Source: Oceanospirillaceae bacterium
GTDB lineage: Bacteria; Pseudomonadota; Gammaproteobacteria; Pseudomonadales; Balneatricaceae
Assembly: GCA_013215505.1 (NCBI GenBank)
Contig: JABSQZ010000018.1
Span: 1 to 43,583, forward strand
Direction of reading: 5' to 3'
DNA length: 43,583 nucleotides
The translations under genes and the position numbers were made by a program. Position 1 is the first letter of the stretch; each line of letters opens with the position of its first letter. The notes under the pieces were generated by a model. The model was not told the DNA's origin and did not search any database. It saw only the letters and a program-made list of their open reading frames with translations. Shown here piece by piece: positions 1 through 43,583 of this stretch.

Positions 1-87
1 TTCTTCTACTGTCGCTTCTTCTACTGTCGCTTCTTCTACTGTCGCTTCTTCTACTGTCGCTTCTTCTACAGTCGCTTCTTCTACAGA
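1..87. repeat. 15-bp in-frame tandem repeat in parP
   Basis: The unit ttcttctactgtcgc occurs four times without change (1-60). A fifth copy (61-75) differs at one base, and a sixth, decayed copy starts at 76. On the coding strand each unit encodes ATVEE, so copy-number change would lengthen or shorten the linker without a frameshift. The array runs into the window edge, so the total copy number is unknown. Confidence 0.95.
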
Positions 88-357
88 CTCAGTTTCTAGC
101 GAGTCTGTTGTTTCTATTTCAGCGACATTTTCACCTTGCTCTACTTCAGCTAATAAATTTCTAGCTTCCTCTTCTAAATCGACACCTTCAGTTATTTCTA
201 ACGAACTAATATCAATAATCGTTTCTTCTAGCTCTTCAGCTGAGTGGGCTATCTCAGCAGCTACTTCCATCACTTGATCATCTTCATTACTGAGTAAAGA
301 TTCCAAATAATCAATCACTAGTTTTTGATTTCGACTACCTCGAATTGATTCGGTCAT
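1..357 (-). CDS. parP: ParP-like CheW-domain protein, N-terminal part (cut by window edge)
   Basis: The reading frame starts with ATG at 357 and stays open to base 1, giving the first 119 residues; the C-terminus lies outside. The start codon overlaps the parC stop (TAATG), and a GGAGG sits 8 bases upstream inside parC, so the two genes are probably translationally coupled. The visible part is strongly acidic and probably disordered, and ends in a run of the pentapeptide ATVEE encoded by 15-base repeats. In Vibrio and Pseudomonas the gene after the ParA-like parC is a CheW-domain protein (ParP in Vibrio) that binds CheA and ParC and keeps chemoreceptor arrays polar. The identity rests on gene order and acidic N-terminus, since the CheW-like domain is not in view. 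Another CheW-type protein is the main alternative. Confidence 0.6.
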   Translation of the reverse strand, partial: MTESIRGSRNQKLVIDYLESLLSNEDDQVMEVAAEIAHSAEELEETIIDISSLEITEGVDLEEEARNLLAEVEQGENVAEIETTDSLETESVEEATVEEATVEEATVEEATVEEATVEE

Positions 358-1133
358 TACTGAACCTCCTCTTCTATCAAAGACTTCAACAATTTTGCAT
401 AAGCCAATACCCCACGGGCGCCAGGGTCAAATCTAGATGGAAAGACTCCTTTCATACTGGCATTCCTAAATTTGGTATCTACTGGTACTACGACCGAAGC
501 TAAATCATCACTGTATAAACTATGCATTTCCCGTAGACATTTAACCGAAGCTTGAGTCCGTCTATCATAAAAAGTGGGAATAATAGTATATGGCAACTTT
601 ACCTTTCTGGCTTTATTGATCATAGAAATTGTTCGCAACATCCTCTCTAAACCTTTTAGTGCCAGAAACTCGGTCTGTGATGGAATCAATAATTTATTAC
701 TGGCAGCCAGTGCATTAACCATTAGCACTCCCAATACCGGGGGGCTATCTATTAACACATAATCATAGTCATCTTTCATATGTGCAATCGCTCTGGAAAT
801 TTGCAACCCCATACCCGACGCACCAATGGCTCTACGCTCTAATGTAGCCAATGCTGTCGAGGCAGGTAGTAGCTGGACATTTTCAGCCGTTGTCGGCACT
901 ATCAGACTTTCAACCAATGGCGCTGTTACTTTGGCATTATCCACAAACAGATCATAGACACTTTGATCTATTTCATCGGGATTATAGCGAAAATAACTTG
1001 TTAATGACCCGTGCGGATCTAGATCTATCAGTAAAACATCATGCCCAGAATCTGCTAATAATCCAGCTAGACTGACAACCGTGGTTGTTTTTCCTACACC
1101 GCCTTTCTGGTTGGATATTGCCCATACCTGCAT
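357..1133 (-). CDS. parC: ParA-family ATPase ParC (polar chemotaxis array positioning)
   Basis: This is a 258-residue ParA/MinD-type ATPase. The deviant Walker A motif KGGVGKTT is at residues 10-17 with the signature Lys near residue 10. The switch motif LLIDLDPHGS is at 34-43 and the Walker B-like motif VLIDSPP around 126-132. Its place after cheB and before a CheW-type gene matches Vibrio ParC and Pseudomonas PA1462. This protein recruits chemotaxis arrays to the flagellated pole and passes them to daughter cells. It is not topoisomerase IV ParC, which shares only the name. There is no parB-like gene or evident parS site nearby, which fits a protein-positioning rather than a chromosome-segregation role. 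The gap to cheB is 120 bases, and I see no convincing promoter or terminator in it. In many Pseudomonas genomes motC and motD lie in this gap; here they are absent. Confidence 0.88.
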   Translation of the reverse strand: MQVWAISNQKGGVGKTTTVVSLAGLLADSGHDVLLIDLDPHGSLTSYFRYNPDEIDQSVYDLFVDNAKVTAPLVESLIVPTTAENVQLLPASTALATLERRAIGASGMGLQISRAIAHMKDDYDYVLIDSPPVLGVLMVNALAASNKLLIPSQTEFLALKGLERMLRTISMINKARKVKLPYTIIPTFYDRRTQASVKCLREMHSLYSDDLASVVVPVDTKFRNASMKGVFPSRFDPGARGVLAYAKLLKSLIEEEVQ

Positions 1134-1253
1134 ATTACTGCCTATACTCTATTTAATTTAGTTAACACGGAATTTACACATTTGTTATTTAGATTGATAA
1201 ATAGCACTAAATCCCAGGTAATACCAACTAACGACTATACTAATCATTGCAAA

Positions 1254-2369
1254 CTAAGCTCTGTTTGCACACATAAAAGTAGCAAAATCTTTTAAATCAA
1301 CCACACTATCGCCCGCGCCGGCTTTGACAACAGCTTGAGGCATACCATAAATAGTGCAGCTATCTTCACTTTGAGTCCAGACAATGGCGCCCGCCGATTT
1401 TAATAACTTTGCCCCATCGCGTCCATCTGCACCCATACCCGTCAGCACAATGGCCAATGCCTGGGAACTGAAATGTTTAGCTACACTGGCAAAAGTTACA
1501 TCCACACTGGGTCGATAGGTTAATCTTTCATCTCCTTTTAGTACTTGAACACTGTGTGTACCATCCAAGATCATCTGCTGACCACCTGGAGCTAAAAGGG
1601 CTCGACCTGGCTTTAATTTGTCCCCGGATTCTGCGTGTTTCACCTCAATCGCACATTGCTGGTTTAGCCGCTCCGCAAACACCGAAGTAAAAGTATTAGG
1701 CATATGCTGCACTAACAATATGGGATGAGGGAAGTTAGCTGGCAGCTCAGTGAGTATCGTTTGCAACGCGGCGGGACCACCGGTAGAAGAGCCGATGACA
1801 ACGACTCGACAACGTGCGGGCTGTAATGGCTTAGCCGCTTGTCGAATTGCCCGCACCGGCGCAGCGGTTTTAACTTCTTCCTGCGAACGGAACACACGCG
1901 CGCTAGAGGTGGCTTTATTCGTTTTCGGTAAAGCAGAAAATCTATTTATTAAGCTACTTTTGACAAAATGTTTGGACTTACCTAAAGCGACTATACGGCT
2001 GATCAAGTCATCATTTAAACTTTGGCTTTTATCCATCCAGGCCCGCATATCTTTAGTGAGATAATCAACGGCACCTGCCTCCATGGCCTGCAAGGTAATT
2101 TGCGCACCTTCATGTGTCAGGGAAGATACCATCAATACTTGAGTCGGGCGCTCACGCATAATCTGTCGAACCGCATCCACTCCATTGAGCTTAGGCATTT
2201 CAACATCCATGGTAATAACATCAGGTTTTAATTCATTATTTTTTTCGATCGCATCCAAACCGTCACGCGCGGTTCCCACCACGGTGATATTTGGGGATTG
2301 AGAGAGGATTTCTGATATTCTCTGTCTAAAAAAGGCTGAATCATCAACAACTAAAACCCTTACAGCCAT
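1254..2369 (-). CDS. cheB: Chemotaxis response regulator / protein-glutamate methylesterase CheB
   Basis: This 371-residue protein removes methyl groups from chemoreceptor glutamates and deamidates receptor glutamines; it is activated by CheA phosphorylation. The N-terminal receiver domain has the acidic pair D9-D10 and the phospho-acceptor D55 in ITMDVEMP. A linker of about 50 residues rich in basic and Ala residues follows. The C-terminal esterase domain has GSSTGG with the probable nucleophile S195, H222 in QHMP, and D315 in GMGADGRDG, which together match the family's Ser-His-Asp triad. AGGAG lies 8 bases before the ATG. It follows cheA after 75 bases that contain a perfect palindrome. 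Its length is normal for the family. Confidence 0.95.
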   Translation of the reverse strand: MAVRVLVVDDSAFFRQRISEILSQSPNITVVGTARDGLDAIEKNNELKPDVITMDVEMPKLNGVDAVRQIMRERPTQVLMVSSLTHEGAQITLQAMEAGAVDYLTKDMRAWMDKSQSLNDDLISRIVALGKSKHFVKSSLINRFSALPKTNKATSSARVFRSQEEVKTAAPVRAIRQAAKPLQPARCRVVVIGSSTGGPAALQTILTELPANFPHPILLVQHMPNTFTSVFAERLNQQCAIEVKHAESGDKLKPGRALLAPGGQQMILDGTHSVQVLKGDERLTYRPSVDVTFASVAKHFSSQALAIVLTGMGADGRDGAKLLKSAGAIVWTQSEDSCTIYGMPQAVVKAGAGDSVVDLKDFATFMCANRA

Positions 2370-2409
2370 TAATTATCTCCTAGATAAATTAAGACGGTTA
2401 CGCTGATCG

Positions 2410-2432
2410 AAGGCAGTAGTCACTACTGCCTT
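2410..2432. other. Perfect 11-bp inverted repeat between cheA and cheB
   Basis: aaggcagtagt and actactgcctt flank a single central base, just downstream of the cheA stop and upstream of the cheB ribosome-binding site. No T-run follows on either strand, so it does not look like a standard intrinsic terminator. An RNA stem that affects processing or stability, or a protein-binding palindrome, is possible. Confidence 0.6.
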
Positions 2433-2444
2433 AACAATTCCAAT

Positions 2445-4481
2445 TTAAGCGTGTTCTTTTAACAAATTTGGAATATCAATTATCAGCGCGATACGACCAT
2501 CACCTGTGATAGTTGCACCCGACAAACCAGGAGTACCATGCAAAATAGTGCCTAGGGGTTTTATTACAACTTCTTCCTGGCCTACTAACTGATCTACTAC
2601 AAAACCAGCCCGTAAAGTACCTACTGTCACTATTACTACATGCCCCTGCTCCGGTAGGTCTGCAGAACTTTGACCGTCAATCAACCAGCGCTTCATATGA
2701 AACAAAGGCAAAGCCTGATCACGAACAGTGATAACTTGCTGACCATCTACAACGTTAGTAGTGGTTAAATCCAGGTTAAATATTTCATTAACATTGACTA
2801 AAGGTAGTGCGAATGCCTGATCTTCTAATATAACCATTAATGTTGGCATAATCGCTAAGGTCAACGGTACCTGAATAGCAATTCGGGTGCCCTGGCCGAG
2901 CACAGAATCTATCGCTAACGTGCCATTAAGCTGAGTAATTTTTGTTTTTACTACATCCATGCCGACGCCCCGTCCCGATACATCAGAGACGACTTGTTTG
3001 GTAGAAAAGCCCGCGGCAAAGATCAAATTAAAACATTCTTGGTCCGATAACCTGTTGGCAGCTTCCTGGTCTAACATGCCCCGTTGTACTGCCAAGTTTC
3101 TTAACACTTCAGGATCCATTCCGGCACCGTCATCCTGAATAACTAAGAGGATATGGTCACCTTCCTGCTCAGCAGACAATAACACGTGCCCTTCACGAGC
3201 TTTACCCGCTTTTTCACGCACATCCGGTAACTCTATACCGTGGTCTACAGAGTTTCTGACCAAGTGAATTAATGGATCAGCTAAAGCTTCCACTAAGTTC
3301 TTATCCAAATCCGTTTCTTCACCGCGCAATTCCAGACGTATTTCTTTTTTAAGGGTCCTGGAGAGGTCACGAATTAAACGAGGAAAGCGACCAAATACTT
3401 TTTTCACTGGCTGCATACGTGTCTTCATTACCGACATTTGTAAGTCGGCAGTCACCATGTCTAAAGTACCCAGTGCCTTGGACATTTCTTCGTCTTCGCG
3501 ACTTCCACCTAAGCGCACTAAACGGTTACGTACTAAAACAAGTTCACCGACCATATTCATGATTTTGTCGAGTAATCTAGTGTCTACCCTGACATTACTT
3601 TCTGGGTTTGGCGCCTTAGTTGCCGGGGATTTACTGGCGCCTTTATTAGCGGCTACTGTTGCCTTGGCCACCGTTTTAGTCACACTTTGTTCAGCGCTGA
3701 CAGCAACAGGTTCGGGGGTGCTTTGCGGCGCGGCTACCGCAGCAGCAGAAGCTGTGTTTGGTTTAAATGCACCTTGTCCGGTTGCCTGTAAATCATCTAA
3801 CAAGTTTTCAAACTCATCCTCCAAACTGGCCGGAGCAGCCGGAGCAGCCGGAGCTGAATCATTAGTTTTACCGGGCGCGCCTGTAGATCCGTGTAGTTCA
3901 TCCATTAGCGAATCAAACTCATCTTCAGTAATCAGATCATTACCTGGGGAGGAAGATGCAGCAGGTTTCACAGTGTTAGATTCTTGTAATAACAAATCAA
4001 AATCATCGGCAGGCGACATAGGAGATTGTGGTAGCGGTGGTTGAGCAGGAGCAGACTGAGGTATTGCTGCAGCCTCGGGGGCAGAAGACGCAGTGCCATT
4101 GGCAAAATCACTTAGCCGCTGCATGATCTCTGGTGAAGCAGCTTCTGGCGGCACACCTGCACGAACATTTTCAAACATGCGGTTCACAGCATCTAAAGAT
4201 TGCAGTACTACATCCATTAACGGAGCTGAGACTTTTATTTCGCCGGTACGCAGTAAATCGAATAAGTTTTCCGCATGATGACAGCAGTCAACCATAGCAT
4301 CTAATTGTAAGAAGCCAGCGCCACCTTTGACGGTATGGAAGCCACGAAATATAGCGTTTAGTAAATCAGAATTTTCTGGGTTTTGCTCTAATTCAACTAA
4401 CTGCTCTGATAAAAGTTCAAGTATTTCTCCAGCTTCTACAAGGAAGTCTTCAAGAATTTCCTGATCTACATCCAAACTCAT
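2445..4481 (-). CDS. cheA: Chemotaxis sensor histidine kinase CheA
   Basis: CheA autophosphorylates in response to receptors and passes phosphate to CheY, CheB and probably CheV. Of its 678 residues, 1-130 form the Hpt domain with the phospho-His H49 in GFHTVKGGAGF. Residues 131-295 form a long Ala/Pro-rich linker in place of a recognisable P2 domain. Residues from about 296 form the dimerisation helices, then the kinase domain with the N-box around 405-414 (HLVRNSVDHG), the G1 box DDGAGMD at about 450-456 and the G2 box GRGVGMDVV at about 503-511. A CheW-like P5 domain ends the protein. The linker carries three copies of a short acidic-hydrophobic motif (near 159-167, 187-196 and 222-231). 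AGGGG precedes the ATG. CheZ lies 15 bases upstream, so the genes are clearly co-transcribed. Confidence 0.96.
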   Translation of the reverse strand: MSLDVDQEILEDFLVEAGEILELLSEQLVELEQNPENSDLLNAIFRGFHTVKGGAGFLQLDAMVDCCHHAENLFDLLRTGEIKVSAPLMDVVLQSLDAVNRMFENVRAGVPPEAASPEIMQRLSDFANGTASSAPEAAAIPQSAPAQPPLPQSPMSPADDFDLLLQESNTVKPAASSSPGNDLITEDEFDSLMDELHGSTGAPGKTNDSAPAAPAAPASLEDEFENLLDDLQATGQGAFKPNTASAAAVAAPQSTPEPVAVSAEQSVTKTVAKATVAANKGASKSPATKAPNPESNVRVDTRLLDKIMNMVGELVLVRNRLVRLGGSREDEEMSKALGTLDMVTADLQMSVMKTRMQPVKKVFGRFPRLIRDLSRTLKKEIRLELRGEETDLDKNLVEALADPLIHLVRNSVDHGIELPDVREKAGKAREGHVLLSAEQEGDHILLVIQDDGAGMDPEVLRNLAVQRGMLDQEAANRLSDQECFNLIFAAGFSTKQVVSDVSGRGVGMDVVKTKITQLNGTLAIDSVLGQGTRIAIQVPLTLAIMPTLMVILEDQAFALPLVNVNEIFNLDLTTTNVVDGQQVITVRDQALPLFHMKRWLIDGQSSADLPEQGHVVIVTVGTLRAGFVVDQLVGQEEVVIKPLGTILHGTPGLSGATITGDGRIALIIDIPNLLKEHA

Positions 4482-4496
4482 ACAAATACCCCTACA

Positions 4497-5336
4497 TTAA
4501 AAACCTAAACTAGAAAGTAAATCGTCTACATCATCTTGTCCCGACACAACATCAGGGTTACTTTCAGTATTAATTTGTGGTCCTTCAGCTTTCGGCAAAT
4601 TGGTCACTTGCTCAGCTGCGGTTGCGCTGTCGGTTTTAGTGTTTTTTTCCGAACTCTGGACAACCGGCGTTCGACCCAGCTCAGCAACACTTAGATTTTC
4701 AACTTTTGCAGCCATTTGAATTAAGTCAACCAAGCCATCCTGCACTTGTGTTAACAAGGTAATGACTCGTCTGATCAACTGCCCTGAAATATCCTGACTA
4801 CTCTGTGCCAACAAAATTTCCGTGAGCTCACTTTTCAGCTGGGCAATAGTATCTTCTGACTCTTGCTTTACCTGGCAAGTTCTATCGTAGACCCCATGAA
4901 GTGCATCAAACTCACCTTCTAACTGGCCCACTAAAGACAGTAAATCTTTAAACCTGACACTTTGATTGTCTAGCTTATCAATCAACAGCAGCGAGGAGTC
5001 CACACGATCCATGGTTTCATGGGAGGTTTTCTCTGTGATTTCAATAACATAATTCAGACGATCAGAAGCATCACTCATCCCTGCCAAGGTAGTTTTATCG
5101 CCGCTCCCATCACCTTCCATTTCACTGGAAAATGAGTTGATCTCATTGTGCAATTTACGTGTTAGCTGACCAATTTCATTGTAAAATGCTTCATGCTTAG
5201 CCTGCTGCAATTCATTGATAACATGCAGTGCAGCACCAATATTACCTTTTGTCAGTTCTTCTGTTAGCTTTTCGGCTTTAGCGATTAACAGCCCTTGTAA
5301 TCCATCGACTGAGGGATTGTTTGTTATTTCAGACAT
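4497..5336 (-). CDS. cheZ: CheY phosphatase CheZ
   Basis: This 279-residue, mostly helical protein dephosphorylates CheY-P at the flagellar pole. The long helical hairpin contains the segment LAQSSQDISGQLIRRV, whose QDxxGQ region holds the conserved catalytic Gln. A disordered Thr/Glu/Asn-rich linker follows, and the protein ends in DDVDDLLSSLGF, the classic C-terminal CheY-binding helix. It is longer than E. coli CheZ (214 residues) because of an N-terminal helical extension and the longer linker, as is usual in polar-flagellated gammaproteobacteria. It sits 24 bases after cheY and 15 before cheA. Confidence 0.94.
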   Translation of the reverse strand: MSEITNNPSVDGLQGLLIAKAEKLTEELTKGNIGAALHVINELQQAKHEAFYNEIGQLTRKLHNEINSFSSEMEGDGSGDKTTLAGMSDASDRLNYVIEITEKTSHETMDRVDSSLLLIDKLDNQSVRFKDLLSLVGQLEGEFDALHGVYDRTCQVKQESEDTIAQLKSELTEILLAQSSQDISGQLIRRVITLLTQVQDGLVDLIQMAAKVENLSVAELGRTPVVQSSEKNTKTDSATAAEQVTNLPKAEGPQINTESNPDVVSGQDDVDDLLSSLGF

Positions 5337-5360
5337 ACGACATTGAACTCCGCAATGTGA

Positions 5361-5747
5361 CTAGCTTTCTAAGCGAGCAAAAATTTTCTCAATTTTTTCT
5401 TTCAGCACAGTTGCCGTAAATGGTTTAACCACATAGCCATTTACACCAGCCTGAGCGGCTGCGATGATTTGCTCGCGTTTGGCCTCTGCGGTCACCATTA
5501 AGATTGGTATATGAGCAAGATTGGGATCTTTTCTCACTTCACCGATAAGCTCTATTCCTGTCATGCCCGGCATATTCCAGTCAGTTACTAAAAACTCGAT
5601 CCCACCTTGTTTCAAAATCGGCAGTGCAGTTTTACCATCATCTGCCTCCGTAATATTCTGAAACCCCAAGTCACGAAGTAAATTTTTTATGATTCTTCTC
5701 ATTGTAGAGAAATCATCTACAACAAGTATCTTTATGTCTTTTTTCAA
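5361..5747 (-). CDS. cheY: Chemotaxis response regulator CheY
   Basis: This single-domain receiver binds FliM when phosphorylated and controls motor switching. Counting from an upstream GTG at 5762, the key residues are D16-D17, phospho-acceptor D61 ([12 protein letters not shown]), T91 and K113. All family-critical residues are present, including the [12 protein letters not shown] helix. I place the start at the TTG at 5747: a GGGGGAG lies 6 bases before it, and it gives [12 protein letters not shown], about 128 residues, close to the usual CheY length. The GTG at 5762 has no ribosome-binding site and would consume the purine run as coding sequence. CheZ follows after 24 bases. Confidence 0.93.
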
Positions 5748-5830
5748 GACAAGCTCCCCCACTTAAAAAATAGTAGTGTCTAATATAATTTAGACCATAA
5801 AAGACCAAAAAGACTAACAGTATCCAGAAA

Positions 5831-5861
5831 ATAACAGATTCAGCTATGAAAAATCTGTTAT
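5831..5861 (-). terminator. Possible terminator after fliA
   Basis: ataacagatt and aatctgttat form a 10-bp stem with an 11-base loop in the 238-base gap between fliA and cheY. Read on the minus strand the stem is followed by TTTTC. It is AT-rich and therefore weak. It may separate fliA transcription from a cheY promoter that I cannot identify. Confidence 0.4.
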
Positions 5862-6000
5862 TGATCAGTAAAGCTTCCATTCTTAACTTTAGCTCTTAGA
5901 ATATTTCGGCTCAATATACATTATGTTCTTCTGTACAATGGAAAAATATCAGCCAATTGCCAATATTGCGCACTTTTTCCAGCAATACAATTTGCTCACT

Positions 6001-6714
6001 TTAGTCTTGCCACTGCCGGAGTCTCGCGCGTAATCGGTGCGCCGCCTGACTGTGAATTTGACTAACCCTTGACTCGCTAACTTCCAATATTTGACCAATC
6101 TCTTTAAGGTTTAACTCTTCATCGTAATATAGAGCTAAAACCAATCTTTCCCGCTCTGGCAAAGTTTGAATTGCCTGCGCCAAAGATTCTACAAAAGCAT
6201 TTTTTTCAGTATTCCTCAGTGGCCCGGGATCGGCGTCCATCAGCTGTTCCCCTGGCCCATCTCCATCCGAGTTAGTCAATTCTTCAACGCTAAACAGCCT
6301 GCTTTCAACGTTATCTTTCAGTAACTTGTGGTATTCGTCAATACTAATATCCATTTCTTCAGCGATAGCCACATCTGTAGCATCAGAGCCAGTGCGCGCC
6401 TCGACACTCTGCATTGCTTCAGAAATCCGTCGTCCATTACGATGCACCGACCTCGGGGTCCAGTCGCCACGGCGCACTTCATCGATGATAGAGCCGCGAA
6501 TTCGAATGCCAGCATAAGTTTCAAAGCTGGCACCTTTCGAAGAGTCATATCTTCTGGCTGCCTCTAATAAACCAATCATCCCAGCTTGTATTAAATCATC
6601 CACTAAGATACTGGACGGCAGCCTGGCCAATAAATGATGCGCAATGCGCTTTACCAGCGGTGCATATTTTTCAATCAAGTCATTGCCCGACTTGGTATCC
6701 ATCGGATTGTACAT
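6001..6714 (-). CDS. fliA: RNA polymerase sigma-28 factor FliA
   Basis: FliA directs transcription of late flagellar genes such as the flagellin. The 237-residue protein has the sigma-70 layout without region 1: region 2 with LVDDLIQAGMIGLLEAARRYD near residues 37-58, then RGSIIDEVRRGDWTPRSV (region 2.4/3), and a C-terminal region 4 helix-turn-helix with LNLKEIGQILEVSESRVSQIH. Length and motifs are typical. AAGGGCC lies 6-7 bases before the ATG. It follows fleN after 58 bases, in the usual flhA-flhF-fleN-fliA order. Its target sequence, TAAA-N15-GTCGATAA, is found twice upstream of the flagellin gene in this window. An anti-sigma factor gene (flgM) is not in view. Confidence 0.96.
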   Translation of the reverse strand: MYNPMDTKSGNDLIEKYAPLVKRIAHHLLARLPSSILVDDLIQAGMIGLLEAARRYDSSKGASFETYAGIRIRGSIIDEVRRGDWTPRSVHRNGRRISEAMQSVEARTGSDATDVAIAEEMDISIDEYHKLLKDNVESRLFSVEELTNSDGDGPGEQLMDADPGPLRNTEKNAFVESLAQAIQTLPERERLVLALYYDEELNLKEIGQILEVSESRVSQIHSQAAHRLRARLRQWQD

Positions 6715-6772
6715 GCAGGCCCTTTATCAATATCGTTATCCCCACAGGGCTGAAAACTTCAACACTCCGGCC

Positions 6773-7591
6773 CTAAGTGCTTTGAACTAACCGCCTTACA
6801 AAAAATTCTAAGTGCCCACTGGGTGTGAAATTCACCGGCCAACTGTCAACTTTAGTCGCTAGCTGGCGAAAAGACAGCGCCGCTTTGCTCTTAGAAAACC
6901 CTTCTACTACAGGCACTTGTTTTCTCACTGCGCGCTTTACTGCTTCATCATAAGGGATTGAACCAAGGTATTGAAGTGTTACATCAAGAAATCTGTCAGT
7001 TACTGTCAACAACTTACTATAAACACTCCGCCCTTCCTTTTCACTACCCACCATATTAGCTAACACTCTGAAGCGTGTCATCTTATAGTCGCGATTAAGC
7101 AGCTTTATCAACCCGTAGGCATCCGTGATAGAGGTTGGCTCATCACAGACCACTATCACTATTTCCTGAGAGGCGCGTAAAAAGCTGATGACAGCCGGAG
7201 ATATCCCCGCCGCTGTATCGACAATCAGCACATCAATATCATCGGCGATGTCGTTAAAAGCATAGATCAACTCGGCGTGCTCGTGAATACTCAAAGTACT
7301 CATTTCCAGGGTACCCGAAGTGGCTGGCACTATGTGCACATTCTTGGCTGCCTCGATCATCACTTCATCCAGGCCACACTCGCCCGACAATACATCTGCG
7401 ATATTACGCTTCGGCTTCAGGCCCAGCAAGATATCGACATTTGCCAGACCTATATCAGCGTCCATCAACACAACTTTTCGCCCAAGCTGGCCTAAACAAA
7501 TAGCAAGATTAACCGATACGTTAGTTTTACCTACGCCACCTTTGCCGCTAGTAACTGCTATGACTTTAACCGGACGAATTTTCTTATGCAT
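6773..7591 (-). CDS. fleN: Flagellar number regulator FleN/FlhG (MinD-like ATPase)
   Basis: This MinD/ParA-type ATPase limits flagellar number by antagonising FleQ and by acting on FlhF. The Walker A motif SGKGGVGKTN is at residues 15-24, followed by VVLMDADIGLANVDILLGL and the Walker B-like LIVDTAAG. CDEPTSITDAYGLIKLLNRD is strongly conserved in Pseudomonas FleN, and the C-terminus GHLEFFVRRLVQ also matches. At 272 residues it is close to the Pseudomonas protein. The ribosome-binding site is weak. It lies 102 bases after flhF. Its partner regulator FleQ is not encoded in this window. Confidence 0.94.
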   Translation of the reverse strand: MHKKIRPVKVIAVTSGKGGVGKTNVSVNLAICLGQLGRKVVLMDADIGLANVDILLGLKPKRNIADVLSGECGLDEVMIEAAKNVHIVPATSGTLEMSTLSIHEHAELIYAFNDIADDIDVLIVDTAAGISPAVISFLRASQEIVIVVCDEPTSITDAYGLIKLLNRDYKMTRFRVLANMVGSEKEGRSVYSKLLTVTDRFLDVTLQYLGSIPYDEAVKRAVRKQVPVVEGFSKSKAALSFRQLATKVDSWPVNFTPSGHLEFFVRRLVQST

Positions 7592-7693
7592 TTACCAACC
7601 AATTGTGTGATTAATTTTAGACTATAAATGCTGTACTAAGCATGAAAAAACCAGTACTGCGGCGTCTATTTCTGACGACTGCACAGATCAGCT

Positions 7694-9244
7694 TTATATC
7701 GCTGCGTTGCGCCGAATCTTGGCACGCTCTCTGCTTTTTTGCGCCGTCAACACCGCCCGACTGACTAAATCGTTTTTATTGGCGACTTGTATATCATCCG
7801 GTACTTTCTGCCCACTGGTGACATAAGCGACCGGCAACTTGCGCTCGGTGACTAACGTTAGCGCAGCACCCATACTGCCCGACTCATCAACCTTAGTGAG
7901 TACACAGCCATTCAGACCCAGAGGACTGTAGTGATCGTAAGCATCCTCTAAAACCTGCTGCTGAGCTGAACAAGACAACACCAGCAGTTTCTTTAAGTTT
8001 ACAGCAACACTTTCCAACATATAGTTTTGTTGTTGCCCGGCGGCATCGGAAGAGCCTAAACCGGCGGTATCGATTAATACCAGTTTTTTATTTCGCAGTG
8101 AATTTAAAACTTCTGCCAATGAATTCCTCTCATCAACAACCCGCACTGGAATATCCAAAATCCTGCCAAAAGTTTTTAGCTGCTCATGAGCGGCTATGCG
8201 ATAAGAGTCCGTTGTCACCAATGCGACACCGGCGCTGCCGTTATCCAATACATACTTAGCGGCCAACTTGCCGATAGTTGTAGTTTTTCCTACGCCTGTC
8301 GGCCCAACAAAGGCAATCATGCCCCCTCGCAGCAGGAAGTCATGCTTAGTGACCGGCACCATTTCAACTAACTGCGCCAAGGATTTTCGCCAGGCCCGAT
8401 TTAAATCTAATCCGGGGTCTACCGAACGCTTAATTCTCTGCTGGAAAATCGAGTCCAGTCCTATTTGCTCAAATCTGTTGGCTAACTTATCGACTACTAA
8501 GGTATTAGAAACAGAACTCGACTCCGACTGATATGCCCCGGGTAACTGACCAGCTAACATTTTTTTCAGCTGGTCTATTTCCTGCTGCATGTTTTCAATC
8601 AGTTCATCTCCCGAATGCGATACCCGCCTCGGTCGGGGATTGTCATTATACTGCCTTAGCTGACTCTGTTCACGCCAGCTACTTTCTTCATCGACAGCTT
8701 TGCCTAAGCCAACCTTCTTTTCTGGCACTAAGTGCATCAAATCATCGCTGTGCAGTTGATGACTATCCTCAGCACTGCCAATATCTGGCTCAAGCAAATG
8801 TTTACGACTGCCGTCTTTCTTCTTTTTCAGTGACGCTAGAATAGTTTCCAGTTCATCGTCGTAATTGTCATCCAGCTGCTGGTTACGCACCGAACTGCTA
8901 GTGGAGCTATCCTCAACCCCCACATATTCACTGACAGAGCGACCGCGTGCCTGCAACACAGCATTTTTAGCGTAAGTTTTTTCTTCTTCGAGTCGATCCG
9001 AAGCCAGCGCCTGCCGTCCGCCTCCGGTTAACAGGTCCACTTGATTACCGCGTCGATCTCTCACACCCCGCTCTTGCTTATGTTTGGATTGAGCTCGTTC
9101 AAAATCTTGTTCATGGGCGGCGACTACTTCTACACCACCGGCAATGCGGTGATTTGAAACTATGATAGCCTGCGGCCCGATTTCATCGCGCACCCGCTTC
9201 ATCGCCTGGCGCATGTCTGGGGCAAAAATACGTTTAACTTTCAT
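7694..9244 (-). CDS. flhF: Flagellar placement SRP-type GTPase FlhF
   Basis: FlhF sets the polar site of flagellar assembly. The C-terminal NG domain has the P-loop GPTGVGKTTT at about 314-323, then VALVTTDSYRIAAHEQLKTF, LVLIDTAGLG and LTKVDESGSMG, all standard for SRP GTPases. The N-terminal B domain starts VKRIFAPDMRQAMKRVRDE. Between them lies a long charged linker (about residues 50-250) with basic and acidic stretches and a predicted coiled segment near 215-232. The total of 516 residues is longer than the about 430 of Pseudomonas FlhF. I chose the ATG at 9244: AGGGA lies 6 bases upstream, while for an in-frame ATG at 9250 it would be almost touching. FlhA ends 35 bases upstream. Confidence 0.94.
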   Translation of the reverse strand: MKVKRIFAPDMRQAMKRVRDEIGPQAIIVSNHRIAGGVEVVAAHEQDFERAQSKHKQERGVRDRRGNQVDLLTGGGRQALASDRLEEEKTYAKNAVLQARGRSVSEYVGVEDSSTSSSVRNQQLDDNYDDELETILASLKKKKDGSRKHLLEPDIGSAEDSHQLHSDDLMHLVPEKKVGLGKAVDEESSWREQSQLRQYNDNPRPRRVSHSGDELIENMQQEIDQLKKMLAGQLPGAYQSESSSVSNTLVVDKLANRFEQIGLDSIFQQRIKRSVDPGLDLNRAWRKSLAQLVEMVPVTKHDFLLRGGMIAFVGPTGVGKTTTIGKLAAKYVLDNGSAGVALVTTDSYRIAAHEQLKTFGRILDIPVRVVDERNSLAEVLNSLRNKKLVLIDTAGLGSSDAAGQQQNYMLESVAVNLKKLLVLSCSAQQQVLEDAYDHYSPLGLNGCVLTKVDESGSMGAALTLVTERKLPVAYVTSGQKVPDDIQVANKNDLVSRAVLTAQKSRERAKIRRNAAI

Positions 9245-9279
9245 AAACATTCCCTAGCTTATTACCCATGGATATTATC

Positions 9280-11394
9280 CTAATCATTTTGACCACCCAC
9301 GGATGCCACTATTGTTACTTTCTTATTCTCTGGTATTTCCTGATAGGAGAGCACATGTATTAACTGCTCTCCATATCTGACAAATTTAGCCATTAACGGC
9401 CGCACTGGCGCTGCCACTAACAAGATTGCCGGTTTACCCAACATTTCTTGTTTGTGCGCCGCCTCCAGTAGTGAACTCTGCAATTTCTCAGCCATGTTTG
9501 GCTCGAGCACCATGCCTCCTTCACCACTACCGCTCTGCTGCACGGAACTTAACAACAACTGCTCCAATTTAGGGTCTAGAGTGATAACCGGAATCTCCAA
9601 CTCGGCCCCATTAATGGTCTGCACTATCAGTCTCGACAACGAAACGCGCACTGCCGCAGTCAGAGCGATGGTATCCTGGGTTTTAGTCACAGCGTCTGTC
9701 AGCGCCTCAGCGACGCTTCTAAAGTCCTTCAAGGGCACTTGTTCTTTTAACAAATTTTGCAACACTTTTAACAAACTGCTTATCGACAGCTTCGCCGGCA
9801 CTAATTCCTCTACTAACTTCGGTGAGGTCTTAGTCAGCATATCTAACAGCTGCTGTACTTCTTCGTGACCTAATAAATCATGCGCCTGACGCTGCAATAT
9901 CTGGTTCAAATGTGTTGCTACAACAGTACTAGAATCAACTACGGTATAACCTAATGTCTGAGCGTGCTCACGCTGACTGGTTTCAATCCAGATGGCATCC
10001 AAACCAAAAGCCGGATCTTTTACTTCCACACCTTTAAGCTCACCAAACACTTGCCCGGGATTAATCGCCAAATCGCGATCCGGATACACTTCAGATTCAC
10101 CAACCACCACTCCCATCAAGGTAACTCTATAGGCACCGGGCATCAAATCTAAGTTATCTCGAATATGCACAGAAGGCACCAAAAAACCCAAATCCTGAGA
10201 CAGCTTTTTACGCACCCCTTTGATCCGGTTCAGCAACTGACCGCCTTGTAGCTTATCAACCATTGGAATCAAACGGTAGCCCACTTCCAGCCCGACCATA
10301 TCCACCGGCATCACGTCGTCCCAGTTCAACTCCTTTTGTTCTTCTTCAGTCTCTACAGCTGATTGCTCTAAATCGGTTTCTGCCTTAGCTTGCTCCGCGA
10401 CCTTTTCTTGCGCCTGCCTTTTAAACAACCACCATGCAGCCCCACCCGCAGCGGCCCCCAGCGTCAGGAAGGAAAAGTGTGGCATACCAGGCACACTACC
10501 CATAATACCCAAGATAATAGCCGACACCGCCAGCGCCCGTGGCGATGCGAACATCTGCTTGATAATCTGACCACCCATGTCTTCAGTGGTATTCTGACGG
10601 GTAACCATAATTGCGGCGGCGGTAGAAAGTAACAAGGAGGGTATTTGTGCAACTAGACCATCGCCAATCGTTAGCAGCGAGTAGAACTCAACGGCAGTAG
10701 AAAAGTCCAGATCATGCTGTAGCATGCCTATTAGCAGGCCGCCAATCAGGTTAATCACCAGAATCAAAATACCGGCAATTGCATCTCCGCGGACAAACTT
10801 CGAAGCACCGTCCATAGAGCCATAAAAATCTGCTTCATTGGTCACATCCGTACGCCGCTGCTTGGCCTCATCAGCAGTAATCATGCCGGCATTTAAATCG
10901 GCATCTATGGCCATTTGTTTGCCTGGCATCGCATCTAAGGTAAAGCGAGCACTTACTTCAGCGATTCGACCAGCACCTTTGGTCACTACAACGAAGTTAA
11001 TCAGAACCAATATCAGGAATACTATAATACCTACAACATAGTTACCGCCGATAACCACCGAACCAAAGGCTTCGATCACCTTACCGGCCGCGTCACCACC
11101 CTCGTGCCCTTTCAGTAGCACTACCCGGGTAGAAGCGACGTTTAGCGCCAGTCGCATCAGTGTGGCTATTAACAAAATAGTGGGGAACGCGGCAAAATCC
11201 AGCGGCCGCAACGCATACACACAAACCAACAGCACTACAATCGACAGGGCGATATTAAAGGTAAAGGCCACATCCAAAAGGAAAGCCGGCATTGGCAAGA
11301 TAACCATCGCCAATATAATAAGCAGCGCCAAAGGCACACCGAGATTACCGTCGGTAAAGCTTCTAATATTTTGAAAAACCGCTGTTCTATCCAA
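9280..11394 (-). CDS. flhA: Flagellar type III export component FlhA
   Basis: FlhA forms the ring that docks substrates and chaperones for export through the basal body. The N-terminal half has about eight membrane segments, starting at LALLIILAMVILPMPAFLLD. It also has the FHIPEP-family signature region NIALSIVVLLVCVYALRPLDFAAFP and the cytoplasmic loop with DADLNAGMITADEAKQRR. The C-terminal half is a large soluble domain. At 704 residues it is normal. The start is a TTG at 11394, giving MDRTAVFQN, which fits the MDRT-type N-terminus of Pseudomonas FlhA. No ATG lies nearby in frame. In related clusters flhB lies directly upstream; here the upstream sequence is an IS remnant and a glycosylation island. 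Confidence 0.95.
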   Translation of the reverse strand: MDRTAVFQNIRSFTDGNLGVPLALLIILAMVILPMPAFLLDVAFTFNIALSIVVLLVCVYALRPLDFAAFPTILLIATLMRLALNVASTRVVLLKGHEGGDAAGKVIEAFGSVVIGGNYVVGIIVFLILVLINFVVVTKGAGRIAEVSARFTLDAMPGKQMAIDADLNAGMITADEAKQRRTDVTNEADFYGSMDGASKFVRGDAIAGILILVINLIGGLLIGMLQHDLDFSTAVEFYSLLTIGDGLVAQIPSLLLSTAAAIMVTRQNTTEDMGGQIIKQMFASPRALAVSAIILGIMGSVPGMPHFSFLTLGAAAGGAAWWLFKRQAQEKVAEQAKAETDLEQSAVETEEEQKELNWDDVMPVDMVGLEVGYRLIPMVDKLQGGQLLNRIKGVRKKLSQDLGFLVPSVHIRDNLDLMPGAYRVTLMGVVVGESEVYPDRDLAINPGQVFGELKGVEVKDPAFGLDAIWIETSQREHAQTLGYTVVDSSTVVATHLNQILQRQAHDLLGHEEVQQLLDMLTKTSPKLVEELVPAKLSISSLLKVLQNLLKEQVPLKDFRSVAEALTDAVTKTQDTIALTAAVRVSLSRLIVQTINGAELEIPVITLDPKLEQLLLSSVQQSGSGEGGMVLEPNMAEKLQSSLLEAAHKQEMLGKPAILLVAAPVRPLMAKFVRYGEQLIHVLSYQEIPENKKVTIVASVGGQND

Positions 11395-11442
11395 GGAAAA
11401 CCGTCATTTTTTTGTCATGTAAAAAGATATAGCAAAGAAATT

Positions 11443-11458
11443 CGCCAATTAACTGCCA
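11443..11458 (-). promoter_or_regulatory. Candidate sigma-54 promoter for flhA
   Basis: On the minus strand this reads TGGCAGTTAATTGGCG, with the GG-N10-GC spacing of a -24/-12 promoter. The -24 half is nearly ideal and the -12 half has TGGC in place of TTGC. It lies about 50 bases upstream of the flhA start. A FleQ-dependent sigma-54 promoter before flhA is known in Pseudomonas. Confidence 0.5.
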
Positions 11459-11642
11459 CTTGCCAGACATAGTTCGTCAATAAACCACCACCAAGAGAAT
11501 AAGCAATTTTCATGCCTGTTTTTTACAATCTACTCCATTTAAGGAGATATAATCATAAATTTTCAGTTCTGGTAACCCACCCCAGAAAATTAATTGGACT
11601 CAACAGTAAAATTTTCCCTTACTATTAGCGAATGAGATCTAC

Positions 11643-11858
11643 ATTAAAAAGTCACGTTATACAGATAGCCATATCATGGCAGTTCAAAAGCTGGCTCATG
11701 CGCGAACACCCGTACCTGTATTATGTCCTGAGCATCGCATGAGTATTGCTACCTCTTATAATTAGCGAGCTAAGTATTACTGTATTGATCATGTCTGGCT
11801 CAAATAGCTGATAGGAGAAAATAGACGTTTGAAAAAATGTTTACTGAAGACCCTTCTC
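11643..11858 (+). pseudogene. Decayed IS3-family transposase OrfA (IS407/IS51-like)
   Basis: In the plus frame starting at 11643 the translation begins KKSRYTDSHIMAVQKLAHA, then TPVPVLCPEHRMSIATSYN. This follows the consensus start of IS3-family OrfA helix-turn-helix proteins (KKSRFTDSQI..., TPVPELCREHGMS.ATFY). A TAG at 11763 stands where the family has Trp, followed by RAKYYCID (family: WR.KYGGMD). After a second stop at 11805 comes ENRRLKK, the conserved OrfA leucine-zipper start. The usual ATG is an ATT. No OrfB catalytic domain remains. The gene is dead: it has lost its start, gained at least two stops and is truncated after about 72 codons. A possible terminal inverted repeat ends at 11877. 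Confidence 0.8.
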
Positions 11859-11957
11859 AGCATTTAGGGGCAATCCAATAAGCTCTTGTAATCCCCCACT
11901 AAGTTGAAATAAAGATTAGCTTTTTAGGATGTTGGCTGGGATTGCAGAAAACAAGTT

Positions 11958-13100
11958 TCAATCAAGCAATAGGATTGAGTGTAATTCAGAGATACGTGCA
12001 GGTAATTGAATAGACCGTGAAAAACCAAATTCTTTATTCATAATGGTAATTCGTGTATCTATTGAGACTGGTGTACGCCCAGTCTCAAGGCGTGAGAAGT
12101 TGCGATTTTTACTCTCCCCGAGAAAATAATAATTTTCATCAGAAGAAAATCCTCTTACAAATCCTGGTAATTTTGCCAATTCTTGAAAATTAGAGCCTAG
12201 CAAGGCACCCTTAAATGAATCTAAAACTTTAATTCCACCATCATCATAAACAACACTGTGCGGCATAGTTAAATTGTTAACTATAATAGTCATCTCACCA
12301 TCTTTTAGATTAACTTCAATTATCCCCCCATCAAAAACATTTCGCTTCCAATTACCTGTAACGGAGAACATTGAAACATACGCAAAATCTCCTATAATTT
12401 CAATATCATTACAGTGATGCTGAGGACTGCCAAACAAGTCTAACTTATTACTAAACCTGTATTCAAAAATCTCATTGCCACTGTCATCTACTGCTAAAAT
12501 ACAATCAGCAAGGCTAGAAACTAACACCCAGCCATTGTTATATCTTCTAATACCATGAGGGCGAAGACCTTTTCTAATTGGAATTGTTTTAGTAATGTTA
12601 AATGATTCATCTAGTATAATTATCCCCTCTCCCTGGCACGTAAAAGCATAACCACCAGCAACTGTGATTAATCCATGGGTATTACCTTCATATATTTTGC
12701 TGATGGTTGGATAATCACCCTCTTCAACAACGCTGTAAATCCCCCCGCCAGAAAAAGAGTCAGCTGTTGATGGAAGTCCACTACTGATTAAAAAGCTAAA
12801 TTTTCTTTCTTCTAAGTCCATTATCCTGGTTTTTTCCGCTAACTGTTTAGCGACATCGGCTTCTCGCCCCCAATCAAATCCATAACTTGTTAACTGCTTC
12901 TTCACCTCTCCCACCGATGTCGTACAGACGACAACCTGGTAGATATTACTTCGGCTTTTCAATACGTCAGGTGATTTAATTGTTATGCCATGAAATTTTG
13001 AACCTATCAGATCCAAATTATTATCAACAATAAAATCAGGTTTTAAATGTAGATTTTTTTCAGCGACATTACCACTACCGAACAACACTAATTTCTTCAT
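11958..13100 (-). CDS. Two-part protein: Rossmann-like N-terminus plus DUF4915-like beta-propeller
   Basis: The function is unknown. Residues 1 to about 100 begin KKLVLFGSGNVAEKN and contain FIVDNNLDLIGSKFHGI, the pattern of the small nucleotide-binding domain seen at the front of PglD-like sugar acetyltransferases and related sugar enzymes. Residues about 105-375 look like a beta-propeller of the DUF4915/TIGR03032 type, with GLRPHGIRRYNNGW, SPQHHCNDIEI, MPHSVVYDDGGIKVLDS and the near-C-terminal LPGFVRGF followed by YYFLGESKNR. There is no signal peptide, so it is probably cytoplasmic. It is the last gene of the sugar operon, 60 bases after the degenerate amidotransferase, with AAGG before the ATG. 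A role in making, sensing or attaching the modified nonulosonate is inferred from position only. The domain assignment is by eye. Confidence 0.7.
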   Translation of the reverse strand: MKKLVLFGSGNVAEKNLHLKPDFIVDNNLDLIGSKFHGITIKSPDVLKSRSNIYQVVVCTTSVGEVKKQLTSYGFDWGREADVAKQLAEKTRIMDLEERKFSFLISSGLPSTADSFSGGGIYSVVEEGDYPTISKIYEGNTHGLITVAGGYAFTCQGEGIIILDESFNITKTIPIRKGLRPHGIRRYNNGWVLVSSLADCILAVDDSGNEIFEYRFSNKLDLFGSPQHHCNDIEIIGDFAYVSMFSVTGNWKRNVFDGGIIEVNLKDGEMTIIVNNLTMPHSVVYDDGGIKVLDSFKGALLGSNFQELAKLPGFVRGFSSDENYYFLGESKNRNFSRLETGRTPVSIDTRITIMNKEFGFSRSIQLPARISELHSILLLD

Positions 13101-13160
13101 GCTAAACCTTATTATCTATGAACTTAAATACTAATTTAAACCAACCAGAGGAACAGAATT

Positions 13161-14342
13161 TTAAGTACTAACCCCTTTCCCAAAACAAACAAAATCATCC
13201 ACTGCATCATGACCAACTTCTATCATTGGCACCAAGTATTCTGGTAGATCGAGAGGTTGCGCCGTGGTATCAGATTCTGTTATTAAATTCTTTACGTCAC
13301 CAAGCCGGTGACTTTTAAACCATTGGTAGCCACTTTCCGAGACATCTAACCAGTCAAAAAAGCCTCGGATATTTATTTTTGATTGATGGTAATGCGCTTC
13401 TATTGCAAAAGCTTGTTTACGAGTAACTCGACCATGACGAATTTCTCGCACTAAATGGTCTCGTATTTTACGGTAACCTACTCGTTTATATTTAAGCAAA
13501 TCATGAAACTGATAATAGACCGAGCTACCTGCCCTTTCGTACGTATCAAAACTTGAAGCATTACCTTGCGGTTTAAAACCAAATTCCAGAGTACTTTTAT
13601 TTTGCTTCAATGGATCCCAGTGACAATAGTTGCTTAAGTACAGCCCCCTGACTCCTCTTTTAGCAAGTCGCTTAACATCTGGATATTGGTAATAGTTCAG
13701 CGCTCGAGTATCAACCTGAGCACCGTTTCCAATCAAACTATCAATGTTTATTCCAAACAGGTCATGCTCTTTTCGGCTCCATTTACTCATCTCAGCTTTA
13801 TCAAGGTGAGAAAACTTACCTACTTGTTCAATGGCTTGATTTTGTCCCCAGATAATTAAAGGGATATTACGCTCATATGCAATATGTACTGGAAAAGAGC
13901 TATGCAATGAGAGAAACGGTAACATGATGTGATCGTGCTTTCTCAATGATGTGCGGATTAACTCCTTATAAATTCTGATATCAGGGTTGTAAACCAATGA
14001 ATCAACATCAAAGTGGGTTATTAGATTATGAAGATTATGCCAACCTATATCGTTCTTAAAATAGTCATTTACGGCCACTACTAATGGAGATAACTGTAAC
14101 TCTAGTACCTTATTGAGCACATAATAGTCTTCAGCATCACCGACAACTGGAACAACACAATCATAACCGCGCTTCCTAACTTTTGAAAAACTGATATCTT
14201 CAATAAGCTCTGCTTTCTTTGCCTGCCAGTTAATGTCATATTTTTCATTATGAGTGTCGCACCCTGAGCAACCTTGCGGATAGACTACTAAGCCAAATGG
14301 ATGAGACTGGTCGTATAAACATTGATTACAACTATTCTCCAT
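13161..14342 (-). CDS. Amidotransferase-like (WbpG/PseA family) paralogue with degenerate PP-loop
   Basis: This 393-residue protein resembles the N-acetyl sugar amidotransferase encoded at 15664-16803, but its active site is altered. The N-terminus keeps a four-Cys zinc-type knuckle (C5, C8, C25, C28). The next landmark, YDCVVPV, lines up with YDCIVGV of the intact enzyme. There the ATP-binding PP-loop SGGKDS is replaced by VGDAED (about residues 67-72), so ATP activation of an amide is unlikely. Later it keeps NIPLIIWGQNQAIEQVG, matching NTIFWGENPALQVG of the intact copy, so fold and probably sugar binding are retained. It overlaps the HisF-like gene by 11 bases and is in the same operon. 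It may be a regulatory or scaffold subunit of the amidotransferase complex, or may have a new activity. Confidence 0.72.
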   Translation of the reverse strand: MENSCNQCLYDQSHPFGLVVYPQGCSGCDTHNEKYDINWQAKKAELIEDISFSKVRKRGYDCVVPVVGDAEDYYVLNKVLELQLSPLVVAVNDYFKNDIGWHNLHNLITHFDVDSLVYNPDIRIYKELIRTSLRKHDHIMLPFLSLHSSFPVHIAYERNIPLIIWGQNQAIEQVGKFSHLDKAEMSKWSRKEHDLFGINIDSLIGNGAQVDTRALNYYQYPDVKRLAKRGVRGLYLSNYCHWDPLKQNKSTLEFGFKPQGNASSFDTYERAGSSVYYQFHDLLKYKRVGYRKIRDHLVREIRHGRVTRKQAFAIEAHYHQSKINIRGFFDWLDVSESGYQWFKSHRLGDVKNLITESDTTAQPLDLPEYLVPMIEVGHDAVDDFVCFGKGVST

Positions 14343-15042
14343 GTTTATAACCTTTTAGTGAAAACTCTTTGTGTAAGACTTTATTATCGATCAGCACCGA
14401 TGCACAGCCAAGAGCCTTGGCAGTTTGGATGTTTGTATAGCCTATTCCTCCGGAGATAATGATTTTCTGTTCTGCTATAGGTAAATCATCAAGCAGGAAA
14501 AAGTTAAATTTATCTTGTTCTCCCTCGTTTTCGATATCGTAAAACACCACTTCATTTGCAAAATCATTAATCAATTGAAAATTAACATTAGCTATTGGTA
14601 TGTATTCTTCAGTTTCACAACAAAAAATAACTGATGTGTCCTGTTTTTTGCCAATAGGTAGCAAACACTGGATAGCCTGACGCCCAAATAACGCGCAAGC
14701 ACTTTCCAATAAATCATAATTTTGGGTCAAGAATGCAGATGAAAAAATCAGCCTTTCCACTGGGACATCAGCTAACATTTTCAAAGTTTCAACACTCCTA
14801 AGTCCCCCACCAAAACATATTGGTGTCATCGTATTAAGTGTTCTAAGCACTTCTAGATCACGCTTGAACGCTATTAAGCTATCCTGCTTTCTCTTCGGCC
14901 GGATGATAGCTATTTCATCACACTGATACTCTTCAAGCATATCAACAACATGTTGCAAAACCCCTAAGGGCCGAAATTTCACCCAATTATATGATTGATA
15001 ACATAACCCATCTAGCAACAAAACGGTTGCTCCAACTCTCAT
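14332..15042 (-). CDS. Divergent HisF-like amidotransferase subunit
   Basis: This 236-residue (beta/alpha)8-barrel protein resembles the cyclase subunit of imidazole glycerol phosphate synthase. D11 (LLLDGL) aligns with the first catalytic Asp of HisF. The phosphate-binding loops CFGGGLRSVET (about 76-86) and IISGGIGYTNIQ near the C-terminus are present. Where HisF has the second catalytic Asp (Asp130), this protein reads CLLPIGKK, so histidine synthesis looks impossible. It lies between the HisH-like gene and the degenerate amidotransferase. In Pseudomonas O-antigen loci wbpG-hisH2-hisF2 convert a sugar N-acetyl group to an acetamidino group, with HisF as the ammonia conduit. The same job is inferred here. 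AAAGGT precedes the ATG. Confidence 0.82.
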   Translation of the reverse strand: MRVGATVLLLDGLCYQSYNWVKFRPLGVLQHVVDMLEEYQCDEIAIIRPKRKQDSLIAFKRDLEVLRTLNTMTPICFGGGLRSVETLKMLADVPVERLIFSSAFLTQNYDLLESACALFGRQAIQCLLPIGKKQDTSVIFCCETEEYIPIANVNFQLINDFANEVVFYDIENEGEQDKFNFFLLDDLPIAEQKIIISGGIGYTNIQTAKALGCASVLIDNKVLHKEFSLKGYKHGE

Positions 15043-15053
15043 TTTTGTTACCT

Positions 15054-15674
15054 TTAAAGAATCATTGATATTAATTCAAGCCCAGAAAGTTGACTTTTTT
15101 CTGGGTGAAACTGGATACCGATGATGTTGTCTTTGACAACCATCGAGCTGTATTGATTATATTCAATAGAAATAGGTTTACTAAAAGCCAGTGGGTCATT
15201 ATTGATAAAACCATATTCATGATTAAAAAAAACCCTACCGGCAATTTTTTGCTTTCGGGTTAGTTTTCTCTCTGAATTGAACTTTTGATTAGTTAGATCA
15301 CTGCGATAAAATTCAAATTTTTCCCAACTATTATGAGAAATATTAGAGTTCAATTTCTCAACCTTGCCTTTGAGTATACCTAAGCCTTTTGTCCCGCCAT
15401 CTTCTTGCGAGAACTCGGCCATAATTTGAAAACCAAGACAGATGCCCAATATGCGCCGACCACTATCTACGTGATCTATAACTGCCTGGTCAAAACCGCT
15501 TTCTATCATACGTTGCATGTATGAACCCGCTGAACCTACTCCTGGTAAAACTAAAAAATTTGATTTTATTTCTGTGGGACTCTTCACGATATTAGTAGGA
15601 ACGTGCAGACGTTCCAGCCAATTTTGAATAGAACGAATATTACCGCTGCCTATATCTACAATATCAACCGACAT
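15054..15674 (-). CDS. HisH-like glutamine amidotransferase subunit
   Basis: This class I glutaminase releases ammonia from glutamine for the partner synthase. Starting from the ATG at 15674 it has 206 residues, the usual HisH length. The nucleophile C79 is in GICLGFQ, and H190 and E192 are in QFHPEKSQ, so the Cys-His-Glu triad is complete. The oxyanion loop PGVGSAGSYM is present. I chose 15674 because AGGTG lies 6-7 bases upstream and MSVDIVDIGSGNIRS matches the family start; the frame continues to 15728 but only inside the upstream gene. It overlaps the end of the PP-loop amidotransferase by 11 bases. It belongs to sugar amidation, not histidine synthesis, as no other his genes are present. 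Confidence 0.9.
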   Translation of the reverse strand: MSVDIVDIGSGNIRSIQNWLERLHVPTNIVKSPTEIKSNFLVLPGVGSAGSYMQRMIESGFDQAVIDHVDSGRRILGICLGFQIMAEFSQEDGGTKGLGILKGKVEKLNSNISHNSWEKFEFYRSDLTNQKFNSERKLTRKQKIAGRVFFNHEYGFINNDPLAFSKPISIEYNQYSSMVVKDNIIGIQFHPEKSQLSGLELISMIL

Positions 15675-16803
15675 AATCAACACCTGTAACAAACTTACGA
15701 CCTGGACGTTCAGCAATTTTAATATCAAAGATATCTTTATTTATCCACTTATTCGCAATCCGCCAAAACTCCTCCACAGAAATACCAACATAACGACAGA
15801 AATTTTTTATGATACTGTCATCGCATACACCGTCATATTTATTGACTATTTCTATCGCTTCATCACGGCTTAGTTTATTAATCCTGATTAACTCGTTGAC
15901 ACTATCAGTTGCCCTGCCGAAACCAAATTTGTAATACTTCAACATCATGTTAATGTTGGTAAATTCTTCATCTAACATCGAAGCATTGGATATATCACCG
16001 GTAATATTCTCCTCACCGGGCCGTAAACTTAATCCTTGTAATGCTGCATAGGTGGAATTATCTTGATTGCTCCAGTCATCCCAGGCAGGGCCCAAATAGA
16101 ATATGTTTATTTTTTGTTTTTCAAATTCAATTTCGTCTGGGTACAAATAATGTTCTAACAAATAGTCATGACTGCCTACTTGATTAAGCCAATCAGACCC
16201 ACCTTCAGTGAGCGTATTTAATTTTCTAAGGCTATTACCATCAAACTCATCAATACCTTCTACGGCAGAGTCTCCAACTTGCAGCGCTGGGTTTTCACCC
16301 CAGAAAATGGTATTTACCCCCAACTCAATTGCTAATCTTGGTACGGTAGAAAACAGCGACATTTCCGTTGATTTGCAGACATTTCCAAATTTAACAAAAG
16401 ACTCTAGCGCTAATTTAGCCGCTGTCTGCGGGGCAGGTGTCGCCATTATTAGGTCGAAGCCCATTTCGATTAAGTTGGAAAGGTTCTGAGCACCTATTTC
16501 AGACATTTGTTTGGGTGGGTAAGCGCAACAGATAAGTAAAGGGCGTAGCCCTAGTCGATCACGAACCCAGTGTGCCTGGCGTGTGCTATCTTTTCCGCCG
16601 CTGACCCCTACTATGCAGTCATAAGCGCCTTTATTTCGCTGTTTCTGTCTGCTCTTGACTATCTTTTCTTGTAGCAGATGTAATTTAACTGCTGGTTTGT
16701 CAAAAACAATTTTGTCAGAATACATACAGGCAATACACACCCCGTTTTCAAAGTGCGCATTCGGGCGCAAGTCGGTAGAAAGGCATTGCTTGCAATATCT
16801 CAT
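15664..16803 (-). CDS. N-acetyl sugar amidotransferase (WbpG/PseA family)
   Basis: This 379-residue ATP-dependent enzyme is predicted to convert an N-acyl group on the nonulosonate or its precursor to an amidine, using ammonia from the HisH/HisF-like pair. The N-terminal CxxC pairs (C4, C7 and C23, C26) suggest a zinc knuckle. The PP-loop SGGKDS is intact at 68-73 after YDCIVGV. NTIFWGENPALQVGDS is a conserved family segment. In Campylobacter PseA makes acetamidino-pseudaminic acid, and in Pseudomonas WbpG acts on a diNAcMan precursor; linkage to pseI favours the former type of substrate. Its ATG overlaps the pseI stop by 4 bases (ATGA). The exact substrate, and whether it acts before or after CMP activation, cannot be told from sequence. 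Confidence 0.85.
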   Translation of the reverse strand: MRYCKQCLSTDLRPNAHFENGVCIACMYSDKIVFDKPAVKLHLLQEKIVKSRQKQRNKGAYDCIVGVSGGKDSTRQAHWVRDRLGLRPLLICCAYPPKQMSEIGAQNLSNLIEMGFDLIMATPAPQTAAKLALESFVKFGNVCKSTEMSLFSTVPRLAIELGVNTIFWGENPALQVGDSAVEGIDEFDGNSLRKLNTLTEGGSDWLNQVGSHDYLLEHYLYPDEIEFEKQKINIFYLGPAWDDWSNQDNSTYAALQGLSLRPGEENITGDISNASMLDEEFTNINMMLKYYKFGFGRATDSVNELIRINKLSRDEAIEIVNKYDGVCDDSIIKNFCRYVGISVEEFWRIANKWINKDIFDIKIAERPGRKFVTGVDYVG

Positions 16804-17876
16804 ATTGTGCTTTTCATTTGGTTAATCTGGTCAAATGAAAGTGCCGTACCTTTGGCAATCGCCACTTTTGCTCTTTTACCAATTACCAAATCATAATATT
16901 TTGGAGCCAGGCCATAGCCAGGCCTTATACTGCGAACATTATGCTCTGTAAACATTTCACCTGCAGCCACGTCATTGACTACATATAGAGAACGACGAAA
17001 AATCAAGTTACCCTTTTCGCTTTCTTTACGTCGGTAATTTATCTGTCCTAATGCCCCCCATGCCGTTTTGCTATCACGGCATAAATTTTGTAACTCATTT
17101 TTTTCAAGAGAAAAACTATCATCAGGGCCACCACCATTCCGATCTAAAGTAACGTGTTTTTCTATCAGGCAAGCACCTAAGGCAATCGAAGTAATGGCCG
17201 TTGTATTGTCGATGGTATGGTCAGACAATCCTGTTAATACTCTAAAACGTTCCGCGATATCAGGAAGGGTTCTGAGGTTGTAATCTGTGGATGCCGCAGG
17301 GTAAGCACTTACACAATGCAATACTACCAGTTGTTTGCAGCCAGCCTCCCTTGCAGTGGAAACTGCTTCTTCAATTTCATCTTCGTTTGCCATCCCGGTA
17401 GAAATAATGAGCGGTTTACCGGTCTTCGCTGCGTAGCGAATTAAAGCTAAGTCTACAACTTCAAAAGAAGCTATCTTATAAGCAGGTGCCCCCAAGTCTT
17501 CGAGCATATCTACAGCAGTAAAATCAAATGGGGAACTAAAAATTGTAATTCCCAACTCTTGAGCCCGTGCAAAAAGAGGCTTGTGCCAATCCCACGGCAT
17601 ATGGGCTTGAGCATATAGATCATACAGAGTTCGCCCATGCCATAAGCCACCTTCGATTTTAAACTCGGGCTTATCAGAATCTATCGTCAATGTATCCGGA
17701 GTATAAGTTTGCAACTTTATCGCATCAGCACCGCAGTCTTTGGCCATTTGCAAAATTTGAAAAGCGCGATCAATGTCACCATTATGATTCGCTGAAAGTT
17801 CGGCAATAATGTATGGGGGATACCCTGGACCAATCCTTCTACCCGCTATTTCTATATAATCGCTGTCACTGCTCAT
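16800..17876 (-). CDS. pseI: Pseudaminic acid synthase PseI (NeuB family)
   Basis: PseI condenses the 2,4-di-N-acyl-6-deoxy-altrose made by PseG with phosphoenolpyruvate to form the nine-carbon nonulosonate. The 358-residue protein starts with IAGRRIGPGYPPYIIAELSA and has the catalytic N-terminal barrel with ELSANHNG at 26-33, DAIKLQTYTPDT, YKIASFEVVDL, GLSDHTID and IEKHVTLDR. The C-terminal SAF (antifreeze-like) domain runs from about residue 295 and contains RSIRPGYGLAPKYYD. The GYPPYIIAELS opening and KIEGGLWHGRTLYDLY are typical of PseI rather than of sialic or legionaminic acid synthases. The start overlaps the formyltransferase-like gene by 11 bases. Confidence 0.92.
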   Translation of the reverse strand: MSSDSDYIEIAGRRIGPGYPPYIIAELSANHNGDIDRAFQILQMAKDCGADAIKLQTYTPDTLTIDSDKPEFKIEGGLWHGRTLYDLYAQAHMPWDWHKPLFARAQELGITIFSSPFDFTAVDMLEDLGAPAYKIASFEVVDLALIRYAAKTGKPLIISTGMANEDEIEEAVSTAREAGCKQLVVLHCVSAYPAASTDYNLRTLPDIAERFRVLTGLSDHTIDNTTAITSIALGACLIEKHVTLDRNGGGPDDSFSLEKNELQNLCRDSKTAWGALGQINYRRKESEKGNLIFRRSLYVVNDVAAGEMFTEHNVRSIRPGYGLAPKYYDLVIGKRAKVAIAKGTALSFDQINQMKSTI

Positions 17877-18540
17877 TGTCTGTAAATCCTACTTTTTCAA
17901 GCTTTAACGTATATCGTTGACCATTGTATTCAAAAAAGGCAGGGAATCGATCTGGGTCACACACTCTTAATAAATTAAACTGGTTTTCAAGAGAGTCACT
18001 AATATCCATCCGGCTGTCTTCAGGTGTACGTTTTTTATAATAGTGCGTACTTTTGCTGTCATCTTGAACTTGAGGAATAATTTCATCCCACTGCGTAATT
18101 GATTTTTCAATCAGCTCAATTTCAGCTGCAAATAATTTTTGGTTGATCTCATCATATAAATCATTACGACTGATCTCTATCCTTTTTTGACACCATATTC
18201 TACCAGTGTCAACGCTATCTTCGACCTCCAGTAAAGTCAAAGTGATAAAGTTAGCACCATTAATGACTTCCCAAATATGTGGACTCCAGCCTCGTCCATT
18301 TGGCAGGTCGCTGGCATGTAATAATAGTGCATGTGAAAATCTCGCTGTAACTGAAGAGCTTATTAACTCACTGCATGACACCAAAAATAAAAAATCACCT
18401 TGTTCTCTTAAAAGCTTAGCGCTTTCTACCAGCTGTATATCGTAGCGCTGATGCTGCTGTTTGATCCAGTCAACTAACACCGGGTATACAGGATGGGAGA
18501 AATCGCTACAGATAAAAGATATTTTTATCATTTTAAGCAT
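17866..18540 (-). CDS. Formyltransferase-like enzyme in the PseH position (PseJ-like)
   Basis: This 224-residue protein resembles the catalytic part of methionyl-tRNA and sugar-nucleotide N-formyltransferases. LLLHASDLPNGRGWSP contains the catalytic His (H75) and the SLLP-like loop; VDTGRIW contains the catalytic Asp (D111). The Asn that stands two residues before the His in methionyl-tRNA formyltransferase and ArnA is Leu here. No C-terminal tRNA-binding domain is present. It lies between pseG and pseI, and no PseH-type GNAT acetyltransferase is in the locus, so it probably N-formylates the 4-amino group of the PseC product. That would give a 7-N-formyl pseudaminic acid. The ATG overlaps the pseG stop; a second in-frame ATG at 18531 is possible. 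Confidence 0.78.
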   Translation of the reverse strand: MLKMIKISFICSDFSHPVYPVLVDWIKQQHQRYDIQLVESAKLLREQGDFLFLVSCSELISSSVTARFSHALLLHASDLPNGRGWSPHIWEVINGANFITLTLLEVEDSVDTGRIWCQKRIEISRNDLYDEINQKLFAAEIELIEKSITQWDEIIPQVQDDSKSTHYYKKRTPEDSRMDISDSLENQFNLLRVCDPDRFPAFFEYNGQRYTLKLEKVGFTDNEQ

Positions 18541-19645
18541 CCAAAATCAGGTCCAGTATTCGTTTACATCCCATTCCATCACTGATTTTCTGGCATGTAT
18601 CGGCTAACTGTAGATAGATATCTTGATTGTGATGATAAAGAATCAACAGCTTTTCTATTTGCTCAACGCAGACATCCCCTATACAGCCTAAGTTTACAAC
18701 CGCACCCACTTTATCTAAATTCACAGCGATTTTTTGCTGATTTTCCGCCAAGACTAAGTTTAACGTAGGTAACCCCAACGTACAGCGCTCCCAGGAAGTC
18801 GAACCTGCGGCGCCAATACAGATATCATGTTCAGTCATAAGTTTAGCCATAGCTTGGCTATTAACGATTATTTTCACTTGGCATTTCATCAGCTCACTTT
18901 GTTGTCTCAGCTGCTTTAAATGTGGATTCGCGCCGCCGACAATTACTGTAATGAATAAATTTTTGACGATTGAGGTCTGCGAAAGCAGCCCTAAAACCTG
19001 ACCCGTCACGTTATCGGCATCTCCCCCCCCTAAGGTGATTAAGACCCGTAATGCTTTATCTGCTAATGGCGCTTTACGCTTAAAGCTGTCACTAAGATTT
19101 TTAAATTCCGTACGCAGCAACGCGAATTCAGGACCTGTTTTTATATCACATGCTGTATTAACCAGATCTGCATAATTGTCGCGGCTCTTACCAAACGTTT
19201 GATCAATCAGCCAGCTACAATAGTGCGGGCGATCACTTAAATCATCAATGGCTAAAATGGAAGCGAAACCAGCTAGTTTTTTTTCCCACGGCGCTCCCAG
19301 TGCATAATGATCAACCATTATAAAAAGTGGCTTACTTGCCCGCTCTTTAATCTGTTGCTCGATAACAGTCAGGCTATTATCTGCGTCCTGGATCTCTGTT
19401 CCTGTCAACCAATGTGAATGAGAGTAGCTAGGTTTGGAAGTAACACAATGGCATTCTGGCAGCTTAATTGCGGTAACCGAAAGTTCCTGTAGTTTAGGGA
19501 TCAGTGCGTCAGGGATGGCCCTAGAGAGTAACACGGCTTGTATATCACAGGACTGTGCCCACTCGGCCATGGCTAGGCATCTCATTACATGTCCCAAACC
19601 TATTTTTTCACTTGCGTCAGCTCTTATTACAAACCATTTTTTCAT
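18533..19645 (-). CDS. pseG: UDP-sugar hydrolase PseG
   Basis: PseG removes UDP from the 2,4-di-N-acylated 6-deoxy-L-altrose nucleotide before PseI acts. The 370-residue GT-B-like protein opens with FVIRADASEKIGLGHVMRC, in which H19 corresponds to the family's catalytic His. IMVDHYALGAPWEKKL and LAIDDLSDRPHYCSWLIDQ follow. The C-terminal nucleotide-binding half has LITLGGGDADN and the donor-binding segment CIGAAGSTSWERCTLGLPTLN. It lies 8 bases after pseF and overlaps the next gene by 8 bases. The length is slightly above the Campylobacter enzyme (274) but normal for the PseG of many gammaproteobacteria, in which the central region is extended. Confidence 0.92.
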   Translation of the reverse strand: MKKWFVIRADASEKIGLGHVMRCLAMAEWAQSCDIQAVLLSRAIPDALIPKLQELSVTAIKLPECHCVTSKPSYSHSHWLTGTEIQDADNSLTVIEQQIKERASKPLFIMVDHYALGAPWEKKLAGFASILAIDDLSDRPHYCSWLIDQTFGKSRDNYADLVNTACDIKTGPEFALLRTEFKNLSDSFKRKAPLADKALRVLITLGGGDADNVTGQVLGLLSQTSIVKNLFITVIVGGANPHLKQLRQQSELMKCQVKIIVNSQAMAKLMTEHDICIGAAGSTSWERCTLGLPTLNLVLAENQQKIAVNLDKVGAVVNLGCIGDVCVEQIEKLLILYHHNQDIYLQLADTCQKISDGMGCKRILDLILDA

Positions 19646-19653
19646 TAAAAGAA

Positions 19654-20343
19654 CTACTTATTCTGTTGCTGAATCAGTTTAAAGATAAGCTCGGCACGCT
19701 CCCAGTCTGCTGGGGTATCGATGTCCTGAACTCGCGAAGCTGGTATAAGGATAGGTTTTGATTGATCAGAAAAGAATGCTTTGCCAGCACTAAAAGTTGC
19801 ACTGTTTCCCCAATAGAATTGCCCGGCATCGTGATATGCGCACTCCAGGTCTTGAGAGCGTGTTTTAAAAAACTCTGGTTGAAACATTTCAACACGACCT
19901 TCCCCAGATAAACGAAAAGCTCTTTGGATCGGGAATGAAAATTCAGTGGCGCTAAAGACATAATCAAGTTTATCACTTTTCAGTAATTCCAGTCCTGCAA
20001 GCAGAGCATCGGCAGTAACAAATGGGGCTGTTGCGTAGAGACAGCAAAGGATATCATTGTCTTTAAGCTGTAACTCTGTTGTCGCATGTTGGATTACTTC
20101 TACAGTAGTCGCGAAGTCACCTGAGACTGCTGCTGGGCGTAAAAACGGAATTTCCGCTCCATATTTTTTTGCGATTTCTGCGATTTCCTGGTCATCCGTT
20201 GAAACAATAATGCGATCAAAGCAGCCACTTGTAATAGCTGCCTCAATCGAGTAAGCGATCATTGGTTTCCCGTGGAATACTTTAATGTTTTTGCGAGGAA
20301 TTCGTTTGCTGCCGCCACGAGCTGGAATTATCGCAATATTCAA
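19654..20343 (-). CDS. pseF: Pseudaminic acid cytidylyltransferase PseF
   Basis: PseF activates the nonulosonate as the CMP-sugar, the donor for the Maf transferase. The 229-residue protein has the CTP-binding signature IPARGGSKRIPRKNIK at the N-terminus, GKPMIAYSIEAA, FDRIIVSTDDQEIAEIAKKYGAE and CCLYATAPFV, all standard for the CMP-NeuA-like family. CAYHDAGQFYWG near residue 170 is typical of PseF. The ATG overlaps the pseC stop. It is in a tight operon with pseC upstream and pseG 8 bases downstream. Confidence 0.93.
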   Translation of the reverse strand: MNIAIIPARGGSKRIPRKNIKVFHGKPMIAYSIEAAITSGCFDRIIVSTDDQEIAEIAKKYGAEIPFLRPAAVSGDFATTVEVIQHATTELQLKDNDILCCLYATAPFVTADALLAGLELLKSDKLDYVFSATEFSFPIQRAFRLSGEGRVEMFQPEFFKTRSQDLECAYHDAGQFYWGNSATFSAGKAFFSDQSKPILIPASRVQDIDTPADWERAELIFKLIQQQNK

Positions 20344-21500
20344 ATAACGACCTCCTGTAATACTTTAATCACTAGGTTTTGATCTTCAAAGCTCATATGG
20401 TGGTACAACGGAATACTAATTGCTTGCTCATAGTAAGCTTCGGCTTGTGGGTAGGCGCCTTTTATAAATCCTAACTTTTGATAGTAAGGCTGAGTATGCA
20501 CTGGAATATAATGTAAGTTCACTCCAATACCATTGCTGCGAAGAGCATCAAACACTTCAGTATGGGACGCTTCAATTTCATCAAGCTTTAATTTAATGAC
20601 GTACAAGTGGCGGCCAGAGTAAGAGTCCGGTATCTGCTTGGGAAGTACCAGAGGTAAATTTTGCAATTGTTCATCATATCTATTTGCCAGCTGGTTGCGC
20701 CTGGCAACGAAATCTTCAATTCGACTCATCTGGCTAACGCCCAGTGCCGCCTGCATTTCAGTCATTCTATAGTTATAACCCAGTTCAATTTGTTGATAAT
20801 ACCATGCGCCTTCTCCGGCCTGGTTCATCAACTCTGGATCTCGGGTAACGCCATGACTACGCAACAGATCCATTTTTGAGGCTAATGATGCATTGTTAGT
20901 TGTAGCAGCCCCACCTTCAGCGGTGGTGACGATTTTTACCGGATGAAAACTAAACACCGTGATATCGCTGTACTTACAGCTGCCAACTGCGACCTCTTTA
21001 TACTTACCACCGATTGCGTGAGATGCATCCTCAATAATAGAAAATCCATAGGATTTACTAAGATCATAGATTTTTTGCATGTCACAGGATTGGCCACACA
21101 AATGAACGGGGATTACGACTTTAGGTAAAGGTAGATTGTGCGCTGTTGCTTCCAGTAATTTCTGTTCTAGCTTATCTGAACATAAGTTGTAGCTAACTTC
21201 ATCAATATCAACAAAATCTATGTCAGCACCACAATATAAAGCACAATTAGCAGAGGCAACAAAGGTAATTGGCGTAGTCCAAACGACATCACCTTTCCCA
21301 ACTCCAAGTGCTAAACAGGCAATATGCAGGGCTGAAGTGGCAGAGTTTACCGCCACAGCAAATTCGGCATTAACAAGCTGTTTAATAGCCCGCTCAAATA
21401 ATGGTACTTGCGGCCCTTGTGTTAGGAAATCTGATTTCAATACACTGACTACAGCATCAATATCTTGTTGGCTTATCTCTTGTTTACCATAGGGGATCAT
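20340..21500 (-). CDS. pseC: UDP-4-amino-4,6-dideoxy-L-AltNAc aminotransferase PseC
   Basis: PseC is a PLP-dependent DegT/DnrJ/EryC1-type enzyme that aminates the 4-keto product of PseB. In its 386 residues, IPYGKQEISQQDIDAVV opens the protein. VNSATSALHIACLALGVG is the cofactor phosphate-binding segment, and IIEDASHAIGGKYK contains the conserved Asp. FSFHPVKIVTTAEGGAA contains the PLP lysine K189. The segment GYNYRMTEMQAALG is also characteristic. The product is the acceptor for the formyl- or acetyltransferase step. PseB ends 9 bases upstream and pseF overlaps at the end. Confidence 0.94.
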   Translation of the reverse strand: MIPYGKQEISQQDIDAVVSVLKSDFLTQGPQVPLFERAIKQLVNAEFAVAVNSATSALHIACLALGVGKGDVVWTTPITFVASANCALYCGADIDFVDIDEVSYNLCSDKLEQKLLEATAHNLPLPKVVIPVHLCGQSCDMQKIYDLSKSYGFSIIEDASHAIGGKYKEVAVGSCKYSDITVFSFHPVKIVTTAEGGAATTNNASLASKMDLLRSHGVTRDPELMNQAGEGAWYYQQIELGYNYRMTEMQAALGVSQMSRIEDFVARRNQLANRYDEQLQNLPLVLPKQIPDSYSGRHLYVIKLKLDEIEASHTEVFDALRSNGIGVNLHYIPVHTQPYYQKLGFIKGAYPQAEAYYEQAISIPLYHHMSFEDQNLVIKVLQEVVI

Positions 21501-21509
21501 AATGCTTAC

Positions 21510-22523
21510 TTACACTTGGAAGTTAGGATCAACGTGCTGTTTGACTAATTTTCGCAGTGATTCTACTGTTTCCCATTCAGTGTTTGTACCGGAATTGTAT
21601 TTAAAACCAAAAGCTAAAGGTATTGCATTATGGTGCTTTAGAAAATCGTCCATAGTGTAGCTGGTCGATACGGAGGGGAGTATGGCGTAATATTTTCCCA
21701 AGTCTATACTATTGAGAGAGTCTGTCTCAGTAATCATTTCTTCATGGAGTTTTTCACCGGGGCGGATACCGACAATGCGGGTAGTACATTGCGGGGCAAC
21801 AGCCATTGCGACATCCATAATTTTATAAGAGGGGATTTTAGGTACAAAAATTTCTCCGCCTAAATGATGACCTATGGCGAACATCACAAGATTAACGCCA
21901 TCTTGAAGAGAAATATTAAAGCGAGTCATTGCTTCATGAGTGATAGGTAACACCCCTTCTATTCTTTTTTCTAAAAAGAATGGAATAACAGAACCACGCG
22001 ATCCCATAACGTTGCCATAGCGGACAATACTAAAACGGATTTTTCTTGAACCTCGAATATTATTGGCAGCGGCAAACAGCTTATCTGAAGTTAACTTAGT
22101 CGCACCGTATAAATTAATAGGTGCACAGGCCTTATCAGTCGACAACGCAACGACATCTTTAACGTTACAAGCCAGCGCTGCGTGTATAACGTTTTCAGCA
22201 CCATCAACATTGGTTCTTATACATTCTGTAGGGTTGTACTCAGCTGTATCCACTTGCTTAATCGCCGCGGCGTGAATAATTACATCCACCCCTTCACAAG
22301 CTTGAATTAATCGAAGCCGGTCACGTACATCACCAATATAGAATCGCAACTGAGGGTAATCATAGCTTGGGTACTGCTGCTTAATAACCGATTGCTTTAG
22401 TTCGTCTCGAGAATAGATAATGATTTTTTTAACATCGGGATACCGATTAAGAATAGTGGCAATAAATTTTTGACCGAAAGAGCCCGTTCCACCGGTAATT
22501 AGCACTGTTTTATTATTTAACAT
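21510..22523 (-). CDS. pseB: UDP-GlcNAc 4,6-dehydratase (inverting) PseB
   Basis: PseB carries out the first step of pseudaminic acid synthesis: dehydration and C5 inversion of UDP-GlcNAc. The 337-residue short-chain dehydrogenase has the nucleotide-binding motif ITGGTGSFGQKF at 9-20, the catalytic STDKACAP (T129, D130, K131), and the YxxxK pair Y139/K143. GNVMGSRGSVIPFF is typical of the FlaA1/PseB group. It lies 221 bases after the maf gene, the largest gap in the sugar operon, with GGATGGG before the ATG. A promoter may lie in that gap, but I see no clear -35/-10 pair. Confidence 0.95.
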   Translation of the reverse strand: MLNNKTVLITGGTGSFGQKFIATILNRYPDVKKIIIYSRDELKQSVIKQQYPSYDYPQLRFYIGDVRDRLRLIQACEGVDVIIHAAAIKQVDTAEYNPTECIRTNVDGAENVIHAALACNVKDVVALSTDKACAPINLYGATKLTSDKLFAAANNIRGSRKIRFSIVRYGNVMGSRGSVIPFFLEKRIEGVLPITHEAMTRFNISLQDGVNLVMFAIGHHLGGEIFVPKIPSYKIMDVAMAVAPQCTTRIVGIRPGEKLHEEMITETDSLNSIDLGKYYAILPSVSTSYTMDDFLKHHNAIPLAFGFKYNSGTNTEWETVESLRKLVKQHVDPNFQV

Positions 22524-22744
22524 CTTTTCCCATCCTAACTAGCGCCTAGTCAATTTTCAAATTTTTTAGTTATATAATGACATATACACTTAGTATAATC
22601 GTAGCTATCAGTTATAACCTATCGCACAAGAATTTGTTCTTTTCTGAATAACGAAGCAAATAGGCTGCATGAACCCAAAATTAATTAGCACATCTATTCT
22701 TAAGACTATAGCCTGGCAACATATGGTACTCGAAAACCGGCTTA
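22524..22744. other. 221-bp gap between maf and pseB
   Basis: This is AT-rich with no gene and no strong terminator. A -10-like TATACT exists on the minus strand near 22594-22600, but I could not pair it with a good -35. Its size suggests that pseB to the DUF4915-like gene may have their own promoter. Confidence 0.4.
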
Positions 22745-24745
22745 TTAGCGCTGTTCATATGCGGGTAATAAGTCAACAATCTGTACCCTTGTAGCGGTAA
22801 AAAACACATCTATTTCTGTCTCAACAACAGCGTAAAACTCAGCAAAATCTAGGTCATTAAATACTTTTTTTGCACAGGTAATATTTACTAAGATACCGCG
22901 AATACTTCCACTCAGTATTCTGTAAACACTACTATTTTCTTGTTCACACTGTCGTAATATTCCCTCAATCGCATCAAACTCGTTGGCTATTTCTAGGTAA
23001 TTCATCCCCGATATATACAAATGGGTTCGAATCTTATTGCATGTTAAATCAAAGCACTCTCTGATGCTATCTAGCTCAACTGCTATGCTGTGTTTATCAA
23101 AGGTTTGATTTTCAAAGCTCCTTTCCAGTAAGCGCTGAATAATACTGGCTTTGTTTTCTATCTTTTCAAAGTTTGCAACATCATCACTTGGTTTAGGCTC
23201 AGCGCCTCTTATATAGGCTCCATCACTCAAGTTGTAACAATTAGGATTAAAACAAGTAAGTATTGATTCGATGGCGATTCTTGAATTATTAAACAGAGGA
23301 TTAGTTAATACTGAATCACGAAAATTTCCTCTGGCACTGTGGATTGCCCTTTTTCGGAATACAGGCGCCTTCTCTTCATTCTCATTGAAATATATGCTCT
23401 GTTTCGAGTGGTGTTTTGCAGTATCTATCATACCGCAATCGACACCCGCCAAATAGATTTCCTTGAAACCCAACATTATCGCCAGTCCCAGCCCAAAATT
23501 TGAAACCAAGGGATTACATTCATACATTTCAAAAAATTTATTATCACTCACTTGTTTCAGTAAATCCCCGCCGATATCTCTCGGTTTCATTACCATATGC
23601 GTGTTGTTAAACAACTCATATACTTCGGGACAACAAGTATTGAGGCCGACAAAGAAAAGCTTGTCCCGCTGCTCTTGACTAGTGTGCTCAACCAACATAT
23701 CCCTAACAAGGGTGATACGCTCTTGCTCTACGTGGATATCCGGTACTATACCTTTATTTACTAGTGTGCTGAGTGCTGTACCACAAGAGATCACGATAAA
23801 TTGCTCAAGACGCTCTTTGAGGAACCCCTCTAGTTCATCCAGTGACGGGCCGTTACCAATCACAAGTACCGGCTTGTCACAAAAATCACTAGCCATAGTT
23901 AAACTGTTACGGGAAATCGGCATACCTTTTTGAACATTTTCCAATGTGTGCAAAAGCCCTAAACGTTCATCCTCAAAATACCCAAGACCGCCGAGCACAT
24001 TCATAAAATAGAATTTTAGGTTATTTGACAGCTGCCTCAGCTCATCGTTTTCGTAATGGAAATATGTGTCTATTTTAGAGCATCGATGATAGCCCTTGTT
24101 TTTTAGCAAACTGTTAATTACACGAATATTTTCATCATTATCAGTAACGTTATAGACTGTAATACTGTAGCCATCACGATTAAAGTAACCTAGTATCTGT
24201 TCCCAGTCGACAACATATAACGAGTTAAACAGAGCGTCTTCATCTGATTCAAAAATGGTTAAATTCTTTACATCTAACGTGTTTAACACATACTGCAGTT
24301 GTAGACAGAGCCCCGCACCGTACATAAAAAGTTGCTCTGCAAGGGTTTCGTCTGCTTGCACTATCGGCGGTAAAAGCTCTTCATATTTTTTGTTAGTTTT
24401 AGCTAAATATTCAGTGTATGGATAATTTGGATGGCCGCGGTCAATAAGCGTTTCAGTCACAACAAAGTGCGATCGTTTTTTCAAAAATGCTGCAGCTTGC
24501 TTTTCAGCATAGACAACGGGATCTTCAGGATATACAGCTTGTCCAGTATTGATATTGACCAGGTTAATGTAGCCTTGTTCCGACAAACGCAGTGTTAAGC
24601 GCTTGGGCTGGTAATCGATAAATTTGGTGAAATACGGATGATTCACACGTTTAAAAAAGCGGATATTATGATCAAATACCCTCTGTAATTCTGCAGACAT
24701 TGAGACTGCAACCCTGCGGTATTCATCTGAGTTCTTATTTAGCAC
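22745..24745 (-). CDS. maf: Motility accessory factor Maf (DUF115-type flagellin glycosyltransferase)
   Basis: Maf proteins attach nonulosonic acids such as pseudaminic acid to Ser/Thr of flagellin in the cytoplasm before export. The 666-residue protein has the family's MAF_flag10 core with VLVIGNGPSLDELE at about 294-306, QFIVISCGTALSTLVNKGIVPDI, and EIYLAGVDCGM. An N-terminal domain of about 250 residues and a helical C-terminal part flank it. The start is a GTG at 24745 with AAAGGC upstream, only 18 bases after fliS. The gene directly follows the flagellin-flaG-fliD-fliS block and directly precedes pseB, which links the sugar pathway to the flagellin. The residues that fix sugar specificity cannot be read. 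Confidence 0.92.
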   Translation of the reverse strand: MLNKNSDEYRRVAVSMSAELQRVFDHNIRFFKRVNHPYFTKFIDYQPKRLTLRLSEQGYINLVNINTGQAVYPEDPVVYAEKQAAAFLKKRSHFVVTETLIDRGHPNYPYTEYLAKTNKKYEELLPPIVQADETLAEQLFMYGAGLCLQLQYVLNTLDVKNLTIFESDEDALFNSLYVVDWEQILGYFNRDGYSITVYNVTDNDENIRVINSLLKNKGYHRCSKIDTYFHYENDELRQLSNNLKFYFMNVLGGLGYFEDERLGLLHTLENVQKGMPISRNSLTMASDFCDKPVLVIGNGPSLDELEGFLKERLEQFIVISCGTALSTLVNKGIVPDIHVEQERITLVRDMLVEHTSQEQRDKLFFVGLNTCCPEVYELFNNTHMVMKPRDIGGDLLKQVSDNKFFEMYECNPLVSNFGLGLAIMLGFKEIYLAGVDCGMIDTAKHHSKQSIYFNENEEKAPVFRKRAIHSARGNFRDSVLTNPLFNNSRIAIESILTCFNPNCYNLSDGAYIRGAEPKPSDDVANFEKIENKASIIQRLLERSFENQTFDKHSIAVELDSIRECFDLTCNKIRTHLYISGMNYLEIANEFDAIEGILRQCEQENSSVYRILSGSIRGILVNITCAKKVFNDLDFAEFYAVVETEIDVFFTATRVQIVDLLPAYEQR

Positions 24746-24763
24746 TAGTGTTGCCTTTTATTA

Positions 24764-25162
24764 TTAGCCCTTACGAATATCCAGTGGCATTGCCGCCCAA
24801 CCTTGTTTGACTTCAAGTAACAGGTCGATCAATTCCTGAACCTTATCAGCATTTTGCTCTCGGTTGGCTTCGATAATTCCTCGGACCATATAATCATATA
24901 GATAAAAAAGATTCTCAGCGACCTCCCCACCTTTTTCAAGATCTAAGTAATCTTTTAGCGCCATAATAATCGAATTAGCTTTATTTAGCTGCTTAGCCCT
25001 GGATTCTATATTTTTCCTGACGAGATCTCCCTTGGCACTGGCCAAGGCTGTTAATGCGCCATCTAATAACATAGAAATAAGCTGATGGGGAGATGCCGAT
25101 GCCACTGAAGAGCGGACATCAACGGTTCTGTATTGATTCATGGCGGTCATGTTAACACTCAT
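24764..25162 (-). CDS. fliS: Flagellin export chaperone FliS
   Basis: FliS binds the C-terminal part of flagellin and delivers it to FlhA. The 132-residue helical protein has the family opening MNQYRTVDVRSSVASASPHQLI and MLLDGALTALASAKGDL, followed by FYLYDYMVRGIIEAN. Length is normal. AGAGG lies before the ATG. It is 23 bases after fliD. A FliT gene would usually come next on the same strand; here maf follows and a FliT-like gene is found on the other strand upstream of flagellin. Confidence 0.94.
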   Translation of the reverse strand: MSVNMTAMNQYRTVDVRSSVASASPHQLISMLLDGALTALASAKGDLVRKNIESRAKQLNKANSIIMALKDYLDLEKGGEVAENLFYLYDYMVRGIIEANREQNADKVQELIDLLLEVKQGWAAMPLDIRKG

Positions 25163-25185
25163 AATAATCCTCTAAAGTGTCTGTA

Positions 25186-27213
25186 TTAATTTTTTGCGGT
25201 AAAAGGTAGTCGATCTATAAGACCATCTAGCTGGCTACTTGTCTGGTTTAAACTTGCAATAATCCTCTCCATGGCTATGTACTGCCGACTCAGGCGCTGC
25301 TGATAAGTTGTCATTTTTCGATCCAAGCGCTCCTGATCATCATCTAAGCGCTTTTTTTGCTCGCCTATAATCTCTTCCTTGTTGGCTATTTGCCCTTCAT
25401 CGGCTAAAGCGGTACTGGTCAATAGTGCTAAATCGCCCGCTAAACCACGAGTGAAGGAGGCTGTATAAACCCCCAAAACGGTATTTTCTTTGACACTAAA
25501 GTTCAGGCCGTAAGCTGGAGACGTTAAGCTCGGTAGCAATACGTTACTCGAGCCGAAGGCTGCTTCTCCGTCGATTGTACCTTGCACGTCCTGCCCATTG
25601 CTGTCCACTGTACTTGTATTGATACCTACTCTAGTATCAAATTCTGTGGATACAGCACTAAAGCTCACCTGTGACGACGCACCGTATTCTCTGGAGGTGA
25701 TTACTAATGCATCATTAGCATCTATAGTGACGTCAACTTTTATATTGGTAGCCGCCAATAAACTATCGGCATTGATCACATTTTGCATTTCAGTGGCAAG
25801 TTCTGCCAGTGTGCTGTGATTACCTGTTAACGTCAGGTTGTTACTGCTGGTGCCGTTAACAGTGATAGTGAACTGTGCCAGGCCATCGCTATTATCTGTT
25901 GCCACTAAATTATCAGTACTTTGTATAGTACCTTTTGCCGGGGCCTGTGTGATGTCGACGGTATACTTTCCAGCAGTGGCCTGGGCTGCAAAACTGCCTG
26001 TATTTAGTGTAATGTTGTTGTTTGAAGTTGAAGTTTTAGTTCCAAACAAACCAGCCATTTTCGAAAAATTTTCGCTAAAAGCTTTACTAAAATCATCTTC
26101 ATGAATTTCTAACTTGCCAAATTTATCGGTAAATATGCCAATAGATGCCAGAGAGCTAAAACTGTCTGTTGAGGTTAAGCCTAAAACCGAACTGGAGACA
26201 GTTTCTTTGATCCGCGCCGCCAAATTCTTTGCTGTTCCGTCCCGCGACAAATCTCCTGGCACTAAGTTATTATCTTCGTCCTCTCTGATCCCCACCAAAG
26301 GTTTCAATGTGTCTTGCAGAGTATTATAAGCTTCAATAAACGCCCTAATTGCAGTTTCAGATGTTGATTTATCTTCACTGATAGAAAAGGAGATGGGGCT
26401 GCCAATATCTGCTTTGTTTAAGGTGAAGTTTAGCCCATCAATTACATCGCTAATATCATTTGAGCTTCTGGTGATTGGTAAACCATTAAATGTAAAAGCA
26501 GAGTCCTGGCCTTGTTGGGTTTCTGTGACATTGGCAAATGAAGCAGCATTGAAATCAAAATCAGAATCCGCCACTAAATCGGAGGTAATTTCCAGTGCAT
26601 TGTCGACACCTGAATTCGCGTTAACCAGCAACTGGAATGTTCCGGAGATATTAATCACTGAGGCGGTTACCGTACCTTCAGTGTCGTTAATTTTTTCGGC
26701 GATCGAATTCAAGGTATCGTCGGCGGTTATGGCCACTTCAAATGTGGCGACTTCGCCATTAACTGCAAATGAACTTGGGTTACCCGATGCGTACGTCCAG
26801 GTACCTGTTTGAAAGGTGAGGGTTTCTGTTTTTCCCAGGGCTGAATCAGCACTGGTCTCGCTTGAATTGATCGCCAGAGACTGCGCTGTTGCTATCTGAG
26901 TGACTTCCAGCTGATAACTACCGGCGGGTGCGGCTGCCGTCAGTGAGTTAAAAGTGACTACATCTGTTGTAGGTACGTTTATTGCTTTGGCAGCAAATAA
27001 GTTTGGATCAGACAGTGGCGTCAAAACACCCTGAAACTCCGACAGGCCGCTTTTCAAAAGCCCATAAGCCGACAGCTGCGAAGTAAATTCGGCGCTTCGG
27101 CTATCTATACGCGCCTGCTGCGGGGCCTTTTGTGCAGCCACCAAATCTGTAACTAGCTGCTGAGTATCTAAGCCCGAACTGCTTCCCAGAGTACCGAGTA
27201 TATTGGTGGACAT
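25186..27213 (-). CDS. fliD: Flagellar filament cap protein FliD
   Basis: FliD caps the filament and folds arriving flagellin. It has conserved N- and C-terminal coiled regions: ILGTLGSSSGLDTQQLVTDLV at the start and LDDDQERLDRKMTTYQQRLSRQ followed by an SQLDGLIDRL ending. Two variable blocks lie between. I start it at the ATG at 27213, which has AGAGG 5-6 bases upstream and gives MSTNILGTLG, the normal opening. An in-frame TTG at 27246 would add an unsupported tail. It has 675 residues, longer than the about 470 of Pseudomonas and Salmonella FliD because of extra domains in the middle. That fits a large, possibly decorated, filament. Confidence 0.93.
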   Translation of the reverse strand: MSTNILGTLGSSSGLDTQQLVTDLVAAQKAPQQARIDSRSAEFTSQLSAYGLLKSGLSEFQGVLTPLSDPNLFAAKAINVPTTDVVTFNSLTAAAPAGSYQLEVTQIATAQSLAINSSETSADSALGKTETLTFQTGTWTYASGNPSSFAVNGEVATFEVAITADDTLNSIAEKINDTEGTVTASVINISGTFQLLVNANSGVDNALEITSDLVADSDFDFNAASFANVTETQQGQDSAFTFNGLPITRSSNDISDVIDGLNFTLNKADIGSPISFSISEDKSTSETAIRAFIEAYNTLQDTLKPLVGIREDEDNNLVPGDLSRDGTAKNLAARIKETVSSSVLGLTSTDSFSSLASIGIFTDKFGKLEIHEDDFSKAFSENFSKMAGLFGTKTSTSNNNITLNTGSFAAQATAGKYTVDITQAPAKGTIQSTDNLVATDNSDGLAQFTITVNGTSSNNLTLTGNHSTLAELATEMQNVINADSLLAATNIKVDVTIDANDALVITSREYGASSQVSFSAVSTEFDTRVGINTSTVDSNGQDVQGTIDGEAAFGSSNVLLPSLTSPAYGLNFSVKENTVLGVYTASFTRGLAGDLALLTSTALADEGQIANKEEIIGEQKKRLDDDQERLDRKMTTYQQRLSRQYIAMERIIASLNQTSSQLDGLIDRLPFTAKN

Positions 27214-27324
27214 AATTACCTCTACATATTCTCTAAGCTTATACAAACCCTGTTTTATTAGAAAAACATACTTCTATTACGGAGTATCCTTTTCTAATAA
27301 TATTGCACTAAAACAGCTGGCAAG

Positions 27325-27353
27325 AAAAACGGAATTAATTTCAATTAATTCCG
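27325..27353 (-). terminator. Intrinsic terminator after flaG
   Basis: On the minus strand CGGAATTAAT and ATTAATTCCG form a perfect 10-bp stem with a 4-base loop, followed directly by TTTTTCTT. It separates flaG from fliD and suggests that fliD has its own promoter in 27214-27324. I could not identify that promoter. Confidence 0.8.
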
Positions 27354-27360
27354 GTTTTAA

Positions 27361-27726
27361 TCAAGCTTTATCATTCAGTATTAAACCTAACATACTCTCA
27401 ATTTGCTTGGCCACAGCTAGTGCCTCTTTAGTGGGCATTTGCCGTATCACTTCCTGAGTTTCAGTGTCTCTGACAGTAACAACCATTTCTTTGGTATCTT
27501 TGTCTATAGAAAAACTCAAGTTGCGCTGCGCGCTATTACTGACAAAATTATTCAGTTTATCCACAGCCGCATCTAGCTCCTGTCGATCTATCTGGGTTAC
27601 TTCTGCCAGAACTGGCGTAGTCGTAGCTTGCTTTGACTGCTCAGCCTTTGCCTGCTTGCCGTCAGCTTGCGGTGTAGTCACTGCGGGCTGAATCTGCGGA
27701 CTGGTATTAATTGATTCAACTGACAT
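27361..27726 (-). CDS. flaG: FlaG family protein
   Basis: FlaG proteins influence filament length and are encoded next to flagellin in polar systems. The 121-residue protein has a low-complexity Gln/Ala/Thr N-terminal half and the conserved C-terminal domain with LNNFVSNSAQRNLSFSID, VVTVRDTETQEVIRQMP and a Leu-rich end. GAGGAG precedes the ATG. It lies 68 bases after flagellin, with a strong hairpin in between that may lower read-through, and has a strong terminator downstream. Confidence 0.88.
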   Translation of the reverse strand: MSVESINTSPQIQPAVTTPQADGKQAKAEQSKQATTTPVLAEVTQIDRQELDAAVDKLNNFVSNSAQRNLSFSIDKDTKEMVVTVRDTETQEVIRQMPTKEALAVAKQIESMLGLILNDKA

Positions 27727-27744
27727 AATTTTTCTCCTCAGTTA

Positions 27745-27771
27745 AGCCTCTCATCCTAGTGATGAGAGGCT
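27745..27771 (-). terminator. Strong hairpin after flagellin stop
   Basis: AGCCTCTCATC and GATGAGAGGCT form a perfect 11-bp stem with a 5-base loop, which extends by three more pairs after a bulge. It lies between the flagellin stop and the flaG ribosome-binding site. No run of T follows on the minus strand (TTAACT), so it is more likely a partial terminator or a 3'-end protecting structure for the abundant flagellin mRNA. Confidence 0.6.
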
Positions 27772-27794
27772 AACTATTGGTTATCTAAGCGCTA

Positions 27795-29591
27795 TTACTG
27801 TAGTAGTGACAACACTTGTTGTGGACGGGCATTTGCCTGTGCCAACATCGCATTACCTGCCTGCTGCAATACTTGCGCCCTGCTCAAGTTTGCCGATTCT
27901 GCGGCGAAGTCGGCATCCATAATCGCCGACCTGGCAGAGGAGGCATTCTCTGAAATATTAGACAAGTTACGAGTAGTGTAGTCAAGCCTGTTAGAAACCG
28001 CACCTAACTCGCCACGTGATTCACTGACTTGCGAAATCGCATCATCGAGAATGCTAATTGCACGCTGTGCACCGGCAGCGGTCGAGATATCTATTGAATC
28101 TACATTGGCACCGGCACTTTCATTGTCGTTTACTTCCTGAAGATCCAGAATGGCTTTATTCGCAGTTACATCCGTCGCATCACCTGCGTACTGGAAAGAG
28201 AGCTCCTGGCCATCCACAGCTTCTAATGTTATCCGACTGGTCGTAGAGTTGGCACTGGCGATAACCCCTGTCTCATCACTTTGCAGGTTCATCCAGGCTG
28301 CTACATCATTAAACTCACCCGCTGTAGCTGTAGTTCCTTTATCATAATCAATAGTGTTATCGTATGCATTTAATTCAACACCGTTGATAACCACTTTTCC
28401 ATGATCTATATCAGCCAGCGTACCTCCCGATCCACCTTCAACTCTACCAGCGGTCAGACGTTGGTCAATACCGATCTGCTCTGAAAAAGCAGGCGCTGAA
28501 GTACCGTAATCAATACTAATACCGTTAGTTGAAGTACCTTCGGCAAGCGTTAGACGAGCAGCATTAACCGCGCCACTAGTAATATTATCACCAATGGTCT
28601 CATCAATATCAGCACCAGTTGAGTGGGTCAACGCGATAGAAGCTATGCCTTCACCGGAAATCATGAAATTGCCGTTAGAATCTAGCTCTGCAGTTACTTC
28701 ACCGTTGGATTTCTCATTGATTTTATCAACCAAGTCCTGCAATCCAGTTGTGTTTTCAATTTGTAACTGCGTGGCGGTACCATCCGCTGCTATTATATCA
28801 ACAGTCAATCTGTCAGTACCAGATAAGATACCATCGCCTTTAGAGTCCGCTTGCACTTCAACAAGTGATCCCGCGATCACCGAACCTCCCAGCTGGGTGT
28901 TTATGTCAGATAGCGCGTCTTCTAAATTGTAGTTTGCAGTAGCTAGAGAACCAACATCCAACTTAATACCATTAATTTTGGTACCGGTAGTGGCTGCAGC
29001 CGATGTATCGGTAATTGTTTGTAAGTTGACTAATAGTGTACCTACACCTACTTCACCGATTATATCTGCGCCCACTCCTGTGCCCAGAGATTTAGTACTG
29101 ACTTCGGTGATTTCCATGGCAATCGTTTGATTGGCATTTTCGCCTACTTGGAGCTTGATCTCACCCTGCGATCCGTCCAGGATATTCAGACCATTAAAGC
29201 TAGTAGACTCACCAATACGATTAATTTCTTCTTGTAACTGCTTAACTTCAGCGTTTAGTGTGTCACGGTTACCTGTATCGTAAGTACCGTTAGCAGACTG
29301 AATAGATAGCTCACGCATCCGCTGTAAGATGTTAGTTACTTCTTCCAAACCACCTTCTGCAGTTTGAATAAGCGCGGCACCGTCGTTCGCGTTACGCACA
29401 GCTTGGTTCAAGCCTTGTATTTGCGATGTCATACGGTTAGCGATTGCCAGGCCAGCTGCATCATCCTTAGCGGAGTTAATACGTAAACCGCTAGATAAAC
29501 GTTCAGTCGCAGTATTTTGCTCTTGTAGCGAATTGCTTAAATGACGCTGTGCATTTAGCGACTGGATGTTGGAATTGATTACCATTGCCAT
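27795..29591 (-). CDS. fliC: Flagellin FliC
   Basis: This is the filament subunit, 598 residues. The N-terminal D0/D1 (about 1-165) has INSNIQSLNAQRHLSNS, RLSSGLRINSAKDDAAGLAIA and the TLR5-recognised type segment QRMRELSIQSAN at 90-101. The C-terminal D1/D0 has LDDAISQVSESRGELGAVSNRL and the terminal QARPQQVLSLLQ-like end. The central 330 or so residues form large surface domains rich in Ser, Thr and Asp and offer many possible O-glycosylation sites. There is only one flagellin gene in the window. TGAGGAGA precedes the ATG, and two sigma-28 promoters lie upstream. The fliS, maf and pse genes follow on the same strand. Confidence 0.95.
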   Translation of the reverse strand: MAMVINSNIQSLNAQRHLSNSLQEQNTATERLSSGLRINSAKDDAAGLAIANRMTSQIQGLNQAVRNANDGAALIQTAEGGLEEVTNILQRMRELSIQSANGTYDTGNRDTLNAEVKQLQEEINRIGESTSFNGLNILDGSQGEIKLQVGENANQTIAMEITEVSTKSLGTGVGADIIGEVGVGTLLVNLQTITDTSAAATTGTKINGIKLDVGSLATANYNLEDALSDINTQLGGSVIAGSLVEVQADSKGDGILSGTDRLTVDIIAADGTATQLQIENTTGLQDLVDKINEKSNGEVTAELDSNGNFMISGEGIASIALTHSTGADIDETIGDNITSGAVNAARLTLAEGTSTNGISIDYGTSAPAFSEQIGIDQRLTAGRVEGGSGGTLADIDHGKVVINGVELNAYDNTIDYDKGTTATAGEFNDVAAWMNLQSDETGVIASANSTTSRITLEAVDGQELSFQYAGDATDVTANKAILDLQEVNDNESAGANVDSIDISTAAGAQRAISILDDAISQVSESRGELGAVSNRLDYTTRNLSNISENASSARSAIMDADFAAESANLSRAQVLQQAGNAMLAQANARPQQVLSLLQ

Positions 29592-29642
29592 GAGATTTTC
29601 TCCTCAATCTGCCAGTGTGTTCTGGCATTTTCTTTTTCATGC

Positions 29643-29658
29643 CACATTATTTAATGTG
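29643..29658. other. Palindrome in flagellin 5' leader
   Basis: CACATTA and TAATGTG are inverted around a TT in the leader between the proximal sigma-28 promoter and the flagellin ATG. It could form a short stem near the 5' end of the mRNA. Confidence 0.5.
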
Positions 29659-29666
29659 TGAGATAG

Positions 29667-29693
29667 TTATCGACCGGTTGCCCTAAGGCTTTA
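29667..29693 (-). promoter_or_regulatory. Proximal sigma-28 promoter of flagellin
   Basis: On the minus strand TAAA at 29693-29690 is followed by a 15-base spacer and GTCGATAA at 29674-29667. This matches the FliA consensus (TAAA-N15-GCCGATAA) at all but one position. Transcription should begin near 29660, giving a leader of about 70 bases. Confidence 0.88.
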
Positions 29694-29725
29694 ACGTCTT
29701 TTTACAAAATTGTTATTTCTTTTCT

Positions 29726-29733
29726 GCCGATAA
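29726..29733 (+). promoter_or_regulatory. Possible sigma-28 -10 element for the FliT-like gene
   Basis: The plus strand carries an exact GCCGATAA 76 bases before the FliT-like start codon. The -35 region (CAAAAT) is poor, so this is tentative. It lies between the two flagellin promoters, which face the other way. Confidence 0.35.
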
Positions 29734-29751
29734 ATAGCTACCTTAAAATAG

Positions 29752-29778
29752 TTATCGACTAAAAAGCCTTAAGCTTTA
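29752..29778 (-). promoter_or_regulatory. Distal sigma-28 promoter of flagellin
   Basis: A second TAAA (29778-29775) with a 15-base spacer and GTCGATAA (29759-29752) lies 85 bases upstream of the proximal one. GTCGATAACTAT is shared exactly by both copies, suggesting a local duplication or strong selection. Confidence 0.82.
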
Positions 29779-29809
29779 GCGGTCTCACACTTATTATCTG
29801 AGAATCCTC

Positions 29810-30115
29810 ATGTTAGATTTACTGAAACAATCCCTGCAGCTGCTAACAACTATTGAACATCAAATTACAGAAGACAACTGGGAGGCCGCTGCCGAATTGC
29901 AAACACAGAGAAACGCATTAATAGAACAGATTAATGCTAAAGAACTACCTGAAGATAAAAACCTACAACGACAAATTGCCGCGCTAATAGAGCAGAATAA
30001 AACACAAAACGATCAGTTATTAGCGCAGGCAAAAGCGCACAAACAACAACTTTACCTGAAAATCCAGACGGGCAACATCTCCAAGAAAATGAACAAAGCT
30101 TACGGCAATAAATAG
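29810..30115 (+). CDS. FliT-like small helical protein
   Basis: This 101-residue, almost wholly helical and charged protein is the only intact plus-strand gene. Features shared with FliT-type export chaperones are small size, a helical bundle pattern, the segment AAELQTQRNALIEQI near residues 26-41 and a basic C-terminus ending KKMNKAYGNK. FliT chaperones FliD and binds FlhA. A gene of this type is expected next to fliS but is missing there. It is transcribed away from flagellin and towards flgL, 53 bases from the flgL stop. The ribosome-binding site (GAGAA) is weak. Family membership is by eye and moderate; an unrelated flagellar helper is possible. Confidence 0.6.
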   Translation: MLDLLKQSLQLLTTIEHQITEDNWEAAAELQTQRNALIEQINAKELPEDKNLQRQIAALIEQNKTQNDQLLAQAKAHKQQLYLKIQTGNISKKMNKAYGNK

Positions 30116-30128
30116 CGTAATGGGATAA

Positions 30129-30154
30129 CAGGGTGAGGCACTAAACCTTCCCTG
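30129..30154. terminator. Hairpin between convergent fliT-like gene and flgL
   Basis: CAGGG and CCCTG with an inner AGG/CCT pair form an interrupted stem in the 53 bases between the two converging stops. No strong T-run follows on either side. It may act as a weak bidirectional terminator. Confidence 0.4.
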
Positions 30155-30168
30155 ATTACTCATACAAA

Positions 30169-31437
30169 CTACTGAATATGATCGAACAAACTCAATGCTG
30201 ACACCCGCCCAAACACCGCTTGCGCTGCCTGTAACGTCACTTCTTCTAACTTAAACTTACTGATTGCCGATGCCATGTCCACATCTTCAATACTACTCAA
30301 AGCAGTTTCAGCAAAAAGTTTGAAATCTAAATTATTGTTAGCCACTTTTTCCATAAAACTGAGACGCGAGCCGAGTCGGGTAACGCTTTCAATATTGCGC
30401 TCCGAGGCTTGGTCCCACTGGGCAAAGGCCTTAGTAGTAGCCGTTTGAAAATCATCACGCGCTTGCTGGTCTACCTGCGGCTTTTCCAGTTCCGTTGCGT
30501 AATCTTGCACTATATCGAGGATGTTTTTTTGCTCTGGCTGGGTATGCAACACTACCGTATCATCACCGGGAAAGGCCCCTGTGGGCGCCACTACATCAAA
30601 GGTCATACCGATGATGTCGATGGTTCCGCTGGCTGGCACCGCCCTGGCGGTAATATCGACACCGTTTTCATCTTTAACCGGATTACCACTGCTATCTGTC
30701 ATGGTAATTACCGGGCCTGCAGCAACAACCACTTGCAGGTCTCCTAAGCCATCGGTCAAACTTTTAAACAGATCCTGATCTTCTTGTGTCTTAAAGATGA
30801 CATTTGAGACTACCGGTGTAGGCGGGCCTGCTTGTGATGCATATGCACCATTAATCTCGGTCTGTAAATCGTCAGTGACCGCTTCAAACAAATACTCGCC
30901 TGAATCGTTCGAGGGGATAAACAGATCATTGGAGACTTGAATTTTGCGCTGACCTTCATCGCCCTGATAATCATAGCTTCCATCTTGCTGTAGCTGATAA
31001 GGCTTAATTTCACCTTTGGAACCGGCGAATATGTACTCCCCCTGGCTATCCTGAGTATTCATCAAACCCGCCATAAACTCAGTTTCAGTACGCATATTGT
31101 TGGCAATTGAGGCCCTGTCGCTGTCTGTCAAGGTACCCGTCGAGCCTTGGATGATCAGCTCTTTGATGCGGTTCATCGCATCACGCATGGAAGACATAAC
31201 AGATTCTTGCAAAGTCAGGCGCCGATCTGTGACTTTTATATTGATCTCATATTTGTCGTACTGCGCCAGCTCGCGCTGTAACTTAATTATCTGCGCAGCA
31301 GCCACCGGATCATCGGAGGGCTTTAATACCCGCTTTCCCGAGGCAATCTGCTGGCTCAATTTATCGATAGACACATTAGAGCGCTGCATATTTTCTATCG
31401 AGTTGTTGTACTGCTGGGCTGTGGTAACTCTGATCAT
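30169..31437 (-). CDS. flgL: Hook-filament junction protein FlgL (HAP3)
   Basis: FlgL joins the hook region to the filament. The 422-residue protein has the flagellin-like N-terminus MIRVTTAQQYNNSIENMQRSN and LSQQIASGKRVLKPSDDPVAAAQI, then GEYIFAGSKGEIKPY. The C-terminal helix (SAISKFKLEEVTLQAAQAVFGRVSALSLFDHI) is typical of HAP3. GAGGAG precedes the ATG. It is the last gene of the flgF-flgL unit, 25 bases after flgK. The length is normal for polar gammaproteobacteria. Confidence 0.94.
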   Translation of the reverse strand: MIRVTTAQQYNNSIENMQRSNVSIDKLSQQIASGKRVLKPSDDPVAAAQIIKLQRELAQYDKYEINIKVTDRRLTLQESVMSSMRDAMNRIKELIIQGSTGTLTDSDRASIANNMRTETEFMAGLMNTQDSQGEYIFAGSKGEIKPYQLQQDGSYDYQGDEGQRKIQVSNDLFIPSNDSGEYLFEAVTDDLQTEINGAYASQAGPPTPVVSNVIFKTQEDQDLFKSLTDGLGDLQVVVAAGPVITMTDSSGNPVKDENGVDITARAVPASGTIDIIGMTFDVVAPTGAFPGDDTVVLHTQPEQKNILDIVQDYATELEKPQVDQQARDDFQTATTKAFAQWDQASERNIESVTRLGSRLSFMEKVANNNLDFKLFAETALSSIEDVDMASAISKFKLEEVTLQAAQAVFGRVSALSLFDHIQ

Positions 31438-31462
31438 GACTTTATCTCCTCAATAGAAATGT

Positions 31463-33472
31463 TTAGAAGCTCTCTAGCAAGGTATTGAACAGCAACTGCG
31501 AGGTGGATATCACCCGGGCAGATGCCTGATAAGCTTGCTGAAACTGCACTAAACGGGCTGCCTCTTCATCTAAATTCACCCCGATAATACTCGCCAGTGA
31601 ATCTTTGGTACTTCTTAGTACCGACTCGCTTGCGGTTAAATTGATTTTACCGGTAGCTGCTTTTGCCCCCACTTTTTCCACGATACCTGAGTAGTGATCT
31701 TGTAAACTGCCGTTGATCAGCAGCGCTTTCGATTGTATCGCCGACAGCGCCAGGGCATTTTGGTTGTCAGAGACACCGTCTTGGTTGAAATCAAAACTGA
31801 ATCTATCGCCGGCCTTAGGGATTTGATCTATAGTGAATTTGTAGCCCCCAAGATCAAATTCTGTTCCAGGGACAAAAACAATATCTTGCTGGAGGACAGC
31901 CTGCAGAGTCATTAGCTGCGGATCTAACGGATTGCTAATATCGTAAATGCTGTATTCAGTCGGCACGGCATTGTTGAACACTATCTCAACCGGTGGATTC
32001 AACTGTCCGGTTGTACCGATATTCATAAACGAGGTATCAGTTGGGTCAGTTACTTCAACACTAGCTACAGCACTACCGGTATTATTAGGGTTAGTAGTAA
32101 TACGTACCGGGCTGGCCAACGCAACTTTCTTAGCATCGTCGATTATGCTGCTGATCTGCGCTGCTGCGTCGCGGGTCGGCTGCACTGTATAGCTATCCCC
32201 AATGCTCATAAAACCAACGGTATCTACAGTAATAGACACACCATCTACCTGCAGGTGAATATCACCTGTGCCACTGTCCAGAAAATAGGTATTTGCAGGC
32301 AGCGGGGTCGCATCTACTGCCGCCTTAGTCAGGCTAACGACAGTACCTGAGGGCTGACGTTTCACCAGCAACTCATTGTTATCTTTTACTATTAGCTGAT
32401 AGTCATCCAAGGTCAATTTAGTGGTATCAGTAATTTGCACCCGTGCTACATTGACTGTGGATAAGTTGTTATTATTAGCCTTGATCCGCGATTGCATAGA
32501 TGTTTCGGCATTGATATCTAAAAACACATCGCCGCCCAGATCATTATTAAGGTCCATGCCCTTGCGGTGCTGAGTATTAGTCTCTTCTGCCAACGCGATG
32601 GCGATCCGCCCTAACTCGTTTAAACTGGGATTTAGAATATCGTTGCGAAAATCTTTAATACCACCGAGAACCCCACCAGACACTTGCTGGGTTATGTTGA
32701 TTTCGGATCCGGACATTTTGATATATATCTGCGATTGGGTACTGTCTGGATTACCTTGCCTCAGCTCAACTACATTAACGGTTTGACCGACAACCAATGG
32801 CTGGCCGTTACCAATAAATAAATTGTAGTTATTGCCTTGTTCAACCACATTTACATCAACTATTTCTGAGATTTTGTTAACCAATACATCGCGCTGATCG
32901 CGCAATTCATTAACGGGCTCATCTCGACCGATCAAATAGGTAATCTGATCATTTAACTCAGCCACTGATTTAGAGTACTGAGTCAAATTTTCAGCCGAAG
33001 CTTCCATTGCTGCATTGGCGGCATTATTTTGCACTACCAAGTTGGCAGATAAATTATTAAAGCGCCTGGCCAGAGCAGCGCTCTCTTCGATATATAATTC
33101 ACGATTCGCAAGCGAGGTAGGGTCGTCGACGGCATTTTGCATTGAGGTAAAATAGGTATCCAGTGCTGTAGAGATACTAGTACCGCTACTGGCCAGAAGG
33201 TCATCCGTTTGGCTCGTCAAGGTATCTTTCAGATTTAAACTATTAAAACTGGAAATATCTGACCACAACTGTTGAGTAATAAACTTATCGGTGGCGCGCC
33301 CTATATCTTGTATTATAGAACCTCCCCGATCGAGCACTGAGACAAAATTAGCAGTTTGTCTTGAATAGCCTTCAGTGCTGGCATTGGCTATATTCTGGCT
33401 GACTACCGACAGCGCGGTACGATTTGCCAGTAGCGCTTGGCTACCAATATTTAATAGATTAAAACCTGCCAT
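31463..33472 (-). CDS. flgK: Hook-filament junction protein FlgK (HAP1)
   Basis: FlgK forms the first junction ring between hook and filament. The 669-residue protein begins with LLNIGSQALLANRTALSVVSQ and the rod/hook motif NIANASTEGYSRQ. It ends with NLDEEAARLVQFQQAYQASAR followed by an STSQLLFNTLLESF tail, both typical of the family. The central variable part carries extra Asn/Thr/Asp-rich domains. GGGAGGA lies before the ATG. Confidence 0.95.
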   Translation of the reverse strand: MAGFNLLNIGSQALLANRTALSVVSQNIANASTEGYSRQTANFVSVLDRGGSIIQDIGRATDKFITQQLWSDISSFNSLNLKDTLTSQTDDLLASSGTSISTALDTYFTSMQNAVDDPTSLANRELYIEESAALARRFNNLSANLVVQNNAANAAMEASAENLTQYSKSVAELNDQITYLIGRDEPVNELRDQRDVLVNKISEIVDVNVVEQGNNYNLFIGNGQPLVVGQTVNVVELRQGNPDSTQSQIYIKMSGSEINITQQVSGGVLGGIKDFRNDILNPSLNELGRIAIALAEETNTQHRKGMDLNNDLGGDVFLDINAETSMQSRIKANNNNLSTVNVARVQITDTTKLTLDDYQLIVKDNNELLVKRQPSGTVVSLTKAAVDATPLPANTYFLDSGTGDIHLQVDGVSITVDTVGFMSIGDSYTVQPTRDAAAQISSIIDDAKKVALASPVRITTNPNNTGSAVASVEVTDPTDTSFMNIGTTGQLNPPVEIVFNNAVPTEYSIYDISNPLDPQLMTLQAVLQQDIVFVPGTEFDLGGYKFTIDQIPKAGDRFSFDFNQDGVSDNQNALALSAIQSKALLINGSLQDHYSGIVEKVGAKAATGKINLTASESVLRSTKDSLASIIGVNLDEEAARLVQFQQAYQASARVISTSQLLFNTLLESF

Positions 33473-33522
33473 ATTTCCTCCCAGCGAATAGCAGCAACAA
33501 GCTGCTTATTCTACTTTTACCA

Positions 33523-33556
33523 ATATCTGCCAGCTATTAAAAATAGTGGCAGATAT
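33523..33556. other. Long hairpin between flgJ and flgK
   Basis: ATATCTGCCA and TGGCAGATAT form a perfect 10-bp outer stem, continued inside by CTATT/AATAG after a one-base bulge. On the plus strand it is followed by an AT-rich run (ATTTTATTT); on the coding (minus) strand there is no T-run. It could be an mRNA processing or stability element separating flgJ from the strongly expressed flgKL. Confidence 0.6.
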
Positions 33557-33579
33557 ATTTTATTTATATCGGCTAAACT

Positions 33580-34629
33580 TCAGCCTTCGTTAGTGTTTTT
33601 TGCGGCATTTTCCAAAATACTACTGTTGTAGATACTGGAAATTTTATCCGCGTACTTAGGATCTGTTGCATACCCTGCCTGCTGCAATAATTTCAAGTAC
33701 TTATGCGGATCTGCAGCGGCATTAATCGCCTCTTGATATCTAGGGCTATTCTTCAAGAATTGCACATAATCCTGGAAGCTATCCTCGTATGTTGCATATG
33801 ATCTGAATTTGGCAACTTCCCTGGTCATCACGCCGTCCTTGAATTCCAGAGTATTAGCCGCCTTGTAATCACCCTGCCAGCTGCCACCGGCTTTAATATT
33901 AAACAAGTTAAAGCTGTTTTCGCCGGAGCCATCACGCACCATATGTTTGCCCCAACCGGTCTCCAGCGCAGCTTGAGCAAGCAACACTTTTGGATCAACT
34001 CCCAATTCAGTCGCCACCCTTTCGGCCAGTGGCATCAACTTGGCAACAAACTCTTGCGGCGAGCTGAAGCGCTCTGGCATATTGGCATTCGCCTGCTGAT
34101 AGATAGCCTCTTTGCGCCGCTGCAACTCATCGATAGAATCCTTTAATTCGACCGTGTTTTTACTACTAACATTTTCATGCTGCCCCAGCACTGCAGTAGC
34201 GGCCAAGTTGGCACCATTACCATAGGCGCGGCGTAACCAGTCTTCAGCGGTCAGTTTTGCGGTATCACTGTCCTTTGTGCTTTCACCGCCCACTGCAATA
34301 TTCAGCTGATTGCTCAACTGCCTTACCAGCACATCGGTAAGACCTATGCCTTTACCCTGCGCCATCTCCATGGTCATCTGCTGATCCATCATATCCTGAT
34401 AGAAACGCACATCACCGCCGCTAAAGACACTGTCTTCATCAACGAAAGATTCGTTGGCATCGCGCATGCTTTTGAGCATTTGGCTGAGAAAAATCTGCTC
34501 AAATTGTTTGGCGACTTCACGCAGTGCTTCAGGGCTGTTGTTCCTGGCCTTAGTTTTCAGCTCTTGTAAGCTGCTTAAGTCAGAATACAACTTGGCGTGC
34601 TTGGGGCCGTCGAGGTTATCTATACTCAT
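33580..34629 (-). CDS. flgJ: FlgJ: rod-capping protein with peptidoglycan hydrolase domain
   Basis: FlgJ builds the rod and cuts peptidoglycan to let it through. Of its 349 residues the N-terminal part is the rod-binding domain with LREVAKQFEQIFLSQMLKSMRDA and FYQDMMDQQMTMEMAQGKGIGL. A linker of about 50 residues follows. From about residue 165 a glucosaminidase (GH73-type) domain has LAQAALETGWGKHM with the likely catalytic Glu, then FNLFNIKAGGSW. The bifunctional form is usual in Beta- and Gammaproteobacteria. The ATG lies 2 bases after the flgI stop and has no good ribosome-binding site of its own, so coupling to flgI is likely. Confidence 0.94.
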   Translation of the reverse strand: MSIDNLDGPKHAKLYSDLSSLQELKTKARNNSPEALREVAKQFEQIFLSQMLKSMRDANESFVDEDSVFSGGDVRFYQDMMDQQMTMEMAQGKGIGLTDVLVRQLSNQLNIAVGGESTKDSDTAKLTAEDWLRRAYGNGANLAATAVLGQHENVSSKNTVELKDSIDELQRRKEAIYQQANANMPERFSSPQEFVAKLMPLAERVATELGVDPKVLLAQAALETGWGKHMVRDGSGENSFNLFNIKAGGSWQGDYKAANTLEFKDGVMTREVAKFRSYATYEDSFQDYVQFLKNSPRYQEAINAAADPHKYLKLLQQAGYATDPKYADKISSIYNSSILENAAKNTNEG

Positions 34630-34631
34630 AA

Positions 34632-35720
34632 TTAAATCACTATTAACTCGGCTTTAATCGCACCGGATTGTTTAAGCGCTTCCAGAATTGCCATCAAATC
34701 ACCGGGCGCCGCACCCACCTGATTAACGGCATCCACAATTTGCTGCAGCGAAGTTCCGGCGTTGAAATTAAACATATGCCCGGAGCCCTGATCGACTTCT
34801 ATACCAGTACGCGGGGTAATAACAGTATTGCCCCCAGCCAATGCGTTAGGCTGATCAACATCCAAGTTTTCGGTAATAGTGACAGTTAAACCACCATGAG
34901 TCACCGCCACTGGTGAAACTCTTACATCCTGGCCAATGACAATAGTACCGGTACGTGAATTGATAATAATCTTTGCCATTTCTCTGGCAGGCGTCACCTC
35001 AAGATTTTCCAGTACAGAGACAAAAGAGACCCGCTGTGACGGGTGCCGCGGCGCCCTGACTCTGATAGAAGTAGCATCCAGTGGCATCGCGGTATCAGCC
35101 CCCAGCAGATCATTGATCACTTCTGCCACTCGGCGAGCGGTAGTGAAATCTGAGTAATTTAAATTTAATGTTAAGCTATCGCCCTGAGCAAACGCGTTGG
35201 GAACGGTACGTTCCACTGAAGCACCGTTGGGAATACGACCGACACTAGGCACGTGCAAGCTGACTCTGGAACCATCTGCGCCCTGTACACCAAACCCTGC
35301 CACCACTAGATTACCCTGGGCTATCGCATAGACTTTGCCATCAGCACCTTTAAGGGGTGACATCAACAAACTTCCACCCCGCAAACTTTTTGCGTCACCT
35401 AAAGTCGACACGGTAATATCGATAGTCTGGCCGATTTTAGAAAAAGGCGGTAAGTTCGCATGAATAGCAACCGCAGCAATGTTTTTCGAGCTAGGATTTA
35501 CGTTGGCAGGTATTTGCACCCCAAAATTATTCAACAAATTACGAAAAGTTTGCGAAGTAAAATTAGACTTATCCCCGGTGCCTTCCAAACCCACCACTAA
35601 ACCATAACCCACCAACTGGTTATTACGCACCCCGGCAATAGACGTTAAGTCCTTAATCCGCTCAGCCGCAACGCTCAGCGACAGCATAAACAAACTTAGA
35701 AACACCACTAATTTTTTCAT
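34632..35720 (-). CDS. flgI: Flagellar P-ring protein FlgI
   Basis: FlgI forms the periplasmic P-ring around the rod. The 362-residue protein starts with a Sec signal peptide ([18 protein letters not shown], cleavage probably before ERIKDL). The mature start [33 protein letters not shown] and the end [23 protein letters not shown] are strongly conserved. AGGTGAAG precedes the ATG. The space to flgH contains a heptanucleotide repeat array. Confidence 0.96.
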
Positions 35721-35752
35721 ATCTTCACCTAACTCGAATAAAACAACTTACG

Positions 35753-35797
35753 ACTTCCAACTTCCAACTTCCAACTTCCAACTTCCAACTTCCAACT
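35753..35797. repeat. Heptanucleotide tandem repeat between flgH and flgI
   Basis: Six uninterrupted copies of acttcca (35753-35794) plus a partial seventh lie just after the flgH stop codon (on the coding strand TGGAAGT). They end about 33 bases before the flgI start. The array is noncoding, so the 7-base period is not constrained by a reading frame. Confidence 0.95.
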
Positions 35798-35801
35798 GAT
35801 T

Positions 35802-36461
35802 CTATAACATCAATGCACTAAGAAAAAACTTAGCCATGAAACCCATCACGTTAGTATCACTGACTTGTCCAGTACCGCTGTAACTGATGCGCGCATCAGC
35901 TAATTTCTCTGAAGAGATAGTATTATCCGCAGCAATATCCTGCGGGCGCACTAAACCACTGATCTGAATATATTCATCCCCCTGGTTCAAATTTAGCCAT
36001 TTCTCGCCGCGCACTACTAAGATCCCATTGGGCAATACTTCATGCACAGTCACTGAAATACTACCGTTTAAGCTGTTGCTGATATCTGACTTGCCCTCAC
36101 CCTCAAAGGCAGTGGTGGGCCCGGTAATACTGGTATCAAATCTGTCCAGTGTACGACCAAACACTTTAGGGGGAGTAAGTACAGTGCTGCTGGATTTATC
36201 GGCAGTAGTCTTAGCATTTTTACTTGCTGAAGTACTCTCGTTCAAGGTAATAGAGATGATATCGCCCACCTGGCTGGCCCGGCCATTACCGTACAAATCT
36301 CGGCGCATAGCCAGATTAACAATAGAGCCAGTGACCGGTTGTGGCCGCTGTAAGTTTTGCGAGGCGACTGGCGCATAATAGGGATCATCAGGTTTTACGG
36401 TCTTTTGTACGCAGCCAACAAGTAGTGACAGGCTGCAGATGATCAATATTAGTTTTAACAT
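35802..36461 (-). CDS. flgH: Flagellar L-ring lipoprotein FlgH
   Basis: FlgH forms the outer-membrane L-ring. The 219-residue protein has a lipoprotein signal peptide with the lipobox LLVGC and lipidated C17. GSIVNLAMRRDLYGNGRASQVGDII, LNESTSASKNAKT and the C-terminal ISGLVRPQDIAADNTI and MGFMAKFFLSALML are family hallmarks. AAAGG before the ATG forms the end of a short heptamer repeat. Length is normal. Confidence 0.95.
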   Translation of the reverse strand: MLKLILIICSLSLLVGCVQKTVKPDDPYYAPVASQNLQRPQPVTGSIVNLAMRRDLYGNGRASQVGDIISITLNESTSASKNAKTTADKSSSTVLTPPKVFGRTLDRFDTSITGPTTAFEGEGKSDISNSLNGSISVTVHEVLPNGILVVRGEKWLNLNQGDEYIQISGLVRPQDIAADNTISSEKLADARISYSGTGQVSDTNVMGFMAKFFLSALML

Positions 36462-36470
36462 TTTGTTACC

Positions 36471-36491
36471 TTTTAACTTTTAACTTTTAAC
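36471..36491. repeat. Short heptamer repeat between flgG and flgH
   Basis: Three copies of ttttaac (coding strand GTTAAAA) run from the flgG stop codon to just before the flgH ribosome-binding site. The repeat is different from, but has the same period as, the one between flgH and flgI. Confidence 0.9.
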
Positions 36492-37276
36492 TATAGCTGC
36501 TGGTTAATGAAGCCCAGCATCTCATCGGCGGTAGAAATCACCTTAGAGTTAATTTCATAGGCTCTTTGAGTAGTAATCATATTAACCAGTTCTTCTACCG
36601 AGTTAACATTGGATGCCTCTAACATTTTCTGCTGTGTCTGACCCAGCCCCGCTTCACCCGGATTGGCTACAATAGGCGCGCCACTGGCCGCTGTTTCTGT
36701 AAACAAATTTTGCCCGGTGGCCAGCAGACCCGCTGGATTGACAAAATTGGCCAGTGTCATCTGACCAATGTTTTGTGGTGTTGTATTACCAGAAACTATC
36801 GCCGTTACTATGCCGTCAACACCTATATTAAACTCCACAGTTTCAGCAGGTAAAGTAATCGCCGGCTCTATCAAAAAACCCTCAGCGGTGGTTAGCTCAT
36901 TATTACCATTGACATGAAACTGTCCGTTGCGGGTATAGCCTATTTCACCGTCAGGCAGTGTTACCTGGAAAAATCCCTGACCACTGATCGCCACATCAAA
37001 TGGATTGTCGGTAATCTGGATTTCACCGCCGACAAATTGCTTTTGTGTGCCTACAACCCGAACACCATTACCCAACTGTAAACCAGAGGGCAACTGAGTT
37101 CCCTCGGTTGAATCGGCGCCTGGTGATCTCTGAATTTGATAGAGTAAATCTTCAAATATCGCACGGTCTTTTTTAAAGCCTATGGTCGATACGTTAGCCA
37201 GGTTATTGGAAATAACTTTAAGCTGGGTATCTTGTGCCGAAAGACCTGTTTTAGCGACGTATAACGCACCGTTCAT
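36491..37276 (-). CDS. flgG: Distal rod protein FlgG
   Basis: FlgG forms the distal rod. The 261-residue protein has the N-terminal rod motif LYVAKTGLSAQDTQLKVISNNLANVSTIGFKKDRA, FFQVTLPDGEIGYTRNGQFHVN and the C-terminal ASNVNSVEELVNMITTQRAYEINSKVISTADEMLGF, all typical. GGAGAAAA precedes the ATG. Length is exactly as expected. The 70-base gap to flgF has a 7-bp inverted repeat (TCTGTGA/TCACAGA at 37303-37333) with no evident role. Confidence 0.96.
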   Translation of the reverse strand: MNGALYVAKTGLSAQDTQLKVISNNLANVSTIGFKKDRAIFEDLLYQIQRSPGADSTEGTQLPSGLQLGNGVRVVGTQKQFVGGEIQITDNPFDVAISGQGFFQVTLPDGEIGYTRNGQFHVNGNNELTTAEGFLIEPAITLPAETVEFNIGVDGIVTAIVSGNTTPQNIGQMTLANFVNPAGLLATGQNLFTETAASGAPIVANPGEAGLGQTQQKMLEASNVNSVEELVNMITTQRAYEINSKVISTADEMLGFINQQL

Positions 37277-37346
37277 ACTTTTCTCCTAATTCGTTACTGC
37301 TTTCTGTGAGCGTACTTAATTAATAATCACAGAGAATTTATCAATG

Positions 37347-38087
37347 TTAAGACTGTAATATTTTTGCTGCAGCTGCAGAGTTTTCTTCAAGTGTTTTCAT
37401 CATCTTGATATTCATTTCAAACTGCCTGGAAAGCGCGATAATACTGGTTAGTTCATGCACTGCGTTGACATTACTGGTCTCGATAAAACCACTTTGCAAT
37501 CTTGCCTGTGGGTCTATGGGCAGCACCCGATTCTCATCTATTTTCATCAGACCATCCACCCCTTTGTAAGAGGTAGCGGGATCCAAGCTGACCATTTTTA
37601 ACTGGTCTACCACTATTAAGCTGGCGGAATTTTCGCCCTGAGGCAAAATACTGATACTGCCATCAGTGTTTATATGTATCTGATCAAACGGTGGCAAAAG
37701 AATTTCGTCACCGCCCGCCCCTTTAACCGGCAAGCCACTGCCGGTTATCAGCCGGCCATCGGTCGTCACTTGCAGCTCTGCAGCGCGGGTATACGATTCT
37801 GTTCCGTCTTTAGCCTGCACTGCCAGCCAGGTATCACCTTGCATAGCCACATCCAGGTTGCGACCTGTGGCAACCATAGTGCCGGATGTCCGGTCGGTGG
37901 CCGGGCGCTCAGAGAGCGAGTAGACACGCGATGGCATACCATCACCAAACACCTGCATCGCCCGTGCCTGTTCAAGATCGGCCTTAAAACCTGTGGATGA
38001 GATGTTTGCCAGATTGTTGGCGTGCGCTTGCTGCGACATCATTGTCTGCTTCGCGCCACTCATTGCTAAAAATATACCTTTATCCAT
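37347..38087 (-). CDS. flgF: Proximal rod protein FlgF
   Basis: FlgF is part of the proximal rod. I place the start at the ATG at 38087, giving MDKGIFLAMSGAKQTMM, the normal family opening. An upstream in-frame ATG at 38111 would begin only about 6 bases after the expected sigma-54 transcription start. AAGG precedes 38087. QQAHANNLANISSTGFKADLEQARAMQVFGDGMPSRVY and GTMVATGRNLDVAM match Pseudomonas FlgF well, as does the end SNVNAVHELTSIIALSRQFE. It has 246 residues from this start. It is the first gene of the second flg unit. Confidence 0.95.
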   Translation of the reverse strand: MDKGIFLAMSGAKQTMMSQQAHANNLANISSTGFKADLEQARAMQVFGDGMPSRVYSLSERPATDRTSGTMVATGRNLDVAMQGDTWLAVQAKDGTESYTRAAELQVTTDGRLITGSGLPVKGAGGDEILLPPFDQIHINTDGSISILPQGENSASLIVVDQLKMVSLDPATSYKGVDGLMKIDENRVLPIDPQARLQSGFIETSNVNAVHELTSIIALSRQFEMNIKMMKTLEENSAAAAKILQS

Positions 38088-38128
38088 GTTGCCGCCTTTA
38101 TTGCCGCTCATTCATATAGCTAGATTTA

Positions 38129-38144
38129 AGCAAGGAGTATGCCA
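38129..38144 (-). promoter_or_regulatory. Sigma-54 promoter of flgF
   Basis: The minus strand reads TGGCATACTCCTTGCT, with exact GG-N10-GC spacing and TTGC at -12. It lies about 42 bases before the flgF start and just after a strong terminator. It should drive flgFGHIJKL under a FleQ/FleR-type activator. Confidence 0.85.
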
Positions 38145-38179
38145 GCGCCTGAATATTTCTACTATGCTGTATTATCCGC

Positions 38180-38214
38180 AAAAAAAATCCCCGCTATTTT
38201 GTAATAGCGAGGAT
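38180..38214 (-). terminator. Intrinsic terminator after flgE
   Basis: On the minus strand ATCCTCGCTATT and AATAGCGGGGAT pair with a single mismatch around a 4-base loop, followed by eight T. This is the strongest terminator in the window and ends the flgBCDE transcript. Confidence 0.92.
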
Positions 38215-38235
38215 CAGTATTTAGTGACTTTAGAC

Positions 38236-40197
38236 TTAGATCTGCAAGATATTCTGTGTCACTGTATTTAACGTTTCCAGAGTTTTAGAGCTAGCCTGGA
38301 AGTTACGTTGCGCTTCAATCAACGCCACTAATTCGGCCGATAAATCTACGTTTGAAGACTCCAACGCTGAGGACCTTAAGCTACCGTTCAAACCAGAACC
38401 CGGCGGGTTTAATACCGGCTCCCCTGATACGAAAGTGGCCTGCCACTGAGTATTACCACTTGGCTGCAAACCCGCCTGGTTTTCAAAAGTGGCCACAGCG
38501 ACTATACCTAAAGTCACACTTTGGTTATTACTAAAGGTCGCAACCATATCACCGGTCCCGGTAAAGCTGACACCGGTTAAATCTCCTTTACCATAACCAT
38601 CCTGGCCCTGAGCTTTTACAATTTGCTCATCGGCAAACTGAGTAGTGCCTGCAATATCTAGGGTAATAGTTGTAGATGGATCAGCTGGATCAGCATTTCT
38701 AATGATGATTTTAGGTACTGTAGCCCCAACCCCGGTAGGTACAACATTACCATTGATGCTGGTTAATATACCGTTGGAGGGGTTAAATTTAATAAGGATA
38801 GGAGCAATTTCAGTCGGCGGGCTAGGATTGCTACTAGGATCTGCTAGTTTACCTAAATCTAATGATTCCGGACTCTGCCCTAATGGATTCAGGTAGCCGT
38901 ACATACGGTACACACCCTGGAATGAATTATCACCCTGAGTTACTGCATCCGGAGTTACTGGCGCACCCGGGGCGAAAAAGTTACCAACAATTTCTTCAAC
39001 AAGCGCTGATGTATCATTTACATCACCTGAATCAGCTTTAAAGGTGATTTTAAGCTGTCCATTTGGGGCATTGGCAGCCGGGTCAAAGGTAATAGATTCA
39101 ATGTTTGGGTTGGAATCTCTTATTTCAGTTTCTTTGGCAATAACAGCATCGGCAACCTCCTGAGAGGACAAATTTGGCGCGGTACCATCTAAGTTAAAAG
39201 CAACCCCTGCAATTTTGAACTGCACCGGACCCGTAAAAAGATTCGTTGTCATGTTAAAGTACTGCTGTTCATTACTATCAATATATGTGATGGTTTCATT
39301 AGTTAACACACCCAGTACATCAGTATTCACCAAGCTACCATACTCGCTCGAATCTGCCTTAAAAGTAACTTTTATTGTATTGGGCACAGCCGCCGAATCA
39401 AAGTCCACATCAAGTATTCGAGGGTCAGCTGCCTGCAACAGAAGCAAGGGGGCTGCATCTATTTTCCCAGCGGTAAAATCAGCCACAGAGTCGAGCGCTT
39501 GTCCAGAAATCGTAAATGTATCACCTGCGGTGTCGTCATAATCAAATGTATGCACTTCTTTTCTCGGCTGCTGCTCAACCATGTCATAGCGTATACTATG
39601 TTCATTACCTAAACTGTCAAAAGTACCTACTGTGGTACTAAATGTATGCGAGCCCGACTCTAACCTTGAATAAGGCACGATCAACGCCAGTGAATCGCTT
39701 GCCTCATTAATGTTAAAGGATAGTGACATAGTTTCTGTGGCTTTAGGTGGACTCTCTTTTTGACTGACTTGCAAATCACCAATAGGCAAACGATTGCCCG
39801 TTTCATCTACGCCAAAGCCCTGCAAGTTAGCACCATTTTTGGAAACTATGAAGCCATCCTTATCTAATTCAAAAGAACCGTCACGGGTGTAAGTCACGCT
39901 TCCACGACCATCATCCAGCTGAAAAAAGCCGCTGCCATTGATCGACAAGTCGAGGTTGTTGTTGGTGTGCTGCACGTTGCCGCCACTAAAATCCTGGGCT
40001 ATGTCTGACACCAACACACCCGATCCTGGTACGTTACTGGCACCAGAGCCAATAGCGGCAGTGGCATATATGTCAGCAAATTCAGTTCGCGATGACTTAA
40101 AGCCTGTAGTACTTGCGTTTGCGATGTTGTTTCCGGTTACATCTAGCGCTGTGGTTGCCGCTCTGATTCCAGATATCGCCGTATTAAATCCAGCCAT
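38236..40197 (-). CDS. flgE: Flagellar hook protein FlgE
   Basis: FlgE polymerises into the hook. The 653-residue protein has FNTAISGIRAATTALDVTGNNIANASTTGFKSSR at the N-terminus, GFFQLDDGRGSVTYTRDGSFELDKDG, and the C-terminal SALESSNVDLSAELVALIEAQRNFQASSKTLETLNTVTQNILQI. The middle is expanded by repeated Ig-like or beta-rich blocks, so it is well above the about 400-460 residues of Salmonella and Pseudomonas FlgE. AGGAG precedes the ATG. It is the last gene before a strong terminator. Confidence 0.95.
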   Translation of the reverse strand: MAGFNTAISGIRAATTALDVTGNNIANASTTGFKSSRTEFADIYATAAIGSGASNVPGSGVLVSDIAQDFSGGNVQHTNNNLDLSINGSGFFQLDDGRGSVTYTRDGSFELDKDGFIVSKNGANLQGFGVDETGNRLPIGDLQVSQKESPPKATETMSLSFNINEASDSLALIVPYSRLESGSHTFSTTVGTFDSLGNEHSIRYDMVEQQPRKEVHTFDYDDTAGDTFTISGQALDSVADFTAGKIDAAPLLLLQAADPRILDVDFDSAAVPNTIKVTFKADSSEYGSLVNTDVLGVLTNETITYIDSNEQQYFNMTTNLFTGPVQFKIAGVAFNLDGTAPNLSSQEVADAVIAKETEIRDSNPNIESITFDPAANAPNGQLKITFKADSGDVNDTSALVEEIVGNFFAPGAPVTPDAVTQGDNSFQGVYRMYGYLNPLGQSPESLDLGKLADPSSNPSPPTEIAPILIKFNPSNGILTSINGNVVPTGVGATVPKIIIRNADPADPSTTITLDIAGTTQFADEQIVKAQGQDGYGKGDLTGVSFTGTGDMVATFSNNQSVTLGIVAVATFENQAGLQPSGNTQWQATFVSGEPVLNPPGSGLNGSLRSSALESSNVDLSAELVALIEAQRNFQASSKTLETLNTVTQNILQI

Positions 40198-40208
40198 TTT
40201 ATATTCTC

Positions 40209-40895
40209 CTACACGCCTATTTGCTTAACAGATGACATAGCAATATCGCCACCATTAGTATTCACTCGCATCCCCACACCGTTCTGCCCTAAAGTCACAC
40301 TGTTGACTTTATTTGGCAGGTAAGAAACTACTTCTAAGTAGCTTCCTTCGGTTGTCTGGGCTTCGACCTTAATTTTGTATTCACCGTCTGCTGCATCACT
40401 GCCGCCGTGCCAGCTAAATCTATTTTCGCCAAAAGACTGCTTGCCTAACTCTATCTGGTCAACTTTGGCGCCGTTCTTGTCATAGACAGTTACCCGTACA
40501 TTTTCAGTATTGCCGGGCAGGTCATACAACCCTTCTACATCACCTTTAGCATTGGCAGTCGCCTTGTCTGTATCAAACAATACTGTTTGCCCAACCATTG
40601 AAGAAGCCTGCAGCGCTGATTGACTAGAAATCATCGACAGACTCATTGATTGAATCGAGTTAGTCAGGTTATTCATGCTCTCAACTTGGTTCATATCGGC
40701 AATCTGCGCCATAAACGCACCAGTATCGGTCGGACTTGTCGGGTCCTGGTTTTTCAGCTGAGCAATCATCAGCCTCAAAAACATATCGCTGTCTTCCTGC
40801 GACTTACTCGTTAACGCACTATTCACATCAGTGGCTTGGTTGGCCTTATTTATCTGATCGAAGACGTTAGTGTTGTTTCCATTAATTGTGCTCAT
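40209..40895 (-). CDS. flgD: Hook-capping protein FlgD
   Basis: FlgD is the scaffold that caps the growing hook. Of its 228 residues the N-terminal part has the conserved DMFLRLMIAQLKNQDPTSPTDTGAFMAQIADMNQVESM. The C-terminal part has the FlgD Ig-like/tudor region with NVRVTVYDKNGAKVD and FSWHGGSDAADGEYKIKVEA. AGGTGAG precedes the ATG. It lies 10 bases after flgC and 11 before flgE. Confidence 0.96.
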   Translation of the reverse strand: MSTINGNNTNVFDQINKANQATDVNSALTSKSQEDSDMFLRLMIAQLKNQDPTSPTDTGAFMAQIADMNQVESMNNLTNSIQSMSLSMISSQSALQASSMVGQTVLFDTDKATANAKGDVEGLYDLPGNTENVRVTVYDKNGAKVDQIELGKQSFGENRFSWHGGSDAADGEYKIKVEAQTTEGSYLEVVSYLPNKVNSVTLGQNGVGMRVNTNGGDIAMSSVKQIGV

Positions 40896-40905
40896 AACTC
40901 ACCTA

Positions 40906-41340
40906 CTATTGACCTAGCGTTAAAACACGCTGCATCATTTTCTTTGCTGAATCCATTACGTCGGCATTGATCTGAAATGCCCTGGAAGCCGAGATCATGT
41001 CTGCCATCTCTTCAACCACGTTAACGTTTGGGTAATATATATAGCCATTTTCATCAGCTAGCGGATGACTTGGCAAATACTCTGGTTGCAATGGCGCAGT
41101 GCTCTCGACTATGCCTAAAACTTTTACTCCCTGTCCCGGTAATAAACCTAACTCTTGCGCCTTTAGCTGGTGCTCACTCGGCTGTTGCAGTGCAAATACC
41201 GGCTTGCGAGCACGGTATGTCTCGTCGACACTAGAGCTGATGCTCTGGGCGTTAGCCATGTTACTGGCGGTCGTATTCAAACGAATACTCTGTGCGCTCA
41301 TCGCCGAGCCAGAGATACTGAAAATATTAGCCAATGACAT
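40906..41340 (-). CDS. flgC: Proximal rod protein FlgC
   Basis: FlgC is a proximal rod subunit of 144 residues. IFSISGSAMSAQSIRLNTTASNMANA at the start and YYPNVNVVEEMADMISASRAFQINADVMDSAKKMMQRVL at the end are standard. The start overlaps the flgB stop (TAATG), so the two are translationally coupled. Confidence 0.96.
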   Translation of the reverse strand: MSLANIFSISGSAMSAQSIRLNTTASNMANAQSISSSVDETYRARKPVFALQQPSEHQLKAQELGLLPGQGVKVLGIVESTAPLQPEYLPSHPLADENGYIYYPNVNVVEEMADMISASRAFQINADVMDSAKKMMQRVLTLGQ

Positions 41341-41738
41341 TATGCTGATCCTTTAACTGCTAGTTTTAAACCTTTGAACTTACCGTTTAGAAATTCAAAA
41401 GATGCCTGATAAGCCAGTGCGTTTTCTCCAAAGGCCGCCATCTCTTCCTGCACATCAACTGTATTGCCATCTACAGATGGTTGAGTTGGCACCCGGTACA
41501 TTAAATCCGCAGCAAAATCCGGGCTGATGACAGTACTAACATGTTTGGTATTGGTGGTTGTCGCCTGCATCAGCTGATTTGACTGACCATTTAATATCGC
41601 TTTAAAATCCATATCACGGGACTGAAAATTAGGTGTGTCAGCATTTGCAATATTGTTGGCCAATATTTCTGCACGATCAGCTCGTACTTGAATCGCCTGC
41701 TGGTGTATTCCTAAAGCTTTATCAAATGTTATCGCCAT
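41340..41738 (-). CDS. flgB: Proximal rod protein FlgB
   Basis: FlgB is the most proximal rod component, 132 residues. ALGIHQQAIQVRADRAEILANNIANADTPNFQSRDMDF is the family signature, and EEMAAFGENALAYQASFEFLNGKFKGLKLAV ends the protein. GAGGTGAG precedes the ATG, and a sigma-54 promoter lies about 45 bases upstream, making it the first gene of flgBCDE. Confidence 0.96.
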   Translation of the reverse strand: MAITFDKALGIHQQAIQVRADRAEILANNIANADTPNFQSRDMDFKAILNGQSNQLMQATTTNTKHVSTVISPDFAADLMYRVPTQPSVDGNTVDVQEEMAAFGENALAYQASFEFLNGKFKGLKLAVKGSA

Positions 41739-41769
41739 TACTCACCTCATTTACAATTGCTATAAATAA

Positions 41770-41785
41770 AGCAAACTTTATGCCA
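41770..41785 (-). promoter_or_regulatory. Sigma-54 promoter of flgB
   Basis: The minus strand reads TGGCATAAAGTTTGCT, with GG-N10-GC spacing and TTGCTT at -12. It lies 32-47 bases before the flgB start. Its hexamer TGGCAT is identical to that of the flgF promoter. Confidence 0.85.
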
Positions 41786-41968
41786 GATTTTCACCTGTCA
41801 TAACACATTGTTTTTAAACAATTATTTTATAAATTTGATATGATTTTTAGAATACGGCAATGTGCTGCCGCTTATATCTACCATCTTTTGCCACTTTATC
41901 GCGACATTATTGGCTACAAAATTGACTCAATAGCCTTAGCTGTTAAAAAGCTAGAATATTCTACAGAC

Positions 41969-42016
41969 AAAAAAAAACCCTTCTTATATCACTACTGCGT
42001 AGCTCAAAAGAAAAGG
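41969..42016 (-). terminator. Possible terminator after cheR
   Basis: On the minus strand CCTTTTCTT can pair with AAGAAGGG, using two G-U pairs, over a loop of about 20 bases, and nine T follow. The T-run is strong but the stem is weak. Confidence 0.4.
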
Positions 42017-42055
42017 CTTAGTTGTTTAACATGTTACCGTCTTGAAAATTAAGAG

Positions 42056-42889
42056 CTATTTTGCTTTATACAAAATCCCCGGGTGACAGTGAATCATATC
42101 AAATTTTTCTGCCAGACCAGGTAACGATTCAGAGGCACCTAGAACCAGATATCCTCCGGGTTTGAGCTGGCCGTGTAGTTTTTGCAGGATACTGCGCTTT
42201 AGCTCTGAAGAAAAGTAGATCAATACATTACGACAAAAAATAACATCGCAGCGACCGATCATCGCATAGCTATCTAACAAGTTAATCCCTTTAAAAGAAA
42301 TCGGTGCTTGTATCTCCTGATTTACTTTCCAGGTATCGTCATTGACTTGAGTAAAGAACTTTTCCTGACGCTGCTTGCTTAGCCCGCGACCTAATGCAAA
42401 CAGTTCGTACTCTCCTTTTTTAGCTGCCTCTAAGGCCGTAGAAGATATATCTGTGGCCACTATATCCATTCTGGCACCACGCAAACTGGCGCTCTTTTCG
42501 ATATATTCACTTGCCGCCATAGAAATAGAATAGGGCTCTTGACCCGTGGCACAAGCTGCCGACCAAACTTTCATTCGGGAACTGGAATTTTTCAGAAACT
42601 CTGGGAACAATACTTTGCTGAGCACTTCATAGGGATGTGCATCCCGAAACCACAAAGTTTCATTGGTGGTCATGGCATCCACTACTTTGTCCGTCAGCCT
42701 CTTGCCGCTGGGCACCGTCATCGCGGCAACCAACTGCTCCAACTGGGAAAAGGTCTGCTCGCCCATTAACTTAGCGAGTCGACTTTGCACCAAATATTGC
42801 TTGTTTTCAGCCAAGACAATACCGCAACTGTTTTCCAGATAATTGCTGAATTGTTTGAAGCCTTGAGGAGTAATAGTAAATGAACTCAT
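42056..42889 (-). CDS. cheR: Chemotaxis methyltransferase CheR
   Basis: CheR methylates glutamates of chemoreceptors using S-adenosylmethionine. Of its 277 residues the N-terminal helical domain (about 1-75) includes CGIVLAENKQYLVQSRL. The SAM-binding domain has NETLWFRDAHPYEVL, WSAACATGQEPYSISM (SAM-binding loop), IVATDISSTALEAAKKGEY and CDVIFCRNVLIYFS. The end YLVLGASESLPGLAEKFDMIHC is typical. It is encoded 24 bases after cheV, the usual order in polar systems, well away from cheB, its functional opposite. Confidence 0.95.
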   Translation of the reverse strand: MSSFTITPQGFKQFSNYLENSCGIVLAENKQYLVQSRLAKLMGEQTFSQLEQLVAAMTVPSGKRLTDKVVDAMTTNETLWFRDAHPYEVLSKVLFPEFLKNSSSRMKVWSAACATGQEPYSISMAASEYIEKSASLRGARMDIVATDISSTALEAAKKGEYELFALGRGLSKQRQEKFFTQVNDDTWKVNQEIQAPISFKGINLLDSYAMIGRCDVIFCRNVLIYFSSELKRSILQKLHGQLKPGGYLVLGASESLPGLAEKFDMIHCHPGILYKAK

Positions 42890-42913
42890 AAAATGAATCG
42901 TCTCTACCCGACT

Positions 42914-43583
42914 TTAATTACCTTCAACTGTATTGATTCTTTCAATAACAGCGCTTGCTAAGTCATTAGGGTTAAACTTGGCCAAAAATCCATTTGCTCC
43001 AACTTTCTTCACCATAGAGACGTTGAATCCACCACTGAGTGAAGTGTGTAAAACGATGTGCATCTTGTCCATACGCTCATCTTCTCTGACCATTGCCGTC
43101 AATGTATAACCATCAACTTCTGGCATCTCAATATCAGAGATCATCATCAGAAAGTGTTCATTAATATCAACACCGCTGCCAGCCAATCCGTCTAACAACT
43201 TCCAGGCTTCCATGCCATTGTTACACTGGGTAACTTTGACCCCAAGATTCTCCAAACTGCGCTGCATTTGATTACGCGCAACACTTGAATCATCGACAAT
43301 CAATACCTGGTATGACTGCGCCTTTTTACGTATATCCGGAGTTGCCAGTTCGGCGCTGACCTCAGTAGACATCGGATACAAATCTGCCAATATTTGTTCG
43401 ACATCTAAGATCTCTATTAAGGCATCTTCGTATTCAAAAATTGCAGTCAGATAGTTTTCAACACCAATTTCCGCCGGTGGCGCAGCTATCTGATCCCAAT
43501 TGGTATTGATCAGTTGAATTCGCTGGGGGAAGATCAGCAGGTATTGCTCAAACTTTCGATCCCCACTTTGGATGGATTTTATG
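42914..43583 (-). CDS. cheV: Chemotaxis coupling protein CheV (N-terminus outside window)
   Basis: The frame stays open to the right edge; 222 codons are visible. The outer part is the second half of a CheW-like domain (RKFEQYLLIFPQRIQLINTN, ENYLTAIFEYEDALIEILDVEQIL), which couples receptors to CheA. A short linker leads to a C-terminal receiver domain with the acidic pair in VLIVDDSSVARNQM and the phospho-acceptor Asp in MISDIEMPEVDGYT. CheW plus receiver in this order defines CheV, which acts as an adaptor and phosphate sink. A TTG near 43390 is not the true start because the CheW-like sequence continues upstream of it in frame. Confidence 0.93.
   Translation of the reverse strand, partial: IKSIQSGDRKFEQYLLIFPQRIQLINTNWDQIAAPPAEIGVENYLTAIFEYEDALIEILDVEQILADLYPMSTEVSAELATPDIRKKAQSYQVLIVDDSSVARNQMQRSLENLGVKVTQCNNGMEAWKLLDGLAGSGVDINEHFLMMISDIEMPEVDGYTLTAMVREDERMDKMHIVLHTSLSGGFNVSMVKKVGANGFLAKFNPNDLASAVIERINTVEGN

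Follow-up and report, generated by a model that had tools for sequence, protein, structure and literature searches.

Surface sugars of bacteria change in charge when they bear amidine groups, whose installation is little understood. Among the closest described systems is that of Campylobacter, in which hisH and hisF presumably adjoin pseA. As predicted for the PseA of our locus, Campylobacter PseA is an amidotransferase that acts on flagellar pseudaminic acid (Pse; PMC13317340), and the position of its amidine is disputed: C7 in PMC13317340, C5 in a table of PMC3958885, and both names for the site in PMC3068675. Flagellin islands of Geobacillus resemble our locus in having Pse genes without PseH (types II–IV); types I and III, and a single strain of type V, contain formyltransferase genes. 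An Alteromonas flagellin island is also recorded as having formyltransferases, and a term search of PMC5109656, which describes these islands, gave no occurrence of HisH, HisF, or an amidotransferase. As for the sugars, Pse5Ac7Fo of the marine bacterium Pseudoalteromonas distincta is, like the product predicted below, a 7-formamido pseudaminic acid, but its description in PMC3210612 names no amidine and concerns a polysaccharide rather than flagellin. The Pse5Am7Gra of Tannerella forsythia has a 5-acetamidine and a non-acetyl group at C7 (PMC6388019); it differs in that this group is glyceroyl and that the amidine gene was proposed to be of the AnsB type (PMC6120980). The sole solved relative of our amidotransferases found by sequence is LpNASAT from Legionella (PDB 8wex), a dimer with a zinc tetracysteine. 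The dimer is reported from the crystal structure and agrees with size-exclusion data, and the authors call its interface not conserved in the family (PMC10607449). Compared to the pair of amidotransferases in our locus, LpNASAT is a single enzyme with an intact SGGKDS motif; the structural account in PMC10607449 mentions no pseudoenzyme partner, and its authors state that little is known of amidine installation.

The window analyzed here is a stretch of 43,583 nucleotides from an Oceanospirillaceae bacterium (contig JABSQZ010000018.1, assembly GCA_013215505.1). It contains PseB, C, F, G, and I, a formyltransferase gene (FT), a PseA-type amidotransferase, HisH, and HisF in one tight minus-strand operon that adjoins flagellin and Maf genes (Table 1). 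Unlike in Campylobacter, FT replaces PseH in the window, and the amidotransferase is accompanied by a second, degenerate one (hereafter, WbuX2). Based on the open reading frame list, the genes from PseB to WbuX2 either overlap or are separated by no more than 11 bases, and a 60-base gap separates WbuX2 from the DUF4915-like gene, which also follows WbuX2 in two of the four closest FT loci (L089 and L092). The initial annotation, which covered positions 15054–22523, had described a PseB, C, F, G, I operon with a formyltransferase-like gene for PseH, and an amidotransferase/HisH/HisF trio. Both descriptions stand, the first with model scores over their cut-offs and the second with HisF as a weak WbuZ/HisF match just beyond that range. 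WbuX2, which had been overlooked, and the DUF4915-like gene also lie outside it.

Table 1 Features of the Pse operon and its flagellar neighborhood in the window.
Feature	Coordinates	Strand	Model match
PseB, UDP-GlcNAc 4,6-dehydratase (inverting)	21510..22523	-	TIGR03589 521.2 bits, cut-off 407.75
PseC, aminotransferase	20340..21500	-	TIGR03588 561 bits, cut-off 423.5
PseF, CMP-Pse synthetase	19654..20343	-	TIGR03584 339.1 bits, cut-off 205.7
PseG, UDP-sugar hydrolase, 370 aa	18533..19645	-	TIGR03590 273.5 bits, cut-off 153.55
FT, predicted sugar N-formyltransferase in PseH's place	17866..18540	-	PF00551 50.4 bits, cut-off 26.1
PseI, pseudaminic acid synthase	16800..17876	-	TIGR03586 512.7 bits, cut-off 340.25
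PseA/WbuX-type N-acetyl sugar amidotransferase	15664..16803	-	TIGR03573 253.8 bits, cut-off 203.2
HisH-type glutaminase	15054..15728	-	TIGR01855 137 bits, cut-off 105.4
HisF/WbuZ-like, presumed ammonia channel	14332..15042	-	TIGR03572 57.9 bits, cut-off 299.7; PF00977 50.8 bits, over cut-off
WbuX2, degenerate amidotransferase paralogue, presumed non-catalytic PseA partner	13161..14342	-	TIGR03573 216.2 bits, cut-off 203.2
DUF4915/TIGR03032-like protein, operon end	11958..13100	-	PF16261 57 bits, over cut-off
Maf flagellin glycosyltransferase, presumed to use the CMP-sugar	22745..24745	-	PF20157 and PF01973, over cut-off
Flagellin, presumed acceptor	27795..29591	-	Many NCBIfam flagellin models, all under cut-off, best 334.8 bits

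We lean toward the reading that this operon makes CMP-5-acetamidino-7-formamido-pseudaminic acid (Pse5Am7Fo), with WbuX2 as the pseudoenzyme partner of PseA and Maf as the transferase that places the sugar on flagellin. PseB and PseC would produce UDP-4-amino-4,6-dideoxy-L-AltNAc, and FT, as predicted from its operon position, would formylate N4 (later the C7 nitrogen) where PseH would acetylate; PseG, PseI, and PseF would then complete the CMP-sugar. HisH would release ammonia from glutamine, HisF would channel it, and PseA would use ATP to convert the 5-N-acetyl amide to an acetamidine. WbuX2 would pair with PseA, probably as a heterodimer, and may dock HisH-HisF or shape the pocket. The LpNASAT dimer speaks for such a pair, and the statement of its authors on the interface speaks against it. 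Maf, the putative transferase to flagellin, scored below the cut-off of the NCBIfam PseD model (54.9 vs. 670 bits). The name Pse5Am7Fo did not occur in the open literature searched.

All five Pse enzymes passed the NCBIfam equivalog cut-offs, and TIGR03590 was the sole NCBIfam match of PseG, with no fused GNAT domain reported. The initial annotation had taken a required PseH elsewhere as counting against its reading; in the whole genome (5.73 Mb, 98.23% complete), no PseH (TIGR03585) was found over the cut-off of 93.1 bits, and the best of 10 sub-threshold PseH-like GNAT matches reached 45.9 bits. This cut-off is imperfect: PseH-like domains fused to PseG in other genomes reach just 38–41 bits, therefore it cannot by itself rule out PseH. 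Similarly, no PseH was over the cut-off in 12 FT genomes tested, taken from the best 80 FT loci, and two of them contain full-length sub-threshold matches, one of 72 bits in G855 (Aliivibrio) and one of 60.7 bits in G853 (Halomonas); these exceed the scores of the fused domains, thus PseH may occur alongside FT in both. Such matches, the low scores of the fused domains, and the 10 candidates in the window's own genome would fit a simpler product, Pse5Ac7Fo or Pse5Am7Ac, in which the amidation genes or FT serve another molecule or an unlinked GNAT gives a 7-N-acetyl group. We regard such a product as unlikely, given that the whole gene set lies in a single tight operon, that the order FT-PseI-PseA-HisH-HisF-WbuX2 is shared by L092, L095, and L098 (L089 differs by a single additional gene), and that the best GNAT of the genome is stand-alone, with no sugar gene recognized in the surrounding 3.5 kb.

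FT carries the PF00551 domain, and its AlphaFold2 model (pLDDT 91.4) shows a formyltransferase fold in a fold search. Of the 80 FT loci that match best, 74 have PseG and PseI within 3 kb of FT, and four contain a weak PseH-like GNAT. The formyltransferase superfamily has an Asn-His-Asp catalytic triad. H75 and D111 are invariant in 13 aligned rows, and the position of the catalytic Asn is Leu in the window FT and is also not Asn in the rows of a further alignment; this, together with a HisF below the WbuZ cut-off, counts against the formation of Pse5Am7Fo. PseJ formylates the product of PseC. PseJ (PDB 6ci2, 6ci4, 6ci5, and 6edk), which is tied to the Pse pathway by its PDB name, belongs to the same superfamily as FT but is distant from it (26 bits in a single-sequence search, 32 bits with the A1 profile), and its structures were not among the 50 fold matches listed for the FT model. 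A housekeeping Met-tRNA formyltransferase was ruled out by the operon position and an fmt score of 61.7 against a cut-off of 201.5. Gene position gives good support to the 7-N-formyl pseudaminate proposed initially. Pse5Ac7Fo (PMC3210612) is a chemical precedent for it, and N-formyl is named among the common C5/C7 substituents (PMC6388019).

PseA has an intact PP-loop (SGGKDS), WGEN, and the tetracysteine, and it falls in a clade of 14 rows (support 100/97) that excludes L037, which we take to be a Campylobacter-like PseA type. HisH more probably starts at an ATG at 15674 than at the TTG given in the open reading frame list. HisF was under the WbuZ/HisF2 cut-offs (TIGR03572: 57.9 vs. 299.7; NF038364: 50.8 vs. 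310). WbuX2, the more unusual element of the locus, passes the same family model as PseA, with VGDAED in place of the SGGKDS PP-loop and WGQN in place of WGEN. Of 33 columns that are conserved across 26 intact rows, it retains 21, including all four zinc cysteines, and has lost PP-loop residues, E170, and other conserved columns; the top fold match of its structure model is 8wex. The 15 degenerate WbuX2 rows, all of which keep the four zinc cysteines, form a single clade in the tree (100/98). WbuX2 and PseA each have two main subclades, which are made up of the same loci in both.

To judge from these sequence features, PseA and WbuX2 can be read as subunits of a heteromeric amidotransferase, with WbuX2 as the pseudoenzyme. 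The 99 distinct family frames examined comprise 69 that are intact and alone (many in short stretches of ~2.7–4 kb), 8 intact and paired, 14 altered and paired, and 8 altered and alone. Two of the last group (L027 and L029) duplicate, on 4 kb stretches, the genes of the window and of L063, whose partners are present; with these counted, all 16 distinct WbuX2 proteins of the altered kind have an intact partner nearby, five of the pairs having been fetched by the PseA search and thus being paired by construction. The other six, left out of the degenerate count, have SGGKDG, SGGKDA, or SGGKNG and keep the Glu, and five of them are in ~2.7–4 kb stretches in which a partner could fall outside the view. 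Milder WbuX2 forms also exist (TGANDS and SGGRDA) and could still bind ATP. WbuX2 might instead be a second working amidotransferase that acts at another position or step, as its passing of the family cut-off, its zinc cysteines, and its 21 retained columns would allow. We consider this decidedly improbable, because the window copy has other residues at five of the six PP-loop positions and in place of the WGE glutamate, and because the loss of both motifs was observed just in copies close to an intact partner. Three frames with the PP-loop kept and the WGE Glu absent (L024, L134, and L202) look like members of other families, and the genome G1448, with an intact WbuX2 that is locally unpaired (L135), contains another family match ~21 kb away. 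The recurrent pairing of an intact enzyme with a presumed pseudoenzyme offers a handle on how ammonia meets sugar in this family.

Records of Shewanella, Halomonas, Vibrio, and Aliivibrio combine the PseA module with FT. In two genomes that share the genus of the Vibrio sp. HA2012 record, PseA-HisH-HisF-WbuX2 occurs beside a PseG-GNAT fusion, and the 20 kb examined in each contained no FT; PseA of these loci is 78% identical to the window PseA. Amidation of the common 5-N-acetyl group is favored because the same module thus occurs beside a PseH-like domain, evidence that amounts to two loci, each viewed over 20 kb. Of the two parts of the initial proposal, an amidine on an acyl group is supported and amidation of the formyl group has become less likely. 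The latter would give 7-formamidino pseudaminic acid, possibly with a 5-acetamidine if WbuX2 were active, and it draws on the finding that FT accompanies the PseA module in 11 of the 13 loci compared from the PseA clade (nine of the 11 fetched by FT or WbuX2 searches, with G799 alone independent besides the window) and on the description of Campylobacter PseA as a C7 enzyme (CMP-Pse5Ac7Am; PMC13317340). We consider it quite improbable, given the two PseG-GNAT genomes, the description of the NASAT family as acting on N-acetyl groups (PMC10607449), and the missing PP-loop of WbuX2. Its variant in which WbuX2, its ATP chemistry lost, redirects PseA so that the pair acts on N-formyl and yields a flagellar 7-formamidino (perhaps bis-amidine) Pse appears very doubtful.

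Sites that separate the two PseG-GNAT loci from five FT loci numbered zero in PseA, WbuX2, and HisF and four in PseI, and the zero for PseA argues weakly against a formyl substrate, as 11 of the 21 possible pairs of loci also give zero. The substrate of PseI carries the acyl group. A C7-acting but tolerant PseA would yield the same two-context pattern. The idea that FT sets the PseA substrate was set aside, as the two PseH-type loci with the same PseA module speak against it. Pse5Am7Fo and Pse5Ac7-formamidino have the same formula (computed residue mass 301.1274), therefore mass alone cannot tell them apart, and the −14 and −1 Da shifts suggested initially give composition only. The terms 'formamidine', 'formimidoyl', and 'formamidino' were absent among the literature matches listed, and among those listed in another search 'formamidino' appeared just in an anthracycline paper. 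Plasmid records gave 10 and 4 relatives (21–30% identical), with no further module seen, and 27 relatives from viral contigs (22–29% identity) entered the motif count only. At one locus (L117), FT is found together with a PseG-GNAT fusion-like frame.

The operon most likely directs synthesis of 5-acetamidino-7-formamido pseudaminic acid (Pse5Am7Fo) for flagellin. Its eleven tightly spaced genes (see table) are flanked by flagellin-side genes, including flagellin and Maf (assigned by domain and family searches) and FliS and FlaG (named, like flhA, from ORF reading), and by flhA. The initial annotation gave the operon as 15054-22523, a range that reaches HisH, whereas HisF, WbuX2 (a degenerate paralogue of the amidotransferase PseA) and a DUF4915/TIGR03032-like gene continue beyond it, to 11958. 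Its assignment of PseB, PseC, PseF, PseG and PseI was confirmed, with all five genes passing equivalog cut-offs. The 7-N-formyl and amidine chemistries are each already known; their combination, and the pairing of an intact with a degenerate amidotransferase, are new variations on known systems.

Genes of the operon and related loci
Feature	Position	Strand	Remark
PseB		minus	
PseC		minus	
PseF		minus	
PseG		minus	
FT	17866-18540	minus	formyltransferase
PseI		minus	
PseA	15664-16803	minus	intact amidotransferase
HisH		minus	
HisF		minus	
WbuX2	13161-14342	minus	degenerate amidotransferase
DUF4915-like	11958-13100	minus	operon end
L025	G000:C52:239600-240619		third amidotransferase, window's genome
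L117	L117:7052-10651		FT plus PseG-GNAT fusion-like frame
L022	L022:10301-13349		LmbE-like gene
L019	L019:11554-14599		LmbE-like gene
L074	L074:9768-15259		LmbE-like gene

Domain content identifies a formyltransferase (FT) between PseG and PseI, and a fold search with its AlphaFold2 model (pLDDT 91.4) ranked an ArnA domain first by E-value, with 1zgh closest in size (TM 0.80/0.79), supporting the earlier proposal that a formyltransferase-like gene stands where PseH is expected. A profile scan of genome contigs recovered 316 relatives; among the best 80, PseG lies within 3 kb of FT in 76, PseI in 75 and both in 74, although several contigs are short and neighbours counted as absent may reflect cut ends. 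Weak matches to a PseH-like GNAT occur near FT in four of these 80 loci. No PseH above the cut-off was found in a genome-wide search of the window's source genome, nor in any of 12 FT-bearing genomes searched; a required PseH gene elsewhere had been named as evidence against the formyl reading. Sub-threshold matches in four of the 12 (top scores of 72 bits in the Aliivibrio record and 60.7 bits in the Halomonas record), together with L117, an exception in which FT accompanies a PseG-GNAT fusion-like frame (which matches the fused GNAT of locus L194 at 43 bits), weigh against a clean exclusion of PseH beside FT. The replacement has in substance already been noted in Geobacillus flagellin islands, where Pse genes occur without PseH, some with formyltransferase genes (PMC5109656, in excerpt). 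PseJ, for which PDB structures exist, is only distantly related to the window FT (26 bits by single sequence, 32 bits with a profile). The catalytic Asn of the superfamily, which we take to lie two residues before the invariant His, is Leu in the window FT and is also missing from aligned relatives; His and Asp are invariant in the alignment of the Pse-locus family. PDB 1zgh, filed as a methionyl-tRNA formyltransferase, resembles the second FT type of Pse loci in carrying an HxxDLPxGRG motif without this Asn, and may be a sugar formyltransferase.

The window PseA, with SGGKDS and WGEN both intact, is of a rare and patchy type. Among the 369 genomes that make up the class sample, two (that of the window and G799) have matches above 300 bits and 27 have weaker ones (E <= 1e-25). 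The type occurs in 3/216 genomes of the genus of the Vibrio sp. HA2012 record and in 1/107, 1/191 and 2/75 genomes of three further sets, each of these four sets including its own central genome. The order FT-PseI-PseA-HisH-HisF-WbuX2 recurs in Halomonas sp. ALS9, Vibrio sp. HA2012 and Aliivibrio sp. EL58 and, with one gene inserted, in Shewanella sp. KT0246; among these four closest FT loci, the DUF4915-like gene follows WbuX2 only in Shewanella and Halomonas. In G799, retrieved via PseA alone, FT adjoins PseI and additional genes precede PseA; in locus L063, PseA lies well downstream of PseI. The third amidotransferase of this family in the window's genome (L025) is intact, with sugar-type neighbours by eye.

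In two further genomes of the HA2012 genus, G976 and G931, the amidation module follows PseI, a PseH-like GNAT domain that scores under the cut-off (38.2 and 41.1 bits) is joined to PseG, and FT was not seen within 20 kb. PseA is 78% identical to that of the window in both, and 73-78% in the four closest FT loci. At no site in PseA, WbuX2 or HisF can the two PseH-type loci be told apart from the five FT-type loci, a weak comparison given the small groups and that 11 of the 21 possible pairs also yield zero for PseA; PseI, whose substrate carries the acyl group, has four such sites, the second highest of the 21. Because the same module sits in both contexts, the simplest reading of these sequences is that it would act on the 5-N-acetyl group common to them, in agreement with known N5-amidine chemistry: Pse5Am7Gra in Tannerella (PMC6388019, in part) and N5 acetimidoyl groups on Pse and Leg (PMC9912281, in part). 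The initial annotation had also raised amidation of the 7-N-formyl group. Naming of PseA as a C7 enzyme (PMC13317340) favours that formamidino product and runs counter to C5, but both position names are in use (PMC3068675, in part), so that the sources consulted are inconsistent on the regiochemistry of Campylobacter PseA; with the module also beside a PseG-GNAT fusion, amidation of the formyl group is the less likely option. The mass shifts proposed as a check cannot alone decide the amidine position, since Pse5Am7Fo and Pse5Ac7-formamidino share one formula (computed residue mass 301.1274 for both; Pse5Ac7Ac, 316.1271; Pse5Ac7Fo, 302.1114). A review mentions a Burkholderia flagellin glycan of 291 Da that contains acetyl and formic acid and may contain acetamidino (PMC3958885, in part); its mass differs from the 301 predicted here.

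WbuX2 scores above the amidotransferase family cut-off, and the Legionella amidotransferase 8wex is by far the best fold match to its model (TM 0.67/0.69; next about 0.25-0.33 by query length). In the window copy of WbuX2 the PP-loop, the ATP-binding motif, reads VGDAED. Conservation in 24 or more of the 26 intact family rows defines 33 columns. The 15 degenerate rows retain 21 of these, the four zinc cysteines included; seven are broadly lost (three PP-loop positions, Q76, E170, R297 and F346), and a further five, which include the final two positions of the PP-loop, are lost chiefly in the clade of the window. Some of the substitutions are conservative (Lys for R297, Arg for K292). Intact and degenerate rows were sorted by the PP-loop and WGE motifs, so motif loss holds by definition, and the finding is the retention of the remaining conserved columns. 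In the tree all 15 degenerate rows cluster together (100/98), with four intact WbuX2 rows outside; three of the latter come from genomes with a single TIGR03573 match, and the fourth from one with a second match about 21 kb away. Both PseA and WbuX2 split into the same pair of main subclades, one holding six loci and the other seven.

Among 99 distinct family frames examined across these loci, 16 have neither the PP-loop signature nor the WGE Glu. Of these, 14 have another family frame within 5 kb, and the remaining two are short duplicates of the genes in the window and in L063, for both of which a partner is seen. Five of the 16 (L157, L161, L183, L193 and L194) were retrieved by searching with PseA, so that their pairing is built in; this does not apply to the other eleven. 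We infer that PseA and WbuX2 form a heterodimer. The Legionella enzyme is reported to be a dimer in the crystal, with consistent size exclusion, although according to its authors the family does not conserve this interface (PMC10607449, in part). In the portions of the literature consulted, including papers listed for WbuX, WbuY and WbuZ, most of them unrelated, we found no description of such an intact and degenerate pair.

In the Pse clusters of L022, L019 and L074, an LmbE-like deacetylase gene (by motif) follows PseI, and L022 and L019 also carry a second formyltransferase. This gene content suggests that the 5-N-acetyl group may be removed and the amine then re-acylated, for example to a di-N-formyl pseudaminate.
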